Part shown: piece after piece, positions 1 to 35,955 of the stretch
Position numbering within the stretch: the first letter of the stretch is position 1
Layout of the letters: every line of letters starts with the position of its first letter
Virus record (IMG/VR): IMGVR_UViG_3300005613_000212
Span: 1 to 35,955 of that record
From: a virus
Direction: 5' to 3' (one strand)
Length of the DNA: 35,955 nucleotides
Made by a program: the position numbers and the translations under genes
Notes under the pieces: generated by a model
Seen by the model: only the letters and a program-made list of their open reading frames with translations
Database searches by the model: none
Told to the model about the DNA's origin: nothing

Positions 1-1
1 G

Positions 2-109
2 CTCACCGACGCGGAGGACGAGACGGTTTACCTCAAGGCTTGGCCTGTGGGGACGGACTACATCATCGATTGTAGCGAGACGGACGCTGTCGAGTTCACG
101 GGTGCCTAG
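2..109 (+). CDS. C-terminal end of an upstream gene, probably a head or capsid-associated protein
   Basis: An open frame enters from the left edge and stops at TAG 107-109, giving 35 residues that end in VEFTGA. The fragment alternates polar and hydrophobic residues (TVYLKAWPVGTDYIIDC), as in a beta-sandwich. Ending in a short hydrophobic tail just before a strong hairpin suggests the last gene of a highly expressed unit. In T4-type phages the major capsid protein or a head decoration protein often lies here, next to the internal-protein and neck genes, but the fragment is too short to assign. The location is inference; only the reading frame and stop are seen directly. Confidence 0.6.
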   Translation, partial: LTDAEDETVYLKAWPVGTDYIIDCSETDAVEFTGA

Positions 110-138
110 TCATAGGGCATCTGTTTGATCAGAGGGCT

Positions 139-179
139 ACATCCCCGACAGGTTCTCCCGGACACTCTGTCGGGGATGT
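139..179 (+). terminator. Perfect 13-bp hairpin after the first gene, likely terminator or mRNA-end structure
   Basis: The arm at 139-151 (ACATCCCCGACAG) is exactly complementary to the arm at 167-179, with a 15-base loop between. It lies 30 bases after a stop codon and 25 bases before the next ATG. No T-tract follows the right arm, so a classical intrinsic terminator is uncertain. It could instead stabilise the 3' end of the upstream message or partly attenuate read-through. No -10/-35 or T4-late (TATAAATA) promoter is clear behind it. Confidence 0.6.
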
Positions 180-203
180 CAGTCCGGTTTATAAGGAGTC
201 TGC

Positions 204-470
204 ATGGAAGACGTCAGGATGTTCATCGAGGAGAGCCTGTCGAGGGTCTTGGTCGAAGTGCTTGTCGAGGGCAAGAGTCCGACGCAGTGGTGGGATAAGC
301 TGAAGGCTGCCGACCGCAAGAAGGTTGTCGATATTCTTGGGCTGGGCAAGGGGAAGGAGAAAAGCTCCTTCTCAAAGCTCGATGACGATGAGCAGTCCGA
401 GATCACGGCGTATTTCCGTAAGTACAAGGGTGTTGTCGAGGATCTGGGCGACGACGATCCTGCTGCCTAA
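204..470 (+). CDS. Small acidic protein with capsid-targeting-like N-terminus (putative internal head protein)
   Basis: This 88-residue protein starts at ATG 204, with AAGGAG at 193-198. I do not recognise a family. The N-terminus MEDVRMFIEES is followed by VLVEVLVEG, which gives two hydrophobic-x-Glu sites (FIEE/S and LVE/G). These resemble the T4 prohead protease consensus (L/I)-x-E before a small residue. The second site closely matches VLVES in the gene at 3166. The remainder is helical with a DDDPAA end. By inference it is targeted to the procapsid core and trimmed after residue ~23. It could instead be a small scaffold or core protein. Confidence 0.7.
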   Translation: MEDVRMFIEESLSRVLVEVLVEGKSPTQWWDKLKAADRKKVVDILGLGKGKEKSSFSKLDDDEQSEITAYFRKYKGVVEDLGDDDPAA

Positions 471-482
471 CTGGAGGATAGG

Positions 483-1136
483 ATGGAATTCTACAAGAAG
501 AACCCCGAGATTCCGGGAACGATTTTTGTGCAGGGCGAGGCGATTGACGACGAGAAGGTCGTATGCGGCGAGAAGTTCAAGCCGTTTGCAGACCCGAAGA
601 CATTCCCTGGGAGACCGCCCAAGCTTGTGAAGGTTGAGGGCAAGGAACTCAACAGGGGGCAGATCGACGACGTCCAGGAGCAGGCAAAGAAGCAGGCAAA
701 CGAGCCACCGAAGCACCTGGGCGTGATCAAGTCTGCTCAGTTCGTGGTCAACAAGGACACCGGTGAAGCGAAGCTCAAGGCGGAGCCAAAGCTTCCTTCA
801 GAGGCGAAGCCGAAAAAGGTCACTGAGCCGGAGCCCAAGGAAGAGGTTGAGCTTGACGAAGAGGCCGAGACCAAGGAAGAGGTCGAGCCTGTCATCGAGG
901 AGCAGAAGGGCAAGGGCAGCAGGAAGATCTCGGAGATGTATTCCACGGAGGACATCGTCGAGGTGTTTCCTGGGATCACCGACAAGAACGCCGATCAGTT
1001 TTCGAAGAAGTTTTCGACGCTGATGGATGTGGTTCACGCGAGCAATGTCGATCTCAAGAAGATCGGTGTCCCCTCGAATTACTTCCGCAGGCTGCGCGAC
1101 AAGGCTGTGGAGATCATAGAGTCAGATGACGAATAA
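483..1136 (+). CDS. Head-region protein with acidic linker and C-terminal helix-hairpin-helix-like domain
   Basis: This 217-residue protein has GGAGG at 473-477, five bases before its ATG. Residues ~1-100 look globular. Residues ~100-145 are a Lys/Glu/Pro-rich low-complexity linker that includes EEVELDEEAE, a possible L-D-E protease site. Residues ~150-217 have the pattern of a helix-hairpin-helix repeat of the RadA/Rad51 N-terminal type: VFPGITDKNADQF, then LMDVVHASNVDLKKIGV, then a final helix. Such domains often bind DNA non-specifically. A DNA-binding protein packed in or lining the head would fit, but this is inference. The last 11 bases overlap the next gene. Confidence 0.7.
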   Translation: MEFYKKNPEIPGTIFVQGEAIDDEKVVCGEKFKPFADPKTFPGRPPKLVKVEGKELNRGQIDDVQEQAKKQANEPPKHLGVIKSAQFVVNKDTGEAKLKAEPKLPSEAKPKKVTEPEPKEEVELDEEAETKEEVEPVIEEQKGKGSRKISEMYSTEDIVEVFPGITDKNADQFSKKFSTLMDVVHASNVDLKKIGVPSNYFRRLRDKAVEIIESDDE

Positions 1137-1704
1137 TCCAATGAAGGCCACCATCGGTGACCTTGGTCGCAATGTAGACGTCTTGCGCGAGCTTCGGAAC
1201 AGTCTCGTTACCGAGCGGCGTATTCACGAGCGAGCCGAGGTTGATTCTGAGCGCTGGGGTACGTTTTCCCAGATAGCTGAATCCATTGCCTGTGCATGTA
1301 ACGAACGGGATCTTGAGGCTCTGGCATCCTCTGTGCGCGACATGAAGAACAAGTTGCGACGACCAAGCGTGCGTCGTGATCTTGAGCGTCTTGAGAGCAA
1401 GGACAAGGATGCTGACAAGGCCAAGAACCCGACCGGCGAATGCAAGTGTGCCGATTGTGGAGCTGTTGTCGACGGTTCGAAAGAGCCATGTGTTGACGGT
1501 GCTCTTTGCACAAAGTGTGCATTGAAGAAAAAGGTCATCTCCAAGAAGGAGCAGGACGCGAAGAAGGCAAAGAAGGTCGGACCTCCTGTTTCTGGTCAGG
1601 ATCAGATGCCTGGTGATGATGGAGGTGGTGGTGCTGAGACGTCTGACGAGCAACCGAGGGAGTCCATATCGCTTCGGTCTCGCGGATACCTCCGGGAGAG
1701 GTAA
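1126..1704 (+). CDS. Zinc-ribbon-like protein ending in the RxYLxE motif
   Basis: This 192-residue protein starts at ATG 1126 inside the previous gene; an alternative start is ATG 1141. Residues 10-95 are charged helix. Cysteines C108-x2-C111 and C128-x2-C131, with C106 and C122 nearby, form a likely zinc-binding knuckle. The C-terminus is LRSRGYLRER, the same LRxRxYLxE motif that starts several genes from 4291 onward, here at the last ten residues. The stop TAA at 1702 abuts the next ATG. Function is not recognised. The terminal motif may dock the protein on the same core or protease as its N-terminal counterparts, or be a remnant of cassette recombination. Confidence 0.7.
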   Translation: MTNNPMKATIGDLGRNVDVLRELRNSLVTERRIHERAEVDSERWGTFSQIAESIACACNERDLEALASSVRDMKNKLRRPSVRRDLERLESKDKDADKAKNPTGECKCADCGAVVDGSKEPCVDGALCTKCALKKKVISKKEQDAKKAKKVGPPVSGQDQMPGDDGGGGAETSDEQPRESISLRSRGYLRER

Positions 1705-2466
1705 ATGGATCTTCAAAGCTTCAAGCAGTGGGCTCGACGGTCTCTTGGCCAGGGTGAGTGTGGTGTCCGCGTTGAGCTAGATGATCGTCAGCTTGACCAG
1801 GCGCTGGATGATGCGAAAGAGTGGTTCAACGCATACATCGGGTTGTATCGAGAGGCCAATCTCTCTCTGATAGCTGATCAGGTAGAGTATGATTTGTCGG
1901 CGGTTACCCCGAGGGTCGACACGGTGACCAAGGTTTGGTTCCCGTCTCATTCATTCCAGATTGATTACGCGATGCTGTATCCGGGATTCCTTGACATCCA
2001 GGGGATTCCGTATGGCGATGCATTCATGACTGGTGTTGGGTATCCCCAGACGACGATTGTCCAGTCGTTGCAGACACAGGAGTCTATTGCGCGTGTGTTG
2101 TCTGCTGACATGGACTGGGAGATCGTTGTTGATAAGACGCAGACCCCTGCCGTGTGCAAGCTTCGTGTTATGCCCGCGCCGACTCAGAGTGGGACAGCTG
2201 TTTATTTCTACCGTGTTGATCCTCGCGACATAAAACTCAGCTACTACAAGCAGCGGGACATGTTCTTGATCCGGGAGTATGCGCTGGCGAAGGCTAAGTA
2301 CATGCTGGGTCGTATACGCGGTAAATACACTGGAGGACTTCCGGCTGCCGGTGGGGATAGATCGCTTGATGGTGAGTCGCTGATTTCGGAGTCCCGTGAT
2401 GACATCATGCGGCTAGAAGAGAAGATCATGAGCTACGACGGGCCAGTGATGCCTGTCGTGGGATGA
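1705..2466 (+). CDS. Putative neck / head-tail connector protein (T4 gp13-like)
   Basis: This 253-residue protein directly follows the previous stop and has GGGAGAGG upstream. The N-terminal half has helices with regularly spaced Trp and Tyr (LDQALDDAKEWFNAYIG). The middle is beta-rich. The region from residue ~189 (REYALAKAKYMLGRIRGKY), followed by a Gly-rich turn, then DGESLISES and a last Glu-rich helix, is the layout I associate with neck proteins of large myoviruses. In T4 gp13 sits below the portal and helps close the DNA-filled head. Its place between head and tail genes agrees. The assignment rests on pattern recognition, not a search. Confidence 0.55.
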   Translation: MDLQSFKQWARRSLGQGECGVRVELDDRQLDQALDDAKEWFNAYIGLYREANLSLIADQVEYDLSAVTPRVDTVTKVWFPSHSFQIDYAMLYPGFLDIQGIPYGDAFMTGVGYPQTTIVQSLQTQESIARVLSADMDWEIVVDKTQTPAVCKLRVMPAPTQSGTAVYFYRVDPRDIKLSYYKQRDMFLIREYALAKAKYMLGRIRGKYTGGLPAAGGDRSLDGESLISESRDDIMRLEEKIMSYDGPVMPVVG

Positions 2467-2909
2467 CATTCGGTGGGTTCATGAGAGACAACGAAGACAT
2501 GACAAAGGCCGATAGCATTCGAGAGTGGCAGCTGTGGATGCATCCGTATCCAACATTGATCAAGACAAGAGGAAGACGTATTCAGCCGGGGTTGCGTCCC
2601 GATGTTCGGGAGCTTGATGACACTGAGCTTGTCATGCTTTCCGACTTGTTCGAGGGGCGCAGGAGGAGGACTCCGCCTCAGCTGAAGAGGTGCGTTCGGG
2701 CTGTGGCCAAGAAGCACGGTGGAGACGTCAGCAAGGCGTTTGCTATCTGTACTGCTCAGTTGCAGAAGGGTGGCTACCTAAAGGTTGGGACACAGGAGCC
2801 AACGAAGATGGGCAAGACAGCCGGTCGCTCGAAGGCGGCTGATAAAGATCACAAGGACAAGGTCAGCGAATACGAGCAGCTGTTGGCGCTGGCTCGCAAA
2901 GGAGATTGA
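2463..2909 (+). CDS. Small basic head-region protein with paired-cysteine helical motif
   Basis: This 148-residue protein overlaps the preceding stop (ATG 2463); ATG 2481 and ATG 2499 are in-frame alternatives. Residues 74-102 (RCVRAVAKK, AFAICTAQL, with C77 and C96) form a two-helix motif with one cysteine per helix, spaced like small domains common in phage head proteins. The C-terminal third is Lys-rich and probably flexible. No hydrophobic-x-Glu targeting site is evident at the N-terminus, unlike its neighbours. Function is not known. It may be structural, placed as it is between the neck candidate and the cassette array. Confidence 0.65.
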   Translation: MTFGGFMRDNEDMTKADSIREWQLWMHPYPTLIKTRGRRIQPGLRPDVRELDDTELVMLSDLFEGRRRRTPPQLKRCVRAVAKKHGGDVSKAFAICTAQLQKGGYLKVGTQEPTKMGKTAGRSKAADKDHKDKVSEYEQLLALARKGD

Positions 2910-2911
2910 AG

Positions 2912-3163
2912 ATGGACGTCAGGCAAATCAACAGTGGGCTCTCTTCGTTGATCGGTTCTCTCACAGAGGGTCGTGAAAAGTTCATAATCGTCAAGGACGG
3001 CAGCCGGGGAACCAAGTTCTGGAACGGTTCTGGGTGGTCTTCTGAGTATCCGGATGCGTTGCAGTACGATGGCATCCGGGCAGCGAAGAAGGAGATCAAG
3101 AGTCGCAAGATTTCCGGGGCCGAGGCGATCACGATCGACGAGTATGACTCAGGGGAGTGGTAG
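2912..3163 (+). CDS. Small protein with capsid-targeting-like N-terminus (putative internal head protein)
   Basis: ATG 2912 is preferred over the in-frame TTG 2906 because GGAG at 2901-2904 is spaced correctly and TTG 2906 overlaps the upstream TGA. The 83-residue product begins MDVRQINSGLSSLIGSLTEG. Cleavage after L-T-E at ~residue 19 would leave a Gly-starting fragment of ~64 residues. The mature part is rich in Lys, Gly and aromatics and ends with acidic DEYDSGEW. It resembles a small beta-alpha domain of a type I cannot name. It is read as one of the internal-protein cassettes by analogy with its neighbours. Confidence 0.65.
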   Translation: MDVRQINSGLSSLIGSLTEGREKFIIVKDGSRGTKFWNGSGWSSEYPDALQYDGIRAAKKEIKSRKISGAEAITIDEYDSGEW

Positions 3164-3165
3164 AC

Positions 3166-3810
3166 ATGAGGCTTTCAGCGATCAATGGGTATCTTGGGCA
3201 GCTGGTCGAGGACGTGCTCGTCGAGAGCGCAGTCGCTGTTGGCCAGACGGTTGAGACTCCATCCCTGCGAATTCATCGGTATGCATCGGCGCTCAAGGTG
3301 ACGGATCTCACGAACGCCGGGAAGCGCGGGAAAACCGTTGACGAGTTTGCCCTCTACAACCTGGACTACGTGAAGAACCAAGACGTCCAAAAGTTGGTTG
3401 AGAAGTTCTCGGCCCAGCTCAGGACGGTCAAGAATTACCGGTCTGCGCTTGTGATGGCCAAGGGGCTTGTGGCGGCTGCCGAGCGGATGGTTGGTTCCAG
3501 CTTCGGCATCCCTGGGATCGAGACCCACCAGTACAAGGGTGTCCGGGTTCGTCCGGCTGGGATGAAGGAGATCAAGATCGACACTCCGTATCTCACCGGA
3601 TATGCGGATGGCCAGCGCTTCTCTGTCCAGGACAAGAAGGACAGGGGGAACGAGCCGACCATCATGCACAAGGGAAACCGTAGTGCGAGCCAGTTCTACA
3701 AGTGGCTGGCGAAGAACGAGAAGAAGATCAACGCGATGGACTTCAGGGATCTCCAAATGGCGCTTCAGAAGGCGAAGATCAATTTCCATTACTTCTGCGC
3801 GATGGACTAG
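3166..3810 (+). CDS. Putative internal head protein with 20-residue propeptide ending in VLVE/S
   Basis: The start at ATG 3166 is chosen over GTG 3157 because AGGGGAG at 3151-3157 is eight bases upstream. The 214-residue product opens with MRLSAINGYLGQLVEDVLVES, an amphipathic segment ending in L-V-E/S, very like VLVEG in the gene at 204. The mature region (~190 residues) is basic and helix-rich. A glycine-rich central section (~110-150) is followed by TIMHKGNRSASQFYKWLAK and a terminal aromatic segment. No enzyme motif is recognised. The inferred role is a protein packaged in the capsid and cleaved at maturation. Confidence 0.65.
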   Translation: MRLSAINGYLGQLVEDVLVESAVAVGQTVETPSLRIHRYASALKVTDLTNAGKRGKTVDEFALYNLDYVKNQDVQKLVEKFSAQLRTVKNYRSALVMAKGLVAAAERMVGSSFGIPGIETHQYKGVRVRPAGMKEIKIDTPYLTGYADGQRFSVQDKKDRGNEPTIMHKGNRSASQFYKWLAKNEKKINAMDFRDLQMALQKAKINFHYFCAMD

Positions 3811-3819
3811 GAGGACGTC

Positions 3820-4527
3820 ATGGGGATCATTGTTGAACGGCAGAAGGCAGTGGGATTTCCCGGGTGGCATGACGAGGGGCCGCCGACTCGGCTTGGTGCT
3901 TTCAAGCTCAGCACGAATGCTCTGAAGCACTTCAAGGAGATGGGGATCGAGAACCCGGAAGACTCAATGTTCCCCTCGATGCGGAAAGTCGTGCACGATA
4001 TTCCCAGGTCCGATCTGCCGAAGATCTGGGGAGCGGATAATATGGCCGATGCTCAAGACGTCATTGCCAGGAACCCGAAGCTGGCGTTCCGGGAGTGGAT
4101 GAAGAACATCGGCAAGGTGTCTCCGAAGCTGGCGAGGGGGATTCGCAAGTATCCCGATCAGGTTCCAGTTTGGTTCTACATGACCGTCGTTGCTGTCTCT
4201 GGGCGCGACATGGCGGACATTATTCTGAAGCAGTACCTGTCTGCGAAGCCGTCTCAGGCGTGGAGAGGGAAGATGAAGAAGGAGGATGCCATGGAGAGCA
4301 ATCTCAGGGACAGGTCGTATTTGACCGAAGGTCAGATGAAGCTTCGCAGGGTGAAGCGTTCGCTCGACACGATTGGGCAATCGCTGAAAGATGCGGAGAG
4401 CGCATACAAGAAGCTCTCTTCTGACGAGCAGCGGTTTGCTCCTCAAAAGGACAACCTCAAGGCCGATCTGGGTCGGATCTTGACGGCGGCCAAGGTGGCG
4501 ATGCGTTCTCTCGGCGAGGACGTCTGA
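3820..4527 (+). CDS. Two-part protein: unknown domain fused to an LRDRSYLTE cassette
   Basis: This 235-residue frame has AGGAGG at 3809-3814. Residues 1-157 form an unrecognised mostly helical domain with a hydrophobic stretch PVWFYMTVVAVSG. Residues 158-235 begin MESNLRDRSYLTEG and are homologous along their length to the separate 77-residue protein at 4540. Shared features are R-x-Y-L-x-E, then a helix with LDxIGQxLKDA, then a C-terminal hydrophobic/basic helix. A strong Shine-Dalgarno sequence directly before residue 158 suggests the second half is also made alone. Either a stop codon between two cassettes has been lost, or the fusion is processed after L-T-E by the prohead protease. Function is unknown. 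Confidence 0.65.
   Translation: MGIIVERQKAVGFPGWHDEGPPTRLGAFKLSTNALKHFKEMGIENPEDSMFPSMRKVVHDIPRSDLPKIWGADNMADAQDVIARNPKLAFREWMKNIGKVSPKLARGIRKYPDQVPVWFYMTVVAVSGRDMADIILKQYLSAKPSQAWRGKMKKEDAMESNLRDRSYLTEGQMKLRRVKRSLDTIGQSLKDAESAYKKLSSDEQRFAPQKDNLKADLGRILTAAKVAMRSLGEDV
4291..4527 (+). CDS. Nested in-frame start giving a 78-residue LRDRSYLTE protein
   Basis: ATG 4291 is preceded by AAGGAGG at 4279-4285, five bases away, which is as good as any gene start in this window. The product begins MESNLRDRSYLTEG and aligns with the next gene (4540), whose N-terminus is MGSGLRRRSYLFEEAM. The paralogue beginning precisely here makes an internal initiation plausible. The alternative is that the Shine-Dalgarno is a relic of a separate gene now read through from 3820. 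The product would be a short, basic, helical internal head protein after removal of about 13 residues. Confidence 0.5.
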   Translation: MESNLRDRSYLTEGQMKLRRVKRSLDTIGQSLKDAESAYKKLSSDEQRFAPQKDNLKADLGRILTAAKVAMRSLGEDV

Positions 4528-4539
4528 AGGGAGCGTGTC

Positions 4540-4773
4540 ATGGGAAGCGGTCTCCGGAGAAGGTCGTACCTGTTCGAAGAGGCAATGGACTTCCGCAAGG
4601 CAAAGTCTGAGCTTGATAGGATTGGCCAAGATCTGAAGGATGCCAAGGTTCAGCTTGACAAGTTGTCCAGGGGAGATGCTGGCAAGAGCACTGACGAATT
4701 CGTGGATGCGATAAAGCGGATTTGGGCTGCGGCTTTGTATGCGGCGCGTGCTGTTGGCACAAGGATCAGGTAG
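4540..4773 (+). CDS. LRRRSYLFE cassette protein, paralogue of the 4291 product
   Basis: This 77-residue protein has AAGGGAG at 4527-4533. The N-terminus MGSGLRRRSYLFEE carries the targeting-like motif, with cleavage expected after L-F-E. The rest is a single long charged helix (KAKSELDRIGQDLKDAKVQL), then a short linker and a C-terminal amphipathic helix, IKRIWAAALYAARAVGTRIR. Its similarity to residues 158-235 of the previous frame indicates a tandem duplication. The C-terminal basic/hydrophobic helix could associate with DNA or membranes; this is speculative. Confidence 0.65.
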   Translation: MGSGLRRRSYLFEEAMDFRKAKSELDRIGQDLKDAKVQLDKLSRGDAGKSTDEFVDAIKRIWAAALYAARAVGTRIR

Positions 4774-4775
4774 GC

Positions 4776-5363
4776 ATGGTTCACTGGTGGTATGAGGATG
4801 AGAATGATCTTGATGCAGACGGAATGGATGCTGCTACCAGGCGTCGTCTCAAGGTAGGGAAGACGATCCCGAAAGGGAGAAAGCGTCCACGTTCTCCTCT
4901 GCGAAACCGAGCCCCCTATTCCCTGATGAATATCCAGCACGACAAGGGTCACGCCGAGTCACTCTCTGGTGTTGTTGATTGGCTTGCCGAGGCTGTCCGC
5001 TTTGCGACCCCTGGCAAGGAGAAGCGTGGCAAGCATGATCCCGTTGCCTATGTGCTGAGGACGTTCTTTCATTCGACCCCTGAGTTCGAGGCGTCGATGG
5101 AAGAGAAGGTTGCGCGCCGGAATGGCTGGACCGTGCGAGGTGCTTGGCCGACGACTGGCAAGCACATCTTCGACTGGGAGTTTGAGGTTTGGGGTGAGCG
5201 CAATGGCGGAGTGGTCGTGAAGTTCACCATGTGGGGCCAGAAGGGGATGATCGATGGTCACACGTTCACAACGACGGTTGCCACTGTGGGAAAGCTGGCT
5301 CCGAAGTTCGTGAGAAAGTATTTTATTCCCATGAAGGCTGAGGCCAAGGAGCAAGCAAAATGA
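4776..5363 (+). CDS. Unrecognised basic protein with internal WLAE/A site
   Basis: ATG 4776 is chosen because it lies two bases after the previous stop; a longer frame from 4722 would overlap that gene and is unlikely. The product is 195 residues. A basic first section (RRRLKVGKT, PKGRKRPRSPLRNR) leads to SLSGVVDWLAEAVRF at residues 62-76, where L-A-E/A (70-72) fits the prohead protease pattern. In-frame ATG 4926 would place this site ~20 residues from the N-terminus but lacks a good ribosome site. The mature domain (~120 residues) has beta-like strands with Trp and Gly. The last codons (EAKEQAK) are made from the repeated leader sequence that precedes the next gene. Confidence 0.6.
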   Translation: MVHWWYEDENDLDADGMDAATRRRLKVGKTIPKGRKRPRSPLRNRAPYSLMNIQHDKGHAESLSGVVDWLAEAVRFATPGKEKRGKHDPVAYVLRTFFHSTPEFEASMEEKVARRNGWTVRGAWPTTGKHIFDWEFEVWGERNGGVVVKFTMWGQKGMIDGHTFTTTVATVGKLAPKFVRKYFIPMKAEAKEQAK

Positions 5364-5713
5364 CTCTGAGAAGACGCGGGTATCTTTCGGAGGGTGGAGC
5401 GCGGAAGAGATTCCGGGATTACAACTGGAGAGAAGTTGCGAAGTTCATTCCCAGGGCGAAGCTTGTGGAGAAGTTGCGCGACGAGGTCATGATCTTTGTC
5501 CCGGTCGGCAACAGTCGATATATCATTTCTGAAAATGGTGGTGAGCTGAATATCAGCAAGGTTGTTCCCATTGGTGAGTCAGTTCCCTATTGGTCAAATG
5601 CGCATCCTGGCGGTGCAGTTGGTCCAGAGACGCTGGCGTACAGGATTGATGCGGCCATAAAGGGAAACAGGATTGATTACGATCTGGACCTTGACAATCC
5701 GTCTTTTGACTGA
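5360..5713 (+). CDS. LRRRGYLSE cassette protein
   Basis: This 117-residue protein overlaps the previous stop in ATGA. It begins MTLRRRGYLSEGGARKRF; cleavage after L-S-E/G would leave ~106 residues. The body is beta-rich (DEVMIFVPVGNSRYIISENG) and ends in an acidic DYDLDLDNPSFD tail. The family is unknown. AAGGAG at 5346-5351 belongs to a leader repeated before two other cassettes. Confidence 0.65.
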   Translation: MTLRRRGYLSEGGARKRFRDYNWREVAKFIPRAKLVEKLRDEVMIFVPVGNSRYIISENGGELNISKVVPIGESVPYWSNAHPGGAVGPETLAYRIDAAIKGNRIDYDLDLDNPSFD

Positions 5714-5731
5714 GGCCAAGGAGTAAACAAG

Positions 5732-6055
5732 ATGACCTTGAGACGTCGTAGTTACTTGATTGAGTCTGGTTTAGACGATGATCTGTTTGATGGGATGTCC
5801 AAGTCTCAGCTTTCTCGAATCATTTTGAAACGGGCGGCAAAGCAGACAAAGGTACGCAGTGTCAAGTCGTGGCTTCTCGGTGATGAGCAGGGGAAGTGGG
5901 ACAAGAGAGCGAGAGAGCTGATTCGCAGGATGGAAACTCCTGAGATGAGGAAGAAGATAGAGCAGCAGGGTTTGACTGGTGACCAGGTGATAGAGCAGAT
6001 GGCGGTGTACCTTGCTTTGATGGCTCTGGAGGCTTCAAAGAAAAAATCTCGGTAG
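5732..6055 (+). CDS. LRRRSYLIE cassette protein
   Basis: This 107-residue protein starts MTLRRRSYLIESGLDDD; L-I-E/S is the predicted cut. The mature part is all-helical and basic: SKSQLSRIILKRAAKQTK, then a helix with RARELIRRMETPEMRKK, then QVIEQMAVYLALMALEASKKK. The first 25 bases of the gene are almost identical to those of the 6074 gene while the bodies are unrelated. This is what cassette swapping behind a conserved start would produce. No function is recognised. Confidence 0.65.
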   Translation: MTLRRRSYLIESGLDDDLFDGMSKSQLSRIILKRAAKQTKVRSVKSWLLGDEQGKWDKRARELIRRMETPEMRKKIEQQGLTGDQVIEQMAVYLALMALEASKKKSR

Positions 6056-6073
6056 CCGGAGGGAGCAAGCAAA

Positions 6074-6355
6074 ATGACTCTGAGACGTCGTAGTTATTTG
6101 GCCGAGGGCAGGGAACTCAACGCGAAGAACGTGATGGCTGTGCTCAAGAAGTCTGGCATCAGGGCGAAGGTCTATGGTGACGGTTCTGACGTTCGGATCG
6201 AGTTCTCTGATGAGAAGGAGATGGAGAAAGCCAGGAAGCGTCTTGGTTCTGGTTGGGGTGGTCACCATGACCGGAAGCGTGGGGTGTGGGTTTGGCGGTA
6301 TTCTCCATCTGACTCGTTCGACTACAATACTCCGTACTATGCCGGTCATAGGTAG
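6074..6355 (+). CDS. LRRRSYLAE cassette protein
   Basis: This 93-residue protein starts MTLRRRSYLAEGRELN; cleavage after L-A-E/G is predicted, leaving ~82 residues. The mature section (VMAVLKKSGIRAKVYGDGSDVRIEFSD, then a Lys/Arg helix) resembles a small ferredoxin-like alpha-beta fold, followed by a Trp/Tyr-rich end. It shares a 24-base identical stretch over its ribosome site and start with the 5360 gene (6062-6085 versus 5348-5371). It belongs to the putative internal-protein array. Confidence 0.65.
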   Translation: MTLRRRSYLAEGRELNAKNVMAVLKKSGIRAKVYGDGSDVRIEFSDEKEMEKARKRLGSGWGGHHDRKRGVWVWRYSPSDSFDYNTPYYAGHR

Positions 6356-6366
6356 GGGAGGGGTCA

Positions 6367-6846
6367 TTGTTCAGTCTCACGGAAAAGGTTGCGCTGCTTG
6401 AGTTTGTCGTTGATGAGATGTCGGATGGTGCTGATCTGCTTGACGAGGCATCGAAGCTGACCCCCTATCAGAAGGCGCAGCGGAACAGACGTCAGACGGT
6501 GGCGACGCACACTCCTCGTCCGTCAAAGCAGAGCACGTTTTACAAGCATGCGGTGCGTGCCATTTTCGGGAAGCTCCGAAAGGGTGGCGAGAGTTTCACT
6601 GGGGCGGCCAAGGGTGGTCAGCGGATTGCTCAGTGGATGTTGAAGAAGCACGGGTATGCATCTGGCCAGGAGGGTGGGAATTTCTCACTGACTGCCAAGG
6701 GTCACAAGCGAAACAAGAAGCACACGAGTGAGCCCAAGTCTGTTCTGAAGAAGAAGGCGAGGGCATACGATTACATAATGGGAATCCAGCGGCGTCAGCA
6801 GAAACGCCAACAGCAGGTACAACGAAAGGCGGCGAGCGCCGGATAG
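6367..6846 (+). CDS. Highly basic putative internal head protein with DLLDE/A site
   Basis: This 159-residue product starts at TTG 6367, with a GGGGAGGGG ribosome site just upstream; no ATG fits. The N-terminus MFSLTEKVALLEFVVDEM is acidic and amphipathic and leads to GADLLDEASK, where L-D-E/A at ~residue 27 matches the protease consensus. The mature ~132 residues are extremely basic (many KK, RR, RRQQKRQQQ), as expected for a protein condensed with DNA. A central FYKHAVRAIFGKLRKGG, then RIAQWMLKKHGYASGQ, suggests a compact helical domain. No enzyme family is recognised. Confidence 0.65.
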   Translation: MFSLTEKVALLEFVVDEMSDGADLLDEASKLTPYQKAQRNRRQTVATHTPRPSKQSTFYKHAVRAIFGKLRKGGESFTGAAKGGQRIAQWMLKKHGYASGQEGGNFSLTAKGHKRNKKHTSEPKSVLKKKARAYDYIMGIQRRQQKRQQQVQRKAASAG

Positions 6847-6857
6847 GGAGGACTCGG

Positions 6858-8141
6858 ATGAAGACTGACAAACTTGGCACCAAGTGGAACTGGCAGGTTT
6901 TCGAGCGCGGAAACGATGTCGTGTATGGATACCATGATGCCCACAGGGCATACCGGATCGCCAAGGATGATGACGGAAAGCACTGGCGTGCTGACGTCCT
7001 TGGTATGCTTGGTCACATCTGGGAAGCGCTGACTTCCAAGAAGTACATATCTCCTAAGCAGGCTGCCAAGGAGATTGTCAGTTTTCACGCGAAGTGGGAG
7101 CGGGATCAGCGAGGTCGCCGCATGGCCAAGGATCTGAACAAGATGGGCGGCGGTCGGTATGGCTACGGCGAAGACGTCGAGCTGGATGAGGCGAGTGTCG
7201 GCATGATTCAGGGGATTCCTATATCCACGGTATCGATTGGGCCTGCGACGACCAATGCGGAAATAGTCAGGGCGATCAAGGGGAGACTCAAGAAGAGGAA
7301 CGCAGTTCGTCTTGGTCGATGGATCATGACTCCTCGTGGTGATGTTTTCAAGCTTCCGGAGAAGTACCGTGGGGGTGGCTTGCCTCCGAATCCGGAGGAG
7401 TTTGATGTTGCCATCTACGGGGTGGAGGCTTTTTTGAAAGCCTGGCAGAAGGATTGGAGCAATGAAGACGTCGAGCTGGACGAGGGCAAAGAGAAATTTG
7501 ACCCTTCCCTCAAGGGAAAGAAAGTCGTTGCCAATGGTTTCCGGCTGAAAGCCAAGAAGGGTGAGAAATACACGCTGACTGGCAAGATGCGTTTTGTGCA
7601 GGCTGGTCGGGGTTATGAATATGAGATGAAAGGTCGCAGTGGTGAGCCCATCTGGTTGGATGGTGCTGGCTTTGAGCTTGTTGAGTCGATTGCTGGTGAT
7701 GTGCGCGAGATGCGCGACGAGCTTATCGGGGAGGCCCGTGGTCGTCGAATGGGAGTGCCGCCCGATGACGACGAGGTTCCTCCGCGTCTGAGAGGGCTCC
7801 GTGCTCGCAAGAAGGGGACCGGGCCGAGGGGCAAGGCTGGAGCGTGCATTGGTCTCAAGAGCGAGGACAAGATCCGAGACTCCAAGGTGACGAGTGTCCA
7901 GGGGCAGATTGTTGCTGCTCTGAAGTGGGGTTTTGACTTTATGCCCAGCAAGTCGAACAAACACTGGTTGTACTTCCACTACAAGGGGAAGGGCGGCCAG
8001 AACGAGGCGTTGGATCGCGCAGAGGATCTCCTGGGTAAGGTCGATGTGGAGACGTCTGGTGTGGCTGCGATTGGCGCGTCTGGGAAGAAGGGCAACGTCG
8101 AGCTTGAGGTGGATGTCAGTAAGCTGAAGCTCAAGGGGTGA
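6858..8141 (+). CDS. Putative polyprotein of internal head proteins (three predicted protease sites)
   Basis: This 427-residue protein has a good ribosome site (GGGAGG). Two almost identical linkers, EDVELDEA at ~105-112 and EDVELDEG at ~203-210, and a third site DELIGEA at ~287-293, fit cleavage after (L/I)-x-E before Ala/Gly. Cutting would give four pieces: 1-111, 112-209, 210-292 and 293-427. Piece 1 has a Trp/Tyr-rich start and helices. Piece 2 contains helices around NAEIVRAIKGRLKKRNAVRL. Piece 3 is a small beta-barrel-like domain (KGEKYTLTGKMRFVQ). Piece 4 is basic then alpha-beta. Function of the pieces is unknown. Confidence 0.65.
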   Translation: MKTDKLGTKWNWQVFERGNDVVYGYHDAHRAYRIAKDDDGKHWRADVLGMLGHIWEALTSKKYISPKQAAKEIVSFHAKWERDQRGRRMAKDLNKMGGGRYGYGEDVELDEASVGMIQGIPISTVSIGPATTNAEIVRAIKGRLKKRNAVRLGRWIMTPRGDVFKLPEKYRGGGLPPNPEEFDVAIYGVEAFLKAWQKDWSNEDVELDEGKEKFDPSLKGKKVVANGFRLKAKKGEKYTLTGKMRFVQAGRGYEYEMKGRSGEPIWLDGAGFELVESIAGDVREMRDELIGEARGRRMGVPPDDDEVPPRLRGLRARKKGTGPRGKAGACIGLKSEDKIRDSKVTSVQGQIVAALKWGFDFMPSKSNKHWLYFHYKGKGGQNEALDRAEDLLGKVDVETSGVAAIGASGKKGNVELEVDVSKLKLKG

Positions 8142-8145
8142 TCGG

Positions 8146-8766
8146 ATGACGAATCTCAGGGAGACGGTGTCATTTCTCGGCGAGGCGGTTGAGTCCCTCG
8201 CTGAGATGGACGATTTCAAGGCTCAGTATGCGAAGTCGCAGCATGCCAAGCTGAGCAGGGGCAAGGAAATCGACGCCAAGCGGTCGAGCAGTTTGGCTGC
8301 TGGGCGTTTGGCGAAGGTGTTTCAGAACTCCGGATGGAAGGCTGATCCACTATCGACCGATGGCTGGGGGATAACCCCTGTGTCGCTGGACATTGATGGG
8401 GTGAGGATTCCTGTATCCATCGGTGTTCAGGAGTTGCCGAAGCAGTCCAGTTTTCATCTTCAATTTCAGCAGCCGATGTCCGGGTTGATGTCTGACAAGC
8501 GAGACGGTCGCTGGCGTGAGCTTTCGAAGCGCATGATGAAGGCTCTGGAGTACGCTGCCAGTGCCAAGAAGCTGAAGGAGTTCGGAAAGGTCAACGTCGA
8601 GTTGCTCAAGGGGGCATGGCCGCAGGTTTGGGTCTACCCGTCATCCGAAGAGGACTTCCAGCACCTGCTCCCTGTGTTTCCGATGTTTGTCAGTCGTGCT
8701 GCCAATGCAGTTGCCAGAACCTTTGCGAACAGCAGCGAGCTGTTCATCGATGGCGAGGGCGACTGA
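8146..8766 (+). CDS. Putative internal head protein with FLGE/A N-terminal site
   Basis: This 206-residue protein starts at ATG 8146, four bases after the previous stop. MTNLRETVSFLGEAVESLAEMDD contains L-G-E/A at 11-13 and L-A-E at 18-20. The mature region includes a basic helix (AKLSRGKEIDAKR), a beta section (VSLDIDGVRIPVSIGVQEL), a helix MMKALEYAASAKKLKEF, and a C-terminal helix with PMFVSRAANAVARTF. No family is recognised. It ends in TGATG overlap with the head-closure candidate. Confidence 0.6.
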   Translation: MTNLRETVSFLGEAVESLAEMDDFKAQYAKSQHAKLSRGKEIDAKRSSSLAAGRLAKVFQNSGWKADPLSTDGWGITPVSLDIDGVRIPVSIGVQELPKQSSFHLQFQQPMSGLMSDKRDGRWRELSKRMMKALEYAASAKKLKEFGKVNVELLKGAWPQVWVYPSSEEDFQHLLPVFPMFVSRAANAVARTFANSSELFIDGEGD

Positions 8767-9248
8767 TGGGGAAGCTGTTCTGCGATGCTGATCGGTGTTT
8801 GTTTGACTCTGTGGCTCAGGAAGTGAACGAGCTTGCTGGGACCACAGGGTACATCTTTCAGCTTGAGCAGGACGAGAGTGTTCGAGATCCGTTGTACGAC
8901 GAGCCGAGTGACATGGCGTACAAGCGGAACAGTGAGGGTGTCGAGGGCATCGAGTGTCCGATGCTCGTGAAAGATCCCGAGCGGTCACCGACGTCTGGAG
9001 AGGAGGGCTTCCGTCTTCAGAAAAACACTCGGGTCTATGTCGCAGTGAAGGACTTGACCAACCGAGATCTCAGGCGACCGAGGGTTGGGGACATCTTCAA
9101 GATCTGGAATCAGTATTACGATGTGACGGATTCGAGTGTGGGTGATGCCTACGTGAGTGATTCCGGCGAGATTCCAGTGGTGTACGAGGTCAATGTGGTG
9201 CGCAGAACGCAGTCTCCGCCAGAGGGGTTGTGGCTGAGGAATCAATGA
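8766..9248 (+). CDS. Possible head-closure / neck adaptor protein
   Basis: ATG 8766 overlaps the previous TGA; a longer frame from 8616 overlaps the upstream gene and is not credible. The 160-residue product is beta-rich. The run RVGDIFKIWNQYYDVTDSS, followed by a C-terminal strand VVYEVNVVRR, is the layout of small head-closure proteins (SPP1 gp16 type), where a groove residue set leads into YDV. A preceding section with DPLYDEPSD also fits known phage neck proteins. Position after the cassette array and before tail-completion genes agrees. Pattern-based, moderate at best. Confidence 0.45.
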   Translation: MGKLFCDADRCLFDSVAQEVNELAGTTGYIFQLEQDESVRDPLYDEPSDMAYKRNSEGVEGIECPMLVKDPERSPTSGEEGFRLQKNTRVYVAVKDLTNRDLRRPRVGDIFKIWNQYYDVTDSSVGDAYVSDSGEIPVVYEVNVVRRTQSPPEGLWLRNQ

Positions 9249-9712
9249 GTTTACGCGGTAAAGCGGGGAACCTACTGGAGGAAATCTTCGGCGAGCGCAA
9301 GGATACTACGCCGAGGGGTCGCCAGGATGGCCCACGTCGCCCTGAGCGCTCAAAGAAGCCGGTGGGCAGTGGATACCCTGGGTCAGATGGACAGATGACT
9401 GGCAGGGGCCTGAGCGGCGAGAAGAAGCCCAAGGAGATTCCCGGTGCTGACAAGCCGCTGGCAAAGAAGGATGTCATCACGGAGTTCGACAGCATGGACG
9501 ACTGGATGCTGTCGATGCTCCTGGTCGCTGTTATGCATGCCAATCCCGGGATGGACCAGGACGAGGCGTTGATCGAGGGGAAGAGGTGGGCAAAGGAGCT
9601 TTACCTCCCCAGGACAAATTACCTTTGGAGGAAACAGCTCGCCAGGATTGCGAGGCATGGCATTCGTGCTGAGGCGTCCAAGATTCGTCGCGAGATGTTC
9701 AAGATGATTTAG
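9245..9712 (+). CDS. Unrecognised protein with basic disordered N-half; possible internal protein
   Basis: ATG 9245 overlaps the previous TGA (ATGA); the frame itself is open from 9230. The 155-residue product begins MSLRGKAGNLLEEIFGERK, loosely like the cassette N-termini (L-L-E/E and F-G-E/R). Residues 20-75 are Gly/Pro/Lys-rich and probably disordered. Residues ~80-155 are helical (DDWMLSMLLVAVMHANPGMD, then QLARIARHGIRAEASKIRRE). The targeting reading is weaker than in its neighbours. Confidence 0.55.
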   Translation: MSLRGKAGNLLEEIFGERKDTTPRGRQDGPRRPERSKKPVGSGYPGSDGQMTGRGLSGEKKPKEIPGADKPLAKKDVITEFDSMDDWMLSMLLVAVMHANPGMDQDEALIEGKRWAKELYLPRTNYLWRKQLARIARHGIRAEASKIRREMFKMI

Positions 9713-9721
9713 GAGGATTCG

Positions 9722-10351
9722 ATGGGTCTCACGAGGAGTAAGGAATTTTTGAAAGATGCCGTTGAAGGTCTTCTCGGCGAGGAGATGTTCTCCATCACTG
9801 GTGGTGGTCTGGTTCCTTTGCAGAACAAGATCCTGATCCAGCCGAACGTCCAGTACCACATGGGAGCGTCGTCGAGCCCCAGCAAGATCTTCGTGACCAA
9901 GGTGACAGGGGACGCGATCTATTATCTCAACTACCCGTACTACAAGCAGCAAGAGCGCAGGATGCAGTTGAGCATTGCGCAGGACATGATTTCGAGGGGC
10001 GTGAGCACGTTTCTCAAAAGCGGGTATGTCAAGTATCCGTGGGGAAAGAAGCTTGCCAAGAGATACAACAGCCTGATGGCTGGCAAGAAGGTCAAGCCTG
10101 AGAAGCTGTCTGACTTTGACAGGATCAGGGTCTTTGTTTCTCCCGGTGAGGGGTACGAGAAACAGGATCTCTGGCGTGATGCTGAGCAGTATGGAAGCGT
10201 TGCCAGACGTCGTATTGACGGGAAAACGGACGGGTTCCACTGGGCCAAGGACGATTACTCGATGCTCTATGTCATCGAGACGATCAAGAAAGATCTCGCC
10301 GCGATCAAGAAGGACAAGCGGTTCAAGATCGAGAAGGTCGAAGCGGAGTAG
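9722..10351 (+). CDS. Putative internal head protein with GLLGE/E site
   Basis: This 209-residue protein has AGGAGG eight bases before ATG 9722. N-terminal MGLTRSKEFLKDAVEGLLGEE is an amphipathic helix ending in L-G-E, like the propeptides upstream. The mature part is mixed: beta (KILIQPNVQYHMGAS, KIFVTKVTGDAIYYL), an aromatic-rich YPYYKQQERR, helices with many Lys/Arg, and a basic C-terminal helix. I do not recognise the fold. It is the last member of the continuous cassette array. Confidence 0.55.
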   Translation: MGLTRSKEFLKDAVEGLLGEEMFSITGGGLVPLQNKILIQPNVQYHMGASSSPSKIFVTKVTGDAIYYLNYPYYKQQERRMQLSIAQDMISRGVSTFLKSGYVKYPWGKKLAKRYNSLMAGKKVKPEKLSDFDRIRVFVSPGEGYEKQDLWRDAEQYGSVARRRIDGKTDGFHWAKDDYSMLYVIETIKKDLAAIKKDKRFKIEKVEAE

Positions 10352-10352
10352 A

Positions 10353-10757
10353 ATGATCAACCAGAAGACAGTCGAGGATGCCAGGGTCGCAGGTTTCGTT
10401 TTTATTTGTGCTATGTGCAGACGTCTTCATCGGGGCAGGGATGCTGGGATGACGAACGAGCACGGGGAGTTCCGGTGTACGTCCCAGGAGTGCAAGAGCC
10501 CTCTGGGTGGAGGGATGTTTGAGGATTACGATGGTCCGCTGGACAGGTACTTGCATCAGTATTGCTTTGTCTGCGGGAAGCCATTTCCTGAGCATGTCCT
10601 GGGGGCGAAGGATTCTTCATCCGGTCGCATTGGCTGTTGCGCGAGGTGCCTGGAAGCTGTCCAGGCCAAGGCGGTTGACAGATCTACTGGTGGGAGGCGG
10701 ATCATCTGGACAACAGAGAAGCGCGTCACTCCTGAGAGATACGAGGTGATTGGATGA
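10353..10757 (+). CDS. Double zinc-ribbon protein of unknown function
   Basis: ATG 10353, with GGAG five bases upstream, is chosen over the longer out-of-place frame from 10116. The 134-residue product has two four-cysteine sets: C19-x2-C22 with C42 and C47, and C71-x2-C74 with C96-x2-C99. This is typical of tandem zinc ribbons. Several basic residues follow (RRIIWTTEKR). In a structural operon it could be a structural zinc protein of the neck, a chaperone, or a nucleic-acid binding regulator. Nothing selects among these. Confidence 0.65.
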   Translation: MINQKTVEDARVAGFVFICAMCRRLHRGRDAGMTNEHGEFRCTSQECKSPLGGGMFEDYDGPLDRYLHQYCFVCGKPFPEHVLGAKDSSSGRIGCCARCLEAVQAKAVDRSTGGRRIIWTTEKRVTPERYEVIG

Positions 10758-11167
10758 CGACATACGTTACCCGGCAGGTTCAGTTACAGGTCTCCGAGAG
10801 GTCGAACGGAGAAGACCTTGTGATGAAGCGGGGCGATCGTTCTGTGAAGTTCGAGGCGTTGGCTGCTCTGAACGAGGCGCGGTTCGAGAAGTTTGTGCTC
10901 TCTGTTCCGACGACTGATCAGGATCTGATGGACGGAGCGTCTATCGCCACCGGGCGGATTCTCTACATTGAGACCGACAAAGAGATCACGGTGAAGCTGG
11001 CTGATACCGGTGACACGGGGTTCACTGTCAAGCCGGTGCCAGCGACTGTTTCCACGTCAGAGACCAGGGGAACGCTGTACCTCGAAGGATCATTCACGCA
11101 CGTCTATGTTTCTGTGGCAGGGGCTAGCGGTTCTGCCAATGTTCTTGTCGGCATTGTTGGTGCCTAG
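10754..11167 (+). CDS. Small beta-sandwich virion protein (neck/decoration-like)
   Basis: This 137-residue protein overlaps its neighbour in ATGA. It is rich in Val, Thr and Gly with alternating strands (GRILYIETDKEITVKLADTG, then GTLYLEGSFTHVYVSVAG) and ends in ASGSANVLVGIVGA. Small all-beta proteins with this rhythm occur between head and tail-completion genes in many phages and are thought to decorate the virion. I cannot name the family. Confidence 0.55.
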   Translation: MTTYVTRQVQLQVSERSNGEDLVMKRGDRSVKFEALAALNEARFEKFVLSVPTTDQDLMDGASIATGRILYIETDKEITVKLADTGDTGFTVKPVPATVSTSETRGTLYLEGSFTHVYVSVAGASGSANVLVGIVGA

Positions 11168-11988
11168 TGATCAAGGTCAAGATAACCGGTGACTGGAAGA
11201 AGCTGAACGGTCTCCTTCGGAACTACAAGGATCGGTTGGGCTACGTCAGTCAGCGGATTGCTTTTGATACTGCCAAGGCTCTTCTGGACAAGGTCAAAGA
11301 GCTGTCTCCGGATACTCCAGAGTTCAAGGATTACATCGAGTCGCTTGAGGTTGTCGAGGTTGCCCGTGGGAAGAAGGACTCGTTCGCTGTGGTGTCCAGC
11401 AGGGACAAGGTTGAGCTGAAGGATCTGGAGGGGTCGGAGGCATCATCGAAGACTGTCGTGTATATCAGGCCGACTGCTACGGACGAGGAAGCGCAGGCGG
11501 TGATGATGCTCTCGTCGGTTAATCCTTGGCCGCTGGATTTGGTTCCACATGGCATCGTGAGGAAGCAGGCGACTCTGATCCATCGAGTGGTGACAGAGGG
11601 CGAGATGGAGGTTGTCCGGAAGATGGCGACCGAGTTTATCGCCAACAATGGTCCTGAGATGAGGAGACACGGGATCTACTGGGGAGACGTCGAGGATCAG
11701 CGGCGGGCTGCCGGTTCGATGAAGTCTTTGCCTGATTACATGTGGTTTGCCTTGCGCGCTGAGTTTGGGGTGAACGCCGAGCCACATCCGCATTGGAGAC
11801 CTGCGGTATCTTGGCTGATCAGCAACCTGCTCACTATAATTGAGGGGGATGATGTTATCCGGGAGGTACTCACCAACGAGCTTTCTCGCGAGCATACGAT
11901 GAACAAGGACTTTGGGCTGAAGAGGATGAGGGGCACAACATTCGAGAAGCAGGCTGGTAAATTCCAGAGCAAGGTGCTTGGCGGATGA
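11167..11988 (+). CDS. Putative tail-completion / HK97 gp10-like protein
   Basis: GTG 11167 overlaps the previous TAG. The 273-residue product opens with MIKVKITGDWKKLNGLL followed by a long helix, YVSQRIAFDTAKALLDKVKE. This opening (short strand, then a helix ending before a Ser-Pro) is typical of HK97 gp10-like tail-completion proteins. These are normally 110-160 residues; the extra length here lies in a ~120-residue central section. Position between head-closure and sheath genes supports a neck/tail-end role. Moderate confidence only. Confidence 0.45.
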   Translation: MIKVKITGDWKKLNGLLRNYKDRLGYVSQRIAFDTAKALLDKVKELSPDTPEFKDYIESLEVVEVARGKKDSFAVVSSRDKVELKDLEGSEASSKTVVYIRPTATDEEAQAVMMLSSVNPWPLDLVPHGIVRKQATLIHRVVTEGEMEVVRKMATEFIANNGPEMRRHGIYWGDVEDQRRAAGSMKSLPDYMWFALRAEFGVNAEPHPHWRPAVSWLISNLLTIIEGDDVIREVLTNELSREHTMNKDFGLKRMRGTTFEKQAGKFQSKVLGG

Positions 11989-12719
11989 GCAGAATCAGGA
12001 ACGAGCGCATAGGAGACATATTCCTCCGGAATTATGACCGTGGGATGCTCACGTCTTTGGGGGCGACTCTGATTGGCAACCAGTATTTCCTCCCTCTTGG
12101 GCTGGTGCCAGGAGTTCAGCCCCCGCTTTATACCGAGTTCGCCGAAGAAGACGTCACTGTCGGCGACCCGATGCCCGGGATTCCTGTGATCTTCACGAAC
12201 GCTGGTGATGCTGTCGAGCGGTATGTGATTCCGTGTATTCGCATTCGGAGGGAGGACCCTTCGCCTGCACTTGAGCGCTGGGGGAGTCTCCAGGATAAGT
12301 ACAGGGCTCCGGCTCCCGGTGAGGAGGAGATCACGGTTGAGTATAGGGGTCAGGAGATTTCCGGATACAGCAAATATGAGATGCAGCCAGCTGCCTGGCC
12401 GTATGACATCCCGTACACGTTGACCGTGGAGGCCAACGGCGAGCGGGCGAGGACCCATGCCCAGATCATGCTTCGTCATTGCATGGGGGTGTTCGGTCCT
12501 TACGGCATCGTGACTGTCTATGACGAGAACGGTGTTGAGCGGAAATACAACGTCTACGGTGAGGGGCCGAGTGATTTGAGTGTGGTTGCTGACATCCGAG
12601 ACAGGACGATCATCTATGCGCTCTCGTTGAGAGTTGCTGGAGAGCTTGACGTTCAAGCTGAGACTGAGCACCAGGCGGTGACGTCTCAGCCGACCGTCAA
12701 TACTCATTTGAAAGAGTAG
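11985..12719 (+). CDS. Putative tail terminator / neck structural protein
   Basis: This 244-residue protein starts in ATGA overlap with the previous gene. It is a mixed alpha-beta protein with several Pro-rich loops (GVQPPLYTEF, PAPGEEEITVEYRG) and a C-terminal section RTIIYALSLRVAGELDVQAE. That section resembles the end of tail-terminator or tube-capping proteins, where a long strand returns after a helix carrying ARTHAQIMLRHC. Placed between the gp10-like gene and the sheath, a head-proximal tail cap (T4 gp15 role) is plausible but not shown. Confidence 0.4.
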   Translation: MSRIRNERIGDIFLRNYDRGMLTSLGATLIGNQYFLPLGLVPGVQPPLYTEFAEEDVTVGDPMPGIPVIFTNAGDAVERYVIPCIRIRREDPSPALERWGSLQDKYRAPAPGEEEITVEYRGQEISGYSKYEMQPAAWPYDIPYTLTVEANGERARTHAQIMLRHCMGVFGPYGIVTVYDENGVERKYNVYGEGPSDLSVVADIRDRTIIYALSLRVAGELDVQAETEHQAVTSQPTVNTHLKE

Positions 12720-12728
12720 GAGATGGGC

Positions 12729-13220
12729 ATGGAAAGGCGAAAGTACAGAAACAGGTTGAGGCAGCCGGTTCCGTTGGATCTGCCGACCAAGAGTATTTCC
12801 GTTCCTGCCAAGGGCTACTTCGTGCTCGAAGAGTGCGACTGGGTATCCCCGTTGTTGGCCAAGCGGATCAGCGAGGGGATTATTGAGTTGGTCGAGACTG
12901 TGTGCATCGTCGAGGCCAAGGAGCCAGTGGAGGAAAGGGCTCCAGAGGTGCCGAAGGTGGAACCTGTGGAGACTCCGGAGCCAAAGGCTGACGGTGGTGG
13001 CGATGGTGCAACAGAAGCGGCTGAGATGCAGCCGTCAGGCACCGATGGCATCGATAACAAAGAACAAATTGACGATTCGTTGACATCCTCGAAGGAAGTG
13101 GTGGAATTGGACTCTGAAGAGACCACAGACTCCGGGGATGGTATCGGCGAGACCGAGGACTCGGAGAGCAAGGCCAAGGTCAAACGAAGTCGTCGAAAGA
13201 AAAAGGCATCTCGGGAGTAA
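12729..13220 (+). CDS. Small head-tail region protein with acidic tail and basic end
   Basis: ATG 12729 is preferred to ATG 12723 because AGGAG at 12718-12722 abuts the latter. The 163-residue product has a ~60-residue N-terminal domain (VPLDLPTKSISVPAKGYFVL, then a helix ending in EGIIELV), which is a common small phage fold near sheath genes. A long Glu/Pro/Asp/Ser-rich region follows, and the end is very basic (KVKRSRRKKKASRE). The charge inversion at the end suggests binding to an acidic partner or self-association. Function is unknown. Confidence 0.6.
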   Translation: MERRKYRNRLRQPVPLDLPTKSISVPAKGYFVLEECDWVSPLLAKRISEGIIELVETVCIVEAKEPVEERAPEVPKVEPVETPEPKADGGGDGATEAAEMQPSGTDGIDNKEQIDDSLTSSKEVVELDSEETTDSGDGIGETEDSESKAKVKRSRRKKKASRE

Positions 13221-13257
13221 GAGACCCGGAGCTACAACATGACGGGAGGACAAGAAG

Positions 13258-15402
13258 ATGGGTGAATATCTGAGTCCTGGGCTTTTCCTGATTGAGAGGT
13301 CCGCGAGTGCCGGGTCTGTCGCAGGCGTATCCACCTCCACCTACGCGACAGCCGGGTGGTTAAGGAAGGGTCCTGAGAACCAACCACAACTGATCACGAG
13401 CTTTGACAAGTTCGTCGAGACGTTTGGGACGTACTGGCGCAACAGCTACATTCCGTTTGTGATGGCGAATTTCTTCCAAAACGAAGGGGCCAGAGCATAC
13501 GTGGTGCGCGTTGTGCCGAGTGACGCAGTGAAGGCGACAAACGCCTCGTGCTTTGCTGACGCAGCGTCTGCTGCCACGTTCACGGGTCGAGAGCTTCCGG
13601 CAACCACGGATCTCTCCACCAATATGAACATCGGTGTGAAAATTGACGGTGCGGCGGCTGTGGACATCGACTGTTCTGGTGCGTCGGCTGCGGCGACGAC
13701 ACCTGCGGAGATCGTTTCGGCGATCACAGGGCAGGCGGGGATCACTTGCACGCTGGGTGATAACGATCGTCCGATCATCGTCTCGGATACCACTGGCGCG
13801 ACGTCTTCTTTGGAGTTCGTCGAAGCCAGTGCGAACGACGCGACGGCAGCCATTCTCGGACTCGATGTTTCGGGCAGCACGACCTATCTCTACAGCGGAG
13901 AAGCAGCGTCGAGCTGGACCGGGACGGCGGCTTGGAAGGGCGCTTATTACAACCAGGTGCGCATGGTGCTCACGGGCAACGATGACTACCAGGACGGCAA
14001 CGGTGGGTTCACCCGTTACGATGTGTCGATCCAGGAGGAGTCCTCGGTTGGCGCGGCTGACTGGTCAGTGCTCGAAGAGTACGAGGGGGTCGTTCTCGAC
14101 GATGACACCGATGAGAACTTCATCGAGGACGTCATCAACGACGAGACGAACTTCTTCACCATCGCAGCCGGGGCGACCTACAACGCGCCGAGTTCTCTGC
14201 GCGCGAAGCGTCATTTGGCCGAGTGGGTCGGAGAGGGCGATGCAGCCGAGACCTCTTTCTCTGGCACGTTGCTGAGGACCACGGTGTACGAGGGCTCATT
14301 GTCCATCGTTGCCGGTTCGATCACGGCGGCCGATCAGGGAGACGGGACACTGACAGGGACCGGGATCACATCCGGAACCATCAACTACACCACAGGCGCG
14401 TGGACGCTGGTGTTCTCGGCGGCTCCTGCCGATGGTGAGCAGATCCTGGCGACTTACTACGAGGAACCGGACGCCACCTCCGCTTCTTGCCAGCTGGCGA
14501 GCGGCACGGACGGAACGACAGCGTTGACTCGTGGAGACGTCACTGACCCGGCATTGGAGGCCAGCAAAGTCGGTCTCTATGCGTTCGACGAGCTGGACGA
14601 GATCCTCAATATCTCGATGCCGGACTTCGCGGGCGACGTCACGGTGAGCAGCGACTTGATCTCCTATGCGGAGAACAAGAGGAACAAGTTCGCCATCCTG
14701 ACCACCCCGATTTCCACGACCCCCACCGATGCGGTGAAGTGGGTTCGGAACACTGCGGCGTACAACACCAGCTATGCTGCGCTGTACTACCCGTGGGTCA
14801 AGATCTATGACCCGATCGCCGACGACGGTCGGAACCTGACGATTCCTCCCGATGGCTTTGTCGCTGGTGCGTTTGCCAGGACCGACAGGCGGCGCAACGT
14901 GGGCAAGGCTCCTGCCGGGATCAACGATGGCATCATGATCGGGGCGACCGGCATGGAGCGCGTGTTGACCAAGGGCGAGCGCGATGTGCTGTATCCGGCG
15001 AGGATCAATCCGCTGATCGAGTCGACTCAGACGGGTCGATGCATCTGGGGATCGAGGACTCTTTCTCGCGATGCCGAGTGGTTGCAGGTCAACGCTCGAC
15101 GTCTCTTCATGTTCTGCGAGCAGAGCATCTACAACGCATCGTTCTGGACGGTGTTCGAGAACAACGGATCTGGGCTGTGGTCGAAGATGAAAGCCCAGGG
15201 GGATGGTTTCTTCTCCAACATTTTCCGCGATGGTTATCTCGCCGGGGACTCACCGTCTGAGGCGTGGTTCATCAAGATTGACGAAGAAAACAATCCGCCT
15301 TCGGCTGTCGATGCGGGTCTGCTCACGGCGGACTATTACATCGCGCCGAATAAGCCCGCAGAGTTCGTGAGACTCAGATTTCAACAGAAGGTTAATTCCT
15401 GA
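13258..15402 (+). CDS. Contractile tail sheath protein
   Basis: This 714-residue protein carries sheath hallmarks. The N-terminal EYLSPGLFLIER and the run ending in VMANFFQNEGARAYVVRV are typical of the Phage_sheath family, as is the C-terminal FMFCEQSIYNASFW...LLTADYYIAPNKPAEFVRLRF. Compared with T4 gp18 (659) it has two inserted beta modules. One at ~95-215 is Ala/Thr-rich and resembles domains in other sheaths. The other, at ~325-405 (14230-14470), is the GTINYTTG module also found in the baseplate protein at 26027. Sheath subunits wrap the tube and contract on infection. It is followed 36 bases later by the tube gene. Confidence 0.95.
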   Translation: MGEYLSPGLFLIERSASAGSVAGVSTSTYATAGWLRKGPENQPQLITSFDKFVETFGTYWRNSYIPFVMANFFQNEGARAYVVRVVPSDAVKATNASCFADAASAATFTGRELPATTDLSTNMNIGVKIDGAAAVDIDCSGASAAATTPAEIVSAITGQAGITCTLGDNDRPIIVSDTTGATSSLEFVEASANDATAAILGLDVSGSTTYLYSGEAASSWTGTAAWKGAYYNQVRMVLTGNDDYQDGNGGFTRYDVSIQEESSVGAADWSVLEEYEGVVLDDDTDENFIEDVINDETNFFTIAAGATYNAPSSLRAKRHLAEWVGEGDAAETSFSGTLLRTTVYEGSLSIVAGSITAADQGDGTLTGTGITSGTINYTTGAWTLVFSAAPADGEQILATYYEEPDATSASCQLASGTDGTTALTRGDVTDPALEASKVGLYAFDELDEILNISMPDFAGDVTVSSDLISYAENKRNKFAILTTPISTTPTDAVKWVRNTAAYNTSYAALYYPWVKIYDPIADDGRNLTIPPDGFVAGAFARTDRRRNVGKAPAGINDGIMIGATGMERVLTKGERDVLYPARINPLIESTQTGRCIWGSRTLSRDAEWLQVNARRLFMFCEQSIYNASFWTVFENNGSGLWSKMKAQGDGFFSNIFRDGYLAGDSPSEAWFIKIDEENNPPSAVDAGLLTADYYIAPNKPAEFVRLRFQQKVNS

Positions 15403-15438
15403 AATCAATGAGGTTTCACGCTAAAGGAGGGATGTAAA

Positions 15439-15945
15439 ATGGTGGCAAGAACACCGGCTGAAGATTATCTCCAGAGTTTCCGCTTCCGCATTTTCGAGGT
15501 GGAAGGGAACGCTGACGTCTTCGCAAACGAGAGTCCTGTTGCGGGTTTCAACAACATCACGACCCCCAACATCACCATCGAGTCTGCGGAGCACAGAACA
15601 GGCAACGAGGTCTGGACCAAGAAGCACGCAGGCGTGCCTACGGTCGAGGACTGCACCATGACCAGGGGTATCCTTCTCGGGGATACGACGTTTTACGACT
15701 GGGTTATTGCCAAGCTCTTCGGGCGTGCTCCGTATCGGACGGATCTCGAAGTGCGGGTTTACAACCAGTCTGCTCCTGGGACGAACCCCGATGATGCGTA
15801 TGCACGGCGTATCGTCATGAAGAACTGTTTCCCGACGAGCGTGAAGGTTCTCGGCGACCTCGATGCGACGTCTTCGGATGTCAACGTGCAGGAGATCACC
15901 TGTGCGGTCGAGGAGATCGAGCTGGACGCACCCGACAGCGTGTAG
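15439..15945 (+). CDS. Tail tube protein (T4 gp19-like)
   Basis: This 168-residue protein has AAAGGAGGG upstream of its start. It follows the sheath gene, as in nearly all contractile-tailed phages. PAEDYLQSFRFRIFEVEG, then a strand-rich middle with TMTRGILLGDTTFYDWVI, and the ending SSDVNVQEITCAVEEIEL match the gp19 tube family in order and length (T4 gp19 is 163). It polymerises as stacked hexameric rings forming the DNA conduit. High confidence. Confidence 0.9.
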   Translation: MVARTPAEDYLQSFRFRIFEVEGNADVFANESPVAGFNNITTPNITIESAEHRTGNEVWTKKHAGVPTVEDCTMTRGILLGDTTFYDWVIAKLFGRAPYRTDLEVRVYNQSAPGTNPDDAYARRIVMKNCFPTSVKVLGDLDATSSDVNVQEITCAVEEIELDAPDSV

Positions 15946-15948
15946 CGT

Positions 15949-16653
15949 ATGGCAAGGGGTCTTCTCGGCGATTATCTTCTGACTCATCGATTCCACCTGC
16001 TGGATGTGGATTTCTCGTTGAGTGTCCCTCCTTTTGTGATGTGGCCGCAGGCAGGTTTCTCGGCAATCACGATGCCGGAGATGTCGGTGGAGACAGAAGA
16101 AATCGTCGAGGGGACCAGTCCGTTCAAGCGGCATGCCATTGGCAAGGCTTCGGTTGGTCCAATTACGCTCTCCCGTGGTTCGACGGTGTTCAATACAGAT
16201 TTCTGGCGCTGGACGGTTGCCTGTCTCAAGGGAACTCCCAACAAGAGCGACAGCATGTTTGAGTTCGTCAGTGAGCTTGCCAAGTCTGCTGTGTTCGGGA
16301 GCTATCCTGTCCCTGGGAAACGTAGGAATCTGATCTTGATTCAGCTCAGTGGTATTTCAGCCGATGGTCTCTCGGATTCTCTGACGAAGGGAGACGTCAC
16401 GGACAAGATCAAGGCCACAGCGGCGATGCCTGCTGCCGGTGTCCAGGCTGGTATCGATGCGATCAAGAGTGCTACGCAGGGGTATGTGGACTTTGGGATT
16501 TCGTCGATTCCCATCAAGGCGTGGATGTTGATTGATGCGATACCGACGAGGTACAAACCGGGTTCTGATTTTGATGCCACGGCAAGCGAGGTATCGATTC
16601 AGGAGTTGGAGATCCAGTGTGAGAGGTTCGAGGAGTTCGGGCTCACTCTGTAG
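15949..16653 (+). CDS. Second gp19-like tube protein with an Ala/Gly-rich insertion
   Basis: This 234-residue protein starts three bases after the first tube gene. It has the same plan: GDYLLTHRFHLLDVD, then GPITLSRGSTVFNTDFWRW, then a last strand with ASEVSIQELEIQCERFEEFGL. About 60 extra residues at ~130-185 are Ala-rich and helix-prone. Tandem tube paralogues may form a specialised ring at the baseplate or head end, or a second lumen-facing subunit. The family assignment is solid; the special role is inference. Confidence 0.8.
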   Translation: MARGLLGDYLLTHRFHLLDVDFSLSVPPFVMWPQAGFSAITMPEMSVETEEIVEGTSPFKRHAIGKASVGPITLSRGSTVFNTDFWRWTVACLKGTPNKSDSMFEFVSELAKSAVFGSYPVPGKRRNLILIQLSGISADGLSDSLTKGDVTDKIKATAAMPAAGVQAGIDAIKSATQGYVDFGISSIPIKAWMLIDAIPTRYKPGSDFDATASEVSIQELEIQCERFEEFGLTL

Positions 16654-16660
16654 GTGAATC

Positions 16661-16867
16661 ATGTCGCTACGAAAGAGAAGCTACCTGGGTGAGATGACCA
16701 CGTCTGGTTCTGTTCCGGCTGTGGTCAAACCGTTTGCGCTGGTGAAGAAGGCGTTCCCAGCGGTGCTGTCAGGGTTGGACGGTATCCTGGCAAGGCGTAA
16801 AAAACGCAAGAAGCGGTTATTGAAGCGCTTTTCCAGGATGGGTCCACCTCTGCCCCCCATACTCTAA
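16661..16867 (+). CDS. Isolated LRKRSYLGE cassette protein in the tail operon
   Basis: This 68-residue protein begins MSLRKRSYLGEM, the same targeting-like motif as genes at 4291-6074, six or more kilobases away. A hydrophobic middle (VVKPFALVKKAFPAVLSGLDGIL) leads to ARRKKRKKRLLKRFSRM and a Pro-rich end. Cleavage after L-G-E/M is predicted. The charge and hydrophobic helix suggest a DNA- or membrane-binding peptide packaged in the head, but it sits between tube and chaperone genes. That location is odd and could mark a mobile cassette. Confidence 0.6.
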   Translation: MSLRKRSYLGEMTTSGSVPAVVKPFALVKKAFPAVLSGLDGILARRKKRKKRLLKRFSRMGPPLPPIL

Positions 16868-16942
16868 AATAAGCCCTGCGCGAAATCTTGTACGCCAGAT
16901 AGACGTCTGCCATACTCCTATCATCCACACGGGAGGCACATG

Positions 16943-17158
16943 ATGGCAGGTCAGGATGCTCAGGATAAGAAGGTGCGGATCAGCATATGGATGCCGAAGA
17001 TCCAGCACACGAAGCTCAAGATGGTTGGCGAGCGCGAGGGTCGCTCAGTGACGGACTTGATCAGGCAGCAGGTTGGAGATTTCTTACGTTCGAGATTCCC
17101 GGAGCCGACATGGACAGAGGAACATGTTGGTGATCTTCCGGCGAGCAAGGAGGACTAG
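16943..17158 (+). CDS. Ribbon-helix-helix DNA-binding protein
   Basis: ATG 16943 is favoured over ATG 16940 because GGGAGG at 16931-16936 is better spaced. The 71-residue product contains KKVRISIWMPKIQHTKLKMV, then a turn and GRSVTDLIRQQVGDFLRSRF. This is the strand-helix-helix pattern of CopG/Arc-type dimers, in which the strand residues read the DNA major groove. It ends with a short acidic tail. A DNA-binding regulator inside a tail operon is unusual. It follows the only sizeable gap (16868-16942), which could hold its own operator or a promoter. Its target is unknown. Confidence 0.75.
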   Translation: MAGQDAQDKKVRISIWMPKIQHTKLKMVGEREGRSVTDLIRQQVGDFLRSRFPEPTWTEEHVGDLPASKED

Positions 17159-17971
17159 ATGGAGTTCAGGAAGACGCAGGATGACCCGAAGTCGCCGATG
17201 ATTATCGCACAGGTTCCCCGTGGTGCGTTGATTCAGAAGGGTGGCGACGAGGACGGATTTCATGTGCTCAACGTGGTGACGATGAGGGAGCTGTCCGGTG
17301 AGGAAGAGGACATGCTCGCTGACGAGAAACAGGATGTGATGGCGAAGCTTTACGGTGTGGTATCGAGCTGCATTGTGGCGCTGTCGGACGGCAAGGACGT
17401 CGTCGTGGATGATTTGCGGAAGATACGGCAACTGTGCAACGCGCATCCGAGCGGTTTTCTCATGAGCGACATGCTGACGCTTTTGTTCCGTTTGCGTGAG
17501 GTAACAGTGGGTGACGAGTATCGCCAGGCGGTCACGTGTCCAGCGTGCGAAGATGACGAGGGCAGGAAGTTCTCCTGGACCCACATCGGATCGCTTACTG
17601 ATCTGGAGGTGGTTCCTGCAAGCGGGAACCTTGAGGAGACATCGCGGGAGTTCACGACGTCTCGTGGGAACATCATCAAGTGGACGATGTTGACTGCCGT
17701 GCGTCATATCGAGTCGACGAAGAAGAAGACGAAGAAGGACAAGGCGACCACGACACTGATGCTTCGTGTTGAGTCGATCAACGGGGAGAAGGCAACGCTG
17801 GAGATTCTCAAGAAGATGAGTTTTCGGGAGCGCACTGAGATCCGAAAACAGTTCGATGATGAGGGTGGCATTGATACCATGGTTCCTGTGGTGTGCCGTA
17901 ACTGTGGGCATGAATTCACGGTTGGATTGGAGATAGCGGCGCAGGATTTTTTCTTCCCTTCGGACGGGTAG
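17159..17971 (+). CDS. Tail assembly chaperone, zero-frame product (T4 gp26/baseplate-chaperone-like zinc protein)
   Basis: This 270-residue protein directly follows the previous TAG. Cysteine pairs C127-x2-C130 and C246-x2-C249 make a likely zinc site. Helices lie between, and a FFFPSDG end follows the second pair. This arrangement, and the place upstream of the tape measure, fits the gp26/chaperone families that cradle the tape measure during tail assembly. Its last codons sit on the slippery site T TTT TTC (17947-17953), so a fraction of ribosomes should read into an extended form. Confidence 0.65.
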   Translation: MEFRKTQDDPKSPMIIAQVPRGALIQKGGDEDGFHVLNVVTMRELSGEEEDMLADEKQDVMAKLYGVVSSCIVALSDGKDVVVDDLRKIRQLCNAHPSGFLMSDMLTLLFRLREVTVGDEYRQAVTCPACEDDEGRKFSWTHIGSLTDLEVVPASGNLEETSREFTTSRGNIIKWTMLTAVRHIESTKKKTKKDKATTTLMLRVESINGEKATLEILKKMSFRERTEIRKQFDDEGGIDTMVPVVCRNCGHEFTVGLEIAAQDFFFPSDG

Positions 17972-18108
17972 ACGTCCTGGAGAACGAGATCTTCATGCTG
18001 ATGCAAGAGCTTGGCGTGGGATACGGTGATTTGATTTCGATGCCCTCCAGCCGGAGGCATCGTTTGGCAAAGGACACGGTGAAATGGCTGGAGAGAAAGT
18101 GGAAATGA
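17159..18108 (+). CDS. Frameshifted extended form of the tail assembly chaperone (-1)
   Basis: After D263-F264-F265, a -1 slip on T TTT TTC continues in the overlapping frame for about 51 codons, ending at TGA 18106-18108, to a product of ~316 residues. The extension (LPFGRVDVLENEIFMLMQEL, then a loop with ISMPSSRRHRL and a final KWLERKWK helix) is helical and lacks its own good start, although ATG 17996 exists. Such paired products, a short G and a long GT form, are characteristic of tail assembly chaperones across dsDNA phages. Ratio and usage are inferred. Confidence 0.6.
17929..17977 (+). promoter_or_regulatory. Programmed -1 frameshift site with slippery heptamer and stem-loop
   Basis: The heptamer T TTT TTC (17947-17953) is in the zero frame of the chaperone. 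GGAG at 17929-17932 lies 14 bases upstream, a common stimulator distance. A 5-bp stem (GGACG 17962-17966 with CGTCC 17973-17977) begins eight bases downstream, and the zero-frame TAG at 17969 is in its loop. All three elements of a bacterial -1 site are present. Confidence 0.65.
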
Positions 18109-18176
18109 GTTTTGATCAAAGGCTTGTGCGCTGGTTTCTGCCGGTCGTGAGGCACTGCTGTTCTGGGTCAATATGA
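18105..18176 (+). CDS. Very short coupling ORF (23 codons)
   Basis: ATG 18105 overlaps the frameshift stop in ATGA, and its own TGA at 18174-18176 overlaps ATG 18173 of the membrane protein in another ATGA. Since 18173 has no clear ribosome site, a short coupling ORF could deliver ribosomes to it. The peptide (MSFDQRLVRWFLPVVRHCC) has no recognised family. It could be chance; only the double overlap argues for it. Confidence 0.35.
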   Translation: MSFDQRLVRWFLPVVRHCCSGSI

Positions 18177-18535
18177 GGCTCTTGGTCTATATCGTGGTGG
18201 GGTTTTCCATCACGAACACCCTCGTCTTTCTGCATATTTTTTCTTGGTTTCGTCGGTTGGTTTCAGGGATGTCTGATTCCAGCTTTCTCCAACAATCACG
18301 GACATTATCACTGCGTGGATTCCGGGCTGCATGGTTGGGACGCCTGGTGCGCTGTCATGCGTGCATGGGTTTCTGGGTAGGCGCTTTCTTGTCCGCAGTT
18401 TGCGGTAGTTTTATAAATGAATACATGGAGTTTGGCTTTCCGTATTCTCAGCACGTTGCGGACGGTCTTTTTCTCTCAGGGACAAACTTCATGGTGTGGG
18501 TTGCCCTTCGGAAACTAGGCGCAGAGGAGCTTTAG
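18173..18535 (+). CDS. Small membrane protein with CxxCxGFW motif (DUF1360-like)
   Basis: This 120-residue protein has a hydrophobic N-terminal segment (residues 3-24) followed by a basic loop. It then has RCHACMGFWVGAFLSAVCG at 60-78, with a C-x2-C pair before Gly-Phe-Trp, and a further hydrophobic C-terminal part. The CxxCxGFW plus membrane-helix pattern is that of DUF1360-type proteins, small membrane proteins of unknown function found beside tail genes. It may affect the host membrane at infection or assembly. Start ATG 18173 lacks a strong ribosome site. Confidence 0.6.
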   Translation: MRLLVYIVVGFSITNTLVFLHIFSWFRRLVSGMSDSSFLQQSRTLSLRGFRAAWLGRLVRCHACMGFWVGAFLSAVCGSFINEYMEFGFPYSQHVADGLFLSGTNFMVWVALRKLGAEEL

Positions 18536-21500
18536 ATGCTCAACTTTGGCGGACTCGGAATCGAGATTGAATATGACGACGACGGCGCACAGAAGGATGT
18601 CGAGGGTCTGTCGGGCGCTGTTGGAGGTCTGACGAGCAATCTGAAGAGAGTTGGTTCTCTCTTTGGTACGGCTGGCAGGGGGCTGAAGAGAGGGTTCACC
18701 GGTCTTACCGGAGCCGGTCGCCGAGGCATTGGTGGCATCACGAGTGCTATCACGGGCATGATAGATGCGGCTCAAAATCCTCAGCTCGATGATGCATACG
18801 CCTCGATGTATGCGGGGTTCAACAAGTCGTTTTCGGCGATGACCGTTGGCATCAAGGCGACGTCTTCCGAGATGGCAAGGGCGCGCAAGGTGATCGGTGG
18901 TGCAGCGTTTTCGCTGAACGAAGACATGGATCAGGCGGCTGAGACCTGGGCTGCTTTCCGGAAACAAGGGATCGACCTGGGCAAGGTGCTGGGGACCAAG
19001 GGGCTTAGTGGTCAGATGAAGGATCTGATCAAGGTCACGGCTGTCTTTGGCATCGAGGGAGAACAGCTTGCGACGGTGATGGCTGGTCTGGTGCGTGGGT
19101 TCGGGTTCACCGAGGATCAGGTTGGTGGCCTGGCCGACAAGCTGTACCTCGTGGGCAAGCAGTTCGATGCTGGTCGCGAGGCTGTGCAGGCTTGGCCAGC
19201 GATTTTTGAGGCGCTGAACAATGAGCTTGCTGATTTCGGGAAGAACATGTCTCCGGAGGACATCGAGAAGCTGACGCTTTCGGTTGTCCAGTTGGGAGGT
19301 GGTCTGTCGAAGTCGCTTGGTATCCCGGCGCAGTCAGCGATGGAGATTGCCAGGACTGCGTTCACGACATTGGCCGGGGAGCGCAAGAACATCATCAACA
19401 TGTTCCGGGGCATGGGCGGAGAGTTTGGCGAAGTGGCCAAGCAGCTCATGGAGTCCGGCGGTGATGCGAACGAGGTGTTCAGGATGATGGCTGAGGGCGA
19501 CCCCCTCAAGTTTATGGACACTTTGCGGGCAATGTCTGAGGAGGCGCAGAAGCGAGGGGGAGAGAGCAGCGTGGCGTTCCAGCGGCTCTCTGCTGTCATG
19601 TCTTCGGCTATCGGTCCTGATGTTGCGTTTGCTGCCAAGGGGAGCTGGGACAAGGTCCACGAGACGATGGCTGGCATCCCGGACGTCATTGCTGGCGGCA
19701 AGGCGCGTGGGGCACTGAAGCAGGCTGCTAGGGCTCACCACAAAACCGGCTTGACTGCCGGTGAGGGTTGGGACCGGATGGTCGAGGGGATGAAGGCTCG
19801 GCTGTTCAGGCTGTCTGACAAGGAGATCGGCGGCTGGCAGAAGAACATGAAGAAGGGGTTTGATGAGACCTTCGGCGTGATCAGCAAGTTGGCCAAGGCG
19901 GATGGTCCGGTGGGCGAACTTACTAAACGTCTTCTTGCCGTGCAACGAGTAGGGCTCAGTGCTCTTCTGCCGGGGCTTGAGGGGATGATGCCGCTTCTCG
20001 GTGGGGTGATGAGCAGCCTGATTCCTGTGATGACTGCACTGGGGTCGATGGGGCTCACATTTGGGTCACTGGGCAAGATGGCTCTTGGTGGTGGTGCCCT
20101 GTGGGGCGTTTTTTATCTGCTCCAGAAGGGGCCGAAAGAGGCGATCGCTGGCATCCGTGGTTTCGCAACAGACGTCTGGGATACGCTGAGCGGGTTGTTT
20201 CCTGATCTGAAGACCAAAGCCGAGGAGTATTTCGACTATGTGAGCAGTGGTGAGCTGTTTGACGACATCAGCAAGCAGCTGAACAAGGTTGATATTTCTG
20301 GAACTCTGTCGATGGCTGGTGACTTTCTTCACACGCTGATGCTTGGGGTCGGTGATGCGATTTCCAGGATCGACTGGAATCGTGTTGTCGGGATGGTGTT
20401 CTCGGCGGTGATGTCTGCGGCGGCTTCTCTCGGCGGTTTTATTGCTGCGCTGTTTGGTGGTGTGGACAGGGACATGGAGCAGGTCGAGGGGCAGCTTACG
20501 GCCAGTGTTGGCACGATGCTCGTTAATGTACTCAATGGTGCCAGGGTCTTCCTCGTCAATGCCATGGGGAGCTTCTGGGACCAGTTGTTGAGTGCTGGAT
20601 CAGTGGGCGAGGCTATGAGCAAGATCGCCAAGATGTTTGTGGGCGGCACCACTGCTCTGCTCGTTATTTCCGGTGGGTTTCGCAGGAAGTTTCTCCGGCT
20701 GATCAAGGGGACCATGTCTGGTTCTGTCAAGGCGATGAGCGGTGGGTTTCGCGGGATGGCTCGTTCGGCTGGCCGGGGGATGATGAAGGTGGGGTCTGCT
20801 ATCAAGACGGGGCTGAAGGCAGCTGGCCCGATGATGGCGATCATGGCGATCTTCGAGGGTATTCAGCAGGCGGAGGAGAAGGCTGTTGCGGCGGCAAAGA
20901 TCATGTCGGATGCGACGATTAGGGAGTCGGAGAAGGCGGCTCTTGCTGCCGAGCAGGGGTTCCTTGGTGTGCTGAACACGATAGACGCTGTGTTCCTTGG
21001 TCTTCCGTCGTCTGTCGGGAAGGCTCTTGGGATAACGATGGATGACGTCTCGCGCTTCTACCACGACATGGTTGCCGGGATGGAGACGGGGATAGCATCG
21101 ATAGTCGAGTTTTTCAGCATGGGTGTTGACACCATGCGGGTCACGTTCGGGGCATTCGGTGAGATGTTCATGCAGGGCTGGAACTGGATGTCTGGTTTGG
21201 TCGAGGGGATCGTCAATGAGATTGTCCTGGCGTGGAAGACGGCAGTGTCGACCATCGAGCTTGGGATGAACTCGCTGGCCAAGGGGTTGGAGACGACGTT
21301 CACTTCGATTGCCCAGCACGTCATGTATCCGTTCAAGCTGTTGAGTCACAAGTTCAAGAAGTGGATTTCTGATCTTCTCACCGGGTTGTTCGGGACCGAG
21401 AGAGATCCCACTGCTCTGGGAAATCTGGTCAAGAAGATTGATTCTGACTTGTTCGACAAGATGGGCAAGACCGCCAAGACGATGCGTATTCAGTGGACGC

Positions 21501-22111
21501 AGGAGGGCGGCGACGACTTCACAGACCGATATTTCGAGCGAGCCAAGAAGGAGATGGATCAGGTCAACGCGAAGTATGAGCAGCGAGCCAACGCGATTCG
21601 TGGTGACATGGTCGCTGACGAGGATCGTGCGATGAAGAATGCCGCCCAGATCAAGGCAGCCCAGGATCGTTCTGTCGGGAAGATGGCTGAGGTGGCAATG
21701 GGTGCTGTTGCTCAGAACCTCAATCGTTATGGGGAGATGAGCAAAAACATTTCCCGGTATTCGAGCGATGCGATGGAGGCTGCGAACGAGGCTGCTGAGA
21801 CGTCCAAGAGGATGCGCAAGGAGGCCGAGGGTTCGGCTGCGGAGACAACCGTCGAGCAGGAGAAGATCAGGCAAGCGAGGCGAAAGAAGGTCAGGGTTCC
21901 GTCGACTGTCGAGCGGGCTGACATGGCGAAGCCGAAAGATCCGGGTGTGAGAGCCCTGGTCGAGACGGTGACGACGATGAACAGTGCGATGACTCAGTTC
22001 TTCCAAAAGCCTATCGATGTGAGCGTGAATGTGCAGGGGGACATCGGCAAGTTCATGAGGTTCTCCGCGCAGCAGGACAGGAAGCGTGTACCGTCTCCTG
22101 TAGCGAGGTAA
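18536..22111 (+). CDS. Tape measure protein
   Basis: This 1191-residue protein is the longest gene in the window and follows the chaperone in canonical order. The N-terminal ~80 residues are Gly-rich with long repeats of helix. Hydrophobic stretches near ~485-534, ~616-642 and ~699-715 could insert in the host membrane. The C-terminal third is charged coiled coil (NRYGEMSKNISRYSSDAM, then MRKEAEGSAAETTVEQEKIR). Tape measures set tail length at about 0.15 nm per residue in the extended helical state. On that basis a tail near 170-180 nm is expected. No lysozyme or peptidase domain was recognised. Confidence 0.9.
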   Translation: MLNFGGLGIEIEYDDDGAQKDVEGLSGAVGGLTSNLKRVGSLFGTAGRGLKRGFTGLTGAGRRGIGGITSAITGMIDAAQNPQLDDAYASMYAGFNKSFSAMTVGIKATSSEMARARKVIGGAAFSLNEDMDQAAETWAAFRKQGIDLGKVLGTKGLSGQMKDLIKVTAVFGIEGEQLATVMAGLVRGFGFTEDQVGGLADKLYLVGKQFDAGREAVQAWPAIFEALNNELADFGKNMSPEDIEKLTLSVVQLGGGLSKSLGIPAQSAMEIARTAFTTLAGERKNIINMFRGMGGEFGEVAKQLMESGGDANEVFRMMAEGDPLKFMDTLRAMSEEAQKRGGESSVAFQRLSAVMSSAIGPDVAFAAKGSWDKVHETMAGIPDVIAGGKARGALKQAARAHHKTGLTAGEGWDRMVEGMKARLFRLSDKEIGGWQKNMKKGFDETFGVISKLAKADGPVGELTKRLLAVQRVGLSALLPGLEGMMPLLGGVMSSLIPVMTALGSMGLTFGSLGKMALGGGALWGVFYLLQKGPKEAIAGIRGFATDVWDTLSGLFPDLKTKAEEYFDYVSSGELFDDISKQLNKVDISGTLSMAGDFLHTLMLGVGDAISRIDWNRVVGMVFSAVMSAAASLGGFIAALFGGVDRDMEQVEGQLTASVGTMLVNVLNGARVFLVNAMGSFWDQLLSAGSVGEAMSKIAKMFVGGTTALLVISGGFRRKFLRLIKGTMSGSVKAMSGGFRGMARSAGRGMMKVGSAIKTGLKAAGPMMAIMAIFEGIQQAEEKAVAAAKIMSDATIRESEKAALAAEQGFLGVLNTIDAVFLGLPSSVGKALGITMDDVSRFYHDMVAGMETGIASIVEFFSMGVDTMRVTFGAFGEMFMQGWNWMSGLVEGIVNEIVLAWKTAVSTIELGMNSLAKGLETTFTSIAQHVMYPFKLLSHKFKKWISDLLTGLFGTERDPTALGNLVKKIDSDLFDKMGKTAKTMRIQWTQEGGDDFTDRYFERAKKEMDQVNAKYEQRANAIRGDMVADEDRAMKNAAQIKAAQDRSVGKMAEVAMGAVAQNLNRYGEMSKNISRYSSDAMEAANEAAETSKRMRKEAEGSAAETTVEQEKIRQARRKKVRVPSTVERADMAKPKDPGVRALVETVTTMNSAMTQFFQKPIDVSVNVQGDIGKFMRFSAQQDRKRVPSPVAR

Positions 22112-22114
22112 CAG

Positions 22115-22420
22115 ATGGCTGTGAAGATAGAGAGGGGGACGTCTCGTTTGGCTCATGCTGTGCTGGCTGTGGCTGAAGGCGTCGAGTTTTGGACACGTCC
22201 AGGCATCACCGACATCCCGTACAGTGCGAATGACATCATCCACGAAGTTGAGTTTTCCGATCGGATCGATCTGCTGGCGAAGAAGTATTATCAGAGGGCG
22301 AAACTTTGGTGGGTGATTGCGCATGCGAACAACATGAAGGATTTGCCTGTTGAATTGATACCGGGGAGCAGGATCAGGATTCCAGATCCGTTTCTCGTTC
22401 GGAAGTACGTGTTGGTGTAG
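22115..22420 (+). CDS. Baseplate wedge protein with LysM-like domain (T4 gp53/gpX-like)
   Basis: This 101-residue protein starts four bases after the tape measure. The run DRIDLLAKKYYQRAKLWWVI, followed by HANNMKDLPVELIPGSRIRIPD, is the LysM fold used by T4 gp53 and P2 gpX. In these, the wedge contacts the hub and the domain no longer binds peptidoglycan. Size and place fit; one of the more certain assignments. Confidence 0.85.
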   Translation: MAVKIERGTSRLAHAVLAVAEGVEFWTRPGITDIPYSANDIIHEVEFSDRIDLLAKKYYQRAKLWWVIAHANNMKDLPVELIPGSRIRIPDPFLVRKYVLV

Positions 22421-22422
22421 GT

Positions 22423-23799
22423 ATGGCGTACAGAAGTGTATTCATCGACGGCAGGATAACGAACCCCAAGACTGGAAACAGTATTGATCTCAAGATTCTG
22501 AGCGAAAATGACACGCTCCCGTTTTTGCAGAATGTCACCCTGCGCACGGAGTATGGGGTGGACACGAGCATGTCCATTACGCTGACGCCGACCTACGAGC
22601 AAGCACTGGAGCTGATCTCGAAGGATCAGGAGTGGCTTCGCCTGGGGAACACGCTGGCTATCCGCTGGGGGTATACAGACGTCGATGGTGCTATTTCTGA
22701 TTGGCACATGGGATTCATGATGTTGCCCGAGGCTTCCTTCGGGGAAGAGATCACGATCACGATTCCCGCGATAGGGTATGGCTTTAATGCGAACCGGGTG
22801 GCTCGTCTGAGGTGCTGGTCGACGCCGACAGATGAGAAGACGTTTGAGGATGTTGTCGGCGAGATCTGCAAATATTACGGTTTTGAGCCTGAGTTCAAGC
22901 TGGAGACTCAGACGGCGCAGGATCATCTTCAGGTGCCGAGGTCTGATCTACAGCAAAGAGGGTTGACGGATTTGCAGTTCATCGTGCGGACGGCAGCCAA
23001 CGGTGGTGCCCGGGTTGTGATGAGCAACAACAAGATGACCTTCGTTGACATCGGGGCACCGATACCTGACGAGGATCTGGTGTCGACTACGTTTCAGATG
23101 TACGGGCGCACAGACGTCTGGAACCATGTGTTTCCACTGGACAGCTTCGAGCCGGAGACGATGGGGATGTTGTTCCTGGAGAACCACCAGGGCATGGCGA
23201 TGTTCGTCGGAGATCCGGATGCTGATCCAGAGGCAGATGTCGAGGGGGTAATCACGAGCGCCGACCAGTCTGAAGGGAACACGTTCTCATCTGACCAGAC
23301 GGCAGATGGTCCGACAGAGGATGGCTCTCCTGCTCCTGGGGCAAAGAACAGCGACGGTTCTGCCAACACTGCGAAGTCGACGGTATTTGTGGATGTGGAG
23401 CAGATGCAGGCTGGCCGACATCTTCCGGTCCCCATGGGGTCGAAGTTGATGCAGCAATCGAAGGAGCAGTATCTGAATGCTGCTCGTGAGGAGGATGCGG
23501 CCGACCATGGGATCAAGGCGACGATCACTGCGATGGCGATTCCGTGGTTGATCCCTGGGATGTTTGTGCGGGTAGAAGGCGTAGGGGATTACTATTCTGC
23601 GGTCTACATGATGTTTGACAAAGAAGTCACGATCGATGATGGAGGGGCGAGCATGACCTGTACCTTGGGATCGAAGGGATTTCCGGGGTTGAACCCGAAT
23701 CTCGATGCATATGCCAAGCCGGTGAAGAAGCACAACGAGCCCGGCGAGGGAGATCCATCTGTCACGCTGGTCTCTGAGAACCCACTAGAGGCTGAGTGA
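22423..23799 (+). CDS. Baseplate hub protein (T4 gp27 / P2 gpD-like)
   Basis: This 458-residue protein follows the gp53-like gene as usual. Residues ~1-125 have the strand-rich start of gp27-type hubs, with LRLGNTLAIRWGYTDVDG (a typical hub turn). The middle holds ADGPTEDGSPAPGAKNSDGS, a ~55-residue flexible acidic loop at ~275-330. The last quarter has WLIPGMFVRVEGVGDYYSAV and MTCTLGSKGF, which match the closing barrel of hub families. It forms the trimer over which the spike sits. It overlaps the spike gene by one base. Confidence 0.8.
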   Translation: MAYRSVFIDGRITNPKTGNSIDLKILSENDTLPFLQNVTLRTEYGVDTSMSITLTPTYEQALELISKDQEWLRLGNTLAIRWGYTDVDGAISDWHMGFMMLPEASFGEEITITIPAIGYGFNANRVARLRCWSTPTDEKTFEDVVGEICKYYGFEPEFKLETQTAQDHLQVPRSDLQQRGLTDLQFIVRTAANGGARVVMSNNKMTFVDIGAPIPDEDLVSTTFQMYGRTDVWNHVFPLDSFEPETMGMLFLENHQGMAMFVGDPDADPEADVEGVITSADQSEGNTFSSDQTADGPTEDGSPAPGAKNSDGSANTAKSTVFVDVEQMQAGRHLPVPMGSKLMQQSKEQYLNAAREEDAADHGIKATITAMAIPWLIPGMFVRVEGVGDYYSAVYMMFDKEVTIDDGGASMTCTLGSKGFPGLNPNLDAYAKPVKKHNEPGEGDPSVTLVSENPLEAE

Positions 23800-24734
23800 T
23801 GGGACTTCCGACCTTATTTTCAAGGTGGCTGGATAAGCTCTACCGACACGGACTGGAGTATTTTGGTCTCTACTACGGGGTTTATCGTGGCACGTGCATG
23901 GATGTCGAGGACCCTGACGAGCAGGGTAAGATCCAGGTGCGAGTCCCGACTGTTTCTGGGAACGAGACCATCGGTACGTGGGCTTGGCCGATTTCACCGT
24001 GGGCAGGGAGGGACAGTGGTCTCTTCATGGTGCCAGACGTCGGAGATCCTGTTTACGTGGTATTCGAAAATGGAAACCCCAATTACCCGATGTGGCTTGG
24101 AGGTTGGTGGCCCAAGCCGAACGGCGAGAACTTCTCCGAGGGGATGGAGCCTTACACGGACGGTGTTCCACAGAAGCGCATTTTCAAGACCAAGGCTGGT
24201 CACGAGCTGAGCTTCCAGGACGATCCGAACAACCTGTCCTGCAAGTTGATTTGGCATGATCCAGAAGAGGATACCTATTCATTCTTTGCGTTTACCGCTG
24301 ATGGGAGCATCCAGATGGCGACTCACAAGGGGTCGTTCATGGAGATGCGGACTGCGGACGACGATGAGCTGGTGATGATCGTCGACAAGGCGGGGAACAC
24401 TATCGTTCAGAATGCTGATGGGACCAAGATTGCCGATCCCAGCGGGAACGTAATTGAGCTGAAAGATGGCGCACTACAGATCATCGCGCCAGAGACCGTG
24501 GTGATCAATACGCCTGGGGTCAACATCAAGACAGGAGGGGTGGAGATCGGGGATGTGGCGACGGACGAGGCACTCAAGGGGACGTCTTTTATGACTTGGT
24601 GGAACACGACGTTCAAGATTTGGTTGGACACGCACACGCATCCGACTGGTGTGGGTCCGAGTGGGCCGCCCACCGTGCCGCACGTTGCGCCGGTCGATCA
24701 GGTTGTCTTGACCGACAAGCTGAAGATGCAGTGA
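23799..24734 (+). CDS. Central spike protein with OB-fold domain (T4 gp5/VgrG-like)
   Basis: ATG 23799 overlaps the hub stop. Of 311 residues, ~25-105 are the OB-fold of Phage_base_V: YRGTCMDVEDPDEQGKIQVR, then GDPVYVVFENGNPNYPMWLG. The C-terminal half has alternating short strands (GNTIVQNADGTKIADPSGNV) as in a triple beta-helix. It ends with a THTHPTGVGPSGPP segment of the type near spike tips. T4 gp5 has a lysozyme domain between these; none is visible here. Confidence 0.85.
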   Translation: MGLPTLFSRWLDKLYRHGLEYFGLYYGVYRGTCMDVEDPDEQGKIQVRVPTVSGNETIGTWAWPISPWAGRDSGLFMVPDVGDPVYVVFENGNPNYPMWLGGWWPKPNGENFSEGMEPYTDGVPQKRIFKTKAGHELSFQDDPNNLSCKLIWHDPEEDTYSFFAFTADGSIQMATHKGSFMEMRTADDDELVMIVDKAGNTIVQNADGTKIADPSGNVIELKDGALQIIAPETVVINTPGVNIKTGGVEIGDVATDEALKGTSFMTWWNTTFKIWLDTHTHPTGVGPSGPPTVPHVAPVDQVVLTDKLKMQ

Positions 24735-24741
24735 GGGGATC

Positions 24742-25122
24742 ATGAGCAAATGCGTTTTTCCTCCATTTCCCCCGAGTCTCAGTTTACCTGGCCTGCCAGC
24801 GTTGCCGAGTCCACCGGCGTTGCCGTCACTGCCGAGCCTGCCGAGTCCACCGGATTTTTCAGCATCCGTAGGGGTGAATATCCCGGCTCCGAGTTTGCCG
24901 AGCTTGAGCCTACCTGGCTTGCCTGCGCTGCCGAGTCCGCCGAGTTTGCCATCGCTGCCGAGTTTACCGAGTCCACCGGATTTTTCGGCATCGGTAGGGG
25001 TAGACATTCCTGCTCCGAGTTTGCCGAGCTTGAGTCTTCCTGGGTTGCCAGCGTTGCCGAGCCCGCCGAGTTTGCCATCGCTGCCGAGTCTCCCCGGTCT
25101 TCCGGGGTGTCCGCTGGATTGA
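24742..25122 (+). CDS. Leu-Pro-rich repeat protein beside the spike gene
   Basis: This 126-residue protein is made almost entirely of Leu, Pro, Ser and Gly. A ~42-residue unit beginning SLSLPGLPALPSPP runs from residue 12, contains DFSASVGVNIPAPSLP between blocks, and occurs two and a half times. Cys4 and a penultimate Cys stand alone. It may be the spike-tip or spike-cap protein in place of a PAAR protein, given its position, or a proline-rich extended linker. A frame on the same strand (24750-25142) is a shadow. No known domain. Confidence 0.6.
   Translation: MSKCVFPPFPPSLSLPGLPALPSPPALPSLPSLPSPPDFSASVGVNIPAPSLPSLSLPGLPALPSPPSLPSLPSLPSPPDFSASVGVDIPAPSLPSLSLPGLPALPSPPSLPSLPSLPGLPGCPLD
24775..25119 (+). 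repeat. Tandem repeat, 126-base period
   Basis: Copies are 24775-24900, 24901-25026 and a shorter 25027-25119. Units encode SLSLPGLPALPSPP(A/S)LPSL, then DFSASVGV(N/D)IPAPSLP in the full copies. Third-position differences between copies show divergence with the protein sequence kept, so selection acts on the residues. A 6-bp hairpin (25092-25097 with 25102-25107) lies in the last copy. Confidence 0.8.
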
Positions 25123-25132
25123 GGGGGACGTC

Positions 25133-25633
25133 TTGCCACTGAATGTTCAGCAGTTGACTCAGGGTTTGGCAGCGGTGTTCAAGGCTCAGCCTGGTTCTGG
25201 TGCCGAGGCTGCGCAGAAGATTGCGGCCGAGTATGACAAGTATTGTCAGGCGGCGATGGCTCCCCCGGGGAAGCCGATCTTTACGACCGCCGAGGTGAAG
25301 GCGTTCGAGGGGCCTCTGGCGGGTGTCCTGTCGTCCGGGACTGGGCCTGCGGCTGCGGTTGCCTCTGCGATTTCTGCGGGGCTGCAAGCGTACTGGCTGT
25401 CGCCACCCGTACAGTTCTCTGGTGGACCAGCGATGGGGATGGCAACAGCGATGCCTGGGGCAGCGGCGGCAATCCCGGCACTCACGGCTGCGTTCTCGAA
25501 CTTGGCCAACACAGAGGACAGCGCGGCGGCTGCGATTGCTGCGGCGCTGGACACGGCAACGAAGACGGTTCTGGTGACATTCACAGCTCCACCTCCGCCG
25601 TCAGGACCACCACCACCGGCGTTGGTGATGTAG
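25133..25633 (+). CDS. Ala/Pro-rich baseplate-region protein, unknown
   Basis: This 166-residue product starts at TTG 25133, supported by the GAGGGGG ribosome site just upstream. Helical N-terminal VQQLTQGLAAVFKAQPG; a middle with AAAVASAISAGLQAYWL; then a long Ala-rich helix and a PPPPSGPPPP end. Ala-rich proteins of this size occur between spike and gp25 genes in several myoviruses but the role is not known to me. The polyproline end could associate with the preceding Leu-Pro protein. Confidence 0.55.
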   Translation: MPLNVQQLTQGLAAVFKAQPGSGAEAAQKIAAEYDKYCQAAMAPPGKPIFTTAEVKAFEGPLAGVLSSGTGPAAAVASAISAGLQAYWLSPPVQFSGGPAMGMATAMPGAAAAIPALTAAFSNLANTEDSAAAAIAAALDTATKTVLVTFTAPPPPSGPPPPALVM

Positions 25634-25642
25634 GAGGGATCG

Positions 25643-26017
25643 ATGTCTTTTATGCAGACGTCCGGGGTGACAGGAGTAGCTTGGCCCTGGAGCAAGTCTC
25701 CTCAGTGGGTCGAGAATAATCAGGTGATCGATCAAGCGATCAGGGATGTCATTTTCACTCGTCGAGGAGAGAGGAAGATGAACCCTGATTTTGGCAGCGA
25801 TGCAATTTCGACAGTATTTGAAAACAAGGGGTTTATGCTGGAGGCATTGGCCAAGCGCACGATCTCTCTTGCTCTCGCTCAGCACCTGCCAACAGTCCAG
25901 CTGCTAAACATTGACGTGTCCGAGGGTGAAACAGACAATGATCCGGTGACGATCACCGTAGATTATGTGTACTTGGGGTCACAGGGAACGGTCGCGACGG
26001 AAGTCGAACAATCGTAG
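25643..26017 (+). CDS. Baseplate wedge protein, gp25/gpW family
   Basis: This 124-residue protein has GGAGG upstream. QVIDQAIRDVIFTRRGERKM, then NPDFGSDAISTVFEN and a C-terminal strand pair, is the GPW/gp25 signature. The Arg-Arg-Gly-Glu-Arg turn and the following NPDFG are characteristic. It joins the wedge to the sheath and contains the EPR-type core fold. High confidence. Confidence 0.9.
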   Translation: MSFMQTSGVTGVAWPWSKSPQWVENNQVIDQAIRDVIFTRRGERKMNPDFGSDAISTVFENKGFMLEALAKRTISLALAQHLPTVQLLNIDVSEGETDNDPVTITVDYVYLGSQGTVATEVEQS

Positions 26018-26026
26018 GGGTAGAGC

Positions 26027-28732
26027 ATGATCCTTGCTATTCCAGAATATGACAGTTATCCGGCTTCCCCGGATCAGTGGGACCGCTTCTACCACACGGT
26101 GGACGACAAGATTTACATCCAGACTGTGACGTCTTCCGATCCGACGTATCCGGCATGGGTTGAGATGTCAGAGGGGGCAGCCGTTCGCGATGACATGCGT
26201 CAAGAGATCACGCTGACTCGCTCGAAGTATTCTGCCAAGGATTACCAGACCTTCCTGGATGAGACCGTCGCGTACATTTCCGAGAGATGGGGGAGCAGTT
26301 TCAACGATTTCATGGCGTCAGAGCCAGCGATGATGATTGCCGAGTACATCTCTGCGGCGTTTGATCAGCTGAGCTGGTATCTGGATCGCGAGATCGATGA
26401 CCACTACATGGAGCTGGCTCGTGTCCGGTCGAATGTATCTCGCATGGCTCGCCAGCTTGGGTACAAACCGTCTCCAGCGGTGGCTGCGTCAGCGACGTTG
26501 ACGGTGACACTGGACAGTGGTCCGTATGCTTTTGACGTCACGTTGGAGGCCGGTCATCAGTTTGAGGGGCCGAACGGGCTGGTGTTCGAGCTGGATTCTG
26601 CTCAGACGATCTCTGCCAGTGAGACGACCAAAGACATTGGTGTTTACCAGGGTGAGAGCTTCACTGAGGTGTTCATTTCTACGGGTGAGGAGAACCAAGA
26701 GTTCAATTTGTCTCTGATTCCTGCTGGTCAGGGTGTCGCGCTCGACAAGACCACGTTGACCGTGGATCTCGATGAGTGGACAGAGGAAGACTTTCTCCCT
26801 TATGGCAACGAGGAGTCATACGAGATTCTCTATTTGACCTCCCCTCCGAGGTTGCGGTTTGGGGATGGGGTTGTTGGGAAGATCCCTCCTGCTGGCAGTG
26901 AGATTCGGGTGTCGTATGTGGCCACCAGCGGAAAGAGTGCTGGATTCGCGACGTCTGGGACCATCACGGAGAGTCTCACTACGGTTGTCGTCAATTTTCA
27001 GCAAATACCGATTTCTGTGACGAACGCGAGTCCTGCCTCTGGTGGATTTGACGCAGAGAGTATGGAGGAAACCAAGGCGAACGCGCCGAGGTACTTCCTG
27101 GCTGCTGACAGGTTGGTTACGCAGGAGGATTACGAGACCCTGGCTGGGCAGTACAGCGGGGTGGCTGGGGCCGTAGGAAAGGCAAATGCGACCGTCATTC
27201 GCAGTGTCGAGGATGACCTTGAGCTGAAGGCTTTGATGGATGCGCTGACGGCCGATCGCTCTGCGCTCGATGGTTATTTGACTGCCATCGACACTAACCA
27301 GGATGACATCAAGGCTCTGACTGGTGACACGTCGACTGATGACACCATCCGTAAGTTGGTGGATGACATTGGGACTCAGACGACGTCCATCAAGGCATCA
27401 ACGGATGACATTGATGCCCTGGTGACAACGGTTGAGGGGAACATCGCTGATTGTGTATCTGATATTGAGGACGCACAGACAGCTCTTGATTTCATGCCGT
27501 TTCAGGAACTGATCGGTATGGGGACCGGTTCTCAGACGGCGTTTTCCAAGGTGTTGGCCAAGCGACCTATCACAGAAGGTTCGTTGACGGTTATCGCGAA
27601 TGATCCGACATCGACCAAGGATGCTGATGATGGTGACTGTGATGCGACACCTGGGCGACTGATCTCTGCGACGATTGGCTTTGTCGCAGGGGACAAGGGG
27701 AAGCTCGTCCGGATTGGCGGTGAGTACCGGCAGATCATCAAGCGAATCAATAGCACCACGGTGGAGTACAGTGGTCCAAGGATTTACGGGACGAGTCTCA
27801 TAGTGGAGGTGTTTCCTCCGGCGATTGTTGGGTACGACGACGGGGCTGGGAGCGTTACGGGGACTGGTCTTTCTGGGACGATCAACTACACGAACGGGAC
27901 GCTTGCACTGAGTTTTTCTTCTGCGCCGGAGGGGATCTCGGGAAGCTATGGTGTTCCGATCATGGTGACGTATCAGTACCAGGCTGATTCCATCAAGGGC
28001 ACACTTGACGATGCTGTAACGGATGCTGGAACGGCGACGACGAATGTCGGAGAATTCTCGACGCATGGAGACACGATTGACGGGTATGCTGATGACATTG
28101 ACACTGACGCGGATGGTATTGGTACGGCAGCTGACAGTATTGATTCAGAGGCTGATGATACAATCTCGCAGGTGGCACTGGCCGAGGCGATCCCGGATCA
28201 GATCCAGAACGACATTGACGACGTCTACACGTATCTCGGGACGGTCATCTCCAGCGACTGCAAGGCGAACATTGCACGGGTATCCATTCTCACGAAGGAT
28301 GCGAACGGTTTCTACACGGGTCCTTCCATTGCGTTGATCAATGCGGTGAAGACATATCTTGACGAACGCAAGATCCAGACGGTTCAGAACTCGGTGGTCT
28401 CTGGGTCGTTTTACCTGGTAAAGGTCAAGCTCACTGTCGAGCTTTCAATTGATGATCAGTACGTGTTTCAGACGGTGTCCGAGGCTGTGTCGACTGCGCT
28501 GGATACGATGTTCAAGGATAGGGACTACGCTGAGCCTCTTCTGAGGAGCGAATACTACGGGGTCGTGGATGATGTCGCTGGTGTTGACTATGCGAACATC
28601 AGTGTTGTTGATGTGGCTTACGACGATAGCTCGAATACGGATACTCCTCCGGCAGTAGACAGCGACGGGAATTTATTCATCAGTGACCACGAGGTGATCA
28701 CGAAGTGGGAAGTGACGATCTCCCAGATTTAG
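26027..28732 (+). CDS. Baseplate wedge protein, gp6/gpJ family, with a large central insertion
   Basis: This 901-residue protein follows the gp25-like gene, as expected. It has the family's landmarks: EYISAAFDQLSWYLDREIDD, LRFGDGVVGKIPPAGSEIRV, and APRYFLAADRLVTQEDYETL. About 340 extra residues (~395-735; 27200-28255) interrupt the C-terminal half. The insert has a Thr/Asp/Ile-rich helical arm, a beta module with GTINYTNGTLALSF, and a second helical arm (YADDIDTDADGIGTAADSID). The family fold then resumes at CKANIARVSILTKDANGFYT. T4 gp6 is 660 residues. Confidence 0.85.
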   Translation: MILAIPEYDSYPASPDQWDRFYHTVDDKIYIQTVTSSDPTYPAWVEMSEGAAVRDDMRQEITLTRSKYSAKDYQTFLDETVAYISERWGSSFNDFMASEPAMMIAEYISAAFDQLSWYLDREIDDHYMELARVRSNVSRMARQLGYKPSPAVAASATLTVTLDSGPYAFDVTLEAGHQFEGPNGLVFELDSAQTISASETTKDIGVYQGESFTEVFISTGEENQEFNLSLIPAGQGVALDKTTLTVDLDEWTEEDFLPYGNEESYEILYLTSPPRLRFGDGVVGKIPPAGSEIRVSYVATSGKSAGFATSGTITESLTTVVVNFQQIPISVTNASPASGGFDAESMEETKANAPRYFLAADRLVTQEDYETLAGQYSGVAGAVGKANATVIRSVEDDLELKALMDALTADRSALDGYLTAIDTNQDDIKALTGDTSTDDTIRKLVDDIGTQTTSIKASTDDIDALVTTVEGNIADCVSDIEDAQTALDFMPFQELIGMGTGSQTAFSKVLAKRPITEGSLTVIANDPTSTKDADDGDCDATPGRLISATIGFVAGDKGKLVRIGGEYRQIIKRINSTTVEYSGPRIYGTSLIVEVFPPAIVGYDDGAGSVTGTGLSGTINYTNGTLALSFSSAPEGISGSYGVPIMVTYQYQADSIKGTLDDAVTDAGTATTNVGEFSTHGDTIDGYADDIDTDADGIGTAADSIDSEADDTISQVALAEAIPDQIQNDIDDVYTYLGTVISSDCKANIARVSILTKDANGFYTGPSIALINAVKTYLDERKIQTVQNSVVSGSFYLVKVKLTVELSIDDQYVFQTVSEAVSTALDTMFKDRDYAEPLLRSEYYGVVDDVAGVDYANISVVDVAYDDSSNTDTPPAVDSDGNLFISDHEVITKWEVTISQI

Positions 28733-28748
28733 GGGAGAGGAGATAACG

Positions 28749-29537
28749 ATGCCGAAAACTAGCCGCATGCTTTGGGAATACCCTACGGAGTCGCAGAAGA
28801 ATTGGTTCAACATCTTTGTGGCGCTCATGAATGCCCAGGATGGAAACATGTATGCGTCACTGGAGAACCCGAATCTCATTCTTCGCGGTGGCGGTGATGT
28901 GTCGTTGAACACGTCGACAGACGTTATGACCTGGACGGAGGACTTTGAGATTCTTTCCATGATGACTGGCGGTGTGATTACGATTCCTGCTGGTAGCTTG
29001 TCGAATTTCCTTGCTGGGAAGATTGCATACGTCTCTGTGTCACGTCCTGTCGGTGGATCGGTCGAGGCAACTTTGTCGCTGGCTGATACTTTGGGCACAG
29101 ATGACAGCAAGCTCTTTTTCGGAATGCGTCGTGGTGATGTCTTGTACCTGCGCAACCATGCTGACAGGGCGGCGATGTCTGTCTTTGATAAGACTGGCAG
29201 TGAGCAGATTACGACCGGTTCGATTGCTGATAGCGGCGGTGAAGAGACTGGGTCCATCAACATCGGGGTCACGAAGGGGTCGGGTTGGTATTTCAAAGCG
29301 ACTGCGTTGAGCAACACGACTGACAGCACGTTCAAGCTGTATTCTGATGCAGGGATGACCAACGAGATATTCTCTGCGGAAAACAAGGATGCCTACACGT
29401 CGGCGTATGAGGACAATTCGTCCTGGTATCTGGGTTCTGTCACCGGTGGTCTGATTTACTACAAGGTGACGAATGATGGGGCGAATGCATCCATCTACAA
29501 CATCGAGCTTTCCGGCTTTGGGCAGATGGAGGGCTGA
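28749..29537 (+). CDS. Baseplate/tail fibre connector protein
   Basis: This 262-residue protein has GGGGAGAGG upstream. The beta-rich N-terminal half (LEVNPNL-type run ENPNLILRGGGDVSL, then TDVMTWTEDFEIL) is of a kind common in baseplate-peripheral proteins of large phages. The C-terminal half has FKLYSDAGMTNEIFSAENKD and repeated strands. Its place between gp6/gpJ and gpI genes suggests a fibre-anchoring role. The family is not named; structural role reasonable. Confidence 0.55.
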   Translation: MPKTSRMLWEYPTESQKNWFNIFVALMNAQDGNMYASLENPNLILRGGGDVSLNTSTDVMTWTEDFEILSMMTGGVITIPAGSLSNFLAGKIAYVSVSRPVGGSVEATLSLADTLGTDDSKLFFGMRRGDVLYLRNHADRAAMSVFDKTGSEQITTGSIADSGGEETGSINIGVTKGSGWYFKATALSNTTDSTFKLYSDAGMTNEIFSAENKDAYTSAYEDNSSWYLGSVTGGLIYYKVTNDGANASIYNIELSGFGQMEG

Positions 29538-30013
29538 TGTACGGGTTTGGACAAGAGCCGTTTGGGGACTTTCCGTTTGGGGATGCCGACTGGGCTCGTG
29601 TTGTTCTTTGGGATGAGCTTCCCGAAGAAAAGAAGCAGGAAGATCTTGATAACGGTGGTTGGTACTACAACTTCGTGACCTGTCTCATGCCGCCGATGAA
29701 CGAGCTGAGGAACCTGATTTACAAGTCGTATGATCGGACCATTGATCCACGGACGGCAAGGCAGGATCTTCTTGGATACATTGCCAGGAACTTTGGTATC
29801 ACTCCTGATCTGGCTGAGCCGGAAGCTTACCAGCGGATGAAGATTGAGATCGCTGGGCGCTGGAGAACCATCAAGGGAACCAGTGAGGCATACGAGATTC
29901 TGTGCGCCATCCACGGGTTCGACGTGACTGTGAACGAGGTTTGGTGGAACGGGTCAGAATACACGACCACTGGTCCATATGTTTTCAACGAGGTAGTCGG
30001 GACAATCCCGTAG
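29537..30013 (+). CDS. P2 gpI-like baseplate wedge-tip protein
   Basis: This 158-residue protein overlaps the previous stop (TGATG). The Gly/Phe-rich start FGQEPFGDFPFGDADW, the helix MPPMNELRNLIYKSYDRTID, and the section DLLGYIARNFGITPD, followed by RWRTIKGTSEAYEIL, give the order of the Tail_P2_I family. That family links gpJ to fibres. The C-terminal third has a short beta motif. High for the family. Confidence 0.75.
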   Translation: MYGFGQEPFGDFPFGDADWARVVLWDELPEEKKQEDLDNGGWYYNFVTCLMPPMNELRNLIYKSYDRTIDPRTARQDLLGYIARNFGITPDLAEPEAYQRMKIEIAGRWRTIKGTSEAYEILCAIHGFDVTVNEVWWNGSEYTTTGPYVFNEVVGTIP

Positions 30014-30022
30014 GAGTAGGCG

Positions 30023-31879
30023 ATGACAACTCTGTCGACCTTTCGAATCAACCAGCCGCCTGGGACGCCATACGCAACATGGGATCGGTCTCGCAGGGAC
30101 ATCGATCTGTATTCTGTTGGCAGCGAGGCTGTGGAGTGCGAGGCATACGAGAAATCTCAGACGTCCTACAAGTGGGAGTTTGTGAGCCAGCCGGATGGTG
30201 CATCTGTCACGATCACGAATGACGATCAGCACACGTGCAATTTCCAGATCACGGAGCGTGGGGCGTATCTGATCCGGCTGACGGTCAACGAGGGGTATCC
30301 GTCTGAGCATGCCACGACGCTGTATTTTGGCGTTCCACTTGAGGGGTCTGGGCTGTGCTTGCCAGCTCTCTCTGAGACGAACCAGGATAACTCGCAGAGT
30401 CCGTATAGTGGCATTCGGGGATCAGAGGAGAAGCTGGTTAGTCTTTTGAAGTTCTCCGAGGCTCGTCTGACATCATCGCTGAGGAGGTCGCTTCTTGCGA
30501 CGAACACCACTCTCAGTGTTGGCGAGGATAATGAGAACAGGTTGTATCTGATTGCCAACGACGGGGTTGTGGTGACGTTGCCAGACGTCTCAACAGGAGG
30601 CGTCAGGTACACAATTTCCACCCCTGCGTTTTCTGCTTTTTCGAAAACGGGGTCGTTGCAAGTTTACGGGGGTGGTGCTGGGTCATCCATTTTTGTTGGC
30701 CCGATGATGCGCGAGTATCCTGTTGACTGGAAGGTGATGACTCTTAGCCCTGGGACTACCATTCAGGTCGTATCAGTTGCGTCTCTTTTCGGTGGTGGCG
30801 TGTATGACTGGGTGATCGAGGATGCCTATGGTCTTGTTACTCATGACTCAGGGGGGTACGAGTGGCACTTTTCGACCAAAGATCCAGCGCTGATCCCTCA
30901 GTACAGCAACACGGTATTCCGAGAGAAGGTTGCCAGGTACACGAGCAACACGAGCTTTTCTGGGATGACCGGATGGCTGATCACGAATGAGGGGGCGTCA
31001 GGTGATATTGAGCTTGGATTGCCGAGTGTTTCTTCGTCTCCTGAGGTCGATGACTCGACGTATCGATTTCAGCAGCGCGGCGACAACCTGATCACGATCA
31101 AGCCTGCTGGATCTGACAAGATCCGGCTCCCCAATGGGAGGCTGATGACCGGGTATCTCAAGTCGACGTCTGAGCTGTGCTACATCGAGTTGAATCTCGA
31201 TGACACGAACGATGAGTGGAAGGTCATCCAGGGGACCGGGCTCTGGGAGAGTGCCACAGCTGGCGAGGGCTTTTACGATTTTGGTGGTCCTCTGGAGTTT
31301 GCCCCTGCTGCGATCACGACGAGTCGGTCTCTTGGCGCGTGGGAGGCTGGGTCGATTTTCAGCAGCGGAAGTGGCGGCGATGATCCGACGATCTTCACGT
31401 TGCCGGAGTCGACCAGGGGTAGCAATTTCACGTTCATCGCAGCTGGCACGGATAAGCTGAGAGTTGCCAGGGGAGGCTCTGATGTCATCTATGCGCCGGA
31501 TGGTTCATCGTTCACGACGCTGGAGACGGACGAGCAGAACGCGGTCCTGAAGCTTGTGGCGTTGGGCACTGGAGGGTGGACGATCTTCGGTGGCTCTGGG
31601 ACCTGGTATGACTCTGGGACGCCAGCGAACAAGGTTCACCTGAATGGTGCCAGTGGTGGTGGAGATGTCACCATCGACACATCGAGTTTTGACGGTGTTC
31701 TGAGTTCGGCTGATGACACTGTCCAGAAGGCACTGGACACTATCGATGACATGAACCTGAGTGGTGCCGGAAATCCAAACGGGGTGACCAGTGGCAATGT
31801 GAATCAGACCTACTGGGATACAACGAACAAGGTTCTCTACATCAACCACGATGGGTCGACTGGTTGGTACGTGGTGTAA
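30023..31879 (+). CDS. Tail fibre / adhesin-like structural protein
   Basis: This 618-residue protein has AGGAG upstream. Residues ~25-110 are an Ig/PKD-like domain (YKWEFVSQPDGASVTI, TCNFQITERGAYLIRLTV). The rest is beta-rich, with repeated segments GSDKIRLPNGRLMTGYL and GTDKLRVARGGSDVIYAPDG, typical of long shafts. The C-terminal GNVNQTYWDTTNKVLYINHD resembles fibre-tip chaperone-binding ends. It likely forms a peripheral fibre or tail decoration. Host range role is inferred. Confidence 0.65.
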   Translation: MTTLSTFRINQPPGTPYATWDRSRRDIDLYSVGSEAVECEAYEKSQTSYKWEFVSQPDGASVTITNDDQHTCNFQITERGAYLIRLTVNEGYPSEHATTLYFGVPLEGSGLCLPALSETNQDNSQSPYSGIRGSEEKLVSLLKFSEARLTSSLRRSLLATNTTLSVGEDNENRLYLIANDGVVVTLPDVSTGGVRYTISTPAFSAFSKTGSLQVYGGGAGSSIFVGPMMREYPVDWKVMTLSPGTTIQVVSVASLFGGGVYDWVIEDAYGLVTHDSGGYEWHFSTKDPALIPQYSNTVFREKVARYTSNTSFSGMTGWLITNEGASGDIELGLPSVSSSPEVDDSTYRFQQRGDNLITIKPAGSDKIRLPNGRLMTGYLKSTSELCYIELNLDDTNDEWKVIQGTGLWESATAGEGFYDFGGPLEFAPAAITTSRSLGAWEAGSIFSSGSGGDDPTIFTLPESTRGSNFTFIAAGTDKLRVARGGSDVIYAPDGSSFTTLETDEQNAVLKLVALGTGGWTIFGGSGTWYDSGTPANKVHLNGASGGGDVTIDTSSFDGVLSSADDTVQKALDTIDDMNLSGAGNPNGVTSGNVNQTYWDTTNKVLYINHDGSTGWYVV

Positions 31880-31882
31880 GAC

Positions 31883-32488
31883 ATGAGCTTGACGTCGCCA
31901 TATAGGCAGAAGAACTACATGGGTGAGTTCGCCGATGATGCGGCGGCGCTCACATTCATTCAAGCAAACAAGTGGGATTCTTCTGGGGATGGCGCTGGCG
32001 ATCCCCAGGAGGGGATGCTCTACTACAACACTACGTCTGATCAGATCTTCCTTTATACGGGATCTGGTTGGAGGTCTCTTGGTGGGGGAGCTGGTTACCA
32101 GGCTTTTGTGAAGGCTGTTCAGTTTTCGCAGGCAGTAGGGGCGACATCCAATGTGTCTGGGTCGACTGCTCTTGGTCTTGCCGAGGGGTCTGTTTACATG
32201 CTCAAGGTCGAGGTGACGTCCGGATCTAGCGATGATGCCGATGTTGAATTTGGGGACAGTTCGTTTACAGGGTCTCCGAATATTCTTTACCAGATTGGAC
32301 AAGATGGGGGAGGTTCTCCTCTTTGGAATCCTAGTAGCGATGGGGATTGGGTAGACGGGAATGCCTGGGGTTTCGTTGGTCTGACAAGCGGGACGCTTTA
32401 CTGGAGAATTACGAATGGAGCGGCGACGTCTGCCACATTCAGGGTGACAATCAGGGCGACAGGCTCTGAGGTTGCTATTTCGGTTTAG
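31883..32488 (+). CDS. Small fibre protein with PYRQKNYMGE N-terminus (paralogue of the last gene)
   Basis: This 201-residue protein starts MSLTSPYRQKNYMGEFADD and continues FIQANKWDSSGDGAGDPQEG. That is nearly the same first 70 residues as the partial gene at 34804, so it is the attachment domain of a fibre family with variable distal parts. The C-terminal ~110 residues are a beta-sandwich-like section ending in FRVTIRATGSEVAISV. The ending may bind receptor or fibre partner. Role inferred. Confidence 0.65.
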   Translation: MSLTSPYRQKNYMGEFADDAAALTFIQANKWDSSGDGAGDPQEGMLYYNTTSDQIFLYTGSGWRSLGGGAGYQAFVKAVQFSQAVGATSNVSGSTALGLAEGSVYMLKVEVTSGSSDDADVEFGDSSFTGSPNILYQIGQDGGGSPLWNPSSDGDWVDGNAWGFVGLTSGTLYWRITNGAATSATFRVTIRATGSEVAISV

Positions 32489-32496
32489 GTGAATGA

Positions 32497-33570
32497 ATGG
32501 GACAGCTAAGCACAACGAAAACCTGGAGAAAGACATTCATCGACGTCGTCCTTAATGAAGGGCCACCCGCGCAGTCCGGTCAGTCCGATGGTGATCGCCA
32601 AAACCGCCAGCTCCTGTGGGAGATCAAGGAGGCGCTGATCACTGGAACTGGCGCGTGGACGGTTGTCCGCAGCGCTGGTTACCAGGATGGTGATTGGGAC
32701 GTCGGCAATGCCGACTACTGGACCACGGCAAACGACGTGCGTTGGAAGGACACCGACGGCACGTACAGCTGGATCGTGCTCGAGCAGACCGGCATCCATG
32801 ACTATTGCCGGATCTTGATTCGGCTTTTTCACGACAAGCTTGAAACGGAATCCATCTACATCTACGTGTCTTGCGACGATGGAGCATGGGGCGCCGGAGG
32901 CAGCTCGACGACGATCCCTGATTTTCCGACGCAGTATCGTGCTGTGGGCTATGCCAATATTTGGCAGCCGTGGATCGATGATGGCGAGCACGAAAAAGTG
33001 GCCAACGTGTTTCAGTCGTCCGATGGTGAGTGCACGCGCATCTACATTCACGACGCAAACCTGACTGGCGAGTATCGATTTTTTATGATCGATAAACCGA
33101 TGGCGAATACCGCGCTCGACGAAACGATTTGGCCGGTTCCGGTGGTGACGTGCGGTGTGCAATACCTATTGTATGACGCCGCTCCTCAATATGAGTCCTA
33201 CATTGGCGGATTACTCAGATGCGAAACTTCGACTCACTGGCTTGGTGGGCAGAAGTGCGGGGTGTATACCGCTGCGGAAGGGGCGGTGCCTGCTGCCCTC
33301 ATCTCGAATGTGTACGAATACAGTCAATACCTTGCGGAAGAGACATACATTGCCCCTGACTACGACGGGAAGTACATGTGTTTCCCGCTCGATCTAGCAA
33401 CCAACCGCGCTGGGAGTGCCGGGGTGTTCTGTCGTGTGCAGGATTTGTGGTTGGCACCGACGAGCATGGCAGATGGCGATATGTTCCCGAACGATGGTAG
33501 CAAGCAGTTTGTGAAGATTGGCTGCGTGATCCAGCCGAACGATGGCACATCGCTCGTGCTGTCTAACTAG
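32497..33570 (+). CDS. Fibre/virion protein, KTW family (copy 1)
   Basis: This 357-residue protein starts GQLSTTKTWRKTFIDVVLN. KTW, then LLWEIKEALITGTGAWTVV and YSWIVLEQTGI, recur in the next gene, so the pair are paralogues. Such proteins are frequent, often in tandem, among the structural genes of large phages. The middle has scattered Trp and Tyr as in carbohydrate-binding beta domains. Whether it binds receptor is unknown. Confidence 0.65.
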   Translation: MGQLSTTKTWRKTFIDVVLNEGPPAQSGQSDGDRQNRQLLWEIKEALITGTGAWTVVRSAGYQDGDWDVGNADYWTTANDVRWKDTDGTYSWIVLEQTGIHDYCRILIRLFHDKLETESIYIYVSCDDGAWGAGGSSTTIPDFPTQYRAVGYANIWQPWIDDGEHEKVANVFQSSDGECTRIYIHDANLTGEYRFFMIDKPMANTALDETIWPVPVVTCGVQYLLYDAAPQYESYIGGLLRCETSTHWLGGQKCGVYTAAEGAVPAALISNVYEYSQYLAEETYIAPDYDGKYMCFPLDLATNRAGSAGVFCRVQDLWLAPTSMADGDMFPNDGSKQFVKIGCVIQPNDGTSLVLSN

Positions 33571-33578
33571 GAGTAGCG

Positions 33579-34577
33579 ATGGCAGGGCTCACGACGGAGA
33601 AGACATGGAATCGCACGGATGTCGCTGGAACGACATCGTCTAGCTACAGCCTGAAACACCGCTCGCTCATGCTTGCGATCAAGAACGCGCTGATTGCCGG
33701 AACAGGGGCGTGGTCGGTTATCGGCTCGTGCGATGGTTCAAGTTATGGCATGGACGCAGTGGATCGCTGGGCAGACTACCAGGACATCGCCTTTGGTTCG
33801 AACATCGGGTGGATCATCCTGCGACAGACGGGCATGGGATCGAGCTTCGCCGAGCTGATGATTGCAGCTACGGATGACACGTCCGGTTACAACCTGATGT
33901 ATTTCAAATATTCCGAAGACGTTGCGTTTTCTGGCGGTGATCTCACCACGATGCCAAGCGCGGCTGGCGCAGGGACGCTTTGCTCGGATGCCCCGAACTG
34001 GATGGGTTCATCTGTTGCAGGAACAGGGACCTACAAGGCAAGCGTCTACAAGACCTCAGATGGATCATGTACCCGTGTGGTCGTCGGGTATGCTGCGTCA
34101 GAAATCAAGTCGTTTTGGATGTTGGACACGCTCAAAAATCCAGCGAGCTGGTTGGACAAGAACTGCGCGGTTGTGATCGCTGGTGGGTTCGGGAAATATC
34201 CGCCAGGACGGTCAACGTTCTACGGTAACAACCCACAAGATGACATCTGGGTGCACGCGGCAACTCCAGGGTGGATGGACTGCGGGATCTCCCTGCCAGG
34301 TGGCAACCTGTTTAACACTACGTTCGGGCCGATTTGCGATGAGACGTTGTACCAGTCAGCCGGGGTGGACAGCCGGTTCGTCGTGTGTCCTTGTAGCGTG
34401 ATCTCTAACGACCCAGTGGCCAGGGGATACATCGGAGAGATGTACGATTTCTACGCCATTCCAAGCTCGTTTTCCGATGGGCAGTCGCTGCTCGATGGAA
34501 ACGGAAACGATCACTATTTTCATGCAGTGCGCGACTGGGCGATAGGCGACGATGGGACGTCGGTGAACTACTACTAG
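33579..34577 (+). CDS. Fibre/virion protein, KTW family (copy 2)
   Basis: This 332-residue protein starts AGLTTEKTWNRTDVAG and continues LAIKNALIAGTGAWSVIGSC, then IGWIILRQTGMGS. It aligns with the previous gene from the N-terminus through ~residue 90; the rest is diverged. AGGAG precedes the start. Tandem paralogues of a surface protein suggest duplication followed by divergence, as in receptor-binding loci. Function is inferred from position. Confidence 0.65.
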   Translation: MAGLTTEKTWNRTDVAGTTSSSYSLKHRSLMLAIKNALIAGTGAWSVIGSCDGSSYGMDAVDRWADYQDIAFGSNIGWIILRQTGMGSSFAELMIAATDDTSGYNLMYFKYSEDVAFSGGDLTTMPSAAGAGTLCSDAPNWMGSSVAGTGTYKASVYKTSDGSCTRVVVGYAASEIKSFWMLDTLKNPASWLDKNCAVVIAGGFGKYPPGRSTFYGNNPQDDIWVHAATPGWMDCGISLPGGNLFNTTFGPICDETLYQSAGVDSRFVVCPCSVISNDPVARGYIGEMYDFYAIPSSFSDGQSLLDGNGNDHYFHAVRDWAIGDDGTSVNYY

Positions 34578-34587
34578 GGGGGGCTGA

Positions 34588-34794
34588 ATGGCGAACTACT
34601 CAAGCGTTGTGCCAGATAGTGATCGCACGCCATGTGAGCCAACAGCGAACACGTCAGCGGTTGCGACAGCATCGATCACGGTGATGACAGGGATCTATGA
34701 GGCTGAGTTTGTGTTATTTCGTGCTGTACCATTGATTTATCGCAGTGGTGCGTATTCGCGCAAGGTCCCACTGTTCAAGCGTTCGATTCCATAG
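34588..34794 (+). CDS. Small unrecognised fibre-region protein
   Basis: This 68-residue protein has GGGGGG upstream. N-terminal residues are Ser/Thr/Pro-rich with one Cys; the C-terminus has a hydrophobic FVLFRAVPLIYRSGAYSRK followed by basic residues. No family is seen. It may be a fibre assembly helper or a remnant of a third copy of the neighbouring paralogue. Confidence 0.5.
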   Translation: MANYSSVVPDSDRTPCEPTANTSAVATASITVMTGIYEAEFVLFRAVPLIYRSGAYSRKVPLFKRSIP

Positions 34795-34803
34795 GAGATC
34801 AAG

Positions 34804-35955
34804 ATGAGTTTGACAGCTCCGTATCGCCAGAAGAATTACATGGGTGAGTATGCTGCTGAAACTGGTGGCGGCAGTGTATTGGAGTTCATCCAGGCAAACG
34901 AATGGGATTCATCCGGGGATGGTGCTGGGACTCCTCGTGCTGGGATGACGTTCTTCGACAGTAATGAGTCGAGGATGAAGGTCTACACGGGGGCGTCCTG
35001 GGACGATATGAGTGGAATTTCTCAGCTCTCTGATCTGACCGATGTTGGTGATACAACAGCAACAGCCGGGAGGCTCCTGGTGGCCGATGGTGACAGCTGG
35101 GAGAGTCGTGCGGTATCAGGTGCGATCACGATGTCCGGCACGGGGGTTTCTGAGTTTATCGTGACGGCAGAGACCACAGTGGACGATGCGGATCTGGTTC
35201 TCATCTACGATGATTCTGCAACAGCATATCGTCGGATGACCAGGGCGAACTTTCTCAGTGGTATTGATAGTGACAAGATTGTTGAGGGCAACACATCAAT
35301 CGAAGTTGTGGATGCCGGGACTGGGTATGCTGTCGTCACTGTTGACGGCGCAGAGACAGCGCGGTTTACCGCTGATGGATACTTGGGGCTCGGTACTGAC
35401 ACACCTCAAAGCTTGTTGACGATTTCAGGCGAGGGCTCAACCACGTATGACGCATCGATGAGTCTGTTCCGTGCGCACGACGGCGTGGCGAGCGGTTACA
35501 TCTTTTTTCAGCGATCACGTGGAACCTTAGACAGCCCGGCAAGCTTGGTTGCAGCGGATGTTCTCGGCGCGATCAACTATCGCGGTTATATCAACAGTGG
35601 TTGGGATGATTCCGCAAGCTTTTCATTCAAAGTCGAGGACACGCACACGACGCACCTGTCTACCTATTTTGCGCTCGACCTACAGGACTCAACCGGCACA
35701 AAGGCTGAGAAATTTCGTATCACCAGCGATGCAAAATTCGGCTTTGGCACGGATTCTCCAGGTGGGACGCTGGGTATCCTCGACGGTAATACGTACATCA
35801 CCAGAGACGGTTCGAACAACATGACCTTCACCGATGCGGTGACGGGAACAAAAACGCTCGCAGAGTTGTCCGCAGGTGGCGCGTCCCCAGGTGGCACTGG
35901 CACCGAGATCCAGTATCGCGTCGACGGATCAACGTTCGGGGCGGCTGGGGTTTGG
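34804..35955 (+). CDS. Tail fibre protein, 5' part (continues past the window)
   Basis: The frame from ATG 34804 is open without stop to the right edge (384 codons). It starts MSLTAPYRQKNYMGEYAAET and shares its first ~70 residues with the 31883 gene, then has a long distinct distal part. Two copies of the GxGTxxP fibre motif are visible: LGLGTDTPQSLL at ~194 and FGFGTDSPGGTL at ~312. The last residues GGTGTEIQYRVDGSTFGAAG are of the type near fibre shafts. It is probably a main tail fibre; the C-terminal receptor end is outside. Confidence 0.7.
   Translation, partial: MSLTAPYRQKNYMGEYAAETGGGSVLEFIQANEWDSSGDGAGTPRAGMTFFDSNESRMKVYTGASWDDMSGISQLSDLTDVGDTTATAGRLLVADGDSWESRAVSGAITMSGTGVSEFIVTAETTVDDADLVLIYDDSATAYRRMTRANFLSGIDSDKIVEGNTSIEVVDAGTGYAVVTVDGAETARFTADGYLGLGTDTPQSLLTISGEGSTTYDASMSLFRAHDGVASGYIFFQRSRGTLDSPASLVAADVLGAINYRGYINSGWDDSASFSFKVEDTHTTHLSTYFALDLQDSTGTKAEKFRITSDAKFGFGTDSPGGTLGILDGNTYITRDGSNNMTFTDAVTGTKTLAELSAGGASPGGTGTEIQYRVDGSTFGAAGVW

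What the first reader, a model, noticed from the sequence alone, without database searches (positions are those of the whole stretch)
204..10351. Array of about a dozen small proteins with a T4-type capsid-targeting and protease-site N-terminus
Genes starting at 4291, 4540, 5360, 5732, 6074 and 16661 begin with L-R-x-R-(S/G)-Y-L-x-E, followed by G, S, E or M. Genes at 204, 2912, 3166, 6367, 8146, 9245 and 9722 carry other N-terminal (L/I)-x-E sites before G, S, A or E, and 4776 has WLAE/A further in. T4 internal proteins I-III carry a short N-terminal targeting sequence ending in F-I-x-E/A that the gp21 protease removes. The bodies behind these motifs are short, mostly basic and unrelated to one another. 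I infer an arsenal of proteins packed in the head and probably delivered with the DNA, perhaps against host defences. None has a recognised family, so their activities would be new.
Basis: partly seen in the sequence, partly recalled or inferred. Interest (0 to 1): 0.88.

Follow-up and report, generated by a model that had tools for sequence, protein, structure and literature searches.

The report
Head-packaging labels on phage cargo proteins
This unnamed T4-type phage and its relatives put the same short removable label on the front of many unrelated small proteins, most likely so that the proteins are built into the virus head, trimmed by a head protease and carried into the next host cell; T4 does this with three proteins, and here it is expanded, with two swappable labels and chain-like precursors.

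Summary
LRxRxY[LI]xE occurs seven times in the window against 0.008 expected. Six copies are at the stated gene starts. A seventh is at the C-terminus of gene 1126-1704. The window is a fragment that starts just after the major capsid gene. Related contigs supply the missing part: a T4 gp21-type (S77) protease and a gp23-type capsid protein whose own maturation site (e.g. LKRRFLTE|A) resembles the label.

In relatives the label fronts many unrelated bodies, and body homology starts at the predicted cut. Bodies swap this S-label for a second, longer L-label (MxLxxVNxLLxxxVxxLxE), or have none. Three S-label DNA patterns scanned over 2.9 million viral contigs hit only this lineage, apart from one chance match.

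A third site type, EDVELDE|[AG], splits window gene 6858-8141 into beads, 8-10 times in relatives' 1060-1661 aa chains. Elsewhere this site lies in gp22-type scaffolds.

Labelled bodies in relatives look like ADP-ribosyltransferases, zincin proteases and a ParB-like nuclease, which suits injected effectors. Several window members are conserved lineage-wide and may instead be prohead-core proteins. Anti-defence activity is untested. Verdict: a new, expanded variant of the T4 internal-protein system; processing, packaging and injection are inferred.

The parts
2..109 (+). C-terminal end of the ~187-aa protein encoded directly after the major capsid gene in relatives
   Evidence: translation ...IIDCSETDAVEFTGA*; relatives L060 ...IIDSSETDKVTFTP*, G003, G005
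139..179 (+). strong hairpin, terminator-like, between capsid-gene block and array
   Evidence: fold z -3.85; self-inverted match
204..470 (+). conserved small protein with N-terminal propeptide, site VLVE|G (relatives LAE|SKS)
   Evidence: alignment; fused to a chain precursor in L060
1126..1704 (+). CxxC zinc-ribbon-like protein with the label core LRSRGYLRE at its C-terminus (1672-1698)
   Evidence: LRxRx[YH] at the C-terminus of 7 of 7 homologues
1705..2466 (+). head-tail adaptor Ad2-like (context gene)
   Evidence: phrog_211 E 8e-8
2912..3163 (+). L-labelled gene, MDVRQINSGLSSLIGSLTE|G
3166..3810 (+). L-labelled gene, MRLSAINGYLGQLVEDVLVE|S; same body S-labelled in G004
   Evidence: G004_40317 residues 14-126 vs 3166 19-132, E 4e-7; model: label pLDDT <50, whole-model mean 79
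3820..4527 (+). precursor-like ORF with an internal S-label at 4303-4329 (possible separate gene 4291-4527)
4540..4773 (+). S-labelled gene MGSGLRRRSYLFE|E, paralogue of 4291 body
4776..5363 (+). two-module protein; site WLAE|A at residue 72 between conserved N-module and body
   Evidence: LxE kept in 4 of 5 aligned homologues; N-module fused to other S-labelled bodies in G001_38463 and G003_46196
5360..5713 (+). S-labelled orphan MTLRRRGYLSE|G
5732..6055 (+). S-labelled orphan MTLRRRSYLIE|S
6074..6355 (+). S-labelled orphan MTLRRRSYLAE|G
6367..6846 (+). very basic conserved protein (mature pI 11.6) with propeptide ending LLDE|A before SKLTPYQKAQ
   Evidence: 56-72% identity in 5 relatives; site alignment; pI
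6858..8141 (+). chain precursor: EDVELDE|A (after 7190), EDVELDE|G (after 7484), RDELIGE|A (after 7733)
   Evidence: same site in gp22-type scaffolds
8146..8766 (+). L-labelled gene, ...VESLAE|M
   Evidence: one homologue, site not kept
9245..9712 (+). conserved protein with weak site NLLE|E
   Evidence: site poorly conserved
9722..10351 (+). L-labelled gene, ...EGLLGE|E, body 57% identical to G001_43606
16661..16867 (+). S-labelled conserved tiny basic protein after the tail-tube genes, MSLRKRSYLGE|M
   Evidence: homologues in 5 relatives, label intact in 4, degenerate in G003

Best explanation
The genes encode precursors of proteins built into the prohead of a T4-type myophage. The N-terminal label (S: MxLRxRxYLxE; L: ~MxLxxVNxLLxxxVxxLxE) docks each protein to the prohead core. 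The gp21-type S77 protease then cuts after the Glu, as it does the capsid protein and scaffold, freeing the body inside the head. Some cargo is made as chains cut at internal sites (EDVELDE|[AG] or internal S-labels). The freed proteins stay in the head, and the phage-specific ones probably enter the host with the DNA and act on it, as T4 IPs and Alt do. Shown by sequence: the label, its portability, the protease and capsid site in relatives, the chain site in gp22-type scaffolds of other T4-type phages. Inferred: docking, cleavage, packaging, injection, host action.
For: Motif far above chance and lineage-specific: three patterns over 2.9M viral contigs hit only relatives bar one 28-codon chance ORF; read-backwards pattern 0 vs 12. 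S77 protease upstream in relatives beside a gp23-type capsid gene with LxE|[AS] in 9/9. Label/body boundary equals homology boundary: the ADP-ribosyltransferase-like body matches relatives without the S-label only from residue 12, ParB-like from 13, zincin from 16. Label swaps: FAM26 S in G003 and G006, L in G005; window 3166 family L, but S in G004; labelled vs unlabelled pairs. Label present N-terminally, internally and C-terminally. EDVELDE|A inside gp22 homologues between gp21 and gp23, and multi-site chains between gp20 and gp21, the T4 gp67/68 position. T4 parallels MKTYQEFIAE|A, SFLTE|A, MAKINELLRE|S. Literature: CTS and gp21 L/I-x-E rule (PMC9026906); injected Ips block Type IV restriction (PMC12373910).
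Against: No proteome or cleavage data. The window lacks protease and capsid gene; they are inferred by synteny from contigs 61-71% identical in the sheath. P1' is often K, M, E, I or L rather than A/G/S. AGACGTCG(C/T) is over-used in LRRR codons, so part of the similarity may be recent duplication, although Leu, Tyr and Glu codons vary freely. Conserved members may be structural core rather than effectors. Enzyme assignments rest on motifs and sub-threshold hits; the ART model failed (pLDDT 36) and the PDB profile search found nothing.
Confidence: 0.83

Rival explanations
1. The labelled proteins are prohead-core or scaffold components (like T4 gp67/gp68/IPIII) needed for head assembly, mostly destroyed or left behind on maturation; they are not injected effectors.
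For: Several window members are conserved across relatives in order and sequence (204, 3166, 4776, 6367, 9245, 16661); chains in other T4-type phages sit at the gp67/68 position; many mature bodies are very basic, which suits DNA condensation.
Against: The phage-specific labelled sets differ almost completely between phages; labelled bodies in relatives carry ART-like, zincin and ParB-like signatures, unlikely for scaffold.
Confidence: 0.3
2. The shared N-terminus is a DNA or RNA element (translation start signal or recombination site) that happens to encode LRxRxYL.
For: LRRR is often spelled AGACGTCGY and three window copies share upstream ribosome-site sequence; cassette shuffling would use such homology.
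Against: Leu, Tyr and Glu codons vary among copies while residues are fixed; AGACGTCGY also occurs elsewhere, on both strands; the motif is kept at protein C-termini; L-labelled bodies do without it.
Confidence: 0.05
3. The label targets the proteins somewhere other than the prohead, for example the membrane, the tail or a phage replication compartment.
For: One labelled gene (16661) lies between tail-tube and later tail genes; the label is arginine-rich and amphipathic.
Against: Most window labels lie in the block between capsid and sheath genes; P4 aromatic, P3 Leu/Ile, P1 Glu match the capsid protein's own site and the T4 rule; no signal-peptide-like hydrophobic run is visible in any label.
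Confidence: 0.06
4. Chance: short arginine-rich N-termini with common LxE triplets.
For: Single (L/I)xE triplets occur in 9% of other genes' first 30 residues.
Against: 7 observed vs 0.008 expected in the window, 39 vs 0 over relatives.
Confidence: 0.01

Closest known systems
T4 internal proteins IPI-IPIII with capsid targeting sequence (CTS) and gp21 processing; variable Ip loci of T-even phages
   Same: Short N-terminal propeptide ending in (L/I)xE shared by otherwise unrelated small, mostly basic, variable proteins; gp21-type protease and gp23-type capsid in the same lineage; two propeptide lengths (T4 10 and 19 residues, here 11 and ~20)
   Different: Label sequence unrelated (LRxRxYLxE vs MKTYQEFIAE); more labelled genes per genome than T4's three; two interchangeable labels on homologous bodies; label core also internal and at a conserved C-terminus; multi-bead chain precursors
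T4 Alt (head-packaged, injected ADP-ribosyltransferase, processed by gp21)
   Same: Relatives carry S-labelled ART-like proteins (G002_35182, G003_22335)
   Different: Single-domain, ~140 aa mature; only sub-threshold match to ART-PolyVal (PF18760, E 0.02-0.06); not found in the window itself
Polyvalent proteins of phages and conjugative elements (PMC5512222)
   Same: Overlapping domain repertoire in labelled cargo (ART, zincin metallopeptidase, ParB/Srx-like); many domains in one chain; proposed delivery with DNA
   Different: Here domains mostly come as separate labelled genes, or as chains split by prohead-protease-type sites rather than by an embedded peptidase
T4 prohead core proteins gp67, gp68 and scaffold gp22
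   Same: Multiple LxE sites; chains in other T4-type phages lie between gp20 and gp21; EDVELDE|A lies within gp22 homologues
   Different: Window chain 6858 lies downstream of the capsid gene; its beads show no detected relation to gp67 or gp68
phiKZ/SPN3US-type giant phage ejection proteins processed by prohead protease
   Same: Large set of head proteins cut after Glu by a gp21-related protease and ejected
   Different: From general knowledge, not tested here: those propeptides share no short common label and the capsid lineage differs

Membership tests
T4-type internal proteins with capsid targeting sequence | Common short N-terminal propeptide on otherwise unrelated small proteins | tested here: met
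   (cleavage itself not tested)
T4-type internal proteins with capsid targeting sequence | Propeptide ends in (L/I)-x-E recognised by gp21 | tested here: met
   Glu invariant in 42 of 42 copies, position -3 L/I in 40 of 42; rule from PMC9026906; recognition itself not tested
T4-type internal proteins with capsid targeting sequence | gp21-type S77 protease encoded by the same phage | tested here: inconclusive
   present in relatives; the window's record is a fragment that starts downstream of it
T4-type internal proteins with capsid targeting sequence | Homology to the T4 CTS sequence itself | tested here: not met
   LRxRxYLxE vs MKTYQEFIAE; only the P4 aromatic, P3 L/I and P1 E shared; so not filed as a T4 IP family member, only as working like one
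T4-type internal proteins with capsid targeting sequence | Packaged in the mature head and injected | not testable with these tools
   needs virion proteomics and a delivery assay
T4 gp23-type capsid lineage (relatives) | Major capsid protein homologous to gp23 with N-terminal propeptide ending in LxE | tested here: met
   2440 phage records match, many T4-type; phrog_138 E 8e-61; LxE|[AS] in 9/9
Polyvalent proteins | Several biochemically different domains in one polypeptide | tested here: inconclusive
   Chains with 3 to 11 segments exist but no bead has an assigned biochemical family
ADP-ribosyltransferase (cargo of relatives) | Significant match to an ART family or ART fold | tested here: inconclusive
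   PF18760 E 0.023 and 0.062, below cut-off; conserved YR...GxGVYLTW...EG; model too poor

The most novel reading that the evidence does not exclude
T4-type phages run a general addressing code for virion cargo: interchangeable N-terminal, internal or C-terminal labels plus repeated EDVELDE|[AG] linkers. The prohead protease thus works as a polyprotein processor that releases a dozen or more shuffled effector or core domains from a few precursors inside each head, in this lineage and widely in other T4-type phages.
Probability: 0.4. Interest if true: 0.85.

Novelty: new variant of a known kind. Interest (0 to 1): 0.69.

Why it matters
Virion-delivered effectors are hard to find because their bodies have no recognisable families. 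A strict lineage-specific label turns that into a pattern search: every labelled gene is a predicted head-delivered protein. The label also gives an 11-residue handle for loading foreign proteins into T4-type heads, as was done with the T4 CTS. The EDVELDE chains, if processed as predicted, would show a bacteriophage capsid protease doing the job that polyprotein proteases do in RNA viruses, and would explain many long 'hypothetical' proteins in T4-type phages.

Tried and rejected
Family scans of window array proteins in PHROGs, Pfam, NCBIfam and PADLOC gave nothing significant. Megablast of the window against named phages: no match. Ad2-based scan: no relatives. Capsid protein in bacterial genomes: none, so no host clue. 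Structure of the ART-like cargo: unusable. Structure of window 3166: good body (mean pLDDT 79), but no fold match above noise in PDB or viral models; best VIA Z 4.7 to a KTSC-domain protein, under the tool's own caution level. PDB sequence searches for ART-, zincin- and ParB-like cargo: nothing useful. A search with PF17963 was uninformative. A regulatory-DNA reading of AGACGTCGY was dropped: not confined to labels. The L073 hit with the label pattern was a 28-codon chance ORF unrelated to the lineage. A text search for polyproteins cut by a prohead protease in phages found no description of such chains among the papers listed; that is weak evidence of novelty. The 1994 T-even Ip paper is not held.
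Full report
WHAT THE WINDOW IS. The window is the whole of a 35,955-base virus record, a linear fragment. It has no near match among named phages and carries sheath, tube, baseplate wedge and Ad2-type adaptor genes. Sheath and capsid scans of IMG/VR gave related contigs. The informative ones are G001 (77.9 kb, sheath 71%), G003 (142 kb, 68%), G002, G004, G005, G006, L053, L054, L058, L059 and L060. In these the order is portal, ~300-aa protein, acidic ~400-aa scaffold-like protein rich in LxE sites, S77 protease, major capsid protein, ~187-aa protein, then the array. The window's first 109 bases are the end of the ~187-aa protein. By synteny the protease and capsid genes therefore lie just off its left end. 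Because the record is cut there, the absence of a protease in the window says nothing.

THE OBSERVATION. Strict LRxRxY[LI]xE occurs seven times in the six frames of the window, against a shuffled mean of 0.008; over 12 contigs it is 39 against 0, with the reversed motif 0. L1, R2, R4 and E9 are invariant in 42 copies, Y is 38 of 42 and position 7 is L or I in 40 of 42. Leu, Tyr and Glu codons vary, so the protein sequence is what is kept; the arginine codons are partly frozen as AGACGTCGY, which suggests duplication of a common label. Three DNA patterns for the label scanned over the viral collection hit only contigs of this lineage, apart from L073, a 28-codon ORF unrelated to the lineage. 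In the array, [LI]xE[AGS] in the first 30 residues is 38/113 against 36/407 for other genes (p=8e-10) and equal at residues 31-60. Single LxE triplets are not convincing; the class is.

TWO LABELS AND THEIR PORTABILITY. Besides the S-label there is an L-label, about MxLxxVNxLLxxxVxxLxE (window 2912, 3166, 8146, 9722; relatives). Homologous bodies carry either. One family has S in G003 and G006 and L in G005, with the Glu aligned. The window's 3166 family is L-labelled in four phages, while in G004 a 670-aa protein with RLRGRSYLSE|A aligns to it from just around the end of the label (E 4e-7). Other bodies occur with and without a label. The ART-like body of G002 and G003 matches relatives in other viral contigs only from residue 12, the first residue after the label. 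The ParB-like body matches unlabelled mycobacteriophage proteins from residue 13. The label core also sits at the C-terminus of the zinc-ribbon-like protein upstream of the adaptor gene in 7 of 7 homologues, and inside fused ORFs (window 3820-4527, G001_38463, G003_46196). The core is thus separable from the cut, as in T4, where CTS positions 4 and 7 serve targeting and 8 and 10 processing (PMC9026906).

THE PROTEASE AND ITS SITE. PF03420 scores E 1e-21 (G005) and 5e-14 (G003), with weak split hits in G001 whose gene has a large, possibly intein-like, insert; phrog_207 head maturation protease scores 1e-28 to 1e-45 in four relatives. The capsid protein is of the gp23 family. All nine have LxE|[AS] at the place of the T4 cut, several preceded by [LMI]KR (LKRRFLTE|A, LKRKVLSE|S). 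T4 controls read from its own record are gp23 SFLTE|A, IPII and IPIII MKTYQEFIAE|A, IPI STITE|A and gp24 MAKINELLRE|S, the last resembling the L-label's xINELL.

CHAINS. EDVELDE|[AG] cuts window gene 6858-8141 at residues 111 and 209, with RDELIGE|A at 292 (predicted). In relatives sites of this type recur 8 to 10 times in long ORFs (G001 1661 aa, G003 1060 aa) and 3 times in G006 (1092 aa). Beads homologous between G003 and G006 come in a different order, and a lysine/glycine-rich bead recurs. A scan of viral contigs found the site in 76 distinct ORFs, 21 of them with two or more such sites. In T4-type contigs L101, L120, L125 and L138 it lies in the gp22 region between gp21 and gp23. In L134, L150 and L167 whole chains lie between gp20 and gp21, where T4 has gp67 and gp68. 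Some of those chains start with T4-CTS-like MKTFKELVSE or MKLYEKLKKSITE. That makes EDVELDE|A a likely prohead-protease site; cutting was not tested.

WHAT THE CARGO DOES. Window bodies have no family. Labelled bodies of relatives show signatures of injected effectors: ART-like (G002_35182, G003_22335; PF18760 below cut-off), HExxH zincin-like (G006_26334 HEIGH; G001_11441 HEMVH with the motif kept in a megaphage homologue) and ParB/Srx-like (G003_102550, phrog_3147 E 9e-8, mycobacteriophage homologues). The same three classes are hallmarks of polyvalent proteins (PMC5512222), and T4 Alt is the prototype head-delivered ART. Against a pure arsenal, 204, 3166, 4776, 6367, 9245 and 16661 are conserved across relatives and may be core or DNA-condensing proteins. 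The phage-specific set is 5360, 5732, 6074 and, with few homologues, 2912 and 4291/4540.

COMPARISON AND VERDICT. It works like the T4 internal-protein system: T-even phages have at least ten reported Ips sharing only a leader, and Ip1-3 block distinct Type IV restriction enzymes (PMC12373910). The label is not homologous to the T4 CTS, so it is filed as a new variant, not a member. New here are the number of labelled genes, two swappable labels, C-terminal and internal copies, and the chains. Processing, packaging and injection remain predictions.

Noticed in passing
window 6858-8141; L021:17530 onward (G001); L027:8492-11671 (G003); L135, L147, L134, L150: Chain precursors with repeated EDVELDE|[AG] or EEVELDE|[AG] linkers separating beads of roughly 50-170 aa, in this lineage and in other T4-type phages, there often between portal and protease genes.
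   Followed up: partly
window 1672-1698 and homologues G001_35227, G003_42991, G005_9006, L058_9127, L059_13268, L060_9001: The label core LRxRxY is conserved at or near the C-terminus of a CxxC zinc-ribbon-like protein encoded just before the adaptor gene.
   Followed up: partly
protease genes at G001:29165-31927 (L022) and L059:7120-9813: Protease genes of two relatives carry large in-frame insertions, possibly inteins; portal and terminase ORFs of relatives are also unusually long.
   Followed up: no
G002 (reversed) 32595-37506, L035: A second, distal array of nine to ten nearly consecutive S-labelled genes far downstream of the sheath, including ART-like proteins.
   Followed up: partly
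window 139-179: Strong hairpin (z -3.85) separating the capsid-gene block from the array; probable terminator or processing site.
   Followed up: no
L064/L065 (T4) gp24 N-terminus MAKINELLRE|S compared with window L-labels: The L-label's xINELL resembles the T4 vertex-protein propeptide; possibly a common origin of the longer label.
   Followed up: no
G004 (reversed) 39909: A label copy with no ATG/GTG start close upstream, LRHRFYLTE, possibly started at its own Leu codon.
   Followed up: no
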